A stretch of DNA of 64,000 nucleotides, from assembly GCF_016887565.1 (NCBI RefSeq), contig NZ_CP069396.1:2879001-2943000 (forward strand). The letters run 5' to 3'. Source of the stretch: Archangium violaceum. Its GTDB lineage: Bacteria; Myxococcota; Myxococcia; Myxococcales; Myxococcaceae. Of the stretch, positions 1 to 64,000 are shown in pieces. The notes under the pieces were generated by a model. It was given only the letters and a program-made list of their open reading frames with translations. It did no database searches and was not told the DNA's origin. Both the position numbers and the translations under genes were made by a program. Position 1 is the stretch's first letter. The number at the start of each line of letters is the position of its first letter.

Positions 1-1
1 G

Positions 2-760
2 GCCAATGGCCAGCTCCTCTTCGCCGACCGGCTGGCGACCGTCGGCCAGCTCGCCGCGAGCGTGGGCCATGAAATCAACAACCCGCTGGCCTTCATCCTG
101 GGCAATCTCGGCTACGTGAGGGAGGAGCTGGGCCGTCAGGGCACTCCCTCCTCGCTGGAGCGCGAGGAGTGGTTGGAGGCGCTCGCGGAGGCGCAGGAGG
201 GGGCCGAGCGGGTGCGCCTGCTGGTGCAGGATCTCAAGCTGCTCTCGCGTGCGGACGACGCGGGGAGCGAAGCGGTGGACCTGGGCGCGGTACTGCGGAG
301 CGCGTCGAAGATGGCGGCGCATGAGATCCGCCTCCGCGCGCGGCTGGTGATGCAGTCGGAAGGCGTGCCCCGGGTGCACGGCAATGCCGCGCGGTTGTGC
401 CAGGTGTTCCTCAACCTGCTCCTCAACGCGGCCCACGCCATCACCCCGGGAGCGGTGGAGCGCAATGAGATCCGGCTGATCGCCCGGCGAGGGGAGGGCT
501 CACGCGTCCTCGTGGAGGTGTCCGACACGGGCTGTGGGATTCCTCCGGAGAACCTGGAGCGCATCTTCCGTCCGTTCTTCACCACCAAGCCGGCGGGCGT
601 GGGAAGCGGGCTGGGCCTGTCGGTCTGCCACCGCATCATCACCGCGCACGGTGGAGACCTCTCCGTGGAGAGCGAGCCGGGCCGTGGCACCACCTTCCGC
701 GTGTCCCTGCCGGTCCACTCCGCCGAGCAGCCCTCTGCACCCGCGCCCCTGGTGGCATGA
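2..760 (+). CDS. Sensor histidine kinase, C-terminal part (5'-truncated by window edge)
   Basis: The reading frame is open from the first bases of the window, so this is the C-terminal part of a longer kinase. It starts inside the dimerisation/phosphoacceptor helix: the H-box HEINNP follows a typical GQLAASVG lead-in. A long two-helix HisKA domain is followed by a HATPase_c domain with an N-box (NLLLNAAHAI), a G1 box (DTGCGIP), an F-box region (FRPFFTTKP) and a G2 box (GSGLGLSV). It would autophosphorylate on the H-box histidine and pass the phosphate to a response regulator. No receiver domain is attached at the C-terminus, and no regulator gene follows: the next gene is convergent. The input domain lies outside the window, so the signal is unknown. 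The internal GTG at 62 is not a plausible start because the conserved helix begins before it. Confidence 0.9.
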   Translation, partial: ANGQLLFADRLATVGQLAASVGHEINNPLAFILGNLGYVREELGRQGTPSSLEREEWLEALAEAQEGAERVRLLVQDLKLLSRADDAGSEAVDLGAVLRSASKMAAHEIRLRARLVMQSEGVPRVHGNAARLCQVFLNLLLNAAHAITPGAVERNEIRLIARRGEGSRVLVEVSDTGCGIPPENLERIFRPFFTTKPAGVGSGLGLSVCHRIITAHGGDLSVESEPGRGTTFRVSLPVHSAEQPSAPAPLVA

Positions 761-771
761 GGGACGAGAAA

Positions 772-808
772 GCCCCGCCGCACCTCGGCTCGCGAGGTGG
801 GGCGGGGC
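772..808. terminator. Bidirectional intrinsic terminator between convergent genes
   Basis: The arms 772-787 and 793-808 form a 16-bp GC-rich stem with one mismatch around a 5-nt loop. It lies 11 bp after the kinase stop codon and about 30 bp from the end of the convergent outer-membrane gene. It probably ends transcription from both sides, although no strong U-tract is visible. Confidence 0.8.
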
Positions 809-838
809 GCGTCTTCGGGGTGCTCGACGCCGGGCGGG

Positions 839-1468
839 CTAGAAGCGGCCACCCACCATCAGACCGAAGTTGACCAGGTTGCCGCTGGTGTCACCATCCG
901 GATCGGCCGTGTCCGCGAACTCCTCGCCGAAGAGGACGCGGTACGTGGCGCGCGCGCCCGCGTAGATGCTCTCGCTGAAGCGGTAGTCCAGGCCCGCCGC
1001 GAGCGGTACCTCCTCGATGAAGTCGTTGTCGTAGAGGGAGTCCGCGCCGTCGGTGGCGTTGATGTAGCTCAAGCCGACGCCCGCTCCCACGTACGGCCGC
1101 AGCTTGTCGTCCATCACGAGCGGGCCGGCCTTGGCCAGCACGCCGACGTTGTAGCGGTACAGGGCCTGCTCGTCTCCGACGCGCACGTCGTCGATGGGCA
1201 GGCGCTGGCCCTCGATGCCGCCCTCGAGGCCGATGAGGCGCCAGGGCTGGGCCGCGGCCGTTATTCCGAGCAGCGGGCCCGGGGCCGTCCGGTCGCCCGA
1301 GTCACCGGTCAGGCCACCCACGCCCACGCGGACGTCCACGCCCACCTTGGTCTGGTTCTCGTCGTACTTGAGCTCCTGGCCCACGCGCGTGGCATCGACG
1401 GCCGCGAACGCCGAGCCAGCGGTGCACAGGGCCACCAACGCGAAACCACCCATCCACGAACGCCTCAT
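839..1468 (-). CDS. Outer-membrane beta-barrel protein
   Basis: This is a 209-residue exported protein. Residues 1-22 are a signal peptide (MRRS n-region, hydrophobic core, AFA cleavage site). The remainder is made of alternating amphipathic strands rich in Gly and aromatic residues, such as YVGAGVGLSY and YAGARATYRVLFGEEF. It ends in GLMVGGRF, with the terminal Phe typical of BamA-inserted barrels. The size and pattern match small 8-strand barrels of the OmpA/OmpW-like type (outer membrane beta-barrel superfamily). The cargo or role cannot be read from the sequence. It is a single gene, lying downstream of the PilZ-Hsp70 operon but separated from it by a hairpin, and it is convergent with the histidine kinase. 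Confidence 0.8.
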   Translation of the reverse strand: MRRSWMGGFALVALCTAGSAFAAVDATRVGQELKYDENQTKVGVDVRVGVGGLTGDSGDRTAPGPLLGITAAAQPWRLIGLEGGIEGQRLPIDDVRVGDEQALYRYNVGVLAKAGPLVMDDKLRPYVGAGVGLSYINATDGADSLYDNDFIEEVPLAAGLDYRFSESIYAGARATYRVLFGEEFADTADPDGDTSGNLVNFGLMVGGRF

Positions 1469-1542
1469 CTCGTCCTCCCATCATTTCGACACTGGGTGTC
1501 TGCTGGACGAAATCTGGCCATTCGTCCGGAATGAGAAGGTCT

Positions 1543-1559
1543 GAGCCCCGTCGGGGCTC
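1543..1559 (-). terminator. Hairpin after the alaS-lipoprotein-PilZ/Hsp70 operon
   Basis: A 7-bp all-GC-rich stem (GAGCCCC / GGGGCTC) with a 3-nt loop lies 69 bp beyond the stop codon of the PilZ-Hsp70 gene on the minus strand. It is followed by a weak pyrimidine tract. It is a likely terminator that separates this operon from the beta-barrel gene. Confidence 0.55.
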
Positions 1560-1627
1560 GGGTGCTCGTGCGCGACTCGGGCGTGACGTGGGCCGCTCGC
1601 AGGGCCCCTCGCTCCCCGGGGCGGTGC

Positions 1628-4426
1628 TCAGCGGCGTCCGAAGAGCTTGCGCAGGCCGGAGAGGAGCCCACCCGGACGATTCCCGGGCTCGCCCTCCAGC
1701 GGAGAGCGGGAGATGACGGCCTCCAGCTCCGCGTCCTCGGGCATGTCCGCCGCGAGGGTGACGGAGTGGCGCTTCACGCCGGGCAGGGTGGCCGCCAGCG
1801 ACAGGGTGCCGTCCTGCGAGAGGCTGAAGTGCACCTCGGCCTCGCCGGGGCGCTCGATGGAGAAGGAGAGGGTGCCGAGGTACTCGTTCTCCGCGGCCAC
1901 CGGCGAAGGCCCCTGGAAGAGCGCGAGCACGAGCGGCCCGGGCGTGATGGGGAGGACGAGCGTCTTCTCCGCGGGGAGGCGGGTGTTGCGCTCCAGGACG
2001 CGGCGCAGCGTGCCCCCGCGCTCGGCCACGCCGATGGGGACGGAGAGCACCTCGGAGACGGTGGCGCCGGGCTTGCCCGCCTCCGCGTCGAGGATGCCCT
2101 GGCCCAGCAGCGCCGCGCCGAGCGCCGCGGAGTGGGTGGCCTCCACGTCCGCGCGCACGGGCACGCCCAGGCTCTCCTCCAGCCGGCGGCGCACCAGCGG
2201 CGAGCGGCCCTGGCCCCCGAGCAGCAGCACCTCGTCGAGCCCCTGCGGCGTGAGCGCGCTGGACTCGAGCACCTGGCGCACGACGAGGGTGATGCGCTGC
2301 ACGAGGTCCGCGGTGAGGGCCTCCAGGCGCTCCCGGTCGAGGGAGAACGGGGGCAGGCCGCCCGGGAGGGGAACGGAGACCTGCTCCTGCTCGCTGAGGG
2401 CCACCTTGGCGGCCTCGGCGGCGGTGAACAGCGGGCTCCAGTCGGAGGGGTGCTCGGGGCGCGGGACGCCCTGGGCCTGGAGATCGCTGGCGATGGCCTC
2501 GGCGATGCGCGCGTCGAAGTCCATGCCGCCCACGGTGGGGTCTCCTCCGGTGGTGATGACCTCGAGGTCGTCTCCGGTGAGCTGGACGACGGACACGTCG
2601 AGCCCGCCACCGCCCAGCTCCACCACGAGGATGCGCTTGCGGGCGAGCCCCCGCTCATGGCCGAAGGCGAGCGCCGCGGCCGAGGGGGCGTTGAGGATGC
2701 GCAGGACGTTGAGCCCGGCGAGCGTGCCCGCCTCGCGCATGGCGGCGCGCTGCCGGTCGTCGAAGTGGGCGGGGACGCAGAGGACGGCCCGCGTGGCCTC
2801 GTGGCCGAGGAAGGTGGCGGCGGCGGACTTGAGCTCGCGCAGGAGCCGGGCGGCGAGCTCGGGCAGGAGGTGGCTCTGGCCGCGGAGCTCGATGCTGGCG
2901 TCACCGCGCGGGCCGGCGACGATGGAGAAGGGCAGGGGGCCGCCGAGCGCGCGCACCAGGGGCGAACGGGCGCGCAACCCGAGGAACCGGCGGAGCCCAT
3001 GGGCGGCGTGACGCGGAGCGCGCTCGGCCTCGGTTCGCGCCGCGGTGCCCACGAGGAGCTGGCCCGTCTCGTCGATGGCGACGAGCGAGGGGAGCGATGG
3101 GGTCTCGCCAAGGGTGATGAGCTGGAGCCGACCCAGATGGTGCACGGCGACACGCGCGCCCGAGGTGCCGAGGTCGATGCCGAGCACCACCTCGGGATGG
3201 GTGACCGTCACGGGAGGGGAGACGGCCACATCGAGAATGGCGCGCCGACGGCCCTTGAACTCCGGCGAGGGCGGACGGCGGAGCTCCTCGGGGAGGGGCT
3301 CGGTGGGCGCGGGCGTCTCACGGGCGGCGGGAGGCGCGATGGGCTCCGCCGTGACGGGAGCGGATGGTGCCGGTGTCTCGGTGACGGGCTCCTCTCGTGC
3401 GGAGGGCGGGACGGCGGGCTCCGCCGTGGTGGGCACGGGCGGTGCCGGTGTCTCGACGACGGACGGCTCCGCCGGAGCGGGAGCCGTCGGTGCCGGTGCG
3501 ATGGAAACGGGTAGTTCCGACTCCAGCGGGGAGATGAGCGAGGGCTCCAGGTCCTCGGGAGCAAGATGATCCAGGATGGCGTTGGCGATGAGATCCTGGG
3601 TCGTGGGTCGCGTGGATGCCTCGGGCGAGGGGCGCTCCGGGATCGCCGGGGCGGCAACCTCCGCGACGGTGGGCACCACGGATGCGGTGACCGGGACGCT
3701 CGCCGGTGCGAGGGCCTCGGGCGGCTCTGGGGGTGCAACTGGGGCCCGCTGCTCGATGGGAGCGGGAGGTCTCACCGCCGCCGGAGGAGGGGGCGCGGCC
3801 GGCTTCGGAGCAGGCGGGACCGCCTGCCGGGTTGGCACCGGGGCCGGATGCTTCGGAGGGGCGGCGCCGTTCTGTGACGGCGTGGCGGGTATGGCTGGCT
3901 TCGCCGCCGGCTTCGCGGCGGGCGTCGGGACCGGAGCCGCTGCCCTCGAAGCGGTGGCATCGGGCGCGGCCGGCTTCGGCGCCACGGGAGCGGCGGGGCG
4001 GGGCGGGTTCGCGGCCTGCTTGCGAAGCGCCTCCGCGGAGATGACGGGGCGCCCGCGCTTCGGCGCGGCCTGCTGGGGCTCATCCGCGCGTGGCTTCTCG
4101 GACGTGGGAGGAGTCTCGGTGCGGCGGGCCAGGATGCGGTCGATGAGCGCCTTGCTGTGCGCATCCAGGCGGACGAAGCGCACGGTCATGCCGGCGCGTG
4201 CGCCCTCGGTCTGCGCCTTCACCACCATGCCCTCGCCGCGCAGCAGGCGGCCTCCATCGGCCAGCACCAGCTCGAAGGCGAGCCCGGTGCCCTCGGGCTT
4301 GGGCGAGCGCGTGGCGATGAAGAGGCCCCCACGCGCGACGTTGGAGCCATACTTCTCGATGAAGTCCTCCTCCGTCGCGTACGGGAGGCGGATGCGCAGC
4401 GGGAGGAGCTTGGGCTCGACCGTCAC
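1628..4426 (-). CDS. PilZ domain - proline/alanine linker - Hsp70 (DnaK-like) fusion protein
   Basis: This 932-residue protein has three parts. Residues 1 to about 105 resemble the PilZ-type paralogous domain common in Myxococcus (LPLRIRLPYATEEDF, NVARGGLFIATRSP, GMTVRFVRLD), a fold that often binds c-di-GMP. Residues about 105-400 are a low-complexity Pro/Ala/Glu linker with repeated PAPTEP/ETPAP blocks. From about residue 412 there is an Hsp70 ATPase: phosphate-1 GIDLGTSGARVAV, phosphate-2 ELGGGGLDVS near residue 604, and adenosine motif LLLGGQGRSPLV. A substrate-binding beta domain follows (ERNTRLPAEKT, LFQGPSPVAAENEYLG). The helical lid seems to be missing and the end is a basic tail. The GTG start follows the upstream lipoprotein stop by 26 bp, so the two genes are probably cotranscribed. 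Canonical Hsp70 has DLGGGT at phosphate-2, so this copy is divergent. The classical Arg-rich c-di-GMP motif of PilZ is not evident, so ligand binding is uncertain. Confidence 0.88.
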   Translation of the reverse strand: MTVEPKLLPLRIRLPYATEEDFIEKYGSNVARGGLFIATRSPKPEGTGLAFELVLADGGRLLRGEGMVVKAQTEGARAGMTVRFVRLDAHSKALIDRILARRTETPPTSEKPRADEPQQAAPKRGRPVISAEALRKQAANPPRPAAPVAPKPAAPDATASRAAAPVPTPAAKPAAKPAIPATPSQNGAAPPKHPAPVPTRQAVPPAPKPAAPPPPAAVRPPAPIEQRAPVAPPEPPEALAPASVPVTASVVPTVAEVAAPAIPERPSPEASTRPTTQDLIANAILDHLAPEDLEPSLISPLESELPVSIAPAPTAPAPAEPSVVETPAPPVPTTAEPAVPPSAREEPVTETPAPSAPVTAEPIAPPAARETPAPTEPLPEELRRPPSPEFKGRRRAILDVAVSPPVTVTHPEVVLGIDLGTSGARVAVHHLGRLQLITLGETPSLPSLVAIDETGQLLVGTAARTEAERAPRHAAHGLRRFLGLRARSPLVRALGGPLPFSIVAGPRGDASIELRGQSHLLPELAARLLRELKSAAATFLGHEATRAVLCVPAHFDDRQRAAMREAGTLAGLNVLRILNAPSAAALAFGHERGLARKRILVVELGGGGLDVSVVQLTGDDLEVITTGGDPTVGGMDFDARIAEAIASDLQAQGVPRPEHPSDWSPLFTAAEAAKVALSEQEQVSVPLPGGLPPFSLDRERLEALTADLVQRITLVVRQVLESSALTPQGLDEVLLLGGQGRSPLVRRRLEESLGVPVRADVEATHSAALGAALLGQGILDAEAGKPGATVSEVLSVPIGVAERGGTLRRVLERNTRLPAEKTLVLPITPGPLVLALFQGPSPVAAENEYLGTLSFSIERPGEAEVHFSLSQDGTLSLAATLPGVKRHSVTLAADMPEDAELEAVISRSPLEGEPGNRPGGLLSGLRKLFGRR

Positions 4427-4452
4427 CGTCCGTCACCGCCTCCAGGAGGGCC

Positions 4453-5099
4453 TCATTGCTGCAGAGGCAGGCGAACGTCCTCGCCGCTGCTGGTGGGCAG
4501 CAGGAGGGTGAGCCCGGGAGCGAGAGCGGACGGCGGCACCTCGAAGATGAGGACGATCGAGTCGCGCTGGTCCTGCTCCCACGTGCGGTTCAGCTTGCGC
4601 GTGCCGGCGAGGGTCTGGGCGTCCTGGGCGATGGGGTAGTCCTTTCCTGCCGCGTCCACCACGCGCGCCGTCGAGAACGCGACGTGCGCGGGTTGAGAGG
4701 GATCGGTGCCGACGTTCTGGGCGATGAGCTGCACGCGGAGGAAGAGTTCCTCGGTGGTGAGGCCCACCTTGCCCGAGCCGCGCAGCGAGTGCAGCGACTC
4801 GAGTCCGGTGAGCTTCACGGCGAGCGTGTCCGCGTGCACGGTCGGGTTGGTGGAGGGGAGGGCGAGTGTCTTCGCCTCCTCCTCCTCCTGGCCCGTGGCG
4901 AGCCCGGCGAGCCGCGCGTTGGGGTCGGTGCTGTTGTCCGAGGGCGGCCCGGAGGGAGCGCCGCCCTGGTTCACGCGATCCACCTCCTCGCGCAGCTTGG
5001 CGAGGGTGCGGTCCTCGGGGGGGGCGGGCTCCTCCTTCTTGCAGCCCTCGAGGAGGGCCGCCGCGCAGAGGAGCGCCGCGAGGCCACGGGCGGACGGGC

Positions 5100-5103
<4 letters not shown>
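4453..5103 (-). CDS. Predicted lipoprotein in alaS operon
   Basis: The 216-residue product has a lipoprotein signal: a short basic n-region, a hydrophobic core, and the lipobox LLEGC with Cys at about residue 21, followed by KKEEPAPPED. The mature part has an acidic/coiled start (LAKLREEVDRVNQ) and then a beta-rich domain (FLRVQLIAQNVG, HVAFSTARVVDAAGKDY, SIVLIFEVPPSAL). That layout resembles the Ig-like DUF4352/telomeric-repeat-binding-like lipoprotein fold, but this is a weak fold guess. The ATG overlaps the alaS stop (ATGA), which implies translational coupling to alaS. The function is unknown. It is probably anchored at the inner or outer membrane; Asp is absent at +2, so outer-membrane sorting is likely. 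Confidence 0.75.
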
Positions 5104-7793
<2,690 letters not shown>

Positions 7794-7822
7794 GGTGAGG
7801 GTATATGCCACAAGTGGTGGGT

Positions 7823-7855
7823 GCGCTGCGTTTCTTATGGACCGGGCTAGGATCG
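7823..7855 (+). promoter_or_regulatory. Conserved promoter-like block upstream of first HEAT-like gene
   Basis: This block matches the block at 8635-8667, upstream of the paralogous gene, at about 27 of 33 positions. The two are identical over GGACCGGGCTAGGATCG (7839-7855). TAGGAT resembles a -10 box and ends 11 bp before the ATG, implying a very short leader. No consensus -35 is seen; GCTGCG occupies the expected position. Confidence 0.5.
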
Positions 7856-7864
7856 AAGCCTGAC

Positions 7865-8611
7865 ATGCGCTTCCCATCCCACCTTGTCGCCTGCTTCCTG
7901 CTTGTTCTCCCCATAACCGTCGTAGCCCAGACGAATCCCCAGACGGCCTCGCTCGGCCGGTTGCTGAGGAAGGGAGCCGAGCCCCCGCAGCGCATCCAGG
8001 CGGCCCGGGTGCTGGGAGAGTCGGAGGACCCGCAGGCGCTCCAGCCCCTGTGTGAGGGGCTCCAGGACCCGAGCGGGGAGGTGAGGGCGGCGGCGGCCGA
8101 GGCCCTGGGGAAGCTGGGCGAGGTGGGGGGCGTGGAGTGCCTGGAGGCTCGGAAGGAGGAGCCGGACGAGGCGGCCCAGGCGGCCATCACGGCGGCCCTG
8201 AAGACGCTGCGCGAGCTGAAGGCACGGCCCGCGCGTCTGTACGTGATGCTCAACGGGGTGAAGGACGCGACGGGGACGGTGCCTCCGGAGTGGGTGAAGG
8301 CCACCGAGGCGCGGATGCGGCGGAAGCTGACCCAGCTGGGCGCCCGGCTGGCCCCGGAGAAGGAGAGCGAGGCGGAGGCCCGGGGGGTGCTGAAGAAGGA
8401 GAAGATCCAGGGCTACCGGCTGATGGCGGAGATCCGCCCCGGACCCGATGGGGGGTTGAAGCTGTCGGTGATGTGCCTGCGCTACCCGGGCAAGCAGCTC
8501 ATCGGGAACGTGGAGGTGCAGGCGTCCGGAGCGGAGCAGGGGGACATGCTGGAGGCGCTGGCGCCCCGGGCCATCGAGGAGGCCGCGAGCTCGTTCGGCT
8601 GGAAGAAGTGA
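7865..8611 (+). CDS. Secreted HEAT-repeat-like protein, copy 1
   Basis: This 248-residue product has a cleavable signal peptide (MRFPSHLVACFLLVLPITVVAQ, cut after VVA). The mature start, TASLGRLLRKGAEPPQRIQAARVLGESEDPQALQPL, is followed by a second helical pair (GEVRAAAAEALGKLGEVGGVECL), which together resemble two HEAT/PBS-lyase-type repeats. The C-terminal half is alpha/beta (RLYVMLNGVKDATG, GYRLMAEIRP, LKLSVMCLRYPGKQLIGNVEVQASG) and was not assigned to a family. The ATG at 7865 gives the good signal peptide; the frame opens 20 codons earlier, but those residues overlap the promoter-like block. The next gene is a clear tandem paralog. Its function is unknown; a periplasmic or secreted scaffold is possible. 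Confidence 0.75.
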   Translation: MRFPSHLVACFLLVLPITVVAQTNPQTASLGRLLRKGAEPPQRIQAARVLGESEDPQALQPLCEGLQDPSGEVRAAAAEALGKLGEVGGVECLEARKEEPDEAAQAAITAALKTLRELKARPARLYVMLNGVKDATGTVPPEWVKATEARMRRKLTQLGARLAPEKESEAEARGVLKKEKIQGYRLMAEIRPGPDGGLKLSVMCLRYPGKQLIGNVEVQASGAEQGDMLEALAPRAIEEAASSFGWKK

Positions 8612-8634
8612 CGCCCCGCGGCGTGCCCGGGGGG

Positions 8635-8667
8635 GCGCTGTGTTCTTCGCGGACCGGGCTAGGATCG
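8635..8667 (+). promoter_or_regulatory. Conserved promoter-like block upstream of second HEAT-like gene
   Basis: This is the counterpart of the block at 7823-7855, with identical GGACCGGGCTAGGATCG at 8651-8667, and it also ends 10-11 bp before an ATG. It implies that the duplication carried its own promoter and that the two copies are coregulated. Confidence 0.5.
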
Positions 8668-8677
8668 GTTCCCAGAC

Positions 8678-9424
8678 ATGCGGCGCCCGTTCTCGCTTAT
8701 CGCTCTCTTTCTTCTCTCGTTGCCAGGGGCCGTCCTGGCCCAGGTGGACTCCCGGACAGCTTCCTTGAGCAAACAGCTCGGGAAGGGGACGGATCCCAAG
8801 CAGCGCTCACAGGCCGCGCTCGGTCTGGGGGCCTCGGATGATCCGGAGGCCCTGAAACCGCTGTGTGATGGGCTGAAGGATTCGAGTGAGCAGGTGCGGG
8901 CGGCCTCGGCCCAGGCGTTGGGGAAGCTGAAGGAGCTGGCCGGACTGGAGTGCCTCAAGGCCCGGAAGAGCGAGACGGATGCGGCGGCGCGGACGGCCAT
9001 CCAGACCTCGCTCCAGGTGCTGCAGGATTTGAAGGCACGGGCACCGAAGCTCTACGTGCAGCTCGGTGGGGTGAAGGACAAGACGGGCCAGCTGCGGCCG
9101 GAGGTGGTGAAGGTCACCGAGGCGCGGATGCGACGGAAGCTGACCCAGGTGGGGGCGTTGCTGGCTCCGGCGAAGGAGAGCAAGGCGGCGGCGCAGGGCG
9201 TCCTGCGCAAGCACGGCATCCACGGCTACCGGCTGCAGACGGAGATCCACCCCACGGAGAGCGGGGGCCTGAAGGTGAAGGTGGTGTGCATCGGCTACCC
9301 GGACCAGGCGCTGCTGGGCGACGTGGAGGTCCAGGCGTCGGGAGCGAAGCCCGAGGAGCTGCTCAAGGTGCTGGCGCCCCGCATCATCGAGGATGCCGCG
9401 GATACGTTCGAGTGGGATACGTGA
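8678..9424 (+). CDS. Secreted HEAT-repeat-like protein, copy 2 (tandem paralog)
   Basis: The product is 248 residues, the same length as copy 1, with the same layout: signal peptide (MRRPFSLIALFLLSLPGAVLAQ), HEAT-like helices (QRSQAALGLGASDDPEALKPL, EQVRAASAQALGKLKEL), then the alpha/beta domain (KLYVQLGGVKDKTG, ATEARMRRKLTQ-type helix shared with copy 1, VVCIGYPDQALLGDVEVQASG). The strongly kept blocks include VTEARMRRKLTQ and VEVQASGA. Divergence elsewhere shows that the duplication is not recent. It has its own copy of the promoter-like block, so it is probably transcribed independently. The function is unknown. Confidence 0.75.
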   Translation: MRRPFSLIALFLLSLPGAVLAQVDSRTASLSKQLGKGTDPKQRSQAALGLGASDDPEALKPLCDGLKDSSEQVRAASAQALGKLKELAGLECLKARKSETDAAARTAIQTSLQVLQDLKARAPKLYVQLGGVKDKTGQLRPEVVKVTEARMRRKLTQVGALLAPAKESKAAAQGVLRKHGIHGYRLQTEIHPTESGGLKVKVVCIGYPDQALLGDVEVQASGAKPEELLKVLAPRIIEDAADTFEWDT

Positions 9425-9475
9425 ACGAGTCAGAGGGCTCCAAGTAGTCTGAACGGAGGCCCCTGGAGGAGCCAC

Positions 9476-13633
<4,158 letters not shown>

Positions 13634-13950
13634 GGGGAAGGAGGGCCAAGCCTAGCCGTCTTCGGGCGTCATGCCGAGAAACCGGGCGTCCGGGGTCTGA
13701 TGGGGCGGGACAGTCTCCCTGGAGGACGCCGGAACGGAACGGGTGAGCAGGAGTTTCCGCTCGTGGACTTCACGCGGGGAGAGGGCGTGGTTCACCGGCC
13801 GCACCCGTGGCGGCGCGGACACACGCCCAAGGGCGTCCGACCGCTCGGCGCCGCGAACCGACCGTTCGGCGTGGAGGCCCTCGCGGGCGCGCTGGATGGG
13901 CCCAACCTTGCACTGCACCGCGCGACGAACTCGCGCCCCTGGAGTCCCGT
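13634..13950. other. 317-bp intergenic region, divergent promoters expected
   Basis: The region lies between the divergent starts of the helicase and the DUF4173-like gene. It must hold promoters for both, but I see no confident -35/-10 pair, hairpin or repeat. The small open frames in it look like shadows of the high GC content. Confidence 0.4.
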
Positions 13951-15477
13951 ATGACGATCGCCGCTTCTGGTTTTCCGACCGATACCGCCGAGGTTTCCCC
14001 GGCCCCCGCCGTGTCCCGTCTCCGTCGGCCCCGGGCGACGTTGCTCGCGGCGCTCGGGCTGGGCGTCTGCGCCGAGGTGCTCTTCGACGGACCCTCGCTC
14101 GGCCTCTCGTTCCCTCTGTTCATCGTGCTCCTCGTGTCGGCGCTGCTCACGCTCGGCGGCCGCGAGGGCTGGCAGCGGGCCCGTCCCAATTCCTGGCTGC
14201 TCGTGCCGCTGCTGTTCTTCTCCGGCATGGTCTTCGTGCGCGCCAGCCCGTTCCTCACCACGCTCAACGTGCTCGCCTCGGGCTTCCTGCTGCTCCTGGT
14301 GACGCACTTCTGGGCGGCCGGACGCGTGGAGCGGCTCGGGCTGTGGAGCTACCCGTTCACCGTGCTCGGCACGTTCTTCCGCGCCGCGCTGCTGCCACCG
14401 GGCGTGTTGCGCGCGGAGGTGGACCTGTCCTCGGCTCGCGAGCAGGTGCCGAAGCTGATGCCGGTGTTGCGCGGCGCGCTGCTCGCCGTGCCCGTGCTGT
14501 TCATCTTCACGGCCCTGCTCGTCTCGGCGGACGCGGTCTTCGAGGACGCGGTGGCGCGGGTGCTGTCCTTCGGCTCGGACCTGACGTTCCTGGATGGCCT
14601 CTGGCGGGCGGTGTTCGTTGGCGGGAGCGCGTTCGGGGTGCTCGGCCTGCTCGCCCATGCGCTGCGCCGCCGCCGCCATGGCTCCGAGGTGGGGGAGTCG
14701 GAAGTCACTCCGGCCGTTCCCCGCCTGGGCTTCACCGAGGCCCTCACGCTCGTGGGGTTGGTGGACCTGCTCTTCCTGGGCTTCGCCGGCATCCAGCTCG
14801 CCTTCTTCTTCGGCGAGGCGCATCTGCCCTCGGGGCTCACGTACTCCGAGTATGCCCGGCGCGGCTTCTTCGAGCTGCTCACGGTGTCGGTGATGACGCT
14901 GGGCCTCAGCCTGGCGCTGGCGCGCTGGACGCGGCTGAAGAGCCAGGGGCAGCTCACCGCCTTCCAGGCCTCGTGCACGGCGATGGTGGGCCTGGTGCTG
15001 GTCATCCTCGCGTCGGCGATGAAGCGCATGGCGCTCTACGAGTCCGCCTACGGCTACACGCACCTGCGCGTGTACACGCACGTCTTCATGGTGGCCCTGG
15101 CCGGGGTGCTCGCCTGGCGCGCGGTGACGCTGTGGTGGCGCCCGGAGCGCTTCGCCATCGGTGCCTTCGTCGGCGCGCTCGGCTTCGTCGCGGCGCTCAA
15201 CGTGCTCAACCCGGATGCCTTCATCGCGCGCGGCAACCTCGAGCGCTCCGTGGAGGGCTCCTCGCTGGATGAGTCCTACATGCTGCTGTCGCTGTCCGAG
15301 GACGCCGCGCCGGAGCTCGCCGCACACCTGGCCCGGAATCCCGAGGGCACGTTCGCGACGAACATCCGGAGCCGGTTCTGCCGCTTCTCCGAGCCCATGC
15401 CGGGAGGCTGGCCGGCCTTCCACCTCGCGCGCCACCGGGCGGCGACGCTGGTGCAGCCGCTGTCGTGCCAGGACTGA
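13951..15477 (+). CDS. Multi-pass membrane protein, DUF4173/DUF4153-like
   Basis: This is a 508-residue integral membrane protein with roughly ten hydrophobic segments in the first 420 residues (for example ATLLAALGLGVCAEVLF, FPLFIVLLVSALLTL, WLLVPLLFFSGMVFV, LVGLVDLLFLGFAGIQLAFFF, VGLVLVILASAMKRMALYE). The segment SEYARRGFFELLTVS followed by KRMALYESAYGYTHLRVYTH is characteristic of DUF4173 (formerly DUF4153-like) proteins. A soluble tail of about 100 residues with a Cys near the end follows. The ATG at 13951 begins just before the hydrophobic core; the frame extends 48 codons upstream without family likeness. The biochemical role of the family is unknown. Confidence 0.8.
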   Translation: MTIAASGFPTDTAEVSPAPAVSRLRRPRATLLAALGLGVCAEVLFDGPSLGLSFPLFIVLLVSALLTLGGREGWQRARPNSWLLVPLLFFSGMVFVRASPFLTTLNVLASGFLLLLVTHFWAAGRVERLGLWSYPFTVLGTFFRAALLPPGVLRAEVDLSSAREQVPKLMPVLRGALLAVPVLFIFTALLVSADAVFEDAVARVLSFGSDLTFLDGLWRAVFVGGSAFGVLGLLAHALRRRRHGSEVGESEVTPAVPRLGFTEALTLVGLVDLLFLGFAGIQLAFFFGEAHLPSGLTYSEYARRGFFELLTVSVMTLGLSLALARWTRLKSQGQLTAFQASCTAMVGLVLVILASAMKRMALYESAYGYTHLRVYTHVFMVALAGVLAWRAVTLWWRPERFAIGAFVGALGFVAALNVLNPDAFIARGNLERSVEGSSLDESYMLLSLSEDAAPELAAHLARNPEGTFATNIRSRFCRFSEPMPGGWPAFHLARHRAATLVQPLSCQD

Positions 15478-15481
15478 AAAC

Positions 15482-15528
15482 ACGAAGGGGGCCTCCACCC
15501 GCGGCGGGTGGCCGGCCCCCTCGTCGTG
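15482..15528. terminator. Bidirectional terminator between convergent genes
   Basis: An extended imperfect inverted repeat (CACGA-AGGGGGCC ... GGCCCCCTCGTCGTG), with an inner CCACCCGC/GCGGGTGG hairpin, fills the space between the membrane protein stop and the cupredoxin stop. It probably serves both genes. Confidence 0.75.
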
Positions 15529-15538
15529 TCCGGTGGGC

Positions 15539-15961
15539 TCACTCCACCATGAACACGCCGCTGATCATCTTCCCCATGGCGCAGCCGTAGACGAGCTTGC
15601 CCGTCTTGGTGGGGGTGAAGGACACCTCCACCGGCTGGTTGAGGGGCAGCTTCGTGTCGATGCCGTACTCCTCGAGGACGATCTCCGTCGCGCAGGTATG
15701 GTCCGTGGTCCGGGTCAGCACCAGCTTCACGGGCTCGCCCTGCTTGAGGGTGACGGGGCTCGGCTCGTAGCCCTTCTCGGTGACGGAGAGCGCGATGGTG
15801 CGCGGCTCACCGGGCTTCTTCGCCTCCTGGGCGGCGGGGGCCGCGGGGGCGGAGGGCTCCGGTGGGCTCGCGGGCTTGGAGCAGCCCTGCTCGGCGCTCA
15901 GCACCGCGCCCGCCAGGGCGAGGGCCAGCAGCGGCTTGATGATCTTGGAGAAGAAGGTCAT
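15539..15961 (-). CDS. Cupredoxin-domain lipoprotein
   Basis: The 140-residue product has a lipoprotein-like signal (LLALALAGAVLSAEQGC, lipobox variant AEQGC), a short Ala/Pro/Glu linker, and a cupredoxin-like beta-sandwich. Strand YEPSPVTLKQGEPVKLVLTRT is followed by the DHTCATEIV segment and the C-terminal loop YGCAMGKMISGVFMVE. His, Cys and Met at these places fit a type 1 copper ligand set, as in EfeO-type cupredoxin_1 domains. It would bind copper or carry electrons in the periplasm. It starts 15 bp after the Hfq-like gene on the minus strand, so it is probably cotranscribed with it. Confidence 0.8.
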   Translation of the reverse strand: MTFFSKIIKPLLALALAGAVLSAEQGCSKPASPPEPSAPAAPAAQEAKKPGEPRTIALSVTEKGYEPSPVTLKQGEPVKLVLTRTTDHTCATEIVLEEYGIDTKLPLNQPVEVSFTPTKTGKLVYGCAMGKMISGVFMVE

Positions 15962-15976
15962 CGGCGTTCCTCGGGG

Positions 15977-17197
15977 CTAGTCGTTCTGCCCGGACTCGTC
16001 GGAGCCGTCGGACGCGTCGGCCGTGTCCGTCTCCGCGGCATCCACCGGGGAGAAGCGCACGAGCGCGTGCAGGGGGATGAAGACCTCGTGCCCGTCCTCG
16101 CCGACGATGAGGTCGAACCGGCCGACCACGCGCAGCGGCATGGACAGCTGGATGCCATTGCGCAGCGTCAGCTTCACGAGCTCGCCCTGGTGGGGGAGGA
16201 AGGGGCGGGGGTCGGAGAAGGGCCGCTTGTCCGGCTGGCGCGCGACGTTGGCGGGCTTCTGGGCCAGCTTCTGGTCGCGCTCGAGCTGGGGCGTGAGCTG
16301 CTCCCAGTCCGAGCGGCGGGTGAGCATGACGACCTGGAGCTTCTCCATGCGCCCGCTGCGGCCGAGCACGAAGGAGATGGGCTCCACGCTCGCCACGGTG
16401 TCGAGCACGGTGCGCTCGCCCAGCACGACGGCCAGCTCCGTCTTCGACTCCACGAGCCCGTTGATGAAGTGGGCCACCGAGGTGTCATCCACCTCGCCAC
16501 GGGCCTGCTTCACGGCCGCCTTGCGCTGGGTGCGCTCCTTGCGCGAGAGGAACTCGGCCACGGTCAGGCCGCTCTGCAGCACGCCGAAGGCATCCGGGAG
16601 CGACAGGCCCGGGTTCTTGCCCATCAGCTCGTACACCTGGTCGAAGCGCTTGGCCTCCTCGGCGTGCAGCTTGCGCCACACCCGGCACTTCATCTTGCCC
16701 TCGAGCTCGCCCTTGGCGATGCGCGCCGGGACGTGCTCCTTGGTGGCGAGTGCGAGGATCTGCTCGGGAGTGGGAGGCGGACGGGGCGCCCTGGGGCGGC
16801 CGAAGCCTCCGCCGGGGCGAGGACCCATCGAGCCCATCCCTGGCGCGCGGCCCGCCGAGGGGGCGGGACGGGGCGAGGCGGAGGTGCCGGGCACCACGGT
16901 CCGAGGCGCCACGGGGACCGGGGGCGCCGCCGGCATGGAGGGGGCGGCCGGGGTCGGCGTGGGCCGGGGCGCGGGGGTGGGAGGCACCACGGAGCGAGGC
17001 GTCACGGAGACGGGAGGAGCCGACGGCGTGGGTGTGGCCGTCGGGGTCGGCGTGGGCCGCGGGGTGGGAGTGGGGGTAGGGCGAGGGCTGACGGTGCTCG
17101 CGGGCGTCGGGGTGGGCGCGGGGGTGCCGGGAGCGGCGGCCGGGCGCCGGATGACCTCGACTGCGGGGGCAATCCGCCGTGTCTTCCGATCGTTCAC
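15977..17197 (-). CDS. Proline-rich protein with C-terminal Hfq/Sm-like segment
   Basis: The product is 406 residues. The N-terminal third is a disordered Pro/Thr/Ala tract (repeated PTPTP blocks, then a Gly/Arg/Pro section, GRPRAPRPPP). A helical middle region (residues about 145-235: EQILALATKEHVPARIAKGELEGKMK, FDQVYELMGKNPGLSLPDAF) follows. The C-terminal part has two beta-rich stretches. The last one (about residues 345-392) reads VKLTLRNGIQLSMPLRVV, then GRFDLIV and FIPLHALV. This aligns without gaps to the Sm1 motif of Hfq (xLxNGIxLxGxIxxFDxF) and shares the His-Ala of its Sm2 'YKHA'. It has no signal peptide or membrane segment, so it is cytoplasmic. An RNA-binding role is a hypothesis. 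The gene lies between a lipoprotein gene and the cupredoxin gene, all on the minus strand. Confidence 0.6.
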   Translation of the reverse strand: MNDRKTRRIAPAVEVIRRPAAAPGTPAPTPTPASTVSPRPTPTPTPRPTPTPTATPTPSAPPVSVTPRSVVPPTPAPRPTPTPAAPSMPAAPPVPVAPRTVVPGTSASPRPAPSAGRAPGMGSMGPRPGGGFGRPRAPRPPPTPEQILALATKEHVPARIAKGELEGKMKCRVWRKLHAEEAKRFDQVYELMGKNPGLSLPDAFGVLQSGLTVAEFLSRKERTQRKAAVKQARGEVDDTSVAHFINGLVESKTELAVVLGERTVLDTVASVEPISFVLGRSGRMEKLQVVMLTRRSDWEQLTPQLERDQKLAQKPANVARQPDKRPFSDPRPFLPHQGELVKLTLRNGIQLSMPLRVVGRFDLIVGEDGHEVFIPLHALVRFSPVDAAETDTADASDGSDESGQND

Positions 17198-17247
17198 GTT
17201 CGTATGCTACCTGATTGAGGCGCGAGTGGCCTGGGTAAGGCCTGGTC

Positions 17248-17664
17248 TCACGGTTGCTGGAGGGAATCCGTAAGGTCTACCTTCCATCCGGACGGTTCTC
17301 GAACCATCCGGACCTGGCTCTTTCCACTCGAGGAGACCACGCCCACCGTCGCCACGTCCCCCTCCTCGCTCGCCAGCGTGACCTCCGTAACATCGGTTGG
17401 TGGAGGAACATTCGCGAAGAAGAAGGCTAACGGGTCCGCCTTCACCGCGCCGCCAGAAGCCTGGGCCGCCGCCTGGGCCCGTTGCTGGAGGGTGTCCTGG
17501 GTGGGCTTGGAGAGGGCCGCCCAGGCCTGCTTGTACTCCCCGTTGCGCACATGGGAGTGGAAGGTCTTGTAGGCCTTGTCGGGCGTGTCGTAGCCGGTTC
17601 GGCCGCAACCTCCCAGGGCCAGCAGGGCCAGCAGGAGCAGCGGCATCGTTGGCAGCAGGCGCAT
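17248..17664 (-). CDS. Small lipoprotein, NTF2/DUF4878-like
   Basis: The 138-residue product has a lipoprotein signal (MRLLPTMPLLLLALLALGGCG, lipobox LGGC). The mature part opens with TPDKAYKTFHSHVRNGEYKQAWAALS, a helix pair typical of DUF4878/NTF2-like lipoproteins, and ends in strands (VATVGVVSSSGKSQVRMVREPSGWKVDL). The fold could bind a small ligand or a cell-wall component; no catalytic residues are apparent. It lies 46 bp downstream of the diguanylate cyclase gene and 50 bp upstream of the Hfq-like gene, on the same strand. Confidence 0.7.
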   Translation of the reverse strand: MRLLPTMPLLLLALLALGGCGRTGYDTPDKAYKTFHSHVRNGEYKQAWAALSKPTQDTLQQRAQAAAQASGGAVKADPLAFFFANVPPPTDVTEVTLASEEGDVATVGVVSSSGKSQVRMVREPSGWKVDLTDSLQQP

Positions 17665-17710
17665 GAATCAGCCATCTAGGCCAAAGCGCCGCGCTCGCCA
17701 AGGGGCAGTG

Positions 17711-18805
17711 TCAGTTCGAGCCCTCTTCCTGGTATTGGCGGACGCAGTTGCGGCCGGCCGCCTTGGCCTCGTAGAGGCAGGTGTCGGCGGCGCGCAGCAG
17801 GTCCTCCACGCCCACCAGGCGGGGGTCGGGTGCGTTGGCTACTCCCAGGGAGGCCGTGCATCGCACCTCCTTGCGGGAGCCGTCCTGGGCGCGGTGCTCC
17901 AGCTGGAGTGCCGCGATGGCCTCTCGCACCCGCTCGCACGCCCCGAGCGCCTCCTTGGGGCCCGTCTCCGGCAGCAGGGCGATGATCTCCTCGCCGCCGT
18001 AGCGCGCCACGAAGTCCACCTCGCGCAGCTTGCCCTTCACCGTGCGGGCCACGGTGCGCAGCACCTCGTCCCCGAAGGGGTGGCCGTAGGAGTCGTTGAG
18101 CCGCTTGAAGTGGTCGATGTCCAGCATCACCAGCGCCAGGGGCGAGCGGTAGCGCGTGGCGCGGGCGAACTCCTCGGCCAGCCGCTCCTCGAAGTAGCGG
18201 CGGTTGCTCAGGCCGGTGAGCGCGTCCGTGCGGGTGAGGGCCAGCAGCTCCTCGCGCTTCTGCGCCAGCTCCTTGTTGGCCCGGTCCAGCTCGCGGTTCT
18301 TGTGGTCCAACTCGCGGTTCTTCTCCATCAGCGTGTCCTGCAGCGCCTTGAGGCGCAGCATGGACTTCACCCGCGCGGACAGCTCCAGCATGTCGAAGGG
18401 CTTGACCAGGTAGTCGTCCGCCCCCAGCTCCAGGCCCTCGATCTTTCCCCCCGCCTGCCGCGCCGTCACCAGGATGATCGGGATGAAGCCGAAGCCGCCC
18501 TCGCCCCCGTTGGCCTTGATGATGCGGCACACCTCCACTCCGCCCAGCCGCGGCATCTCCACGTCCATGATGATGAGGTCCGGGCGGACCTCACGCACCG
18601 AGCGCAGGGCCTCGGCGCCATCGAGCGCCTCGCGGAAGCGGTAGCCGTGCGAGGCCAGGCCATCGCGCACGTGCGTGATGTTGGCCGGATCGTCGTCGAC
18701 GACCAGGATGGTGCGGTTGGCGTACGAAGTCGTGGACCCGGTGCGGCGGACTGTCTCTCCCGTCTTCCTGATCGAGCCGTCCGCCATATCGCTGCCGTTC
18801 ACCAT
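17711..18805 (-). CDS. Response regulator diguanylate cyclase (REC-coiled coil-GGDEF)
   Basis: The product is 364 residues. Residues 1-30 are a variable lead. A receiver domain covers about 31-150 (ILVVDDDPAN, phosphoacceptor in LIIMDVEMPR, switch VTAR, and KPFDML). A coiled coil of heptad repeats follows (ELDHKNRELDRANKELAQKR). The GGDEF domain at about 190-355 has the catalytic A-site RYGGEEI, substrate residues LDIDHFKRLND, and an intact RxxD inhibitory site (REVD) five residues before the A-site. It should therefore make c-di-GMP upon phosphorylation and be product-inhibited. No partner kinase is adjacent. Myxobacteria use several such proteins in development and motility, and the target here is unknown. 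Confidence 0.93.
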   Translation of the reverse strand: MVNGSDMADGSIRKTGETVRRTGSTTSYANRTILVVDDDPANITHVRDGLASHGYRFREALDGAEALRSVREVRPDLIIMDVEMPRLGGVEVCRIIKANGGEGGFGFIPIILVTARQAGGKIEGLELGADDYLVKPFDMLELSARVKSMLRLKALQDTLMEKNRELDHKNRELDRANKELAQKREELLALTRTDALTGLSNRRYFEERLAEEFARATRYRSPLALVMLDIDHFKRLNDSYGHPFGDEVLRTVARTVKGKLREVDFVARYGGEEIIALLPETGPKEALGACERVREAIAALQLEHRAQDGSRKEVRCTASLGVANAPDPRLVGVEDLLRAADTCLYEAKAAGRNCVRQYQEEGSN

Positions 18806-18985
18806 GGGTGCTTTTCGGACTTCCGAGGTCCGCCGATTCTTTCCTGGAAGGGACGTGCTGCCAAGTCACTCGCCCGCCAGCCCGCTGGGGCGGGAGCCGT
18901 GGACCGGACCGGGATGGGAACATTGGCGTACACCTCCGCCTACATCACTTCCAGTCGACTGGAGGTGAGGGGAGGAGCCGACGCC

Positions 18986-19606
18986 TCAGGTGGGTTTGCG
19001 CAGGCGACCGCGGTACACGGGCTCGCCGCTGGCCAGGTAGCGCCGCTCGCGCGTGGAGGGGACCTCTTCGGGGTCATAGGGGTGGAACACCCCCTTGCCG
19101 AGCGGATTGATGAAGCCGGCGTCCTCGAGGATGGCCAGCATGGCGACGCCCCGGTCCTGCACGTCCGTGCGCATGTCGAAGAGGCCGCCCGGCTTCATCC
19201 GGTCCAGCAGGAGGCGGGCGAACTCGGGCTGGATGACGGCGCGCTTGAAGTGGGCGCGCTTCCACCAGGGGTCGGGGAACTGCAGGTGGATGGCGTCCAG
19301 CGAGCCCGAGGCGAAGATGCGCGGCACCACGAAGCGTGCGTCCGCCTCCATGACGCGCAGGTTGCGCAGGCCCATCTTGCTGGCCCGGTCCAGGGTGTCG
19401 CGCGCGTACTTCTTGCGCCACTCGAAGGCGACGAAGCGCACCTCGGGGTGGCGCCGGCAATACTCCAGGGCATGGCCGCCGGCGCCGGAGCCGATCTCCA
19501 GCTCCAGGGGGCCGGAGAAGCCGAACTCCGCGTCCCAGTCGGGTGGGGTTTCGAGACTGGCCAGATGCAGGCCGACGGGATCGGGGAGGAGGCGAGGACG
19601 GGGCAT
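18986..19606 (-). CDS. trmB: tRNA (guanine-N7)-methyltransferase
   Basis: This 206-residue cytoplasmic enzyme makes m7G46 in tRNA using S-adenosylmethionine. The SAM-binding loop LEIGSGAGGHAL is near residue 36, and FVAFEWRKKYA follows. The TrmB signature FPDPWWKRAHFKRAVIQ is near residue 110. The C-terminal STRERRYLASGEPVYR matches the family's T-x-YE-like end region. Length is usual for bacterial TrmB. It is divergent from ribF, with 91 bp between the two starts. Confidence 0.95.
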   Translation of the reverse strand: MPRPRLLPDPVGLHLASLETPPDWDAEFGFSGPLELEIGSGAGGHALEYCRRHPEVRFVAFEWRKKYARDTLDRASKMGLRNLRVMEADARFVVPRIFASGSLDAIHLQFPDPWWKRAHFKRAVIQPEFARLLLDRMKPGGLFDMRTDVQDRGVAMLAILEDAGFINPLGKGVFHPYDPEEVPSTRERRYLASGEPVYRGRLRKPT

Positions 19607-19697
19607 GACGGATGCGTGACGCTGGGGCGCCTCTTCTCACGGGGTGGGGCGGTCTGACCAGGGCAAAGCGACGGCTTTGGCGCTATACCGGCGCCCC

Positions 19698-20621
19698 ATG
19701 AAGGTCTTCCACGGTGTCACGGAGGCGCGGGAGCTGGCCGGCTGCGCGCTCGCGCTGGGTAACTTCGACGGGGTGCACCTGGGCCACCAGGCCCTCTTCG
19801 CCGAGGCCCGGCGCCACGGCGCTCCCGCCGCGCTCACCTTCCAACCCCACCCGGGCAAGGTGCTCCAGCCGGACCTGGCCCCCAAGCTCATCACCCTGCT
19901 GCCGCGCAAGCTGGAGCTCTTCGAGGCCTTCGGGCTGGAGGCGGTGGTGGTGCAGCCCTTCACGCTGGAGTACGCCCGCCACTCGCCGCGCGACTTCGAG
20001 GCCTCGCTGCTGGACGTGGTGGGCGCGCGTCACATCGTGGTGGGCTACGACTTCACCTATGGAGCCGCTCGCGCCGGCACCGCGGACACCCTGCGCGAGG
20101 CCGCCGCCGCCCGGGGGGCCCAGGTGCACGTGGTGCCTCCCGTCACGGTGGATGGGGTGGTGGCCTCGTCCTCCAAGGTGCGCGAGTACATCCTCGAGGG
20201 TCGGGTGGGGGCCGCGCAGCGGCTCCTGGGGCGGCCGTTCGATCTGGACGGCACCGTCGTCACGGGTCACGGCCGGGGCCGGGGCATCGGCTTCCCCACC
20301 GCCAACGTGGACACCCAGAACGAGCTGCGCCCGGCCGCCGGCGTGTACGCCATCCGCGTCCGCCTTCGCGGCGAGCCGGAGTCCTCCTGGCGCCCCGGGG
20401 TGGCCAATATCGGTGTCAAACCCACCTTCGGGGTCAACGAGGTCACCATCGAGGCGCACCTGTTGGACTACCAGGGGGACCTGTACGGCAAGGAGCTGCG
20501 GGTGCAGTTCCTGGAGCGGCTGCGCGCCGAGCGGCGGTTCGGGTCGGTAGCGGAACTGGTGGGGCAGATCAAGAGGGACGTCGAGGCTGCCCGGACGGTG
20601 ATCGCACGGGCGTCCGACTGA
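19698..20621 (+). CDS. ribF: Bifunctional riboflavin kinase / FAD synthetase
   Basis: This 307-residue enzyme phosphorylates riboflavin to FMN and adenylates FMN to FAD. The N-terminal FAD synthetase domain has the nucleotidyltransferase HxGH-type motif in LGNFDGVHLGHQALF and the family segment VVGYDFTYG (about residue 115). The C-terminal riboflavin kinase domain has GHGRGRGIGFPTANV and the GVKPTFG motif, ending in QFLERLRAERRF. The ATG at 19698 was chosen because homology starts there. A TATACC sequence lies 9 bp before the start, so the transcript may have a very short leader. The next gene, pilB, has its own promoter. Confidence 0.96.
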   Translation: MKVFHGVTEARELAGCALALGNFDGVHLGHQALFAEARRHGAPAALTFQPHPGKVLQPDLAPKLITLLPRKLELFEAFGLEAVVVQPFTLEYARHSPRDFEASLLDVVGARHIVVGYDFTYGAARAGTADTLREAAAARGAQVHVVPPVTVDGVVASSSKVREYILEGRVGAAQRLLGRPFDLDGTVVTGHGRGRGIGFPTANVDTQNELRPAAGVYAIRVRLRGEPESSWRPGVANIGVKPTFGVNEVTIEAHLLDYQGDLYGKELRVQFLERLRAERRFGSVAELVGQIKRDVEAARTVIARASD

Positions 20622-20676
20622 AATTTTCCTGAAAGGATTCAGCGAGTTGGTGGGGGAGGGGGTCCGGGGCGCCGCC

Positions 20677-20706
20677 TTGACAGGGTTGCGCGTCACTTCC
20701 TTTAAT
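20677..20706 (+). promoter_or_regulatory. Sigma70-type promoter for pilB
   Basis: A perfect TTGACA (20677-20682) and a TTTAAT (20701-20706) are separated by 18 bp, leaving a leader of about 95 nt before pilB. It is the best vegetative-type promoter in the window. Confidence 0.7.
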
Positions 20707-20806
20707 CCACCCGTCTCATGCGCTCTTGCTTTCGCGCATCTCGGGTGTCCGCTCGCGTCGTCACGCGGCGGGCGCCATTCGTCATCCCAACGCTCGAGGC
20801 TTTTGA

Positions 20807-22510
20807 ATGTCCGGTCGACTTGGTGAACTGCTGGTTCGCGAGAACCTCATTTCCGTCCAGCAGTTGCGCAAGGCCCAGGAAGAGCAGCAGAAGAACGGCA
20901 CGCGCATTGGCACGGCCCTCATCAAGACGGGCGCCATCGAGGAGTCCAAGCTCACCGACTTCCTCTCCAAGCAGTACGGCGTTCCGGCCATCAACCTGAA
21001 GGACTTCGACATCGACGCGGAGATCATCAAGCTCGTGCCGAAGGAAGTGGCCGAGAAGCACCTGGTGATCCCCGTCAACCGCGCCGGCCCCTCGCTCATC
21101 GTGGCGATGTGCGACCCGTCCAACATCTACGCGGTGGACGACCTGAAGTTCCTCACCGGCTACAACGTGGAGCCGGTGGTCGCCTCCGAAATCTCCATCC
21201 GCGAGGCCATCGAGCGCTACTACGCCGAGAAGGGCCCGGACATGAACGCCCTCGTCGACGAGATCGCCGAGGACATCGAGGTGGCCAAGGAGGAGGAGGA
21301 GGGCAACATCGAGGAGATGGCCCGCGCCGCGGACGACGCCCCCGTCGTCAAGCTGGTGAACCTCATCCTCCAGGACGCCATCAAGAAGCGCGCCTCGGAC
21401 ATCCACGTCGAGCCCTACGAGAAGGACTTCCGCGTCCGCTTCCGCATCGACGGCTCCCTCTACGAGGTGATGCGTCCGCCGATGAAGCTCAAGAACGCCA
21501 TCACCAGCCGTCTGAAGATCATGGCGGACCTGGACATCTCCGAGCGCCGCCTGCCGCAGGACGGCCGTATCAAGATCAAGCTCGGCGGTGGCAAGGAGAT
21601 GGACTTCCGCGTGAGCGTGTGCCCCACGCTCTTCGGCGAGAAGGTGGTGCTCCGCCTCCTGGACAAGTCGAACCTCCAGCTGGACATGACGAAGCTGGGC
21701 TTCGATGCGCAGCCCCTGGCCTGGTTCAAGGAGGCCATCGAGCGTCCCTACGGCATGGTACTGGTGACGGGTCCCACGGGCTCCGGCAAGACGACGACGC
21801 TCTACTCGGCGCTCGCGTCGCTCAACCAGATCGACACCAACATCGCCACCGCCGAGGACCCGGTCGAGTTCAACTTCGCCGGCATCAACCAGGTGCAGAT
21901 GCATGAAGACATCGGCCTGAACTTCGCCGCGGCGCTGCGCTCCTTCCTCCGTCAGGACCCCGACATCATCATGATCGGTGAGATCCGCGACTTCGAGACG
22001 GGCGAAATCGCGGTGAAGGCGGCGCTCACGGGCCACCTGGTGCTCTCCACGCTGCACACCAACGACGCCCCTGGCACGGTGAGCCGTCTGCTCAACATGG
22101 GCATCGAGCCCTTCCTCGTGACGGCCTCGCTCAACCTGATCCTCGCCCAGCGTCTGGCGCGCCGCCTGTGCCCCGCCTGCAAGCGGCCGGCGGAGAGCGT
22201 GGACGAGCAGGCCCTGCTCAACGCCGGCGTACCCGCGGAGAAGCTCGGCACCTTCACCATGTACGAGAAGGTCGGCTGCCGCGATTGCAACGACCGCGGC
22301 TACCGCGGCCGCGTGGCCATCTACGAGGTCATGCCCTTCTGGGATGGCCTCAAGGAGCTGGTCATCAACGGTGCTTCCGCCGCCGAGCTCAAGCAGGAGG
22401 CGATCCGCCTGGGCATGAGCTCGCTGCGCATGTCGGCGCTGGCGAAGATGATGGACGGCGTCACCACGCTGGACGAGGTGGTGGCCAACACGGCGCCCGA
22501 CACCTTCTAA
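20807..22510 (+). CDS. pilB: Type IV pilus extension ATPase PilB
   Basis: This 567-residue hexameric cytoplasmic ATPase powers pilus extension at the pole. It has an N-terminal MshEN-like domain (residues 1 to about 150: GELLVRENLISVQQL, which in the family binds c-di-GMP) and an acidic linker (KEEEEGNIEEM). The GspE catalytic core has Walker A GPTGSGKTT near residue 322, an Asp box (ASDIHVEPY), Walker B IIMIGEIRD, and a His box (STLHTNDAPG). The tetracysteine zinc motif (CPAC near 456, CRDC near 491) is typical of PilB and absent from PilT. First gene of the pilBTCSR run; pilT follows after 47 bp. Confidence 0.97.
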   Translation: MSGRLGELLVRENLISVQQLRKAQEEQQKNGTRIGTALIKTGAIEESKLTDFLSKQYGVPAINLKDFDIDAEIIKLVPKEVAEKHLVIPVNRAGPSLIVAMCDPSNIYAVDDLKFLTGYNVEPVVASEISIREAIERYYAEKGPDMNALVDEIAEDIEVAKEEEEGNIEEMARAADDAPVVKLVNLILQDAIKKRASDIHVEPYEKDFRVRFRIDGSLYEVMRPPMKLKNAITSRLKIMADLDISERRLPQDGRIKIKLGGGKEMDFRVSVCPTLFGEKVVLRLLDKSNLQLDMTKLGFDAQPLAWFKEAIERPYGMVLVTGPTGSGKTTTLYSALASLNQIDTNIATAEDPVEFNFAGINQVQMHEDIGLNFAAALRSFLRQDPDIIMIGEIRDFETGEIAVKAALTGHLVLSTLHTNDAPGTVSRLLNMGIEPFLVTASLNLILAQRLARRLCPACKRPAESVDEQALLNAGVPAEKLGTFTMYEKVGCRDCNDRGYRGRVAIYEVMPFWDGLKELVINGASAAELKQEAIRLGMSSLRMSALAKMMDGVTTLDEVVANTAPDTF

Positions 22511-22557
22511 CCCGCTCCACCTCCCGCCATACTCCATCTTTCCGAAGGACGGTTTTC

Positions 22558-23667
<1,110 letters not shown>

Positions 23668-23718
23668 TTCGCGAAATTCAACCGCGGGGATAGACTCGCG
23701 TCCCCCTCGGAGGGCTGT

Positions 23719-24978
23719 ATGGCTGCAACAGCGACTCAGAAAGCTGCACCCCAGAAGTCCAAGAACACGGCCCAGTTCCTCTGGGAGGCCAAGACCAAGG
23801 CTGGCGAGACCAAGAAGGGCGAGATGGAGGCCGCCGACATCGAGGCGGTCAACGCGCGCCTCAAGTCGCTCGGTCTCAATCCGGTCAAGGTCCGCCGCAA
23901 GGGGATGCTGGATTCCAACCTTGACCTGAGCTTCCTGGGCGGAGGCGTGACGGGCAAGGACATCCTCATCTTCACCCGTCAGTTCGCCACGATGATCGAC
24001 GCCGGCCTGCCGCTGGTGCAGTGCCTCGACATCCTGGGCAGCCAGATGGACAACCCGGCCTTCCGCAAGGTCGTGTTCGCCATCAAGACCAAGGTGGAGC
24101 AGGGCTCCACCTTCGCGGACGCGCTGGCGGACCACCCCAAGGTGTTCGACGAGCTCTTCGTCCAGCTGTGCGCCGCGGGCGAGGTGGGCGGTATCCTCGA
24201 CACCATCCTCAACCGGCTCGCGGCCTACCGCGAGAAGAACGAGAAGCTCAAGCGCAAGGTCAAGGGCGCGATGACCTACCCGGCCATCGTCATCCTGGTG
24301 GCCTTCGGCGTGACGGCGCTGCTGCTCCTCAAGGTGACGCCGACGTTCGAGAAGATGTTCAAGGACTTCGGTCAGGCCCTGCCCGCGCCCACCCAGTTCG
24401 TGGTGGACCTGTCGGCCGTTGCGCAGGCGTACTACCTGCACGCGTTCGGCGCCATCGTCGTCGCGGCCGTCTCCTTCACGTACTCGTACCGTCACCCGCA
24501 GGGCCGGCGTTTCTGGGACAAGATCTTCCTGATGGCGCCGCTGTTCGGGCCCGTCATCCGCAAGGTGGCCGTGGCGCGCTTCACCCGTACGCTCGGCACG
24601 ATGATCTCCTCGGGCGTGCCCATCCTGGACGCGCTGGACGTGACGGCGAAGACGGCCGGTAACCGCACGGTGGAAGAGGCCATCTACTTCGTGCGCGGGA
24701 AGATCGCCGAGGGCAAGAACATCGCCGGTCCGCTGCTCGAGACGAAGGTGTTCCCGCCCATGGTGGTGCAGATGATCGGCGTGGGCGAGGCCACGGGCGC
24801 CATGGACACGATGCTCAACAAGATCGCCGACTTCTACGACGACGAGGTGGACACGGCGGTCGCGGCCCTCACGTCGATGATCGAACCGCTCCTCATGGTG
24901 TTCCTGGGCGGCGTGGTCGGTGGCTTCCTCATCGCGATGTACCTGCCCATCTTCTCCATCGCCGGTGCCGTCAAGTAG
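23719..24978 (+). CDS. pilC: Type IV pilus inner-membrane platform protein PilC
   Basis: This 419-residue polytopic inner-membrane protein is the platform on which PilB and PilT act. A short cytoplasmic start (FLWEAKTKAGETKKGEMEA, the standard PilC opening) precedes two GspF domains. Each has the helical motif F.RQ.A.M..AG.PL (FTRQFATMIDAGLPLVQ) or its second copy (FTRTLGTMISSGVPILDAL). Hydrophobic segments are at about 185-210, 230-250 and 390-412. A GGAGGG ribosome-binding site precedes the ATG. pilS begins just inside its end. Confidence 0.97.
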   Translation: MAATATQKAAPQKSKNTAQFLWEAKTKAGETKKGEMEAADIEAVNARLKSLGLNPVKVRRKGMLDSNLDLSFLGGGVTGKDILIFTRQFATMIDAGLPLVQCLDILGSQMDNPAFRKVVFAIKTKVEQGSTFADALADHPKVFDELFVQLCAAGEVGGILDTILNRLAAYREKNEKLKRKVKGAMTYPAIVILVAFGVTALLLLKVTPTFEKMFKDFGQALPAPTQFVVDLSAVAQAYYLHAFGAIVVAAVSFTYSYRHPQGRRFWDKIFLMAPLFGPVIRKVAVARFTRTLGTMISSGVPILDALDVTAKTAGNRTVEEAIYFVRGKIAEGKNIAGPLLETKVFPPMVVQMIGVGEATGAMDTMLNKIADFYDDEVDTAVAALTSMIEPLLMVFLGGVVGGFLIAMYLPIFSIAGAVK

Positions 24979-26593
24979 CGTCGGCGGCCGTCTGGTCCTC
25001 GCCGCTCCGCCCGAGGCGGACGCGCTTCGCACGCGGCTGGTCTGGCTCACCGTGTTCCGCACGGTGGCCGTCAGCCTGTCGCTGATCGCCGTCGCCGTCC
25101 GCCTGTTCGTCCAGCCCCTCGAAGAGCCCAGCCGCACGGACATGTTGTCCTTCGCGGTCATCGGGCTCGTGTACGTCTTCACCCTCGTCTACGGCCTCAT
25201 GCTGCGCCGGGGGCAGGTGGACCGGGTGGCGGCGGCGGTGCAGGTGATGGGGGACCTGATCATCGCCTCGGCGCTCGTGTTCCTCACGGGCGTGGGAGAC
25301 AGCCCCTTCACCTTCCTCTACCTGCTGGCCGTCATCGTCGCGAGCATCGTGCTGGATGGCCGGGGAGCGCTCGTCACCGCGGGGGCTGGCGCGCTCGCCT
25401 ATGCCTCGCTGCTGGTCGCGGTGAAGTTCAGCTGGCTGGTGCCGCCCATCAGCTCCACCACCCCCACGCGAGGCCGGTTCGCCTTCCTGATGGCCAGCAA
25501 CGTGCTGGCCCTCTTCCTCATCGCCGTGCTGGCGGGCTACCTGGCGCGCCAGCTGTCGGCGACCGGTGGCCAGCTGTCCGCGCGCGTGGCGGACCTCAAG
25601 CGGTTGGATGTCCTGCAGCGGCAGATCCTCGCCTGCATGCCCTCGGGGCTCATCACCTGCAACGCGGCTGGGGTCGTCACCTTCGTCAACCGCGCGGCCA
25701 GCTCCATCCTGTCGCTGGAGCCCCGGCTGCCCGCGAGCACGCATGTGGAGGCGCTGCTGCCGGGGGCGCTGGGGGCGGATGTCCGCCTGCGCCGCCGGGA
25801 GCTGACGGTCCGCACGGCGTCAGGCCTGCGCACGCTGGGGCTGACGGTGACGGAGCTGGAGGGCAGCGAGCTGGGGACGCTCATCGTCTTCCAGGATCTC
25901 ACCGAGCTGCGCCGCATCGAGGAGGACTTGAAGCGCGCGGACCGGCTGGCGGCCCTGGGGACGCTGGCCGCCCAGCTCGCGCATGAGATTCGCAACCCGC
26001 TGGCGGCCATGCGGGGCTCGGCGCAACTGCTGGTGCAGGACCCTGGGACGGACCCGGGCTCGGCCAAGCTGGTGGAAATCCTGCTGCGCGAGTCGGACCG
26101 GCTCTCCAAGCTGGTGGAGGACTTCCTGCGCTTCGCCCGGCCCCCCCCGCCCACCAAGCTGGAGCTGGAGCTGGAGGTGCTGGTGGCGGAAACGGTGGAC
26201 ATGCTGCGGGCGGATCCGATCGCCCGGCAGGTGCGGGTGGAGACGGCGCTGGCACCCCTGCGCGTGCCAGTGGACGCGGATCAGCTCCGGCAGGTGCTCA
26301 TCAACATCCTGCGCAACGCCTTCCAGGCGGCCGGCGAGGGAGGCGGGGTGCGCGTGACGCTGGAGCCCTCCGGGGAGCAGGCCCTGCTGAGCATCTGGGA
26401 CTCGGCCGGCGGCATTCCCGCCTCGGACCTGTCGCGCATCTTCGAGCCCTTCTTCAGCACCCGGGATGGCGGTACCGGGTTGGGGCTGTCCACGGCGTAC
26501 TCCATCGTGCGTGCGCATGGTGGCAACATCCGCGTGTCCTCCTCTCCGCGGGAGGGCACCGAGTTCCTCATTCAGTTGCCCCTGCAGGGTTGA
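24965..26593 (+). CDS. pilS: Pilin-gene sensor kinase PilS
   Basis: This membrane histidine kinase pairs with PilR to control pilA. The start is uncertain. A GTG at 24965, overlapping the end of pilC by 14 bp, is the last start codon before the first transmembrane helix and gives 542 residues. About six hydrophobic segments lie within residues 25-200, as in other PilS proteins. They are followed by a PAS-like region (LDVLQRQILACMPSGLITCN), HisKA with H-box HEIRNP near residue 341, and HATPase_c (NILRNAFQAA, DSAGGIP, GTGLGLS). In other bacteria PilS senses membrane pilin levels. pilR follows after 14 bp. Confidence 0.92.
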   Translation: MPSSSVGGRLVLAAPPEADALRTRLVWLTVFRTVAVSLSLIAVAVRLFVQPLEEPSRTDMLSFAVIGLVYVFTLVYGLMLRRGQVDRVAAAVQVMGDLIIASALVFLTGVGDSPFTFLYLLAVIVASIVLDGRGALVTAGAGALAYASLLVAVKFSWLVPPISSTTPTRGRFAFLMASNVLALFLIAVLAGYLARQLSATGGQLSARVADLKRLDVLQRQILACMPSGLITCNAAGVVTFVNRAASSILSLEPRLPASTHVEALLPGALGADVRLRRRELTVRTASGLRTLGLTVTELEGSELGTLIVFQDLTELRRIEEDLKRADRLAALGTLAAQLAHEIRNPLAAMRGSAQLLVQDPGTDPGSAKLVEILLRESDRLSKLVEDFLRFARPPPPTKLELELEVLVAETVDMLRADPIARQVRVETALAPLRVPVDADQLRQVLINILRNAFQAAGEGGGVRVTLEPSGEQALLSIWDSAGGIPASDLSRIFEPFFSTRDGGTGLGLSTAYSIVRAHGGNIRVSSSPREGTEFLIQLPLQG

Positions 26594-26607
26594 GGGGAAG
26601 GGAGAGC

Positions 26608-28002
26608 GTGGCCGTGCACATCCTGGTAGTGGACGATGAGCTGTCGATGCGCGAATTCCTGGAGGTGCTGCTCACCCGCTCGGGCTACCAGGTGACGTGC
26701 GCGGAGAACGTGCGGGTGGCCAGGGAGGTGTTGGGCTCCAAGCCGGTGGACCTGGTCATCACCGACATGAAGCTGGGAGCCTCGCAGAGTGGCATGGACG
26801 TGCTGCGTGGGGCGCGAGCCCTGGCCGAGCCGCCCGAGGTCATCGTCATCACCGCCTTCGGCACGGCGGCCTCGGCGGTGGAGGCCATGCGCGAGGGGGC
26901 GTACGACTACATCGGCAAGCCCTTTGACAACGAGGAGCTGAAGCTGCTGGTGCAGAAGGCACTGGAGAAGCGCGAGCTGCGCCGGGAGAACGTCTCGCTG
27001 CGCGAGCACCTGGTGCCCGGGGCCGGTGTGATTGGCGTGGGCCGCAGCGAGCGGATGCGGGCGGTGTGGAACCTGGTGGAGAAGGTGGCGCCCACCCGCT
27101 CCACCGTCCTCATCCACGGCGAGAGCGGGACGGGCAAGGAGCTCATCGCCAAGGCCATCCACCTCAAGAGCCCGCGGGCAGGCCAGCCCTTCCTCCCCGT
27201 CAACTGCGCAGCGCTCAACGAGGGCGTGCTGGAGAGCGAGCTCTTCGGCCACGTGAAGGGGGCCTTCACCGGCGCCACGCAGGAGCGGCCGGGCCTGCTC
27301 GTGCACGCGGGGGAGGGGACGGTATTCCTCGACGAGATTGGCGAGATACCGCAGGCCACCCAGGTGAAGCTGCTGCGCGTGCTGCAGGAGAAGAAGGTGA
27401 AGCCGGTGGGCAGCGCGGCGGAGGTGCCCTTCAACGCGCGCGTGCTGGCGGCCACCAACAAGCGCCTGGAGACCGAGGTGAAGGCGGGGCGCTTCCGGGA
27501 GGATCTCTTCTACCGGCTCAACGTGATTACGCTGGAGCTGCCGCCGCTGCGCGATCGCGCTGGCGACATCCCCCTGCTGGCCGAGCACTTCCTCGAGCGG
27601 CAGCGCAAGGAGTTGGGGCGGCTGGGGCTGCGCTTTTCCCCGGAGGCGATGGCCGTGCTGTCCTCCTACGCCTTCCCCGGCAACGTGCGCCAGCTGGAGA
27701 ACATCGTCGAGCGCGCGGCCACGCTGGCGGATGGGGACGTGCTGACGCTGGCCTCGCTGCCTCCCTCGCTGCGAGGGGAGCCGGAGCGGCCCTCGGCGGA
27801 GCAGGGGCAGCAGGTGACACTCGGCTCCGGCTTCTCGCTGGAGCGCCACCTGGACGATGCCGAGCGGCGCTACCTGGTAGCCGCCATGACCCAGGCGGGT
27901 GGGGTGAAGACGCGGGCGGCGGATCTGCTCGGTCTGACGTTCCGCTCCTTCCGCTACCGCCTGGCCAAGCACGGACTGTCCGAGCAGGACGACGAGCCGT
28001 GA
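26608..28002 (+). CDS. pilR: Sigma54-dependent response regulator PilR
   Basis: This 464-residue NtrC-family activator is expected to switch on pilA. The receiver domain has VVDDE and phosphoacceptor VITDMK (about Asp53). The AAA+ domain has Walker A GESGTGKE, the sigma54-contacting GAFTGA loop intact near residue 219, Walker [11 protein letters not shown], and an R-finger region ([12 protein letters not shown]). The C-terminal Fis-type helix-turn-helix ends in [24 protein letters not shown]. The GTG at 26608 has a GGGAGAG site; the TTG at 26590 would overlap the pilS stop and is less likely. A matching sigma54 promoter is visible ahead of pilA. Confidence 0.96.
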
Positions 28003-28010
28003 GGCACCTC

Positions 28011-28030
28011 GCCGCCCCGCTTCGGGCGGC
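28011..28030. terminator. Bidirectional hairpin between pilR and pilI
   Basis: GCCGCCC / GGGCGGC arms with a 6-nt loop fill the 28-bp gap between the convergent stops of pilR and pilI and probably terminate both transcripts. Confidence 0.7.
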
Positions 28031-28798
28031 CTAGCGGAAGTCCCGCTTGTTGAAGAGGAGGACGGCCAGGGACACCAGCACGCCCGTGAAGGCGAGGGCG
28101 TAGCCCGCCGAGGGCAGCAGCTCGCCCATGCTGGTGACCACGCCGTAGGTGGCATGCGGGCGGTAGTTGAGCCGCTCCAGGTCCGGCAGCAGGTAGTAGG
28201 CGGCCCGGCCCACCTTCTGGACGAGCCCGCTCTCGGACTTCTGCGCCAGCTTGTAGATGTCACCCGCGAGGTGCCCGGCGAAGTAGACGCTCACCGTCAC
28301 GAAGGCGGACACCGCCTGGCTGGAGAAGCTCGACATCAGGAATCCCACGCCACTGAGCACCCACAGCTCGAACCACAGCATGACGATGGCGGTGAGGTGC
28401 GAGGCGGTGACGGGGTAGCCGTAGCCGGCCATCAGCAGGAAGAACAGCACGCTCATGGCGGCCAGCAGCACCGTCAGGGTGAGCATGTTGCCGACCAGCC
28501 GTCCCACCAGGAAGGCGCCGCGCGAGATGGGCTTGGACACCATCAGGAAGATGGTGCGCCGTTCGATCTCCCGCGACAGCAGTCCGCTGGACAGGAAGAT
28601 GGCGAGCAGCGCCAGGGTGAGGCTCATGGCCCCCAGGCCCATGTCGGTGAGGACGCGCTCGAAGGTGGTGATGGTGACCGAGACCACCAGCGTGCTGCTC
28701 AGCAGCAGGATGAGGGCGAAGACACCCACCACCATCGTGATGCGGTTGCGCCGGGCCTCGCGGAAGCCATTGAACGCCAGGGCAATGAACGGATTCAT
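28031..28798 (-). CDS. pilI: ABC-2 type permease of the pil locus (PilI)
   Basis: This 255-residue membrane protein has six hydrophobic segments (ITMVVGVFALILLLSSTLVV, LGAMSLTLALLAIFLSSGLL, GNMLTLTVLLAAMSVLFFLL, HLTAIVMLWFELWVLSGVGF, AVSAFVTVSVYFAGHL, GYALAFTGVLVSLAVLLF). This is the usual layout of ABC-2 permeases. It sits at the end of the minus-strand run pilA-pilG-pilH-pilI; its ATG overlaps the pilH stop by one base. In Myxococcus, PilG, PilH and PilI are needed for pilus assembly or export. The name is by gene order and should not be confused with Pseudomonas pilI (a CheW-like protein). Confidence 0.88.
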   Translation of the reverse strand: MNPFIALAFNGFREARRNRITMVVGVFALILLLSSTLVVSVTITTFERVLTDMGLGAMSLTLALLAIFLSSGLLSREIERRTIFLMVSKPISRGAFLVGRLVGNMLTLTVLLAAMSVLFFLLMAGYGYPVTASHLTAIVMLWFELWVLSGVGFLMSSFSSQAVSAFVTVSVYFAGHLAGDIYKLAQKSESGLVQKVGRAAYYLLPDLERLNYRPHATYGVVTSMGELLPSAGYALAFTGVLVSLAVLLFNKRDFR

Positions 28799-29760
28799 CA
28801 GGAGATCTCCCCTCCAACGGGGCCCTGCCGCGCTTCCTCGAGCGCACGCAGGAAGAGGTCCTCGAGCGAGAAGCGGGCGGGCTGCAGCTTCGTCACCCGC
28901 GCTCCCGCCTCCAGCAGCTTCTTGAGCAGCGGCTGCGACTCCGACTCGCGGATGCGCAGCATCACCCGGCTCTCCAGGGTCTGCGCGGACTCCAGCGGGA
29001 CGCCCAGGGACTGGATGCGCTCGAGCGGGAGTCCCTCCACCGTCAGCTCCACCTGTGTCGTCTCGGAGCTGAGCAGCTCGGCCACGCTGCCCTCGCGCAC
29101 CCGCCGACCTCCCACCAGCACCGCCACCCGCTCGCAGAGCGCCTCCACGTCCGGGATGATGTGCGTGCAGAAGAGGATGGTGGTGCCGCGCTCGCGCTCC
29201 TCGAGGATGAGGTCGCGGATCTGCCGGCGCCCCACGGGATCCAGCCCCGAGGTGGGCTCGTCGAGGATGAGCAGGGAGGGCCGGCTCACCAGCGCCTGTG
29301 CCAGCGCCACGCGCTGCACCATGCCCTTGCTGTAGCGGCGGATCTGCAGGCCGGCCGCGCGCTCCATCTGCACCATCCCCAGCACCTGGGAGACGCGGTC
29401 ATCCAGCTCCTTGCCGCTCATTCCGGCCAGCCGTCCCGAGAGCGTGACGAACTCGCGGCCGGTGAGGTACTCGTACGGTGCCGGGTTCTCCGGCACGTAG
29501 CCCACGCGGCGCCGCGCCTCCTTGTCGTCCGGCGTCAGGCCGAAGAGGCGGGCCTCGCCCGCGGAGGCGCGCACCAGGTTCATCAGGATCTTGATGGTGG
29601 TGGACTTGCCGGCCCCATTGGGGCCGAGCAGCCCGTACACCTGGCCCGGCATGAGCGTCAGATCCAGCGACTGGAGGGCGCGGACCTGCCGGTTCATCAA
29701 GAAGCCGAGCCTGTACGTCTTGGACAGGTTGCGAATCTCAATGGGTGCTGAGGAGTCCAT
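28798..29760 (-). CDS. pilH: ABC transporter ATP-binding protein of the pil locus (PilH)
   Basis: The 320-residue product is a complete nucleotide-binding domain. It has Walker A GPNGAGKST, a Q-loop region, signature motif variant RYSKGMVQRVALAQAL, Walker B LLILDEPTSGLDP, and H-loop ILFCTHIIPD. A C-terminal extension of about 90 residues is shared with ABC-2 family ATPases (VELTVEGLPLERIQSL). It energises the PilI permease. The ATG at 29760 is 5 bp beyond the pilG stop; a GTG at 29775 would overlap pilG. The substrate of the PilGHI system is not known from the sequence. Not related to Pseudomonas PilH. Confidence 0.9.
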   Translation of the reverse strand: MDSSAPIEIRNLSKTYRLGFLMNRQVRALQSLDLTLMPGQVYGLLGPNGAGKSTTIKILMNLVRASAGEARLFGLTPDDKEARRRVGYVPENPAPYEYLTGREFVTLSGRLAGMSGKELDDRVSQVLGMVQMERAAGLQIRRYSKGMVQRVALAQALVSRPSLLILDEPTSGLDPVGRRQIRDLILEERERGTTILFCTHIIPDVEALCERVAVLVGGRRVREGSVAELLSSETTQVELTVEGLPLERIQSLGVPLESAQTLESRVMLRIRESESQPLLKKLLEAGARVTKLQPARFSLEDLFLRALEEARQGPVGGEIS

Positions 29761-29765
29761 GGAGC

Positions 29766-30653
29766 TCACTTCCACTGATAGCCCCGGTTGTTGGGGGTGA
29801 AGATCTCGAGCCGACGGCGCTGCGTCTCCGAGTAGGCGCGCTCGTCGTGGCCGATGTAGAAGTCGCCGCCGGCCGGGTCGACCGGGGGGCGAGGCAGGAA
29901 ACCCAACCAGAGGAGCGTCGGCACGTCGGGAGGCGCCACACCGAAGTGCTCCCGGAAGGTCGCGATGGCCTTGTCCACGCGCTGCAGCTCCGCTTCCATC
30001 TTCAAGTCCTGGATGCGTTGCTCGAACGCGGCGCGCGTCTCCTCGTCCTGCGCGGACTCGGCGAGCGAGACCGCCAGGGCCATGCCCGCGTCCACCTCAC
30101 CGGATTGGGCATAGAGGCGGGTGGCCAGGGGGGCAAGGTAGTCGGGCGCGCCGGGCAGCTTGGAGGCATGCTCCAACACCTGGGCGGCCTCCCGGTACTC
30201 CCTGTGGTAGGTGCTCAGGTTGTAGGCCAGCAGGATGTTCAGCTGCAGATCATCGGGGAAGAGCGGCAGGCCCTTGCGGATGATGCGCGTGGACTCCTGC
30301 GTGTTCACCCACTGCTCGCGCCCCAGGTTGGTGGGCAGCGCGGTGCCCGCGAAGCGGTAGACGAGGCCGAACTTCGGGTCCAGGTCGGTGAGGAGCTCCG
30401 CGTAGGGGTAGATGTCGCGGTACTCCTCGGCCGTTCTCGCGCGCCCGGTCTCCTGGATGAGTTGGATCCACAGGTAGTCCACGAGGAGGGGCAGGTGACT
30501 GCGTCCCACCACCTGCAGCACTTCCTTGCGCGGCAGCAGAGGCTCTTCGTGGGGACCGCGCGGGGGCTTGCGTGGAGGAGCGGCGAGCAGGGCCAGGGCG
30601 CCCAGACTGACGATGCCGACGACGAGAGGGAGGAGGGAGGTTTGCGGCCTCAT
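29766..30653 (-). CDS. pilG: Pil-locus TPR-like anchored protein PilG
   Basis: This 295-residue protein has an N-terminal membrane anchor or signal (LLPLVVGIVSLGALALLAAP). A largely helical region follows that looks TPR-like (TAEEYRDIYPYAELLTDLDPKFGLVYRFAG, LPLFPDDLQLNILLAYNLSTYHREYREAAQVL). The C-terminal end is FTPNNRGYQWK. By gene order it corresponds to Myxococcus PilG, the accessory partner of the PilHI transporter and required for pili. The ATG at 30653 was chosen over a start six codons upstream. It follows pilA after a strong hairpin. It is unlike Pseudomonas PilG (a CheY-like protein). Confidence 0.85.
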   Translation of the reverse strand: MRPQTSLLPLVVGIVSLGALALLAAPPRKPPRGPHEEPLLPRKEVLQVVGRSHLPLLVDYLWIQLIQETGRARTAEEYRDIYPYAELLTDLDPKFGLVYRFAGTALPTNLGREQWVNTQESTRIIRKGLPLFPDDLQLNILLAYNLSTYHREYREAAQVLEHASKLPGAPDYLAPLATRLYAQSGEVDAGMALAVSLAESAQDEETRAAFEQRIQDLKMEAELQRVDKAIATFREHFGVAPPDVPTLLWLGFLPRPPVDPAGGDFYIGHDERAYSETQRRRLEIFTPNNRGYQWK

Positions 30654-30687
30654 GATTGCGCCAGGAGACAAGTGCGCCCTAAAACCA

Positions 30688-30721
30688 AGAAGGGCACCTG
30701 GATTATTTCCAGGTGCCCTTC
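30688..30721 (-). terminator. Hairpin between pilA and pilG (partial terminator)
   Basis: The perfect 14-bp inverted repeat (30689-30702 with 30708-30721) has a 5-nt loop. Read on the minus strand it is followed by a run containing TTGGTTTT. Its position just after pilA and before pilG fits a leaky terminator that keeps pilin mRNA far above pilGHI mRNA. Confidence 0.85.
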
Positions 30722-30761
30722 GGATTCAACACCAACCGGTTGCCCGGTAGGTCAGCTCGAC

Positions 30762-31409
30762 TCAGTCGCAGTCGACGTCGTTGAAGGTGCTGTACGGCGT
30801 GCCGGCCACGGCGTTGGTCTCGTCGGCGTCGGAGCCGCAGGGAGCGGAGCCAGCCTTGGCGTCCTTGGTCGAGATGTACCAGGTGTCCACGCCGGTCTTG
30901 TCGTTGTCGATCTGACCAGCGGCGTAGGCGTCCACGTTGCAGCCCGGGCAGTCACCGGAGATGCCGGGGTTCGACGGGTCGTCACCGGCGCCAGAGTACG
31001 TGAAGGTGGCCTTCGTGGGCGTCGGCTTGTCGGTGGCGGTGGTGTGCTTGCCCTGGTCCACCGTGATGCAGGTGGTGTCGGTGCCGGCCGCGGGACCGGT
31101 CACGCCGGAGACAGCGCGAACCTCGCACTCGCCGCCGCTCTTGAACTCATAGTAGTAGCGGTTGCCGCGCTCGGGGGCGTAACCGATCGCCTTGATGTTC
31201 TCCGAGTAGCGGTCCTTCTCCTGCAGGTAGGCGCGCTCGGTGGTGAACCAGGCCTTCAGGTTGGACTTGGCCTCACCCTGCTTGGAGCGGGCCTGGAACT
31301 TGATGAAGTTGGGAATCGCGATGGCGGCGAGGATGCCGATGATGGCAACCACGATCATCAGCTCGATGAGCGTGAAGCCACGGTTCTTCCGGGCGAACAG
31401 ACGGGTCAT
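30762..31409 (-). CDS. pilA: Major type IV pilin PilA
   Basis: This 215-residue prepilin has a short positively charged leader (MTRLFARKNRG). PilD should cut it before FTLIELMIVVAIIGILAAIAIPNF, which supplies the hydrophobic N-terminal helix and Glu5. The globular domain (YYYEFKSGGECEV, YISTKDAKAG) is acidic and has six cysteines (in GGEC, TTC, GDC, GC, APC and the terminal DVDCD), so up to three disulfides are possible. The length is large, as in Myxococcus pilins. The ATG at 31409 has a GAAGG ribosome-binding site and lies about 40 nt after a sigma54-type promoter. Confidence 0.96.
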   Translation of the reverse strand: MTRLFARKNRGFTLIELMIVVAIIGILAAIAIPNFIKFQARSKQGEAKSNLKAWFTTERAYLQEKDRYSENIKAIGYAPERGNRYYYEFKSGGECEVRAVSGVTGPAAGTDTTCITVDQGKHTTATDKPTPTKATFTYSGAGDDPSNPGISGDCPGCNVDAYAAGQIDNDKTGVDTWYISTKDAKAGSAPCGSDADETNAVAGTPYSTFNDVDCD

Positions 31410-31461
31410 GGGAGTCCCTTCGGGTGAAGGATGGGTTGCGGCCGAAGCCGTGATGAGGAAT

Positions 31462-31477
31462 AGCACGAACGGTGCCA
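31462..31477 (-). promoter_or_regulatory. Sigma54 (-24/-12) promoter of pilA
   Basis: On the minus strand the sequence is TGGCAC, 5 nt, then GTGCT, with the required GG-N10-GC spacing. Position 1 of the -12 element is G instead of T. The predicted start of transcription is near 31450, about 40 nt before the ATG. PilR, encoded nearby, is the expected activator. Confidence 0.85.
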
Positions 31478-31561
31478 CGGTCAAACCACCCGACCCGTGA
31501 CGGCGATCCAAGGACTTGCATCGGTCCGGGTGCCCGGAATGGTCAGGCAGGTGCCAATTTT

Positions 31562-31577
31562 TGTCACCAGGGTGACA
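31562..31577 (-). promoter_or_regulatory. Palindrome upstream of pilA, candidate PilR enhancer site
   Basis: The perfect inverted repeat TGTCACC-AG-GGTGACA lies about 85 bp upstream of the -24 element, the usual distance for a bacterial enhancer-binding protein. TGTC half-sites recall the PilR sites described in Pseudomonas. It also lies about 80 bp before the pilD start codon, so it could affect both divergent genes. Confidence 0.5.
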
Positions 31578-31656
31578 GGAATCGTCCGCCCGCGGTGGGC
31601 GCCCGGGCCCTATGCTGCGCGATCAGGAGCTCCTCGCGGAAGAAGGGACGCAGAAC

Positions 31657-32724
31657 GTGACTCCTCAGGCCTTGGAGGGAGCGGCCGTGGCGCTGATTGT
31701 CGTCATGGGCCTGCTCTTCGGCAGTTTCTTGAATGTCGTGATCGCTCGTGTGCCCTACGATCAGAGCATCGTGCGGCCGCGCTCGCGCTGCCCCAAGTGT
31801 GGGCATCAACTTGCGTGGTACGAGAACATTCCAGTCCTATCGTGGCTGGCATTGCGAGCGCGCTGTGGCTCATGCGGCCAGCCCATCTCCTGGCGCTACC
31901 CGGCCATCGAGCTGCTCACCGCGGCGCTCTTCTTCGCCAGCCAGCGGCGCTTTGGTTGGACCCCGGAGCTGGTGTCCGCCCTGGTGATGGTGATGGTGCT
32001 GGTGCCGCTGGCCTTCATCGATCTGGAGCATTGGATCCTCCCGCATGAGCTGACCCTGCCGGGCATCGCCGCGGGCGTGGCGCTGTCGGTGCCCATCGGC
32101 ATGGATCGGCTGATCGCCTCGGTCACTGGCGCGGTGGCCGGGTTCCTCGTGTTCTGGGCGCTGGAGTGGCTGGGGGAGAAGATCTTCAAGAAGGAGGCGT
32201 TGGGCGGAGGCGACAAGTTCCTGCTGGCGCTCATCGGCGCCTTCCTCGGCTGGAAGGTGCTGCTCGGCGTCATCTTCCTCTCCTCGTTGCAGGGCGCGGT
32301 GGTGGGCTCGCTGCTGCTGCTCATCCGCGGGCGGGCGGGACCGGCGCCGGAGGCGGAATCGGAGACGGAAACCCCTGTCGCCGGCACTCCCGCGCCGCCT
32401 CCAGCCGGAGCCGCTCCGCAGCCCGAGGTCTCCACCGCGGCCTCTCCCGTCACGGCGCCCGACGTGCGAGAGCCCTCCGCGGACGCCGCCAGTGCTGACA
32501 CCGCCAGTGCTGACGCCGCCAGTGCCAGTCCGGCGAGGGAGGAGACCGGGAGCGAGGCGAACGCGGACGAAGATGGGGAGGAGGACGACTGGGTTCCGGG
32601 TCCCACCAACATCCCGTTCGGCCCCTGGCTGGCGCTCGCGGCGCTCGAGGTGATGCTGCTCGGCCCGTGGCTGCGCGAGGTGCTGCCGATGCCGATCGAC
32701 ATCCTGTTGACGGGAGTGCCGTGA
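31657..32724 (+). CDS. pilD: Prepilin peptidase / N-methyltransferase PilD
   Basis: This 355-residue inner-membrane aspartic protease cleaves and N-methylates PilA and minor pilins. The N-terminal methyltransferase region has two CXXC pairs (CPKCGH, CGSCGQ). The catalytic aspartates are in AFIDLEHWILPHE and the GGGDKFL (GxGD) motif. About seven transmembrane helices are present. The GTG at 31657 follows AAGAAGGGA at good spacing; a further-upstream ATG at 31612 overlaps a TATGCT sequence that looks like a -10 box. A low-complexity insert of about 90 residues (Ala/Pro/Ser/Glu, with an ASAD repeat) separates the last two hydrophobic segments, making the protein unusually long. Confidence 0.93.
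   Translation: MTPQALEGAAVALIVVMGLLFGSFLNVVIARVPYDQSIVRPRSRCPKCGHQLAWYENIPVLSWLALRARCGSCGQPISWRYPAIELLTAALFFASQRRFGWTPELVSALVMVMVLVPLAFIDLEHWILPHELTLPGIAAGVALSVPIGMDRLIASVTGAVAGFLVFWALEWLGEKIFKKEALGGGDKFLLALIGAFLGWKVLLGVIFLSSLQGAVVGSLLLLIRGRAGPAPEAESETETPVAGTPAPPPAGAAPQPEVSTAASPVTAPDVREPSADAASADTASADAASASPAREETGSEANADEDGEEDDWVPGPTNIPFGPWLALAALEVMLLGPWLREVLPMPIDILLTGVP
32480..32526 (+). repeat. 15-bp tandem repeat inside pilD
   Basis: Three imperfect copies of GACgCCGCCAGTGCT encode an Asp-Ala/Thr-Ala-Ser-Ala repeat within the pilD insert. It is in frame and could change copy number without shifting the frame. Confidence 0.7.
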
Positions 32725-32740
32725 GGGAGCGCGGGCGCGG

Positions 32741-33862
32741 ATGAAGTGGCGGGTCGTCAGCGTCGCCTTCCTGCTCAGCGTGGTGGGCACGGGCCTCACC
32801 TGGCTCACCCTGCAGCGGCCGCTCCTGTCGTTGATGGAGGCGGTGCGCCACTGCGCGGCGTACGGCTCGCCGGAGTCCCTGGTGTTGGCGCGCACGCTCG
32901 GCTCGCTGCCCTTCCTCCTCGGGCTGGACCTGGTGCTGCTCACCGCCGTGGCATACGCGGTGCTGGACTTCATGGTGGGCCGGCCCCTGCGGCGCACCGA
33001 GGAGGTGGTGGAGCAGCTCGGGCGGTTGGAGCTGGACGTGGCGATGCCGGTGAGCGCGGGGCCGATGCTCTCGCGCATCCAGCGGGCGCTCTCCCGCATG
33101 GCGGCGGTGCTCCAGCGGGAGCAGGACACCACCCGGAACCAGATGGAGGCGTTGCGTGCCGCCAACGCGCGCCTGGCCCTGGCGCAGACCGAGCTCGTCT
33201 CCACGGAGCGGCTGGCCACCGTAGGGCGGCTCGCGGCGGGCGTCGCCCACGAGGTCGGCAACCCGCTGGCGGGCATCCTCGGCTACCTCTCGCTGGCCGG
33301 TGCCCGGACGAAGGACCCGGAGGTGCAGGAGTACCTCGCGCGCATCGATCATGAGGTGCAGCGCATCGACGGCATCGTGCGGGGGCTGCTGGAGATCGGC
33401 CGCCCGGGGCGGGAGCGGTTGGGGCCGGTGGACGTGGGGCGCGTGGTGGAGACGTGCGTGCAACTGGTGAAGGCGGGGCGGGACTTCTCGCGGGTGAAGC
33501 TGGTCCTCGAGCTGGCTCCCGGCCTGCTGGCGCGGGCGGACTCCGGGCCGCTGTCGCAGATCGTCATCAACCTGTTGCTCAACGCGGTGCAGGCCATGGA
33601 GGGGGAGGGGGTCGTCCGGCTTTCCACCCGGAGTGGGGAAGGGGACGTGCTGCTGGTGGTGGAGGACACGGGACCCGGGATTCCGCCCGAGGTGATGCCG
33701 CGCCTCTTCGAGCCCTTCTTCACCACCCGTGAGCCCGGTCAGGGCACGGGGCTGGGGCTGGCCGTGTCGCGGCACCTGGCCGAGGGCATGGGAGGACGAC
33801 TGACAGTGGAGAATGTCCCGGAGGGAGGCGCTCGCTTCTCCGTCCGACTGCCGGGCGTCTGA
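32741..33862 (+). CDS. pilS2: Sensor kinase PilS2
   Basis: This 373-residue membrane kinase has two transmembrane helices (about 5-25 and 55-78) around a short periplasmic loop. A HAMP-like linker (GRPLRRTEEVVEQLGRLEL), HisKA with H-box HEVGNPLAG near residue 171, and HATPase_c (NLLLNAVQAM, DTGPGIP, GTGLGLAV) follow. It is closely followed by pilR2, with which it forms the second two-component system of the pil locus. Its structure differs from PilS, which has more membrane helices and a PAS domain, so it senses a different input. Confidence 0.92.
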   Translation: MKWRVVSVAFLLSVVGTGLTWLTLQRPLLSLMEAVRHCAAYGSPESLVLARTLGSLPFLLGLDLVLLTAVAYAVLDFMVGRPLRRTEEVVEQLGRLELDVAMPVSAGPMLSRIQRALSRMAAVLQREQDTTRNQMEALRAANARLALAQTELVSTERLATVGRLAAGVAHEVGNPLAGILGYLSLAGARTKDPEVQEYLARIDHEVQRIDGIVRGLLEIGRPGRERLGPVDVGRVVETCVQLVKAGRDFSRVKLVLELAPGLLARADSGPLSQIVINLLLNAVQAMEGEGVVRLSTRSGEGDVLLVVEDTGPGIPPEVMPRLFEPFFTTREPGQGTGLGLAVSRHLAEGMGGRLTVENVPEGGARFSVRLPGV

Positions 33863-33912
33863 GGCGGAATCTGGCCGCGCCCCCGGGAGTGGGCTACTTC
33901 TGGGGTATAGCC

Positions 33913-35331
<1,419 letters not shown>

Positions 35332-35492
35332 CTGGCCGCTCAGTAGGGGACGGAACGGCGAGAGGGCCGATTTGACGAGACACGTCCGAGGCCGGAAAAT
35401 CGGCACTTGGAATGCGGCGTGGGTTCTCCGCCGTGGGATTTCGGGGGATTGGCCGGCTGCCCTGCGGGCTGGCGCGGAGCACTTTTTAGGAG

Positions 35493-35515
35493 GGCTCGCG
35501 AGCCGGTGCTACGCT
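35493..35515 (+). promoter_or_regulatory. Possible pilM promoter region with palindrome
   Basis: A 12-bp palindrome GGCTCGCGAGCC (35493-35504) is followed by TACGCT (35510-35515), which resembles a -10 box 28 bp upstream of pilM. No convincing -35 is present. It is the only promoter candidate I see in the 212-bp gap before the pilMNOPQ run. Confidence 0.3.
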
Positions 35516-35543
35516 GGCGGCCCCTCCACGGAGCAACGACTGT

Positions 35544-36626
35544 ATGGCGAAGGGAAAGCTGGCTCTCGGTCTCGATATCGGATCGACCTCGGTGAAGATG
35601 ATCCTGCTCAAGGAGCAGCGCAAGCGTGGCCAGGTGAGCTACGCGCTGCAGAGCTTCGGCATGAAGCCGCTGCCGCCCGAGGCCATCGTCGATGGCGCGC
35701 TGATGAACTCCACCGCCATCGTCCAGGCGCTGCAGGAGCTGATGTCCGAGCTGAAGGTGAAGAACAAGGAGGTCGCCATCGGCGTCTCCGGCCACTCGGT
35801 CATCATCAAGAAGATCCAGATGCCCCGCATGAGCCAGGAAGAGCTCGAGGAGAGCATCCAGTGGGAGGCGGAGCAGTACATCCCCTTCGACGTGAAGGAC
35901 GTGAACATCGACACGCAGATCCTGGACGCGGGGGGCAATGACGCCACCGGCCAGATGGACGTGCTGCTGGTCGCGGCCAAGAAGGACATGATCAACGACT
36001 ACACCACCGTGGTCTCCGAGTCGGGGCTGCAGCCGGTGGTGGTGGACGTGGACGCCTTCGCCGTCCAGAACATGTTCGCCTCCAACTACGACGTCCCCGA
36101 CAAGGAGACGGTGGTGCTCATCAACGCGGGCGCCTCGGTGGTGAACATCAACATCATCTCCAACGGCATCACGGTCTTCACCCGTGACGTCACCATCGGC
36201 GGCAACCAGTTCACCGAGGAGATCCAGAAGCAGCTCAACGTCTCCTACGAGGAGGCCGAGGCGCTGAAGATCGGCGGCACCCGCGGTGACTCGGACGCGG
36301 TCGTCCCGCAGGAAGTGGAGCGGGTGCTGATGAGCGTGGCCGAGCAGGTGGCCGGTGAAATCCAGCGCTCGCTGGACTTCTACGCGGGCACCGCCGTGGA
36401 CGCCAACTTCACCAAGGTCTACCTCTCCGGTGGAACCGCCAAGATTCCGGCGCTGTTCAAGACCATCGAGACGCGGGTGGGCGTGCCGGTGGAGATCCTC
36501 AACCCCTTCCGGAAGATCGACGTGGACAACCGCAAGTTCGACCCCGCCTTCATCATGGAGGTGGCGCCGATGGCCGCGGTGGCCGTGGGTCTCGCGCTTC
36601 GCCGCCCGGGCGACAAGCTCGGCTGA
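35544..36626 (+). CDS. pilM: Pilus alignment complex protein PilM
   Basis: This 360-residue cytoplasmic protein has the actin-like fold shared with FtsA. The nucleotide-binding motif LGLDIGSTSVKMILL is at the N-terminus, with phosphate-2 region VLINAGASVVNINII and adenosine motif YLSGGTAKIPAL. It binds the cytoplasmic tail of PilN and links the motor to the periplasmic complex. First gene of the pilMNOPQ run, 212 bp downstream of pilR2. Confidence 0.96.
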   Translation: MAKGKLALGLDIGSTSVKMILLKEQRKRGQVSYALQSFGMKPLPPEAIVDGALMNSTAIVQALQELMSELKVKNKEVAIGVSGHSVIIKKIQMPRMSQEELEESIQWEAEQYIPFDVKDVNIDTQILDAGGNDATGQMDVLLVAAKKDMINDYTTVVSESGLQPVVVDVDAFAVQNMFASNYDVPDKETVVLINAGASVVNINIISNGITVFTRDVTIGGNQFTEEIQKQLNVSYEEAEALKIGGTRGDSDAVVPQEVERVLMSVAEQVAGEIQRSLDFYAGTAVDANFTKVYLSGGTAKIPALFKTIETRVGVPVEILNPFRKIDVDNRKFDPAFIMEVAPMAAVAVGLALRRPGDKLG

Positions 36627-36656
36627 TCTTCCCCCTGCTTCGAAGGACTGACGCAC

Positions 36657-37337
36657 ATGATGATCCGCATCAACCTTCTGCCCGTCCGTGCCAAGGCCAC
36701 GCAGAGCATGGGCCGGCAGATCCTGGTCCTCTTCGCGGTCGTGCTGATCGGCGCGCTCGTGGGCAACTTCTTCTGGTACTCCGATCGCGACAGCGTGGTC
36801 GAGCGCCAGCAGAAGGGCATCGCCGACACCAACCGGCGCATCACCGAGCTGGACAAGACCATTGGCGAGGTGAAGAACATCAACGCCCGCAAGGTCGAGG
36901 TGGAGAAGAAGCTGGCGGTGCTGGACGAGCTGCGCAAGGGCCGCTCCGGCCCGGTGCGGCTGCTCGACGCCCTGGCCACCTCGCTGCCCAAGAAGGCGTG
37001 GATCAACACCTTCAACGAGGAGCGCGGCAGCGTGAAGCTGCAGGGCTCGGCCGTCAGCCATGACGACGTGGCCGAGCTGATGCGCAACCTCAACAGCATG
37101 GTCTGGACGCCCAAGGGTATCGGCCGCCTGGTGGAGCAGCGCCGCGAGGCCAAGACGTCCCGCGTGGAGCTGGTGGCGGCGGACGTCGCCATCGAGGAGT
37201 TCCCCGTCAACGACATCAAGCCCTTCTTCAGCAACGTCGACCTGAAGAGCACCCAGCAGAAGAACAGCGCGGCCAAGCCGGGTGACGTGGCGACGGTGGA
37301 CTTCGACATCACCCTCACCGCCAACTACGCCATCTAA
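36657..37337 (+). CDS. pilN: Pilus alignment complex protein PilN
   Basis: This 226-residue inner-membrane protein begins with the PilM-binding motif MIRINLLPVRAK. One transmembrane helix (ILVLFAVVLIGALVGNFF, about 22-40), a periplasmic coiled coil (RRITELDKTIGEVKNINARKVEVEKKLAVL) and a small ferredoxin-like domain follow. It dimerises with PilO. A second ATG is next to the first (ATGATG). pilO follows with 14 bp between. Confidence 0.95.
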   Translation: MMIRINLLPVRAKATQSMGRQILVLFAVVLIGALVGNFFWYSDRDSVVERQQKGIADTNRRITELDKTIGEVKNINARKVEVEKKLAVLDELRKGRSGPVRLLDALATSLPKKAWINTFNEERGSVKLQGSAVSHDDVAELMRNLNSMVWTPKGIGRLVEQRREAKTSRVELVAADVAIEEFPVNDIKPFFSNVDLKSTQQKNSAAKPGDVATVDFDITLTANYAI

Positions 37338-37351
37338 GGAGCCGACAAGCC

Positions 37352-37960
37352 ATGGACAAGTACCTGGATAGGATCGTCAAGGCTCCTCCCGCGGTGAAGT
37401 TCGGCGGGCTGGCGGCCGCGGTGGTGTTGATGACCGCCGCCAACTTCTTCTTCGTCATCCAGCCGCTCGAGGAGAACATGGAGCGGTTGCGCGCCGAGCA
37501 GCGCCGGTTGGATCTGGACCTCGCCGAGAAGAGCGAGATCGCCCAGAACCTCAACGAGCGTCGGCGCGAGATGGACGTGCTGGAGCAGCGGCTGGCCGAG
37601 GCCCTCACCGAGCTGCCCGAGAACAAGGACGTCGAGGAGCTGCTCTCTCAGCTCAACGACATCGGCAAGAAGTCGGGGCTGGCCATCGCCCGCGTGGAGC
37701 CGGGCCCCGAGACGGTGGGCGGCGGTGACTTCTTCGCGCGCATCCCCATCAAGATGCAGGTGAGCGGCAACTACCATGAGATCGCCATGTTCCTGCAGGA
37801 AGTGGCGAACATGCGGCGCATCGTGAACGTGAACAACATCAAGCTCGATGGCGCCAAGTTGAAGAACGAGAAGGTGGTCCTCCAGAGTTCCTTCCTGGCC
37901 ACCACCTTCCGGTTCGTCAATACGAAGAGCGCGCCGTCGAAGGATTCCAAGAAGAAGTAG
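37352..37960 (+). CDS. pilO: Pilus alignment complex protein PilO
   Basis: This 202-residue protein has a short cytoplasmic tail, a transmembrane helix (GGLAAAVVLMTAANFFFVI, about 14-33), and a long coiled coil (MERLRAEQRRLDLDLAEKSEIAQNL). A periplasmic ferredoxin-like domain ends in the conserved GNYHEIAMFLQEVANMRRIVNV. It pairs with PilN and binds PilP. Confidence 0.95.
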   Translation: MDKYLDRIVKAPPAVKFGGLAAAVVLMTAANFFFVIQPLEENMERLRAEQRRLDLDLAEKSEIAQNLNERRREMDVLEQRLAEALTELPENKDVEELLSQLNDIGKKSGLAIARVEPGPETVGGGDFFARIPIKMQVSGNYHEIAMFLQEVANMRRIVNVNNIKLDGAKLKNEKVVLQSSFLATTFRFVNTKSAPSKDSKKK

Positions 37961-38019
37961 ATGAACTCCATTCGGAAACTTGATCGGTCCTGCAAATGGG
38001 GCGACAAGGGGACCAGAGG

Positions 38020-38586
38020 ATGAAGACGTTCCAATCCATGTTCATCTCGGGGGCATTGGCCCTCGCGCTCACCGGTTGCGGCGAGGAGCCCCCTCCGCCG
38101 GCGCCCGCCACTCCGCGCCCGCCGAGCGCCGCGTCCCAGAAGGACAAGGCCGCGGAGACGCCGGTGGCGGCGCCGCCCACCTACGTCTACAACTACAACC
38201 CGGTGGGCAAGCGTGATCCGTTCCGCAGCCCCGTCGATGAGATGAAGCCCGACGCGCCGCAGATCGGGCCCCAGGTGGCTTGCAACGAGCCGTTGTGCCA
38301 GTGGGATATCGACCAGCTCAAGCTGGTGGCGGTGGTCAGCGGGGATGCCAATCCGCTGGCCATGGTGGAGGACCCGCTGGGCCGTGGCCACATCGTGCGC
38401 CGCAACACGCGCATGGGCCGCCAGGGTGGCAAGGTGACTCAGATCCTCCGTGACGAGGTCATCGTCACCGAGGTCATCACCACACCGGAGCGGGTGATCT
38501 CCAACCCGGTGAAGCTGGAACTGCGGCAGGAATCCCAGCGGGACCCCGCCTACGACCTGATGACGGGCAAGAACTGGGAGCCGTAG
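38020..38586 (+). CDS. pilP: Pilus alignment complex lipoprotein PilP
   Basis: This 188-residue inner-membrane lipoprotein has lipobox LALTGC near residue 18, then a Pro/Ala linker. YNPVGKRDPFRSP is the standard PilP motif. A beta-sandwich domain (LKLVAVVSGDANPLAMVEDPLGRGHIVRRN) binds PilO and the N-domain of PilQ. The ATG at 38020 follows a GACCAGAGG site; a GTG nine codons upstream is not needed. Confidence 0.95.
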   Translation: MKTFQSMFISGALALALTGCGEEPPPPAPATPRPPSAASQKDKAAETPVAAPPTYVYNYNPVGKRDPFRSPVDEMKPDAPQIGPQVACNEPLCQWDIDQLKLVAVVSGDANPLAMVEDPLGRGHIVRRNTRMGRQGGKVTQILRDEVIVTEVITTPERVISNPVKLELRQESQRDPAYDLMTGKNWEP

Positions 38587-38622
38587 GGCTCCCGGTGGTG
38601 GGGAGCCGGCGGGTCCGGCTCC
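38587..38622 (+). terminator. Overlapping hairpins between pilP and pilQ
   Basis: Two mutually exclusive stems share GGGAGCC: 38587-38593 with 38601-38607, and 38602-38609 with 38615-38622. No U-tract follows. This may act as a read-through or mRNA-processing element between PilP and PilQ rather than as a full terminator. Confidence 0.35.
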
Positions 38623-38653
38623 TAGTGCCCACTGCGACTTGTTGAGGGGACGC

Positions 38654-41437
38654 ATGCTCGAGGAGAGCGCTGTGACGAGGGGCAAGTTGATGAGCATGGT
38701 GGCCGCCCTGGTGGTCGCCATCGTGGGTGTCGGGGCCGAGGCCGCCGAGCTCAATACCCTGCGCGACCTGAAGGTGGTGCAGACGGGCTCGGGCACCCAG
38801 GTGGTGGTGACCGGCACGCGGGCACCCACATTCACCGTCTTCCGGCTGAGTGGTCCGGAGCGGCTGGTGGTGGACCTCTCGTCGGCGGACGCCACGGGCA
38901 TCAAGGGGCTCCACAACGGCTCGGGACCGGTGTCTGGAGTGGTGGCCTCCCAGTTCTCGGACGAGCGCGCGAGCGTGGGCCGGGTGCTGGTGGCGTTGCA
39001 CCAGGCCGCGCAGTACGACGTGCGCGCCGAGGGCAACAAGGTCGTCATCTCGGTGGATGGAGCAGCGGCGCAGGCCGAGGCGAAGCCCGCCCCCGCACCG
39101 AAGGCCGAGCCCGCCCCCGAGGTGAAGCCCGCCGCGCCGGCAGTGGCCAAGGCCGAGCCCGCGCCGAAGGTCGAGTCCGCGCCGAAGGTCGAGTCCGCGC
39201 CGAAGGCCGAGCCCACCCCGGTGGTGGCCGAGGCCGAGCCGCGGAAGAAGCCCGTCGAGCAGCCCGCGCCGGCCGTGGCTTCGGCCCCCGCGCAGCTGCC
39301 GGAGAACGTGGTGGCGGCCGAGGCGGACGAGCGCGAGGTGGCGCATCCGGCCCGCCGCATCACCGCGGTCTCCTTCAACCGTGACACGCTGAACATCCGC
39401 ACGGACGGCGAGGTCGCTCGCTACGAGGTGCTGGAGCTGGCGGATCCGCCGCGGCTCGCGGTGGACGTGTACGGCGTGGGCCTGTCCGCTCGGGCTCCGC
39501 GCGTGCGCTCGGGCCTGCTCAAGGACGTGCGCGTGGGTGCGCACTCGGACAAGGTGCGTCTGGTGCTCGATGTGCGCGGGGAGATGCCCGGCTACCGGGT
39601 GGACCGCAGCGGCCGGGGCCTGGAGGTGGTGCTCGGTGGCAAGGTGGCCCGCAAGCCGGCCGCGCCGTCCGACACGCCGGAGAAGGTGGTCGCGGAGAAC
39701 GAGCCCCTGCGCTCCACGCCCGTGAGCGCGCAGCCGGCCGCCGTGGACGTCAAGGACCTGACCTTCGACGAGAACGACACCGGTGGGCGGGTGAACCTCA
39801 AGCTGTCTGGCGCGGTGGTGTGGAAGGTGGAGCGGCCGGATCCCCGCAGCGCGGTGCTGTCGCTGGAGAACGCGAAGCTGCCGCGGCGGCTGGAGCGCAG
39901 CCTGGACACCAGCGCGCTGGAGACGCCGGTGAAGATGATCAGCGCCTTCGCGGTGCCCGGCGAGGGCAACCGGGTGCGCGTGGTGGTGGCCGCGGACGGC
40001 GCCATCGAGGAGAACGTGAGCCAGGTGGCCGGTGGCCTCTCCTGGCGGCTGAGCGTCAAGGGCGTGAAGACGGAGCAGGTGGCCGTCACCCAGCGCACCG
40101 CCGGCTTCACCGCCGAGGCGCCCACGTACGTCTCCGAGGGCGCGCCCCAGCAGGCCCGCTACCGCGGCAAGAAGGTGTCCTTCGAGTTCAAGGACATCGA
40201 CATCCAGAACCTGCTGCGCGTCATCGCGGAGATCTCCAAGAAGAACATCGTGGTCGCCGATGACGTCAGCGGCAAGGTGACCATCCGCCTGCGCAACGTG
40301 CCCTGGGATCAGGCGTTGGACCTCGTCCTGCGCACCAAGGGCCTGGGCAAGGAGGAGTTCGGCAACATCGTGCGCGTGGCGCCGCTGAAGACGCTGGAGG
40401 AGGAGGCCAAGCTGCGTCAGGAGCGCAAGAAGTCGCTCGTGGCCCAGGAGGAGCTGCTGGTGAGCCTCATCCCGGTGAACTACGCGGTGGCCAACGAGAT
40501 GTCCACCCGAGTCAAGGACGTGCTGAGCGAGCGCGGAACGGTGACGGTGGACACGCGCACCAACGTGCTCATCGTCAAGGACGTGCGCGCCAACACCGAG
40601 AAGGCGCGGGCGCTGGTGCGCAACCTGGACACGCAGACGCCTCAGGTGCTCATCGAGAGCCGCATCGTGGAGGCCAACACCTCGTTCAGCCGCGAGCTCG
40701 GCGTGCAGTGGGGTGGTCAGGCCCTGGCCACTCCGGCCACGGGCAACGCCACCGGCCTCATCTTCCCCAACACCGTGGCCGTGTCGGGTGCCTCGGGCGG
40801 TGGCGCGACGGGCGTCTCCGACGATCCGAACTTCGCCGTCAACCTGCCGGTTGGCGCGGGTCAGGGCCTCGGTGGTGCGTTGGGCTTCGTGTTCGGCTCG
40901 GCCGGTGGTGCGCTGGCCCTCAACCTGCGCATCTCCGCGGCGGAGGCCGAGGGTGTGTTGAAGACCATCTCCGCGCCCAAGGTGACGACGCTGGACAACA
41001 ACACCGCCCGCATCAGCCAGGGTCTGTCCATCCCGTTCAGCCAGGTGTCCGCGGCCGGTGCCAACACCACCTTCGTCGAGGCGCGTCTGTCCCTCGAGGT
41101 GACGCCGCACATCACCCAGGACGGCAGCATCCTGATGACCATCAACGCGCAGAACAACCAGCCGGATCCGGCCAACACCGGTGCCAACGGACAGCCCGCC
41201 ATCCAGCGCAAGGAGGCCAACACCCAGGTGCTGGTGAAGGACGGCGACACCACCGTCATCGGCGGCATCTACGTCCGCCGCGGCAGCTCCCAGAGCAACT
41301 CGGTGCCCTTCCTGTCGAAGATTCCGGTGCTGGGCCTGCTGTTCAAGAACCACCGCGAGCGTGATGAGCGCCAGGAGCTGCTCATCTTCATCTCGCCGCG
41401 GATCCTCAACCGGCAGACGATCGCCCAGTCGCTGTAG
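38654..41437 (+). CDS. pilQ: Outer-membrane secretin PilQ
   Basis: This 927-residue protein forms the pilus channel through the outer membrane. After the signal region (MVAALVVAIVGVGAEAAE) there are at least two AMIN peptidoglycan-binding domains (about residues 40-125 and 225-325) split by an Ala/Pro/Lys/Glu linker. A third AMIN-like region, N-domains (FEFKDIDIQNLLRVIAEISKKNIVV) and the secretin core follow, ending in VPFLSKIPVLGLLFKNH and ELLIFISPRI. The linker carries an 18-bp repeat. The ATG at 38654 has a GAGGGGA site six bases upstream. In Myxococcus the lipoprotein Tgl, encoded elsewhere, helps it assemble. Confidence 0.96.
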   Translation: MLEESAVTRGKLMSMVAALVVAIVGVGAEAAELNTLRDLKVVQTGSGTQVVVTGTRAPTFTVFRLSGPERLVVDLSSADATGIKGLHNGSGPVSGVVASQFSDERASVGRVLVALHQAAQYDVRAEGNKVVISVDGAAAQAEAKPAPAPKAEPAPEVKPAAPAVAKAEPAPKVESAPKVESAPKAEPTPVVAEAEPRKKPVEQPAPAVASAPAQLPENVVAAEADEREVAHPARRITAVSFNRDTLNIRTDGEVARYEVLELADPPRLAVDVYGVGLSARAPRVRSGLLKDVRVGAHSDKVRLVLDVRGEMPGYRVDRSGRGLEVVLGGKVARKPAAPSDTPEKVVAENEPLRSTPVSAQPAAVDVKDLTFDENDTGGRVNLKLSGAVVWKVERPDPRSAVLSLENAKLPRRLERSLDTSALETPVKMISAFAVPGEGNRVRVVVAADGAIEENVSQVAGGLSWRLSVKGVKTEQVAVTQRTAGFTAEAPTYVSEGAPQQARYRGKKVSFEFKDIDIQNLLRVIAEISKKNIVVADDVSGKVTIRLRNVPWDQALDLVLRTKGLGKEEFGNIVRVAPLKTLEEEAKLRQERKKSLVAQEELLVSLIPVNYAVANEMSTRVKDVLSERGTVTVDTRTNVLIVKDVRANTEKARALVRNLDTQTPQVLIESRIVEANTSFSRELGVQWGGQALATPATGNATGLIFPNTVAVSGASGGGATGVSDDPNFAVNLPVGAGQGLGGALGFVFGSAGGALALNLRISAAEAEGVLKTISAPKVTTLDNNTARISQGLSIPFSQVSAAGANTTFVEARLSLEVTPHITQDGSILMTINAQNNQPDPANTGANGQPAIQRKEANTQVLVKDGDTTVIGGIYVRRGSSQSNSVPFLSKIPVLGLLFKNHRERDERQELLIFISPRILNRQTIAQSL
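39161..39214 (+). repeat. 18-bp repeat in pilQ linker
   Basis: Two exact copies of an 18-bp unit (39161-39178, 39179-39196) and a diverged third encode a repeated APKVES hexapeptide between the first two AMIN domains. Confidence 0.8.
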
Positions 41438-41475
41438 CCGGTGTCTCTCTCGAGCTCATGAAGGAGTCGGTGTCC

Positions 41476-42174
41476 ATGAAGCGATTGATGCTGGTTGCCG
41501 CATTGGCGGCGTCTTCTTCGGCCTGCGTGGCCAATCAGGGGGATGCGTCCATCCGCTTCCTCCAGGCGGGTGCCCTGGCGACGGAGGATGGACGCTGCAG
41601 CGTCGCGACGGGTGGGGCGCAGGTGCCCCAGGGGTTGCTCGACATCTCCGGTGGTCAGAGCTACCTGCTGGGTCTGGTCGTCGAGACCAACAGCACCCAG
41701 CGTGACATCACCATCAATGGTGATCTGCTCTCGGGGCCCGGGCTCAACGACATCACCCTGAACGAGGTGGTCCTCTCCTACGAGGCGTCGCCGCGCGTAC
41801 CGGGCCTGCCCGAGGAGGAGATCTTCCCCATCTACGGTGTCTTCCGCCCCGCGACCTCATCGGGCAGCTACGCCGTCCTGTACGCGCTCGGACCCAAGGC
41901 GCTCACCGCGCTGGCGGCCGCCGTGGGGGAGGGTCAGCAGGTGACCGTGTTCTCCACCATCAAGGCCCGGGGACAATTCAGCAGCGGCATGGCCACGGAG
42001 AGCAACGAGATCACCTTCCCCATCAACATCATCAACAGCGGCTTCGATCCGTCCACCCTGGGGTGTCCGGCTGGCCTGACCTTCACGCCGGCCCAGGCGG
42101 TGGGGCCCTGCGGCCAGCTGGGCCAGGACGTGGGCAACATCTGCCGCCCGCCGCCCCCCACAACGACGCCTTGA
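41476..42174 (+). CDS. Predicted lipoprotein downstream of pilQ
   Basis: The 232-residue product has a short lipoprotein signal (MKRLMLVAALAASSSAC, lipobox ASSSAC), so it should be anchored in a membrane. The mature part is beta-rich (YLLGLVVETNSTQRDITINGDLL, LNEVVLSYEASPRVPG, VTVFSTIKARGQFSSG) and ends in a segment with three cysteines (LGCPAG, GPCG, NICRP) and a PPPPTTTP tail. No family was recognised. It begins 38 bp after pilQ on the same strand, so it may be made with the secretin. A start six codons earlier is possible. It is not a Tgl-like TPR protein. Confidence 0.7.
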   Translation: MKRLMLVAALAASSSACVANQGDASIRFLQAGALATEDGRCSVATGGAQVPQGLLDISGGQSYLLGLVVETNSTQRDITINGDLLSGPGLNDITLNEVVLSYEASPRVPGLPEEEIFPIYGVFRPATSSGSYAVLYALGPKALTALAAAVGEGQQVTVFSTIKARGQFSSGMATESNEITFPINIINSGFDPSTLGCPAGLTFTPAQAVGPCGQLGQDVGNICRPPPPTTTP

Positions 42175-42208
42175 CCTGACCCCCTGGCCCTCCTACAAGG
42201 CGGCAGCC

Positions 42209-42571
42209 ATGTCCTTCCGCACGCACCTCGAGTCGGTGGTCAACCAGGTCGATGGGGCCCTGGCCTGCAGTGTGATGGGTTTCGACGGCATCGCCGTGGA
42301 GACCCATCAGCGGGACGAGGCGGGTGATCTGGAGCTGACCGGGGCCTGGGTGGAGTACGCCAACCTGCTCGGTCAGCTGCGGCAGGCCGCCGAGACCCTC
42401 AAGACGGGCGCCGTCCAGGAGGTCAGCGTCAACAGCGAGCGGGTGCTCACGCTGATGCGCCTGGTGTCTCCGGAATACTTCCTGGTCCTGGCGCTCCGGG
42501 CGGACGGTAACTACGGAAAGGGCAGATACGTCCTCCGGGTGACCGCCCCCAAGATCCTCGCCGAGCTGTAG
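42209..42571 (+). CDS. Roadblock/LC7-domain protein
   Basis: The 120-residue cytoplasmic protein consists of one Roadblock/LC7 domain: helix MSFRTHLESVVNQVDGALACSVMGFDGIAVE, helix EYANLLGQLRQAAETLKTG, and strands VQEVSVNSERVLTLMRLVSPEYFLVLAL. Such proteins form dimers that bind small Ras-like GTPases; MglB, the polarity GAP of Myxococcus, is the best-known relative. This protein is shorter than MglB and is not MglB by position. It sits between a pilus-linked lipoprotein gene and efp, and close to sgmX, whose product binds MglA. Confidence 0.85.
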   Translation: MSFRTHLESVVNQVDGALACSVMGFDGIAVETHQRDEAGDLELTGAWVEYANLLGQLRQAAETLKTGAVQEVSVNSERVLTLMRLVSPEYFLVLALRADGNYGKGRYVLRVTAPKILAEL

Positions 42572-42595
42572 CCTGCCGGGCGGACGGCGCAGCGC

Positions 42596-42625
42596 GCCGC
42601 GCCTTTCCGCTTTGCAAGGCGCGGC
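42596..42625 (+). terminator. Hairpin after the Roadblock gene
   Basis: GCCGCGCCTT (42596-42605) pairs perfectly with AAGGCGCGGC (42616-42625) around a 10-nt loop. It ends the upstream unit and overlaps the -35 region of the efp promoter candidate. Confidence 0.7.
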
Positions 42626-42640
42626 CCCATCGGCTAGACA
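42612..42640 (+). promoter_or_regulatory. Sigma70-type promoter for efp
   Basis: TTGCAA (42612-42617) and TAGACA (42635-42640) are separated by 17 bp. The start would fall about 30 bp before efp. Confidence 0.5.
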
Positions 42641-42676
42641 CCCCGGACTTTTCAAGCTGTCCGAAGGAGCCTGTCC

Positions 42677-43255
42677 ATGGCCGGTGTCATTGATACGTCC
42701 GAGTTCCGCAAGGGCATGAAGATCGAAGTCGACGGCGAGCCCTTCGAGATCGTCGAGTTCCAGCACGTCAAGCCGGGCAAGGGCTCGGCGTTCGTGCGCA
42801 CGTCGATCCGCAGTCTGCTGTCCGGGCGCGTGCTGCAGCCGACCTTCAAGTCCGGTGACAAGGTGGGCAAGCCGGACATCGAAGAGAAGGACATGCAGTA
42901 CCTGTACGAGCAGGCCGGCGACTTCTACTTCATGGACACGCGCAACTACGAGCAGACCTTCATCAGCGCGGACGTGCTCGGCGAGGCGAAGAACTTCCTC
43001 AAGGAGAACATCAACGCGTCCATCCTGTTCTACAACGGCAAGGCCATTGGCGTGACCCTGCCGAACTCGGTGGACCTGAAGGTCACGAAGTGCGATCCGG
43101 GCGTGCGTGGCGACACGGTGTCCGGTGCGTTGAAGCCGGCCACGCTGGAGACGGGCTACACCGTCAACGTGCCGCTCTTCATCAACGAGGGTGACATCCT
43201 CAAGATCGACACGCGCGATGGCAAGTACCTCACGCGCGTGGCCACCGCGGGCTAG
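42677..43255 (+). CDS. efp: Elongation factor P
   Basis: The 192-residue product has the three OB/KOW domains of EF-P, which relieves ribosome stalling at polyproline. The tip loop is [10 protein letters not shown] with Lys35 in the position that can be modified. The C-terminal signature includes [16 protein letters not shown] and [23 protein letters not shown]. The many Pro-rich proteins in this window (PilZ-Hsp70, the Hfq-like protein, SgmX) are likely clients. It is followed by accB after 32 bp. Confidence 0.97.
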
Positions 43256-43287
43256 TCGGCCCACAGCGGTTCAGGGAGGGGACGGAA

Positions 43288-43878
43288 TTGGCAACCAAGC
43301 GCAAGGTAACCCGAACGGAGTCGGCGCCCGCCGAGCAGGCAGGCAACGTCCGCGTGGAGGGCAACACCACCTCCCTGGATGTGGAGGCGCTCCGGCAGAT
43401 CGTGGAGATCCTCGAGGCCTCCGAGGTGACGCGGCTGGTGTGGCAGCGGGGTGAGGAGCGGCTGTTCATCCGCCGGGGCCCCGTGCCGGCGCCCACCATC
43501 GTTCACGCGGCTCCCGTGTCGCCCTCGGTGAGCCCCGCGCCCGTGGTGGCCGCACCGGTGTCCGCCGCGCCCGTGGCGTCCGCTCCGGTCATGGCGCACG
43601 CCCCGGCCGCGGTCGCGGCTCCGGCCGCGGAGAAGCCCGGTCACGTCGTCACCAGCCCGTTCGTGGGAACGTTCTACCGGACGCCCGCGCCGGAGCAGCC
43701 CGCCTTCGTGGATGTGGGCACCGTGGTGAAGAAGGGCCAGGTGCTCTGCATCATCGAGGCCATGAAGTTGATGAACGAGATCGAGGCCGACGTGGCGGGC
43801 AGGGTGGCTGAGATTCTCGTGGAGAACGGGCAGCCGGTCGAGTTCGGCCAGGCGCTGTTCCGCATCGAGCCGGTCTGA
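43288..43878 (+). CDS. accB: Biotin carboxyl carrier protein of acetyl-CoA carboxylase
   Basis: The 196-residue product carries biotin on the Lys of [13 protein letters not shown]. Its N-terminal helical part ([34 protein letters not shown]) is followed by an Ala/Pro/Val linker and the biotinyl domain, with the protruding 'thumb' [11 protein letters not shown]-type segment ([12 protein letters not shown]). The TTG start has GGAGGGGA upstream. accC follows after 40 bp, the usual arrangement. Together they start fatty acid synthesis in the cytoplasm. Confidence 0.95.
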
Positions 43879-43918
43879 CATACGCGGGCGGTCTGACGCC
43901 CCGCGGAGGCACGACATC

Positions 43919-45304
<1,386 letters not shown>

Positions 45305-45328
45305 TCGGGCTCCCTCGGTTGCCCTTCA

Positions 45329-45358
45329 CGCAACCCCCTGATCCTGCGGGGGGTTGCG
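45329..45358 (+). terminator. Terminator after accC
   Basis: CGCAACCCCC (45329-45338) pairs perfectly with GGGGGTTGCG (45349-45358), 25 bp beyond the accC stop. Confidence 0.85.
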
Positions 45359-45434
45359 GCGGGTGGATTCCTTGACCCGCCAGGGAGGATTCCGCTAGCC
45401 TCGGTTCTCCCTCGTAGTCTCCTTGAAGGAAGCA

Positions 45435-45460
45435 GAAACCCCGGATTTTCCAGGGGTTTC
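45435..45460 (+). promoter_or_regulatory. Leader hairpin 24 nt before sgmX
   Basis: GAAACCCC and GGGGTTTC form an 8-bp stem with a 10-nt loop. A TTGACC at 45372-45377 lies 57 bp upstream and could be the -35 of the promoter, but its -10 (CTAGCC) is poor. The hairpin is in the 5' leader and may tune translation or mRNA stability. Confidence 0.4.
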
Positions 45461-45483
45461 GCTCGGCAGGAAGCCCACGCTCG

Positions 45484-48400
45484 ATGGACAAGAACAAGAT
45501 CATCGAAGCCGCCGCCAAGCTCGTCGCGAAGGGCGCCTACGACAAGGCCATCAAGGAGTACCAGAAGATCCTGGACGTGGACCCGAAGGACGGCCGGGTC
45601 CTCCAGAAGATGGGGGAGCTGTACCAGAAGAAGAACGACAACGCTCAGGCGGCCCACTACTTCTCCAAGGTCGCCGAGGGCTACTCGGCCGATGGTTTCT
45701 TCCTCAAGGCCGTCGCCCTCTACAAGCAGGTCCTCAAGCTCAACCCCAACCTGCTGGACGTCAACCTCAAGCTGGCGGAGCTCCATCAGCAGCTCGGACT
45801 GATGTCCGAGGCTATGGCGTATTTCCAGATCGTCGCCAACCACTACGAGAAGGCCGGCGACGTCAAGAACTCCCTGGATACGCTCAAGAAGATGGTGGAT
45901 CTCGACCCCGAGAACGTGGCGTCGAAGATCAAGCTCGCCGAGCTGTACGCGCGCGAGAACCTGCCGCGCGAGGCCGCCCAGGAGTTCAAGCGCGCCGCCG
46001 AGTACCTCAAGCGCAACAGCCGGATGGACGACTGGATGCGCGTGGCGGAGCGGCTCTCCACCCTCGAGCCGGACAACGTCGCGCTGGCCAAGGAGCTGGC
46101 GCAGCAGTACCTGGCGCGCGCGGATCAGAAGCGCGCCCTGGCCAAGCTGCAGGTGTGCTTCAAGGCGGACGGGCGCGACGTCGAGACGCTCAACATGCTG
46201 GCCCAGGCCTTCCACGGGCTCGGCCAGACCGCCAAGACCATCTCCGTCTACAAGGAGCTGGCCAAGGTCTACCAGGAGCGCGGCCGCACCAGGGACGCCA
46301 ACGAGATCTGGGACCGCGTCGCCGAGTTGGATCCGGCTGATCCGGAGCTGGAGGCGTACAGGGCCTCGGGTCCCGTCGCCGCGGCGCCCGCACCGGTTCC
46401 CGCGTCCGCGCCGGCTCCAGCCCCCGCTCCGGCCCCGGCGCGTGCTCCGGCCGCGCAGCCGGCTCCGGCCGCCAAGGCCCCGGTGGCCGCGGCTCAACCG
46501 GCTCCCGCTCCCGCTCCGGTGGAGGCTCCCGAGCCCGCGCTGGCTCCCGCGGCCCAATCCGGCAAGGATCAGTTCTCCAAGCTGCTGACGGAGACGGACG
46601 TCTACGTCAAGTACGGCCTGCACGATAAGGCGCTCGAGCACCTGCGGAAGATCTTCGCGGTGGACCCGGAGAACCTCGACGCGCACGAGAAGGCGTACCA
46701 CATCTACGTCGCCTCCGGGAACGCGGCCCAGGCCAGCGAGCAGCTGCTGAACGTGCTGCGCCTGTGCACGCGCCGCGTGGAGGTGCCGCGCGCCCAGCCG
46801 TACCTGGCCGCCATCCTCCAGCAGAACCCCGGCCACCCCGAGGTGCCGGCCTTCCTGGCCGTGCTGCGCACCGACGAGTCCGGTGCCACGGTGGGCGCAC
46901 AGGTGGAGTCGGTGGGCGAGGACGCCATCCTGGTGGACTCGAGCGACGATGAGATCGTCGTCGCCGATGCGCCCGCGGACGCCCTGGAGCATCCGCCGGG
47001 CGACGAGCTGGCCCTCGTCTCCGCGAGCAGCACGGATGAAGATGAAGAGGAGCAGATCGTCTCCGCCGACTTCGCCATCCCCGCCGACGCGGAGGATGGG
47101 GTGGTGCTCGCGGACGAGCCGGGCGCGGTGGTGTCGGACGACGAGCCCCTCTTCGGTGCCGGCGACGAGCCCGAGGAGGCGACGACCGTCTTCATGGAGC
47201 CAGTCGGCTCCGACGACACCGCCCTCGAGGTCGCCTCCGACGACGAGCCGCTGCTGGCGGACTCGGGGACGGAGCTGGCGCTCGGCGACGACGAGCCGTC
47301 TACGACCCAGGTGTCGGCGCCCTCGGCGCAGCTCCTCCAGGATTCCTTCGCGGACGAGCCCGTGCTCGGGCAGGCACAGGACATTCCCACGCAGGTGTCG
47401 GCGCGCCCGCTGGAGCTGGACACCTTCGCGGACGAGCCCACCTCGTTCGGCTCTCCCGAGCTCGAGGACGAGGGCACCCCGGTGGATACGCCGGCGCTCG
47501 GCTCCTACGAGCTCGAGGAGCCCGAGCCCGAGACCCTGCCCGTGGTGGTGGCCAAGGCTCCGGTTGCACCCGCCAAGGCGCCGCCCCAGGCCGCCACGCC
47601 CGCCGCCAAGGCTCCGGCTGCTCCGGCAAAGGCGCCGCCCCAGGCCGCCACGCCCGCCGCCAAGGCTCCGGCTGCACCCGCCAAGGCGCCGCCTCAGGCC
47701 GCCGCGCCCGCCGCGAAGGCCCCGGCTGCTCCGGTCAAGCCGCAGCCCGCGCCCGTCGCCCAGGTCGAGGAGCCCCAGGAGGAGCCGGCCGGCGAGGAGT
47801 GCGACGAGGCCAGCTTCTTCATCGACCAGGGCCTCTTCGAGGAGGCACGGGAGATCATCGAGACGGTGATGATCGCCTTCCCGGGTCACGCGCGCGCCAC
47901 CGAGCTGATGGAGCGGCTCGAGGCGCTCGAGTCCGGGGGCGCCCCGGCGGCCCAGGAGGAGTCCGAGGCCGAGGCGGTGTCCGTGCCCGCCGTGCCCGCG
48001 CTGGGCGAGTCCCCCGCCGAGCGCGATGCGTTCGACCTGGCGGCGGAGCTGGCCGGCGAGTTCGGCGACCTGGGCGGCGATCAGCCCGCGGCGGCCGCCG
48101 AGGAGGACTTCCAGTACTCGGTGGAGGAGGTCTTCGCCGAGTTCAAGAAGGGCCTCGCCAAGGTGGTCAAGCCCGAGGACGTGGACACCCACTACGACCT
48201 GGGCATCGCCTACCGCGAGATGGGCCTCATCGACGACGCCCTCAACGAGTTCACCGTGGCCCGCGAGGGTTGCATGGGCAAGAAGCGTGAGGTGGACTGC
48301 CTCACGATGATTGGCATGCTGCAGGCCCAGAAGGGCGATGCGGGCGCGGCCGTGGACACCTTCAAGCAGGCACTGGCCAGCGAGCACGCCACGGGCGAGG

Positions 48401-48696
48401 TGTCCAAGGCGCTCGGGTTCGAGCTGGCCATGGCCTACGAGGCCCGTGGCGACGCGGGCAAGGCCCTCTATCACTTCCAGCGCGTGGCCGCGCTCGACGC
48501 GAAGTTCCGCGACGCAGCCGGTCATGCGGAGCGGTTGGCCGCCACCACCTCCCCGGTGGTGGATCCGCTGCCCACCAGCGGACCCAGGAACGGGTCCAAC
48601 GGTGCGGCCAAGGCCGCCAGTCCCCGAGTGCCCGTCGCCGCGGCCAACCCCGCGGCGGCGAGCGCAGCCAATCCGCGCAAGGTAGGCTACGTCTAG
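45484..48696 (+). CDS. sgmX: TPR protein SgmX, type IV pilus polarity factor
   Basis: This 1070-residue cytoplasmic TPR protein has an N-terminal array of tetratricopeptide repeats (residues 1 to about 300: AIKEYQKILDVDPKDGRVLQKM, AVALYKQVLKLNPNLLDVNLKL). The middle is a long, low-complexity acidic and Ala/Pro region with a 54-bp tandem repeat. The C-terminal TPR-like region (VEEVFAEFKKGLAKVVKPEDVDTHYDLGIAYREMG, about 880-1010) is followed by a basic tail. Length, domain plan and position just downstream of the pil-efp-acc cluster match Myxococcus SgmX, which is recruited by MglA-GTP to the leading pole and stimulates pilus extension; its TPRs also contact FrzS. Identification is by memory of the locus, not by alignment. 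Confidence 0.82.
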   Translation: MDKNKIIEAAAKLVAKGAYDKAIKEYQKILDVDPKDGRVLQKMGELYQKKNDNAQAAHYFSKVAEGYSADGFFLKAVALYKQVLKLNPNLLDVNLKLAELHQQLGLMSEAMAYFQIVANHYEKAGDVKNSLDTLKKMVDLDPENVASKIKLAELYARENLPREAAQEFKRAAEYLKRNSRMDDWMRVAERLSTLEPDNVALAKELAQQYLARADQKRALAKLQVCFKADGRDVETLNMLAQAFHGLGQTAKTISVYKELAKVYQERGRTRDANEIWDRVAELDPADPELEAYRASGPVAAAPAPVPASAPAPAPAPAPARAPAAQPAPAAKAPVAAAQPAPAPAPVEAPEPALAPAAQSGKDQFSKLLTETDVYVKYGLHDKALEHLRKIFAVDPENLDAHEKAYHIYVASGNAAQASEQLLNVLRLCTRRVEVPRAQPYLAAILQQNPGHPEVPAFLAVLRTDESGATVGAQVESVGEDAILVDSSDDEIVVADAPADALEHPPGDELALVSASSTDEDEEEQIVSADFAIPADAEDGVVLADEPGAVVSDDEPLFGAGDEPEEATTVFMEPVGSDDTALEVASDDEPLLADSGTELALGDDEPSTTQVSAPSAQLLQDSFADEPVLGQAQDIPTQVSARPLELDTFADEPTSFGSPELEDEGTPVDTPALGSYELEEPEPETLPVVVAKAPVAPAKAPPQAATPAAKAPAAPAKAPPQAATPAAKAPAAPAKAPPQAAAPAAKAPAAPVKPQPAPVAQVEEPQEEPAGEECDEASFFIDQGLFEEAREIIETVMIAFPGHARATELMERLEALESGGAPAAQEESEAEAVSVPAVPALGESPAERDAFDLAAELAGEFGDLGGDQPAAAAEEDFQYSVEEVFAEFKKGLAKVVKPEDVDTHYDLGIAYREMGLIDDALNEFTVAREGCMGKKREVDCLTMIGMLQAQKGDAGAAVDTFKQALASEHATGEVSKALGFELAMAYEARGDAGKALYHFQRVAALDAKFRDAAGHAERLAATTSPVVDPLPTSGPRNGSNGAAKAASPRVPVAAANPAAASAANPRKVGYV
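47554..47715 (+). repeat. 54-bp tandem repeat in sgmX linker
   Basis: Three units (47554-47607, 47608-47661, 47662-47715) with few differences, and a partial fourth, encode an 18-residue KAPxAPAKAPPQAATPAA repeat in the disordered linker. The unit is a multiple of 3, so copy number can vary in frame. Confidence 0.9.
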
Positions 48697-48720
48697 CGCT
48701 GTCCGAGGTCCGCCGAGCCC

Positions 48721-49668
48721 ATGACCTACCTCGACTATTTCGAGCTCACCCAGGAGCCCTTCTCCAACGCGCCGGTGAGCCGGTTCTATTACAACTCGGC
48801 TCAGCACTCCCAGGCACTGACCCGGCTGATGCATGCCGTCAGCTACATGAAGGGTCTGTCCATCCTGGTGGGTGACATCGGAGCTGGAAAGACGACGCTC
48901 GCGCGCCGCATGCTCGACTCGCTGCCCGAGTCCGAGTACGAGGCCGCGCTGCTCGTCATCATCCACTCCGGCATCACCGCCAACTGGCTGCTGCGGCGCA
49001 TCGCCCTGCAGCTGGGCGTGGAGAACCCGGCCCAGGAGAAGCTGGCCCTGCTGTCCCAGCTCTACCAGCGGCTGCTTCAAATCTACGAGTCCGGCAAGAA
49101 GGCCGTCGTCCTCATCGACGAGGCCCAGATGCTGGAGACGCGCGAGCTGATGGAGGAGTTCCGGGGTCTGCTCAACCTGGAGGTCCCCGAGCGCAAGCTC
49201 ATCTCCTTCGTCTTCTTCGGACTCCCGGAGATCGAGAAGAACCTCAAGTTGGATCCGCCGTTGGCCCAGCGCGTGGCGCTCCGCTACAAGCTGGAGCCCT
49301 TCACGGCCGAGTCCACCGAGGCCTACATCAAGCACCGCCTGCGGTTGGCCGGCTGCCCGCGCATGCCCTTCACCCCCGAGGCCCTGCTGGCCGTTCACCA
49401 GCGCTCGGGTGGCACTCCGCGCGTCATCAACAGCATCTGCGACAACGCGCTCTTCGAGACCTTCCTGGCCCGCGAGCAGACCATCGGCGACAAGCTCATC
49501 CAGCGCATCGCCGACAATCTGGGCCTGGTGGGCTCGGTGCCCCAGCAGGACGCTCCCCAGCCGAAGCCGGCCGCCGCCGCCGCCAACCAGAGCAGTCGGG
49601 CAGGCGGCAACTCGAAGGTCGACCTCGCGGAGATCGACCGTTATCTCGAGGGACTCGGTAAGCTGTAG
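48721..49668 (+). CDS. ExeA-like AAA ATPase
   Basis: This 315-residue AAA protein of the general secretion ATPase (ExeA/TraB-like) family opens with YLDYFELTQEPFSNAPVSRFYY, the family's usual start. It has Walker A GDIGAGKTT and Walker B KAVVLIDEAQML. A hydrophobic transmembrane helix is not seen, unlike full ExeA, and there is no peptidoglycan-binding domain. It follows sgmX by 24 bp and precedes the TamB gene by 5 bp, so it is probably cotranscribed with both. In Aeromonas ExeA helps the secretin assemble through the cell wall; a similar help for PilQ is possible but not shown. Confidence 0.88.
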   Translation: MTYLDYFELTQEPFSNAPVSRFYYNSAQHSQALTRLMHAVSYMKGLSILVGDIGAGKTTLARRMLDSLPESEYEAALLVIIHSGITANWLLRRIALQLGVENPAQEKLALLSQLYQRLLQIYESGKKAVVLIDEAQMLETRELMEEFRGLLNLEVPERKLISFVFFGLPEIEKNLKLDPPLAQRVALRYKLEPFTAESTEAYIKHRLRLAGCPRMPFTPEALLAVHQRSGGTPRVINSICDNALFETFLAREQTIGDKLIQRIADNLGLVGSVPQQDAPQPKPAAAAANQSSRAGGNSKVDLAEIDRYLEGLGKL

Positions 49669-49673
49669 CGGTT

Positions 49674-52600
49674 TTGGCTCTACGGAACAGGCAGCAGGGC
49701 GCGCGCAAGGCGCCGCTGTGGCTCATCGTCCTCGCACTCGTGCTGGGGACGGTGATGGCCTTCCGTACGCGCACCGTCTGGGAGGGGTTGTGCACCCAGG
49801 CCCGGCGCCAGCTCCCCACGCTGCTCGGGCTCGAGGTGGGCATCGGCCAGTGTGAGGTGGATCCGCTCGGCCAGCGCGTCATCCTCCGCGGACTGTCCGT
49901 CTTCGAGAAGGGCTCGGACACGCCGCTGCTCGCCGCGGACTCGGCCGAGGTGCAGATCGGCCTGCCCCATCCCATCTCCGGCAAGGTCTCCATCGACATG
50001 GTGCGGGTGCTCCGGCCGCGGCTCGCGCTGGACCTGTCACGTCCGCGAACGCCCTCGGGCGAGCCGGGCGTGTGCCCGCTGCAACCGCTGCGGCGGCTCA
50101 TCCTCTCGCGGCTGGCCATCACCGGCGCGGAGGTGCGGCTGCTGCTGCCTGGTGGCCGCCAGGTGGAGGTGTCCGAGCTGGACGTGAGCGTGCGCGAGCG
50201 CTGGGGCGAGGAGGAGTTCGAGGTGGAGGCCCGGCGCGGCCTGGTGCGGCTGGGCCCCGGACAGGAGCTCGCCCTCGGGCGGCTGGCGCTCTCGGGCGGG
50301 CTGGACGTGGACGAGGAGCTGCTGGAGGTGGACCGCGCGGAGGTGTCGCTGGACGACGTGACGGTGAACATTTCCGGCCGGGTGGAGCAGCTGTGCGATC
50401 CGGTGCTCGCCATGGACGCCCAGGTGTTCCTGCCGCTGCGGACGCTGTCGCAGGCGGGGCTGCTGCCCAAGCCCGCCAACGGGCACCTCTGGTCGCGTCT
50501 GACGGTGAATGGCCGCCCGGCGGCGCCCAGCGTGTCGCTGGAGCTGGCCGGCAGCGGGCTTGCCTATGGAGGCTTCACCCCGGGCTCGCTCACGGCGCGG
50601 CTGGCGTATGCCGGGGACGTGGTGACGGTGGAAGAGCTCACGCTGCCCATCGGCAAGGGGGATGCGCGCGTCTCCGGCACCCTCGGGCTGGGGCCGGGGT
50701 TCCCGGTGGAGGTTCACCTGGAGACCCGCGACGCGCCGTTCGGCCTCATCCTGGAGAAGGCCGGCCTGACGGGCTCCTGGGTGGACTTCCCCGCCAACGC
50801 GACCGCGGACCTGCGCGGCACGCTGATGCCGAAGCTCAACCTGTCGGGCAACGTGGACCTGCGCACCGGCCGCTTCGTGCTGGCCACGCGCGCCTTCGAC
50901 GCGCCTCCGGCCTCGGGCCGCACCCTGCTCACCTTCGAGCGGGGCCACGTGGCGACGCGCGTGTCGCTGCTGGGAGACCGCGTCTCCTTCTCCGATGTCC
51001 AGCTCGAATCGGGTGGCTCCCGCGTTGGTGGCGAGGTGACGCTCTTCTACGACGTGCAGAAGGGCCTCCTGGCGGACGTCCACGGCGACGTGGACCTGTC
51101 GGACTTCGGCCACATCGCGGAGCTCGAGTGGGCGGGGCGCGGCTCGATGAGCACCACCATCGAGGGCCCGTACTCGGACGTGAAGATCGGCGCGAGCCTG
51201 TCGCTGCGTGACTTCGAGTTCTGGGGCTTCGACCTGGGCGTGGTGCAGGGCAAGGTGGCGTACGCGGACAAGGTGCTGGGCTTCCCCACGCTCACGGGCC
51301 AGAAGGGGCGCACCCAGTACTTTGGCAACGCGGCGCTCACCTTCGGGCGCTCGCTGCACGCGCGGGCCGAGGTGGAGGTGCCCCGGGGCCGCACCGAGGA
51401 TCTGATCGACATCATCGCCGGCCTGCACTCCACCATCTCCGTCATGCAGGGGCCGTTGGTGGGCGAGGCCTCGGGCCGGGTGGAGATCGACAGTCCCATC
51501 GACCAGTTCGAGGGGCTGGTGGCCTTCGACTTCAAGAACACCACCTACTACGGGCGGCACATGGGCGACGGCTCGATGCGGCTGCGCTTCGACGATGGCA
51601 AGGCCATGGTGCTCGAGCGCACGCTGCTGGAGGGCCGGTTGGGCCGTACCTGGGTGGATGGCTCCTTCTTCTTCTCCGGGCCCGACAAGGGCAAGCTGGA
51701 CTACCGCTTCGGTGGCGACAACCTGTCCCTGGCGGAGCTCGTCGGCCCGGAGTCGGAGCGCCTGGGCGTGAGCGGCCTGTTGGAGATGGAAGGCACGGTG
51801 TCGGGCAACACGGACCTGCCGGTGACGCGGGCCCGGGTGTGGGGCCCGAAGGTGACGTTCGCCAAGCGCGACCTGGGCAACATGGGTCTCGAGGCGCTCC
51901 TGTCGGGGCGTGACCTGCAGGTGGCGGGCCGGCCCTCGCGCGACACGAGCGGCATCCTGTTCATGCGCGTGAAGGAGCCGTATCCCTTCGATGCCGCGGT
52001 GACGCTGGAGCTGCCGGAGATCCGCCCGCTGCTGCCCACCAATGCCTTCACCCAGGACCTGTCCGGCTCGGTCAAGGCGGTGGTGAAGGCCCAGGGCGCG
52101 CTGCTCGACGCGCAGGCCCTCCAGATGAGCGCCACGGTGGAGCGGCTCACCCTGTCTCGCGGCCAGCTCTCCGGGGCCAACGACGGGCCCATCGCGCTGA
52201 GCTTCACCCAGGGGCGGCTGGAGGTGCCCTCCTTCATCTTCCGCGGTCCGGAGACGGAGCTGTCCGCGCAGGGCTGGGTGGGCTTCGATGCCATGGAGCT
52301 CTACCTGCGCGGCTCCATGGACCTGCGCCTGCTCGAGTCCCTCTCGCCCATGCTGGTGCGCACCGGTGGCCGTCTGGAGCTCAACGCCGTGGCCAACGGC
52401 AGCCCGCGCAAACCCTCTCTCGTGGGCACGCTCCACCTGCTGGACGCGAAGCTGTCCTTGAGGGACCAGCCGGTGTCGGCTCGAGGGCTGAACGGGCGGG
52501 TGGAGTTCACCACCCAGCGCATCCTCGTGGAGGAGATGCAGGGCACGCTCAACGAGGGCCGCGTGCAGATCGGCGGCCAGGTGGCGCTGAACGAGTTCCA

Positions 52601-53594
52601 GCCCGCGGAGCTGCAGGTGAACGTCTCCCTCACCGACGTGGCCACGCGCTTCCACGAGGATCTGCCCTTCAACACCACCGGGCAGCTGTGGCTCACCGGC
52701 CACCCGGACGCGTTGCGGCTGGGCGGCGCGCTGGACATCCGCAACCTGCGCTACCGCCGGGGCCTGGAGCTGGACGACATCCTCAAGCGCCTCTCCCGGC
52801 GCACCGTGCTGCCCACGCCCGCGGAGAAGCCCCGCGAGTACCTCACCCTCGACATCGGCGTGCACCTGGGCGACGTGCGCGTGGACAACAACCTGGCCCG
52901 CGCGCGGCTCATCGGCTCTCTACGGGTCACCGGGACCAACGCGCGCCTGGGGGTGCTCGGCACGGTGGAGACGGCCGAGAGCAGCCAGGCCTTCTTCCGC
53001 AACAACCAGTTCACCGTCACCCGCGGGCAGATCGAGTTCCAGGACCGCTACGGCATCGACCCCGTCTTCGACCTGCGCGCCCAGTCCCAGGTGCGCGAGT
53101 ACCAGGTCAAACTGCATGCCTTCGGACGCCCGGCCGCTCCCCAGGTGCTCCTCACCTCGGAGCCGGCGCTGCCCGAGGGCGACCTGGTGTCGCTCCTCAC
53201 GCTGGGTCTGACGAGCACGGACAAGGAGACCGCGGCCTCTGCCAGCGCGGGTCTGGCCGCCGAGGCCTTCTTCAACATGTCCGGGTTGGACCGGCAGGTC
53301 CAGCGCTTCATCCCCAACAATCCGGTCCTCAAGGACCTGTCCCTGCAGATCTCCACCACCTACAACGACGCCACGCAACAAGCGGAGCCGACCGCTCGGT
53401 TGGAGTCGAAGTTCCTCACGGAGCGGCTTAAGATTGGATTGACGCAACCCGTCAGCGGACGCGGGACTCGGGCGCGTGCCGAGTACCATTTCGACAACCG
53501 CCTCTCCTTGCAGGGCCAGTGGGACAACGAGCACAGCGAGACCGCATTGGGCAATCCTGGGATCGAGCTCAAACTGAGCTGGGAGTCCCAGTAG
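49674..53594 (+). CDS. tamB: TamB-like translocation and assembly module subunit (DUF490)
   Basis: This 1306-residue inner-membrane-anchored protein has a single N-terminal helix (LWLIVLALVLGTVMAF). A long periplasmic body of AsmA/TamB-type beta repeats follows (VTVEELTLPIGKGDARVSGTLGLG, WGPKVTFAKRDLGNMGLEALL). The C-terminal TamB (DUF490) domain includes NNQFTVTRGQIEFQDRYGIDPVFDLRAQSQV and SEPALPEGDLVSLLTLGLT. The family acts as a lipid-transfer or outer-membrane assembly bridge. The TTG start is 5 bp after the ATPase stop; the next in-frame alternative is inside the transmembrane helix. The TamA-like partner follows immediately. Confidence 0.92.
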   Translation: MALRNRQQGARKAPLWLIVLALVLGTVMAFRTRTVWEGLCTQARRQLPTLLGLEVGIGQCEVDPLGQRVILRGLSVFEKGSDTPLLAADSAEVQIGLPHPISGKVSIDMVRVLRPRLALDLSRPRTPSGEPGVCPLQPLRRLILSRLAITGAEVRLLLPGGRQVEVSELDVSVRERWGEEEFEVEARRGLVRLGPGQELALGRLALSGGLDVDEELLEVDRAEVSLDDVTVNISGRVEQLCDPVLAMDAQVFLPLRTLSQAGLLPKPANGHLWSRLTVNGRPAAPSVSLELAGSGLAYGGFTPGSLTARLAYAGDVVTVEELTLPIGKGDARVSGTLGLGPGFPVEVHLETRDAPFGLILEKAGLTGSWVDFPANATADLRGTLMPKLNLSGNVDLRTGRFVLATRAFDAPPASGRTLLTFERGHVATRVSLLGDRVSFSDVQLESGGSRVGGEVTLFYDVQKGLLADVHGDVDLSDFGHIAELEWAGRGSMSTTIEGPYSDVKIGASLSLRDFEFWGFDLGVVQGKVAYADKVLGFPTLTGQKGRTQYFGNAALTFGRSLHARAEVEVPRGRTEDLIDIIAGLHSTISVMQGPLVGEASGRVEIDSPIDQFEGLVAFDFKNTTYYGRHMGDGSMRLRFDDGKAMVLERTLLEGRLGRTWVDGSFFFSGPDKGKLDYRFGGDNLSLAELVGPESERLGVSGLLEMEGTVSGNTDLPVTRARVWGPKVTFAKRDLGNMGLEALLSGRDLQVAGRPSRDTSGILFMRVKEPYPFDAAVTLELPEIRPLLPTNAFTQDLSGSVKAVVKAQGALLDAQALQMSATVERLTLSRGQLSGANDGPIALSFTQGRLEVPSFIFRGPETELSAQGWVGFDAMELYLRGSMDLRLLESLSPMLVRTGGRLELNAVANGSPRKPSLVGTLHLLDAKLSLRDQPVSARGLNGRVEFTTQRILVEEMQGTLNEGRVQIGGQVALNEFQPAELQVNVSLTDVATRFHEDLPFNTTGQLWLTGHPDALRLGGALDIRNLRYRRGLELDDILKRLSRRTVLPTPAEKPREYLTLDIGVHLGDVRVDNNLARARLIGSLRVTGTNARLGVLGTVETAESSQAFFRNNQFTVTRGQIEFQDRYGIDPVFDLRAQSQVREYQVKLHAFGRPAAPQVLLTSEPALPEGDLVSLLTLGLTSTDKETAASASAGLAAEAFFNMSGLDRQVQRFIPNNPVLKDLSLQISTTYNDATQQAEPTARLESKFLTERLKIGLTQPVSGRGTRARAEYHFDNRLSLQGQWDNEHSETALGNPGIELKLSWESQ

Positions 53595-56500
53595 CGCTCG
53601 CGCTCGCCCTGTTGCTGGCGGGTGCGGCCCTGGCCCAGCCTCCGGACAAGCGGGTGGAGCCGGCCAGGGCCGTCGAGGCGCCGGAGCTCGCGGTGCGGCC
53701 GGAGGCCTCGCCGCCGGTGGCCCCCACGGTGGAAGCGGTGGAGCTGCACCTGCCCGCGGGAGTGGATCCGGCGGGGCTGGTCGAGCTGGTGGCGGTCCGC
53801 AAGGGGCAGGCGCTGTCGGCCCGTGCCGTGCGGCGCTCGGTGGAGCGGCTGTGGATCAGCGGGCGCTTCGCCGACATCGTGGTGCGCGCGGTGGACGTGC
53901 CCGGCGGGGTGCGCGTGGTGTTCGAGCTCACGCCCATGCAGCCCATCCTCCAGCTCGCGGTGGAGGGCAACGTCGTCCTGAGCGATCAGGCGCTGCTGGG
54001 GGTGCTGCGGACGAAGGGCATCGAGAAGGGCCGGCGGCTCGACGAGGACGCGCTCCGGGAGGCCCTCAAGGGCCTGGAGGAGGAGTACCAGAGCCAGGGC
54101 TACAACAAGGCGCGCATCCAGCTCACGCGCGAGGCGGTGCCCGGAGGCGTGTCGCTGGTGTTCACCCTCTTCGAGGGGACGCCCACGCGGGTGGCCTCCG
54201 TCACGGTGACGGGGAGCCCCGGGCTGCCGCTGTCCGAGCTGCTCTCCACGCTGGGGCTGCGGGTGGGCGGCGTGCTGGACAGCGGAGGCCTGAGGTCCGG
54301 ACTGGAGCGGCTGCGGACGCTGCTGCGCGAGCGGGGCTACTGGCGCGCCAGCGTGGGAGTGCCCGTGCTCCAGGAGGAGGGCGAGGTGGCGACGGTGCTG
54401 GTGCCCATCTCCGCGGGGCCTCGCTTCCGCTTCCACTTCCACGGCAACCACCGCTTCCCGGACACGGTGCTGGCGCGCATGCTCGCCTATGACGGCTCGG
54501 AGCCGCTGGACGCGGCGACGGTGGCCCGGCTGGCGCGGCAGCTCGAGTCCTTCTACCGCTACCGGGGCTTCAACGACGTGCACGTGGAGACGCGCGAGGT
54601 GCACCGCCCGGACGGCGAGCGGGCCGTGCTCTCCTTCGACATCGAGGAGGGCCACCCGCTGCGCGTGCGGCAGGTGCGGTTCCGCGGCAACACGGTGCTC
54701 TCCAGCGAGACGCTGCGCGAGATGCTGGCCGAGCGCATCCGCGCCAACACGCCCCAGCCCGAGGGGCAGCCGCTCCAGGTGGAGGAGCCGGGGCCACCGG
54801 GGTTGCGCGGCCGTCCCCCGAAGCCGCCCGAGTGGGTGAGCAATCCCGCCACCGTCTTCGTCGAGGAGGCCTGGCGGGACGCCGCGGAGTCGATGACGGA
54901 GGCGTACCGCGAGCGGGGCTTCCTGGCGGCGCGGGTGAGCTTCACCCGGCTGCGGGTGAACGTGGAGCGGCGCACGGCGGTGGCCGTGTTCGACGTGGAC
55001 GAGGGCACGCAGCGGCGCGTGGCCGAGGTGCGCATCGAGGGAGGGCCCCAGGGCTTCGACGGCCAGCGGCTGGTGCCGGTGAAGCGGGGCGAGCCGCTGA
55101 GCCTGGAGGCGGTGGAGCGCGGGCGGCAGGCGCTCGCCACGGAGCTGGGACGCGAGGGGTACCTCTTCGCCCGGGTGGACGCGGATCCAAAACCCGCGGG
55201 CGAGGGCATGGACATCGTCTACAAGCTGGAGCCGGGGCCTCGGGTGACGGTGGGCCGCATCCTCATCCGAGGAGCGGAGCGCACCAACGAGGAGGTGGTG
55301 CGGGCCACGGTGCGCCTCGAGGAGGACGAGGTGCTCAATCCGGAGAAGCTCTTCGAGAGCCAGCGCCGGCTCGCGCTCCTCAACATCTTCCGGCAGGTGA
55401 CGGTGCGGCTGGAGAAGCCGGACGTGCCGGAGGCCAGCAAGGACGTGGTGGTGGAGGTGCGCGAGCGCCCGCGCCTGGAGGGCGAGGTCGCGGGTGGGTA
55501 CTTCCTGTCGGAAGGTCCGCGCCTGGTGCTGGACCTGGCTCGGCCCAACGTGGACGGACGAGGCCTCAACCTGTCGGCCCGGTTGAAGCTCAACTACACG
55601 GGGTGGAGCGCCCAGGGGGTGGACAAGGCCAGCCTGGATCGGGCCCGGTGCACGGCGGCGCCGGAGGAGTGCCGGACGCCCGGTGTCTACGATTGGGTGA
55701 GCGACTTCGGCGGGCGCGCCGTGCTGTCGGCGGTGCAGCCTCGGCTCTACGGCCTGCAACCCCTGGAGGTGGGCGCGCGGTTGGATCTGATCGGCGAGCG
55801 CGTGCACCGGCCCTCGTACCTGTCCACCCGAGCCGCGGCGGTGACGGGCCTGGACTGGACGGTGACGCGCTGGCTGAGCTTCGGACTGCAGTACGAGCTG
55901 GAGGGCAACCTGCTGGAGGCGGGAGATCGGCCCCTCACGGCACCGAGCCGCGCGGACCAGGAGCGGCTGCGTTTCCCCTACGGCTTCTTCATCCTGAACA
56001 CGGTGCGCTCGTCGGCCGCGGTGGACCTGCGGGATGATCCGGCCAATCCGCACAAGGGCCTGCTGGTGTCCACCAGCGCCGAGTGGATGCGGGCGCTGAG
56101 CGCGAAGCCGACCACCATCACGGGCGAGCCGCAGACACCCCTGCCCATCAACGGGCTGAAGATCTCTGGGAACGTGAGCGTGTACGCGCCGCTGACGTCG
56201 AGGGCGGTGCTGGCGCTGTCGGTGAGGGGCGGCACGGTGGTACCGCTGGAGGACAACGCACAGGTCATCGGCTCCAAGCGCTTCTTCCTGGGAGGCTCCT
56301 CGAGCCTGAGAGGCTTCCGGGAGGACGGAATCCTCGGGGAGGATCGCCGCACGGAGTTGAGGAATCAGGTGGCGGACTGCCGCTCGCTCGTCCATCCGGC
56401 GGGGTGCAACACGGATCTGCTGACCATCCTCGCGGGCCAGGCGCCCACGAGCGAGGGAGGAGAGCTGTTCACGCTGGCGAAGGGGGAGCTGAGGATTCCG

Positions 56501-56722
56501 GTGGTGTCCTCGTTCGACGTGGGCTTCTTCCTGGAGGCGGGTAATCTCTGGCTGGACCGGAAGAAGTACGAATTCCTGTCGTTGCGCTACTCGACGGGGG
56601 CGGGGATGCGCTACCAGACGCCGGTGGGCCCGTTGGCGTTCGACGTGGGCGTCAACCTGGATCCGGACGAAACGCTCAACGAGCCGGTGGTGCAGTTCCA
56701 TTTCAGCATCGGAGCTTTCTAG
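53519..56722 (+). CDS. tamA: TamA/BamA-like Omp85 protein
   Basis: The 1067-residue product has several POTRA-type modules in its first 650 residues (each with a VRVVFELTPMQP, VASVTVTGSPGL or VRQVRFRGNTVLS-like strand). A surface-antigen/Omp85 barrel ends in VVQFHFSIGAF, the typical C-terminal Phe. The barrel has the conserved FFLGGSSSLRGF motif (variant of the RGF/VRGF-Y lid-lock). Pairing with TamB suggests TamA rather than BamA. The GTG start at 53519 overlaps tamB by 76 bp; it gives the only signal-like core (VPVALALALLLAGAALAQ) with a start codon before it, though the n-region is long. The exact start is uncertain. Confidence 0.88.
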   Translation: MGQRAQRDRIGQSWDRAQTELGVPVALALALLLAGAALAQPPDKRVEPARAVEAPELAVRPEASPPVAPTVEAVELHLPAGVDPAGLVELVAVRKGQALSARAVRRSVERLWISGRFADIVVRAVDVPGGVRVVFELTPMQPILQLAVEGNVVLSDQALLGVLRTKGIEKGRRLDEDALREALKGLEEEYQSQGYNKARIQLTREAVPGGVSLVFTLFEGTPTRVASVTVTGSPGLPLSELLSTLGLRVGGVLDSGGLRSGLERLRTLLRERGYWRASVGVPVLQEEGEVATVLVPISAGPRFRFHFHGNHRFPDTVLARMLAYDGSEPLDAATVARLARQLESFYRYRGFNDVHVETREVHRPDGERAVLSFDIEEGHPLRVRQVRFRGNTVLSSETLREMLAERIRANTPQPEGQPLQVEEPGPPGLRGRPPKPPEWVSNPATVFVEEAWRDAAESMTEAYRERGFLAARVSFTRLRVNVERRTAVAVFDVDEGTQRRVAEVRIEGGPQGFDGQRLVPVKRGEPLSLEAVERGRQALATELGREGYLFARVDADPKPAGEGMDIVYKLEPGPRVTVGRILIRGAERTNEEVVRATVRLEEDEVLNPEKLFESQRRLALLNIFRQVTVRLEKPDVPEASKDVVVEVRERPRLEGEVAGGYFLSEGPRLVLDLARPNVDGRGLNLSARLKLNYTGWSAQGVDKASLDRARCTAAPEECRTPGVYDWVSDFGGRAVLSAVQPRLYGLQPLEVGARLDLIGERVHRPSYLSTRAAAVTGLDWTVTRWLSFGLQYELEGNLLEAGDRPLTAPSRADQERLRFPYGFFILNTVRSSAAVDLRDDPANPHKGLLVSTSAEWMRALSAKPTTITGEPQTPLPINGLKISGNVSVYAPLTSRAVLALSVRGGTVVPLEDNAQVIGSKRFFLGGSSSLRGFREDGILGEDRRTELRNQVADCRSLVHPAGCNTDLLTILAGQAPTSEGGELFTLAKGELRIPVVSSFDVGFFLEAGNLWLDRKKYEFLSLRYSTGAGMRYQTPVGPLAFDVGVNLDPDETLNEPVVQFHFSIGAF

Positions 56723-56743
56723 AAGTGGGGCAGGCTCGGGCCC

Positions 56744-57343
56744 ATGAAAGCCCTGCACCGGAAAGATCTCCACAGCTGGTCCCAGTTCAACGAGGCGCGC
56801 AACCTGGACTTCCACAGCGTGGCCTGGGTGCGCCCGGAGGGGAACGTGGTCTTCGACCCGCTCCCGCTGTCCGCGCACGATGCCGAGCACCTGCGTTCGC
56901 TGGGCGGAGTGGCCTGGGTGGTGATCACCAACTCGGAGCACGTGAGGGCCACGCGCGAGCTGGTGGCCGCCTTCGGTGCGAAGGTAGCGGGTCCTCGAGC
57001 GGAGGCGGACACCTTTCCCCTGAGGTGCGAGCGGTGGCTCGCGGAGGGCGAGCAGCTGGTCCCCGGGTTGGTGACGCTGGAGCTGCACGGCTCCAAGACC
57101 CCCGGTGAGCTGGCCTTCATCCTGGAGGACACGACGCTGGTGACGGGGGATCTCATCCGGGGCCACCAGGGAGGCCGGCTCAACCTCCTTCCGGAGGCGA
57201 AGCTGAAGGACGCGGCCCAGGCGCGTGCGTCGGTTCGAGGCCTGCTCGCCTGGCCGCGTATCGACGCGGTCCTGGTGGGGGATGGCTGGCCGGTCTTCCG
57301 GGGAGGGCGAGCGGCCCTGGAGGAACTGCTGGAGGGACGCTGA
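56744..57343 (+). CDS. Metallo-beta-lactamase-fold-like protein, metal site degenerate
   Basis: The 199-residue cytoplasmic protein resembles the MBL fold in strand order: NVVFDPLPLSAHDAEHL, VAWVVITNSEHVRATRELV, ELHGSKTPGELAFILEDTTLVTGDLI. The zinc motif HxHxDH is replaced by ITNSEHVRA. GD in VTGDLI is retained. It is probably catalytically altered or inactive as a hydrolase. The gene follows tamA after 21 bp and may share its transcript. The function is unknown. Confidence 0.7.
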   Translation: MKALHRKDLHSWSQFNEARNLDFHSVAWVRPEGNVVFDPLPLSAHDAEHLRSLGGVAWVVITNSEHVRATRELVAAFGAKVAGPRAEADTFPLRCERWLAEGEQLVPGLVTLELHGSKTPGELAFILEDTTLVTGDLIRGHQGGRLNLLPEAKLKDAAQARASVRGLLAWPRIDAVLVGDGWPVFRGGRAALEELLEGR

Positions 57344-57454
57344 CGCCGGGTGTCCAGTCGAAGTCAGAGGGCATGGTCCTCCGTTCAATTCAGCCTGACG
57401 GCGCGAGTAGCGAAGTTGACGCTTGTCGGAAGCGCGCGGGCGGGGGGATGGGCA

Positions 57455-58723
57455 ATGGGGGCTTTCGGGTGGCTTCGAGGCGCGGTGGCGGGAGCATGGG
57501 TGCTGCTCTCACCCCAGGCCGGGCTTGCTCGCGATGGGTTCGGCGCCGCCGGGAACATGAGCGAGCACCGGGCCCACTCGCGTGAACCCGCGGTGGAGAT
57601 ATCGGGGGAGCACGTCTTCGCCGCCTGGATCGACATGCGGACGGGGTACGGGGACGTCTATTTCCGGAAGAGCGCGGATCGGGGTCTCACCTACGGTCAG
57701 GCCCAGAACCTGAGCAACAGTCACGCACGCGCCTCGGAGGTGCATGTGACCAAGGCCCAGGCGAACGTCTACGTCGTCTGGGTCGAGGACGGCATCCGCC
57801 TCCGGACGAGCCACGACTTCGGGGTGACCTTCGGCCCCATCCAGGTGCTGAGCGAGAGCGGGAGGTCGCCCCGCATCGTCGCGGCGGGCGGGAACGTCTA
57901 CGTGGCCTGGAGCCGCTCCGAGAAGGAGGGGGAGCTGCTCTTCCGGGCCAGCCACGATTTCGGGGACTCCTTCGATGCGGCCCTGGTGCTCAGCGAGCAA
58001 TCGAGCGGCGGTGACCTGGATCTCGGAGCGCAGGGAGCCAACGTCCATGCCGTCTGGGACGATGGCTCGCATGTGTACTTCCGCCGGAGCACGGATGAGG
58101 GGCGCTCGTTCGTGCCCGTGCAGGTGCTCGATGAGGGGGCGGAGGCCTCCGAGGACTCGCGGCTCGTGACGGACGCGCGTGGCGTGTACGTCGTCTGGCG
58201 GGAAGGCAGCGGTTGCGGCAGCGAGATCGTCTTCCGCCGGAGCATCACGGGCGGCGCCAGCTTCGAGCCGATCCTGAACCTCAGTCGGAGTCCCGTGGCC
58301 TCATTGGATCCGCTGATCGACGTGCACGACGAAGCCGTCTTCATCCTCTGGAAGGAGGAGCGGGCGGGTCAGTCGGACATCTTCCTCGCGCGGAGCTCGG
58401 ATGGAGGCGTCACCTTCGGCGTTCCGTGGAACGTGAGCGAGACCCCGGGCAAGTCGTCGCAGTACGCGATCTCCTCCTCTGGCGACTTCATCCGCATCGT
58501 CTGGCGCGAGAAGACCGGGAGCGGGGGGGAGATCTTCTACCGCTCCAGCGCCAACCGGGGGGCGAGCTTCGGAGAGGTCCTGAACCTGAGTCAGTCCCCC
58601 GGAAAATCCACCTCGCCCGTCATCATCGCCTCGGGCCGGGGTGCCGAGGTGCAGATCCTCTGGGAGGAGGACTTCCCCGGCAACCGGGAGATCTTCCACC
58701 GCCGAGGAGTGCCGGAGCCCTGA
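57455..58723 (+). CDS. Secreted sialidase-like beta-propeller protein
   Basis: The 422-residue product starts with a signal peptide-like segment (FGWLRGAVAGAWVLLSPQAGLA). It is built from about seven repeats of roughly 45-50 residues. Each contains an Asp-box-like S.DxGxTF motif, such as SADRGLTYG, SHDFGVTFG, SHDFGDSFD, STDEGRSFV and SSDGGVTFG, alternating with VWxEDG or ILWKEE strands. This is the six- or seven-bladed sialidase/BNR propeller. No catalytic Arg triad could be confirmed, so it may be a binding protein. The ATG at 57455 is preceded by a purine-rich run. Convergent with the small membrane protein. Confidence 0.78.
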   Translation: MGAFGWLRGAVAGAWVLLSPQAGLARDGFGAAGNMSEHRAHSREPAVEISGEHVFAAWIDMRTGYGDVYFRKSADRGLTYGQAQNLSNSHARASEVHVTKAQANVYVVWVEDGIRLRTSHDFGVTFGPIQVLSESGRSPRIVAAGGNVYVAWSRSEKEGELLFRASHDFGDSFDAALVLSEQSSGGDLDLGAQGANVHAVWDDGSHVYFRRSTDEGRSFVPVQVLDEGAEASEDSRLVTDARGVYVVWREGSGCGSEIVFRRSITGGASFEPILNLSRSPVASLDPLIDVHDEAVFILWKEERAGQSDIFLARSSDGGVTFGVPWNVSETPGKSSQYAISSSGDFIRIVWREKTGSGGEIFYRSSANRGASFGEVLNLSQSPGKSTSPVIIASGRGAEVQILWEEDFPGNREIFHRRGVPEP

Positions 58724-58739
58724 GCGTCCAGCGCGGGCA

Positions 58740-59081
58740 CTACCCCGCGAGCCACTGGGTGCCGAGCAGGAGCGAGCAGATGAGGGCGATGCCGACGGTG
58801 ACGGGCGGCATCAGCCCGAAGCACCCGCCCAGGAGCGTGGTGAGGGCGAGGCCGCGCAGGGCCTGGCTGTTACCGCTCTCGGACCAGTCGCCCACCGAGA
58901 CGAAGAGCGCGGCGAAGACGATACAGGCGTGCACCAGCCCGAACAGTCCGAGCCGTACGGGGTCACCGGCGCGATCGGTCATGAGCGCGATGAGGAAGGC
59001 CGCCGATGCCACGGTCGCGGCGCAGAAGACGAGGACGTACACCCAGGGGTTACGGACCACTCGGCTCGGGTTCGGAGACAT
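58740..59081 (-). CDS. Small membrane protein
   Basis: The 113-residue product has four hydrophobic stretches (VYVLVFCAATVASAAFLIAL, LGLFGLVHACIVFAALFV, RGLALTTLLGGCFGLM, VTVGIALICSLLL). No family was recognised. The ATG at 59081 was chosen because the frame's upstream extension is charged and poorly conserved-looking. It is divergent from the LysM gene and flanks the palindrome array, which may also regulate it. Confidence 0.65.
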   Translation of the reverse strand: MSPNPSRVVRNPWVYVLVFCAATVASAAFLIALMTDRAGDPVRLGLFGLVHACIVFAALFVSVGDWSESGNSQALRGLALTTLLGGCFGLMPPVTVGIALICSLLLGTQWLAG

Positions 59082-59204
59082 GGCTCCGCGGGATGCAATC
59101 GCGCGTCCAGCGCGCCAACCGGGGGAGATTCCAAGGACCGTGAGGGAAGGCTGTGCACGCCATTGCACGAGTGCCGCGAAGCGGATGTTGCACCACCCCG
59201 GGGT

Positions 59205-59276
59205 GGTGACAGCAGTCACCAGGGGGGAACAGCAGTCACCAGCGGCAACTGGCGCGAAGTGATGACGGCGGTCATC
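59205..59276 (+). promoter_or_regulatory. Array of three palindromic sites upstream of a sigma54 promoter
   Basis: GGTGACAGCAGTCACC (59205-59220), GGGAACAGCAGTCACC (59225-59240, one diverged half) and GATGACGGCGGTCATC (59261-59276) share the pattern GRTGAC-rGCr-GTCAYC. They lie 75-145 bp upstream of the -24 element at 59351, where enhancer-binding proteins bind. The first two sit in 20-bp register and contain the direct repeat ACAGCAGTCACCAG. Confidence 0.6.
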
Positions 59277-59350
59277 GGGAAGAGGCTGGAGCCGGGACGG
59301 AGACGAGTGGAATCAAGGACTTCCGGATGCAGGTGGGAGGGGGCGGTGTC

Positions 59351-59366
59351 TGGCACACCTTCTGCT
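59351..59366 (+). promoter_or_regulatory. Sigma54 (-24/-12) promoter of the LysM-lysozyme gene
   Basis: TGGCACACCTTCTGCT keeps the GG-N10-GC spacing with a perfect TGGCAC -24 element. The transcript should start near 59378, about 30 nt before the ATG. Confidence 0.75.
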
Positions 59367-59406
59367 CTATCCCCGTGCACGGCACTTACATCCGAGGGAA
59401 CCGCAC

Positions 59407-60006
59407 ATGGGCAGCTACAGCATCAAGTCCGGGGACACGTTGAGCAAGATCGCGCAGCGCTACAACACCAACGTCGACTCGTTGATGAAGGCGAACTCGC
59501 AGATCAAGGATGCCAACGTCATCCTCGCTGGAGCGAAGCTCAACATCCCGGGCAGCAAGGACGAGTTCATTCCGTCGCCCACCGGGAGCAAGAACGCCGC
59601 GTCGACGAAGGGCACCCAGGGCAGCGCGTCCGTGGGCGATGTGCCCCCGGGGCAGGTGGGTGACTGGATCAAGCAGGCCACGGAGAAGCTGCGCGCGGCG
59701 GGCGTGCCGGCGGACAAGATGAACGCGAAGGACATCGCCACCATCATCCAGCGCGAGTCCAGCGGTGACCCGAACGCCATCAACCTCTGGGACGACAACG
59801 CCAAGAAGGGCACGCCGTCCATTGGCCTGATGCAGACCATCCAGCCGACGTTCGACGCCTACAAGCTGCCCGGCCACGACAACATCCGCAACCCGGTGGA
59901 CAACATCATCGCGGCCGTGCGGTACGCGGTGGATCGCTACGGCTCGGTGTCCAACGTGCCCGGCGTCAAGTCGCTCAACGAGGGCGCGGCCTACGTCGGC
60001 TACTGA
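59407..60006 (+). CDS. LysM - transglycosylase (lysozyme-like) protein without signal peptide
   Basis: The 199-residue product begins at once with a LysM peptidoglycan-binding domain (YSIKSGDTLSKIAQRYNTNVDSLMKAN, ending in AGAKLNIPG). After a Ser/Gly/Thr linker comes an SLT/lysozyme-like domain with catalytic-type Glu in IIQRESSGDPNAIN and GLMQTIQPTFDAYKLPGHDNIRNPVDNIIAAVRYAV. This second domain is very close to the lysozyme modules of phage tail and tape-measure proteins. No signal peptide or anchor is present, so export must be by another route (lysis, a contractile tail or type VI-like system) or the enzyme is released on cell lysis. A sigma54 promoter and palindromes lie upstream. Confidence 0.88.
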   Translation: MGSYSIKSGDTLSKIAQRYNTNVDSLMKANSQIKDANVILAGAKLNIPGSKDEFIPSPTGSKNAASTKGTQGSASVGDVPPGQVGDWIKQATEKLRAAGVPADKMNAKDIATIIQRESSGDPNAINLWDDNAKKGTPSIGLMQTIQPTFDAYKLPGHDNIRNPVDNIIAAVRYAVDRYGSVSNVPGVKSLNEGAAYVGY

Positions 60007-60036
60007 CCGGCCGATGCCGCGGACCCTTCGGAGCAG

Positions 60037-60067
60037 GGGCTCCCACGCGAGCGGCGCGTGGGAGCCC
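60037..60067. terminator. Bidirectional terminator between LysM gene and glycerophosphodiesterase
   Basis: GGGCTCCCACGCG pairs perfectly with CGCGTGGGAGCCC (13 bp, 5-nt loop) between the convergent stops. Confidence 0.85.
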
Positions 60068-60084
60068 AGCCCGGCCGTGACGGC

Positions 60085-61191
60085 TCAGCGCTTGTACGTG
60101 TCCACCGCCTGACGGCCCACCGCGGGATCGTCGGTGAAGAAGCCATCGATGCCGGCATCGAGATACGCCTGGATCTCCTTGATGGAGCCGGCCGGATTGC
60201 GCGTGCTGTCCGGACCCTCCGTCTTGAGCGGCGAGGGCAGGAAGGCATTCTCCGGGCGGAAGGTGTACGGGAACACCACCAGGCCCGCCGCGTGCGCGTT
60301 GCTCACGAGCGTGCTCGGCTGCTGGAAGGCGCCGGTGCTGTCCACGTTGATGATGCTCAGCTTGTAGGGCCCGACGCCGTTGGCGTAGGTGGCGATCTCC
60401 TTCATGCCGGCCTCGGTCATCAGATCGGCGTAGGTGCGCGGGTCGCCCGCCTTGACGAAGTCGTAGGGCTTCCTCGTCGCCTCCTCCATCAGCTGCACCA
60501 GCTTCCAGTTCGGCTGCGAGCCGCCGAGCTTCTCGCGGAGGTACTTCAGGTTCGCCACCTCGAAGGACTGGATGTAGACGGTGGCCTTGCTCGTGGTGAA
60601 CTCGTCCGCCTTCAGCGCGGTGACCAGTCGATCCTCCAGCGCAAGACCAATGGACTGGAAGTAGGTCGGGTGCTTGGTCTCCGGGTAGATGTGGATCGTG
60701 CGACCGGTCTGGGCCGACAGCTCCTTGGCCAGGGCGATCACCTCGGCCAGCGTGGGGATCTCGTACTGATCGTTGTACTGCGTGTTACCGGGACGGGACG
60801 CGGGGATCCGCTCACGCGCACGCAGCTCCTTGAGCTCGGCCAGCGTGAAGTCCTCGGTGAACCAGCCGGTGAGCTGCACGCCGTCGATCGTCTTGGTGAC
60901 CTTGCGGTCCGCGTACTTCGCGAGCGTCGACACGTTGGTGGTGCCGGAGATCTCGTTCTCGTGACGGGCCACGAGCACGCCGTCCTTCGTGGACACGAGA
61001 TCCGGCTCGATGATGTCCGCACCGTCCTCGACCGCCTTGCGGTAGGCCGCCAGCGTGTGCTCGGGCCGCAGCGCGCTGGCGCCGCGATGACCGACCACGA
61101 GCGCCTTGGTGGCGGGGTTGGGGGTGGGGGTGGGCTCTTCCTCCTCACAGCCCGTCATGGCGAGGGCGCAGGCCGCCGCGAGCGGCAGCAC
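60085..61191 (-). CDS. Glycerophosphodiester phosphodiesterase lipoprotein
   Basis: The 368-residue product has a lipoprotein signal ending in LAMTGC followed by EEEEPTPTPNP. The GDPD TIM barrel opens with VVGHRGASALRPEHTLAAYRKAVEDGADIIEPDLVSTKDGVLVARHENEISGTT, which supplies the catalytic HR, E, D and H residues. The rest fits GlpQ-like enzymes (HIYPETKHP, ending DGFFTDDP). It hydrolyses glycerophosphodiesters to alcohol and glycerol-3-phosphate in the periplasm. The GTG at 61191 leaves a signal peptide with no basic n-region. A CTG at 61254, six bases after AAGGAG, would add SSRSPRSSFRRALR and give a much better signal peptide. Confidence 0.9.
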   Translation of the reverse strand: MLPLAAACALAMTGCEEEEPTPTPNPATKALVVGHRGASALRPEHTLAAYRKAVEDGADIIEPDLVSTKDGVLVARHENEISGTTNVSTLAKYADRKVTKTIDGVQLTGWFTEDFTLAELKELRARERIPASRPGNTQYNDQYEIPTLAEVIALAKELSAQTGRTIHIYPETKHPTYFQSIGLALEDRLVTALKADEFTTSKATVYIQSFEVANLKYLREKLGGSQPNWKLVQLMEEATRKPYDFVKAGDPRTYADLMTEAGMKEIATYANGVGPYKLSIINVDSTGAFQQPSTLVSNAHAAGLVVFPYTFRPENAFLPSPLKTEGPDSTRNPAGSIKEIQAYLDAGIDGFFTDDPAVGRQAVDTYKR

Positions 61192-61473
61192 GGAGGACAG
61201 ACGAAGGGCTCGGCGGAAGGAGGAGCGAGGCGAACGGGAAGAGGTCGGGTACAGGAGAGTCTCCTTGTGGGGGGACGCATGCGTCCTGGGGCGCGGCAGG
61301 TAGCACTTAGCAGATGGCGGAACGGTGAAAGTTGGGGAAACACGGCGTCAACCGGCGCTGGAGGCGACTTGACACCTTGTCTGGCGTTCGCCTTCTCGCC
61401 CGCCCCTGTCCCGGGCATGGGGCACATCGGGCAAGCTTGAGACCCGGACCCGGAGTGCACATCCGTTCGGACC

Positions 61474-62847
61474 ATGCACGGTCCTCTCGAGTCTTCTCCG
61501 CCCGCCTGGGTGCGCGACGCGATCTTCTACCACGTGTACCCGATGGGGGCCTGTGGCGCGCCCGCCACCAATGACTTCCGGAGCGCGCCCGTGGCCCGGC
61601 TCGATCGGCTCCTGCCGTGGCTCGACTCCTGGAAGGCCCTGGGCGTCACCGCCGTCTACCTGGGCCCCGTCTTCGAGTCCTCCTCGCATGGCTACGACAC
61701 CGCGGACTACTTCCGGGTGGACCGGCGCCTGGGGGAGGAGGGCACCCTCGTCCACCTGGTGGACGAGCTGCATGCCCGGGGAATGCGGGTGGTGCTCGAT
61801 GCCGTCTTCAACCACGTGGGCCGGGCCTTCTGGGCGTTCCAGGACCTGCGGGAGAAGGGACCGTCCTCGGCATACAAGGCGTGGTTCTCGGGCCTGCGCT
61901 TCGACGCACGCAACCGCTTCGGGGACCCCTTCGTGTACGAGGGCTGGCACGGGGTGGAGGACCTGGTGAAGCTGAACCTGCGCGAGGAGGCGGTCCGCCG
62001 ACACCTCTTCGACGCCGTGGCCTTCTGGGTGGAGCGCTTTGAGATCGACGGTCTCCGCCTCGATGCCGCGGACGCCATGGACCCTGTGTTCTTCGATGCC
62101 CTCGCCACCTTCTGCGGGGGGCTGCCTCGGGAGCTCTGGCTGATGGGCGAGGTCATCCATGGCGACTACCGCGAGTGGGCCCGGCCCGGGAGGCTGCACT
62201 CCACCACGGACTACTCGCTGTGGAAGGCGCTGTGGTCGAGTCACAACGACAAGAACTACTTCGAGCTGGCCCACGCCTTGAAACGGCAGGTCGGTCCGAG
62301 CGGGATGTACGAACACCTGACGCTCTACACCTTCGCGGACAACCACGACGTGAACCGGGCGGCGAGCCTGCTGAAGGAGTCCCACCACCTCCCGCTGCTC
62401 TACCTGCTGCTCTTCACGCTCCCCGGCGTGCCGTCCCTCTACTACGGCGGTGAATGGGGGCAGACCGGACGCAAGGAGGGAGGCGATGACCGGCCGCTCC
62501 GGCCGGCCCTGCCCGAACCGCCAGGCCCGGCGAGCCCCCTGCGCGAGACGCTCACCCGTCTCATCACGCTGCGGCACCAGCAGGAGCTGCTGCGTCGCGG
62601 GAGCTACCGCGAGCTGGTGGTCCGCTCCGAGCAACTGGCCTTCGCGCGGGTGGACGCGCGCGAGTCTCTCGTGGTGGCGGTGAACGCCGCTTCGGCACCC
62701 GCGGAGATGGATGTGCCCATGACCGGGGCACCGGATGGCGAGTGGACCGACCTGCTGGAACCCGGGCGCCGGTTCCCGCTGCGCGGCGGGCGCCTCCTGC
62801 TCGGGGCATTGCCCCCGGCGTGGGGCCGGGTGTTGCGCCGGGCGTGA
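61474..62847 (+). CDS. GH13 alpha-amylase family enzyme
   Basis: The 457-residue product has no signal peptide. The (beta/alpha)8 barrel carries the GH13 regions DAVFNHVG (region I), GLRLDAADAM (region II, nucleophile Asp near residue 197), MGEVIHG (region III, acid/base Glu near 226), and FADNHDVNR (region IV, Asp). A C-terminal beta domain (ESLVVAVNAASAPAEMDV) follows. It probably hydrolyses or transfers alpha-1,4-glucans in the cytoplasm, perhaps storage glycogen or maltodextrin. The substrate cannot be told from the sequence. Confidence 0.93.
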   Translation: MHGPLESSPPAWVRDAIFYHVYPMGACGAPATNDFRSAPVARLDRLLPWLDSWKALGVTAVYLGPVFESSSHGYDTADYFRVDRRLGEEGTLVHLVDELHARGMRVVLDAVFNHVGRAFWAFQDLREKGPSSAYKAWFSGLRFDARNRFGDPFVYEGWHGVEDLVKLNLREEAVRRHLFDAVAFWVERFEIDGLRLDAADAMDPVFFDALATFCGGLPRELWLMGEVIHGDYREWARPGRLHSTTDYSLWKALWSSHNDKNYFELAHALKRQVGPSGMYEHLTLYTFADNHDVNRAASLLKESHHLPLLYLLLFTLPGVPSLYYGGEWGQTGRKEGGDDRPLRPALPEPPGPASPLRETLTRLITLRHQQELLRRGSYRELVVRSEQLAFARVDARESLVVAVNAASAPAEMDVPMTGAPDGEWTDLLEPGRRFPLRGGRLLLGALPPAWGRVLRRA

Positions 62848-62893
62848 GCCCACCGGGAGCGGCAGTCGGCTTCATCTCCAGACAGTGGCCCCT

Positions 62894-62933
62894 ACAGGAG
62901 TCCCGCTCGCACATCCCGGAGCGGGACTCCTGT
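62894..62933 (+). terminator. Strong terminator after the amylase gene
   Basis: Two 15-bp arms (62894-62908 and 62919-62933) are perfectly complementary around a 10-nt loop and are followed by a pyrimidine-rich CTTCTC. Confidence 0.85.
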
Positions 62934-63076
62934 CTTCTCGCACTCAAAGAAAGACATTCCATGGACAGGCGTTGATGGTTCTGGCTGCCCATGTTAGGGA
63001 TCAGGACATCCCCAGGGGGGCGTGGGTCTTCCGTAACGATTCGGTGGACGTGTCTGTCATTCCGCTGGAGGACAAA

Positions 63077-64000
63077 GTGAAAAGGAATTCGTTTCTGGGT
63101 TTGTCGACGGAGCTGGCGTGGCTGCGGGGGCTGTGCGTGGCGGCGCTGCTGAGTGGGTGTGGTGCCCCGGAGGTCAACGTCGAGCCGGATGGGCACACGG
63201 AGACGGACAACCAGGGGCCCCAGACCCCGGGGAACGAGGAGCGGCCATCGGGGAACGACGAGGTCGATGTGGCTTCGCCCGTGGGTCTACACGGTCAGCT
63301 CAAGATCGTGGGCAACCAGCTCCAGGATCAATACGGAGCACAGGTCCAGCTCAAGGGCATGAGCCTCTTCTGGAGCCAGTGGGGCGGCGCCTTCTACAAC
63401 GCGTCCGCCGTCAACTCACTGGCGGATGGCTGGAAGGTCTCCGTCGTCCGCGCCGCCATGGGGGTGGAGAACGGGGGTTATCTCACCAACCCGGCGGCGG
63501 AGAAGGCAAGGGTAAAGACTGTCGTCGACGCGGCCATCGCCAAGGGCATCTATGTGATCATCGACTGGCATGATCACAACGCCACCCAGCACACCCAGCA
63601 GTCCAAGGCTTTCTTCACGGAGATGGCCAGGCTCTACGGGAACAAGCCCAACGTCATCTTCGAGATCTTCAACGAGCCGGACGGCGAGTCCTGGAGCGAG
63701 GTGAAGACCTACGCCCTGGAGATCATCGGCGCCATCCGCGCCACGGGTGCGAACAACGTGGTGGTGGTGGGCACGCCGACCTGGTCGCAGGACGTGAACG
63801 TGGCCGCCGATAGCCCGATCACCCAGTATTCCAACGTGGCCTACACCCTTCACTTCTACGCGGGCACGCACAAGCAGTCCCTGCGCGACAAGGCCACGTA
63901 TGCCCTGTCCAAGGGCATTGCCCTGTTCGTGACCGAGTTCGGCACCTGCGATGCGTCTGGGAATGGAGGGCTCGACCTCGCCGAGTCCCAGCGCTGGATG
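63077..64000 (+). CDS. GH5-family cellulase lipoprotein (3'-truncated by window edge)
   Basis: The frame is open to the window end (308 codons visible). The GTG start follows GGAGGACAAA. The signal is lipoprotein-like (LCVAALLSGCG), followed by an acidic, Pro/Gly-rich linker (TETDNQGPQTPGNEERPSG). The catalytic domain shows GH5 features: GMSLFWSQWGG, IDWHDHNATQH, acid/base Glu in IFEIFNEPDGE (about residue 199), YTLHFYAGTH, and the nucleophile Glu in FVTEFGTCD (about 287). It should cleave cellulose or a related beta-glucan outside the cell. Any carbohydrate-binding module would be beyond the window. Confidence 0.92.
   Translation, partial: MKRNSFLGLSTELAWLRGLCVAALLSGCGAPEVNVEPDGHTETDNQGPQTPGNEERPSGNDEVDVASPVGLHGQLKIVGNQLQDQYGAQVQLKGMSLFWSQWGGAFYNASAVNSLADGWKVSVVRAAMGVENGGYLTNPAAEKARVKTVVDAAIAKGIYVIIDWHDHNATQHTQQSKAFFTEMARLYGNKPNVIFEIFNEPDGESWSEVKTYALEIIGAIRATGANNVVVVGTPTWSQDVNVAADSPITQYSNVAYTLHFYAGTHKQSLRDKATYALSKGIALFVTEFGTCDASGNGGLDLAESQRWM

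What the first reader, a model, noticed from the sequence alone, without database searches (positions are those of the whole stretch)
59205..59366. Tandem palindromes plus sigma54 promoter drive a signal-less lysozyme
Three sites of pattern GRTGAC-N4-GTCAYC lie 75-145 bp before a perfect TGGCAC-N7-GC element, the geometry of an enhancer-dependent promoter. The controlled gene has phage-tail-like lysozyme features and no signal peptide. A developmentally controlled autolysis or tail-associated system is a reasonable hypothesis.
Basis: partly seen in the sequence, partly recalled or inferred. Interest (0 to 1): 0.7.

Follow-up and report, generated by a model that had tools for sequence, protein, structure and literature searches.

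The report
Switch for a predator's enzyme arsenal
A DNA switch in front of a cell-wall-cutting enzyme proves to be one of about a dozen matching switches in a soil bacterium related to known predators; together they seem to control enzymes and other proteins that lack the usual export tag and may be delivered into prey by a secretion machine whose cargo is still unknown.

Summary
In detail: two exact palindromes and a degenerate one (starts 20 and 36 bp apart), an IHF-like site and a strong -24/-12 element precede a LysM-transglycosylase gene with no visible signal peptide. The three positions recur in four relatives of the genus. In this 13.2 Mb genome 10 of 11 places with tandem palindromes, but 1 of 27 with a single one, have such a -24/-12 element: a regulon. 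Products include a type III-effector-family (M91) peptidase, an M4 protease, transglycosylases and thaumatin-like proteins, mostly without visible signal peptides. Several share an N-terminal leader with a D-x-F box, fused to different enzyme domains. The likely activator is an FHA-domain sigma54 activator, encoded upstream of a palindrome-controlled M4 protease gene in six of six genomes of the genus. Some proteins of the 'needleless' T3SS* locus carry similar N-termini or boxes, so this may be the T3SS* effector regulon, whose cargo was called unknown in 2023. T6SS co-distributes too and stays a rival. Phage-tail ancestry of the catalytic domain is supported, an active tail system is not; developmental autolysis is untested and less likely. 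Everything is computational.

The parts
59205..59220 (.). activator site 1, exact palindrome GGTGAC-N4-GTCACC
   Evidence: exact at the corresponding place in G005, G002, G004, G001
59225..59240 (.). activator site 2, degenerate (2 mismatches), 20 bp after site 1
   Evidence: 1 mismatch at the corresponding place in the same four genomes, 18-20 bp after site 1
59261..59276 (.). activator site 3, exact palindrome GATGAC-N4-GTCATC, 36 bp after site 2
   Evidence: 0 mismatches in G005 and 1 in G002, G004, G001
59311..59323 (+). IHF-like site AATCAAGGACTTC, 40 bp before the -24 element
   Evidence: IHF-like sites at the same place in A. violaceum and A. lansinium and in 9 leader-lysozyme loci and in 8 of 20 promoter rows, but in no other of 13 own-genome promoters; IHF consensus recalled
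59351..59366 (+). sigma54-type -24/-12 element TGGCACACCTTCTGCT
59407..60006 (+). LysM plus SLT transglycosylase gene (199 aa), no signal peptide seen
   Evidence: ORF; PF01476 1.9e-14; PF01464 9.8e-13; phage tape-measure relatives
59416..59550 (+). LysM domain, aa 4-48
59557..59568 (+). KDEF (aa 51-54); K, D and F invariant in 11 aligned orthologues; possible counterpart of the leader's D-x-F box
   Evidence: the link to the leader box is inference
59725..59991 (+). SLT catalytic domain, aa 107-195, with invariant E117 and GLMQ
   Evidence: catalytic role of E117 inferred from the SLT family

Best explanation
The stretch is an enhancer-dependent sigma54 promoter: three activator sites (starts 20 and 36 bp apart), an IHF-type bend site and a -24/-12 element. 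It belongs to a regulon of about 11-13 promoters in this genome. The activator is most likely the FHA-domain sigma54 activator encoded at about G000:C1:11481200-11482470, probably signalled by Ser/Thr kinases through its FHA domain. The regulon makes mainly proteins without visible signal peptides, several of which only make sense outside the cell; several carry a modular N-terminal leader with a D-x-F box. The exporter I think most likely is the myxobacterial needleless T3SS* (possibly with the Kil Tad apparatus), so the window's lysozyme would be a prey-directed, wall-cutting effector. Well supported by sequence: regulon architecture, its conservation, and the leader shared by different enzymes. 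Inferred: activator identity (about 0.75), non-Sec export (about 0.75), T3SS* as exporter (about 0.45), prey as target.
For: Tandem-site/-24-12 coupling 10 of 11 vs 1 of 27. Three-site layout conserved at orthologues in 4 genomes of the genus. Targets: M91 'effector protein' 1.5e-16, M4 protease without visible signal peptide, SLT, thaumatin, Asp f 4-like. An FHA + sigma54 activator gene lies upstream of a palindrome-controlled M4 protease gene in 6 of 6 genomes of the genus, directly in G001-G004, with one extra predicted gene between in G000 and G005. Relatives of the activator 73-85% identical in 14 of 16 further genomes, in genera g15, g23 and g26 beside proteins with N-terminal D-x-F boxes. 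A leader profile finds SLT (5.7e-15; 2.5e-18 in G005), a G027 SLT (1.4e-6) and an Asp f 4-like protein (2.3e-6); 11 leaders align with invariant D and F. In 9 of 9 leader-lysozyme loci (8 Corallococcus, 1 MAG) the window's type of catalytic domain carries the leader instead of LysM, with -24/-12, IHF-like and at least one exact palindrome upstream. For T3SS*: locus L261 encodes a protein with KDGFQ at aa 45, L261 and L262 proteins with KDGFE near aa 150, and a DUF1521 (NopE-type) protein with a GDPH motif; L109 has an LcrH/SycD chaperone above cut-off; the N-terminus of a four-copy L109 protein resembles two regulon proteins. T3SS* is needed for prey lysis (PMC12075869, passages); its effectors were called unknown (PMC10433427, passages).
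Against: No experiment. T6SS (VipB) is in all 9 genomes with a close activator orthologue and in 1 of the other 24, so co-distribution favours T6SS more than T3SS, which is in all 9 and in 17 of the other 24. The window's own protein has LysM, not the leader. LysM-type orthologues in 9 named loci outside the genus (L115-L122, L134; two with short upstream DNA) have neither palindromes within 400 bp nor a -24/-12 match, and none was seen in G032, G034, G021. One target has a Sec signal (L052), one looks cytoplasmic (MshEN, L046), one tandem place (L050) has no -24/-12 match. The thaumatin-like leader was linked by pairwise BLAST only, not by the profile. Two of the three T3SS*-locus boxes lie near the C-terminus, and the own genome's locus showed none of the KDGF type. 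The N-terminal resemblance holds for 2 of 29 targets, the other 27 scored at noise level, and BLAST of one pair gave E 0.43. No palindromes or strong -24/-12 elements were seen in T3SS* stretches L109, L261, L262. The leader is not related to the needle-like T3SS* protein (hhalign probability 0.1%). The IHF-like site is not a general feature of the regulon (1 of 13). The D-x-F box was noticed on the targets before it was counted.
Confidence: 0.55

Rival explanations
1. Same regulon, but the cargo leaves through the type VI secretion system or another non-Sec route rather than T3SS*.
For: VipB is present in 9 of 9 genomes with a close activator orthologue and in 1 of 24 others. T6SS genes are often sigma54-controlled (recalled).
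Against: No PAAR, VgrG or Rhs match in the regulon proteins scanned with Pfam. Similar N-termini or boxes in some T3SS* locus proteins. M91 and DUF1521 are type III effector families. The co-distribution may only reflect shared ancestry of the core genera.
Confidence: 0.25
2. The promoter is real, but another sigma54 activator binds the palindromes; the FHA activator is only a neighbour.
For: The genome holds many sigma54 activators (139 first-look candidates, 54 of them scored, 11 matches at E<=1e-80). No binding was shown. One genome without a close orthologue has 26 palindromes (G017).
Against: In 6 of 6 genomes of the genus the gene lies beside, or one predicted gene from, a tandem-site promoter, and its HTH helix is nearly invariant among close orthologues. 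Palindromes number 25-47 in the 9 genomes with a close orthologue and 0-26 in the 24 others (not corrected for genome size, which is larger in the former).
Confidence: 0.25
3. One reading: a developmentally controlled autolysin or domesticated phage-tail lysozyme acting on the cell itself.
For: Catalytic domain up to 55-56% identical to phage tape-measure lysozymes and matching a tape-measure profile at 3.7e-43. FHA activators have been studied in development (title of Jelsbak 2005, seen in the reference list of PMC6971385).
Against: No tail gene cluster among the neighbours. Co-regulated genes are proteases, transglycosylases and thaumatin-like proteins. No timing data.
Confidence: 0.1
4. Chance palindromes beside an unrelated promoter.
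For: 26 of 27 single places have no -24/-12 element, so single sites are mostly background.
Against: Tandem coupling p=2.5e-7 and the three positions kept in four relatives.
Confidence: 0.02

Closest known systems
Myxococcus xanthus sigma54 promoters with tandem activator sites, e.g. Nla28 targets (PMC7910581, passages)
   Same: Tandem activator sites typically 80-150 bp upstream of -24/-12 elements of the TGGCACG-N4-TTGCW type
   Different: The Nla28 half-site is CT(C/G)CG(C/G)AG and its targets there are natural-product genes; here the site is GRTGAC-N4-GTCAYC, in a 20/36 bp arrangement, in front of effector-like genes
FHA-domain enhancer-binding proteins of Myxococcus (Jelsbak 2005; title only, seen in a reference list)
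   Same: FHA plus sigma54 activation domain plus Fis-type HTH
   Different: A recognition site and a target set are proposed here; the published work is on fruiting-body development by its title
Needleless T3SS* with the Kil Tad apparatus (PMC12075869, PMC10433427, passages)
   Same: T3SS-type genes of this kind are in this genome, and prey lysis would need wall-cutting cargo
   Different: No effectors are named in the passages seen; here a candidate set with a shared leader and its own regulon is proposed
Type III effector families M91 (XopG/HopH type) and NopE/MIIA (DUF1521)
   Same: M91 target in the regulon (1.5e-16); DUF1521 protein in a T3SS* locus of G019 (1.7e-12)
   Different: The XopG model is hit only weakly (26.2 bits, cut-off 150); the targets here are probably prey microbes, not plants (inference)
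Phage tail tape-measure lysozyme domains
   Same: About 49-56% identity over the catalytic domain in the best rows
   Different: Free-standing LysM or leader fusion, outside any phage cluster seen

Membership tests
sigma54 enhancer-dependent promoter | -24/-12 element with GG and GC at the right spacing | tested here: met
   TGGCACACCTTCTGCT, 10 of 12 consensus positions
sigma54 enhancer-dependent promoter | repeated activator sites upstream | tested here: met
   two exact and one degenerate site, positions kept in four relatives
sigma54 enhancer-dependent promoter | transcription depends on RpoN and an activator | not testable with these tools
   needs reporter and mutant work
FHA-type enhancer-binding protein | FHA + AAA+ sigma54 domain with GAFTGA + Fis HTH | tested here: met
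   PF00498 5.5e-14, PF00158 9.3e-65, PF02954 2.9e-5; GAFTGA
FHA-type enhancer-binding protein | binds GRTGAC-N4-GTCAYC | not testable with these tools
   genomic linkage only
type III secretion effector | no Sec signal, N-terminal secretion region | tested here: inconclusive
   no signal seen by eye in most targets; shared leader in several; the window protein itself has LysM there
type III secretion effector | translocation needs the T3SS | not testable with these tools
   needs a secretion assay
type III secretion effector | known effector domain among the co-regulated proteins | tested here: met
   PF14891 Peptidase_M91 1.5e-16; the more specific XopG model stays below its cut-off
type VI secretion effector | PAAR, VgrG, Hcp or Rhs part in the protein | tested here: not met
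   no such Pfam match in the window protein or in the regulon proteins scanned; MIX-type motifs and separate carriers not tested
phage tail tape-measure lysozyme | homologous catalytic domain | tested here: met
phage tail system | tail gene cluster around the gene | tested here: not met
   ORF list and PHROGs scan of four neighbours; the GDPD gene hits a tail-fibre profile

The most novel reading that the evidence does not exclude
The regulon is the effector arsenal of the needleless T3SS*: a Ser/Thr kinase - FHA activator - sigma54 switch fires on prey signals and makes enzymes whose N-terminal leader (MxxSPxS...D-G-F, or M-x-I...P-x-L-x-x-P) is read by LcrH-type chaperones and exported by T3SS*, with different catalytic domains swapped onto one leader.
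Probability: 0.38. Interest if true: 0.9.

Novelty: new variant of a known kind. Interest (0 to 1): 0.75.

Why it matters
A 2023 review says the T3SS* effectors are unknown (PMC10433427, passages), and a 2025 paper speaks only of potential effectors (PMC12075869, passages). A DNA code, a candidate activator and a leader give a concrete list of proteins to tag and make the question of what T3SS* delivers directly testable in Myxococcus xanthus. A leader found on lysozyme, transglycosylase and Asp f 4-like domains (and, by pairwise similarity, on a thaumatin-like one) could also be a portable export tag.

Tried and rejected
Single palindrome counts as main evidence: dropped, because most single sites have no promoter near and genomes without the activator have up to 26. 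Triple-spacing pattern in 98 genomes (list cut): 67 of 98 have a match, many look like coding repeats; in the own genome 4 of 5 matches are promoters of this set. IHF-like site as a general regulon feature: rejected, present in 1 of 13 own promoters, in 8 of 20 promoter rows and in 9 of 9 leader-lysozyme loci. Needle-like protein as relative of the leader: rejected (hhalign 0.1%), although the leader profile gave weak scores of 0.03-0.97. Leader against the PDB: nothing meaningful (best E 0.026). P-x-L-x-x-P enrichment near the N-terminus: weak (3 of 12 own targets vs 7 of 187, p=0.016). Literature searches (listings and starts of abstracts; passages) showed no description of this site, regulon or leader; most subscription papers are not held.

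Full report
1. What is there. The stretch 59205-59366 holds two exact palindromes, one degenerate palindrome between them, an IHF-like site and a sigma54-type -24/-12 element; 40 bases further on starts a 199-aa LysM + SLT protein. Palindrome starts are 20 and 36 bp apart. The window lies at 2,879,001-2,943,000 of a 13.2 Mb one-contig genome. I did not see the organism's name; that its genus g1 is Archangium is inferred from A. violaceum and A. lansinium records whose gene and upstream sites look the same as those of G004 and G001.

2. More than chance. The exact palindrome occurs 46 times, the reversed control 2 times. I fetched all 38 places that hold the 46 sites. Eleven hold tandem sites (one exact plus another with at most one mismatch within 60 bp): 10 of these 11 have a -24/-12 match of at least 10/12 at 40-170 bp in the right orientation, against 1 of 27 single places (L060) (p=2.5e-7). 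The exception among tandem places is L050. Two further promoters with one-mismatch sites came from a gapped pattern search (L111, L112). Triple sites with about 20 and 36 bp spacing recur in L051, L052, L053 and L069, at varying distance from the -24 element.

3. Conservation. Upstream of the orthologous gene the three positions and the -24/-12 element recur in G005, G002, G004 and G001. G003, the fifth relative of the genus examined, has no close orthologue of the gene (best E 6.9e-9). In G032, G034 and G021 the orthologue has no such sites in 330 bp. In nine named loci outside the genus (Corallococcus, Citreicoccus, Hyalangium, one MAG; L115-L122, L134) the LysM-type orthologue has neither palindromes within 400 bp (305 bp for L122) nor a -24/-12 match. 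Instead, a second gene with the same kind of catalytic domain but another N-terminus has a -24/-12 element, an IHF-like site at -40 or -41 and at least one exact palindrome in 9 of 9 loci (L123-L131: 8 Corallococcus, 1 MAG).

4. The regulon. Downstream genes in the own genome: M91 peptidase (L035), MshEN protein (L046), unknowns (L049, L058, L060), thaumatin-like (L051), CBM6 protein with a Sec-type signal (L052), SLT transglycosylase (L053), Asp f 4-like (L056), M4 thermolysin-type protease with propeptide domains but no visible signal peptide (L069), and the window gene. L058 was scanned with NCBIfam and PHROGs only. Signal peptides were judged by eye. M4 proteases and transglycosylases have no plausible cytoplasmic substrate, hence non-Sec export is inferred.

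5. The activator. Near the M4 gene lies an FHA + sigma54-activator + Fis-HTH gene. Orthologues are 86-96% identical in the five other genomes of the genus. In G001-G004 the tandem-site promoter of the M4 gene directly follows the activator gene; in G000 and G005 one predicted gene intervenes, with a further palindrome right behind the activator gene. That the controlled gene is the M4 protease was checked by tblastn (59-69% identity in G001-G004, partly fetched; 91% in G005). In G032 an M4 gene with three palindromes lies about 2.4 kb from the activator gene. In genera g15, g23 and g26 (unnamed; some are probably Myxococcus and Corallococcus) the next gene encodes a protein with an N-terminal D-x-F box. 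In G027 it has weak C39-peptidase matches, below cut-off, and faces an SLT gene with leader, a -24/-12 element and a one-mismatch palindrome. Ser/Thr kinase genes lie next to the activator in G000 and G027. Two of 16 further genomes (G021, G060) lack a relative at E<=1e-140.

6. The leader. A profile of nine leaders from L123-L131, searched in 1101 proteins predicted in the fetched loci, finds SLT proteins (L053 5.7e-15; G005 2.5e-18), related lysozymes (1.8e-14), the G027 SLT (1.4e-6) and the Asp f 4-like protein (2.3e-6); it does not list the thaumatin-like protein, whose leader is linked by pairwise BLAST only. Eleven chosen leaders, on SLT, lysozyme, Asp f 4-like, thaumatin-like and unassigned domains, align with invariant M1, S7, D49 and F51. 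A looser D-x-F box between residues 30 and 80 is in 6 of 12 own targets against 4 of 187 background genes (p=2e-6). The 12 include a second operon gene (L058b), L111 and L112 and leave out L046, L050, L052 and one gene divergent from L112; the motif was noticed first and counted afterwards. The window protein has KDEF after its LysM domain, with K, D and F invariant in 11 orthologues.

7. The exporter. Two T3SS-type loci are present. The one at 3.84-3.88 Mb holds YscJ, FliH/SctL, FliM/N, FliP, FlhB/YscU and FHIPEP families and one LcrH/SycD chaperone above the curated cut-off (110.7 vs 104.8 bits); a second in the same locus and one in G019 stay below it. I take it to be the T3SS* from gene content; I did not align it with the M. 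xanthus locus. In G019 this locus encodes a protein with KDGFQ at residue 45; G019 and G002 each have one with KDGFE near residue 150. G019 also has a DUF1521 protein containing GDPH, the autocleavage motif of MIIA domains of T3SS-linked proteins (PMC6506597, passages). In the own genome's locus no such box was found, but the N-terminus of its four-copy protein scores best, apart from its own relatives (L260, L235), with two regulon proteins (G003_d 46, L058 27; next 19) among 29 targets and 1069 background starts. The other 27 targets scored at noise level, and BLAST of one pair gave E 0.43. Against T3SS*, T6SS VipB co-distributes with the activator (9 of 9; 1 of 24 others), whereas T3SS genes are also in 17 of 24 genomes without it. 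I therefore give T3SS* slightly under even odds.

8. Verdict.

Noticed in passing
L109 13346-16308; L261 1008-4051; L262 6497-11705; L242, L258, L234, L254: The T3SS* locus carries several near-identical copies of a small helical-looking protein; its profile's best PDB match is a 43-residue chain of 7y6c, listed as a needle protein co-chaperone (E 4e-4). Pfam gave nothing convincing. The 'needleless' system may have a needle-like subunit after all.
   Followed up: partly
L046 1299-2330; L229 (as printed): An MshEN (c-di-GMP-binding type) protein is a regulon target in the own genome, and a similar-looking protein lies near a paralogue of the activator in G077: a possible c-di-GMP link.
   Followed up: no
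L060 3902-4945: The gene behind effector candidate L060 encodes a trigger-factor C-terminal (chaperone-type) domain, 2.1e-14.
   Followed up: no
L111 1775-2619: A further SLT-like gene with a -24/-12 element and a one-mismatch palindrome appears split into two frames.
   Followed up: no
L210: G003 has three neighbouring genes with the same -24/-12 element and nearby palindrome-like sites, two of them encoding PRPDINGN-repeat proteins.
   Followed up: partly
window 26590-28002 and 33889-35331: Two other sigma54-activator-like genes (GAFTGA and GAFTDA) lie in the window.
   Followed up: no
L044 2476-3462: A gene containing a single palindrome has a KDAFE box and no Pfam match; a possible further effector.
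   Followed up: no
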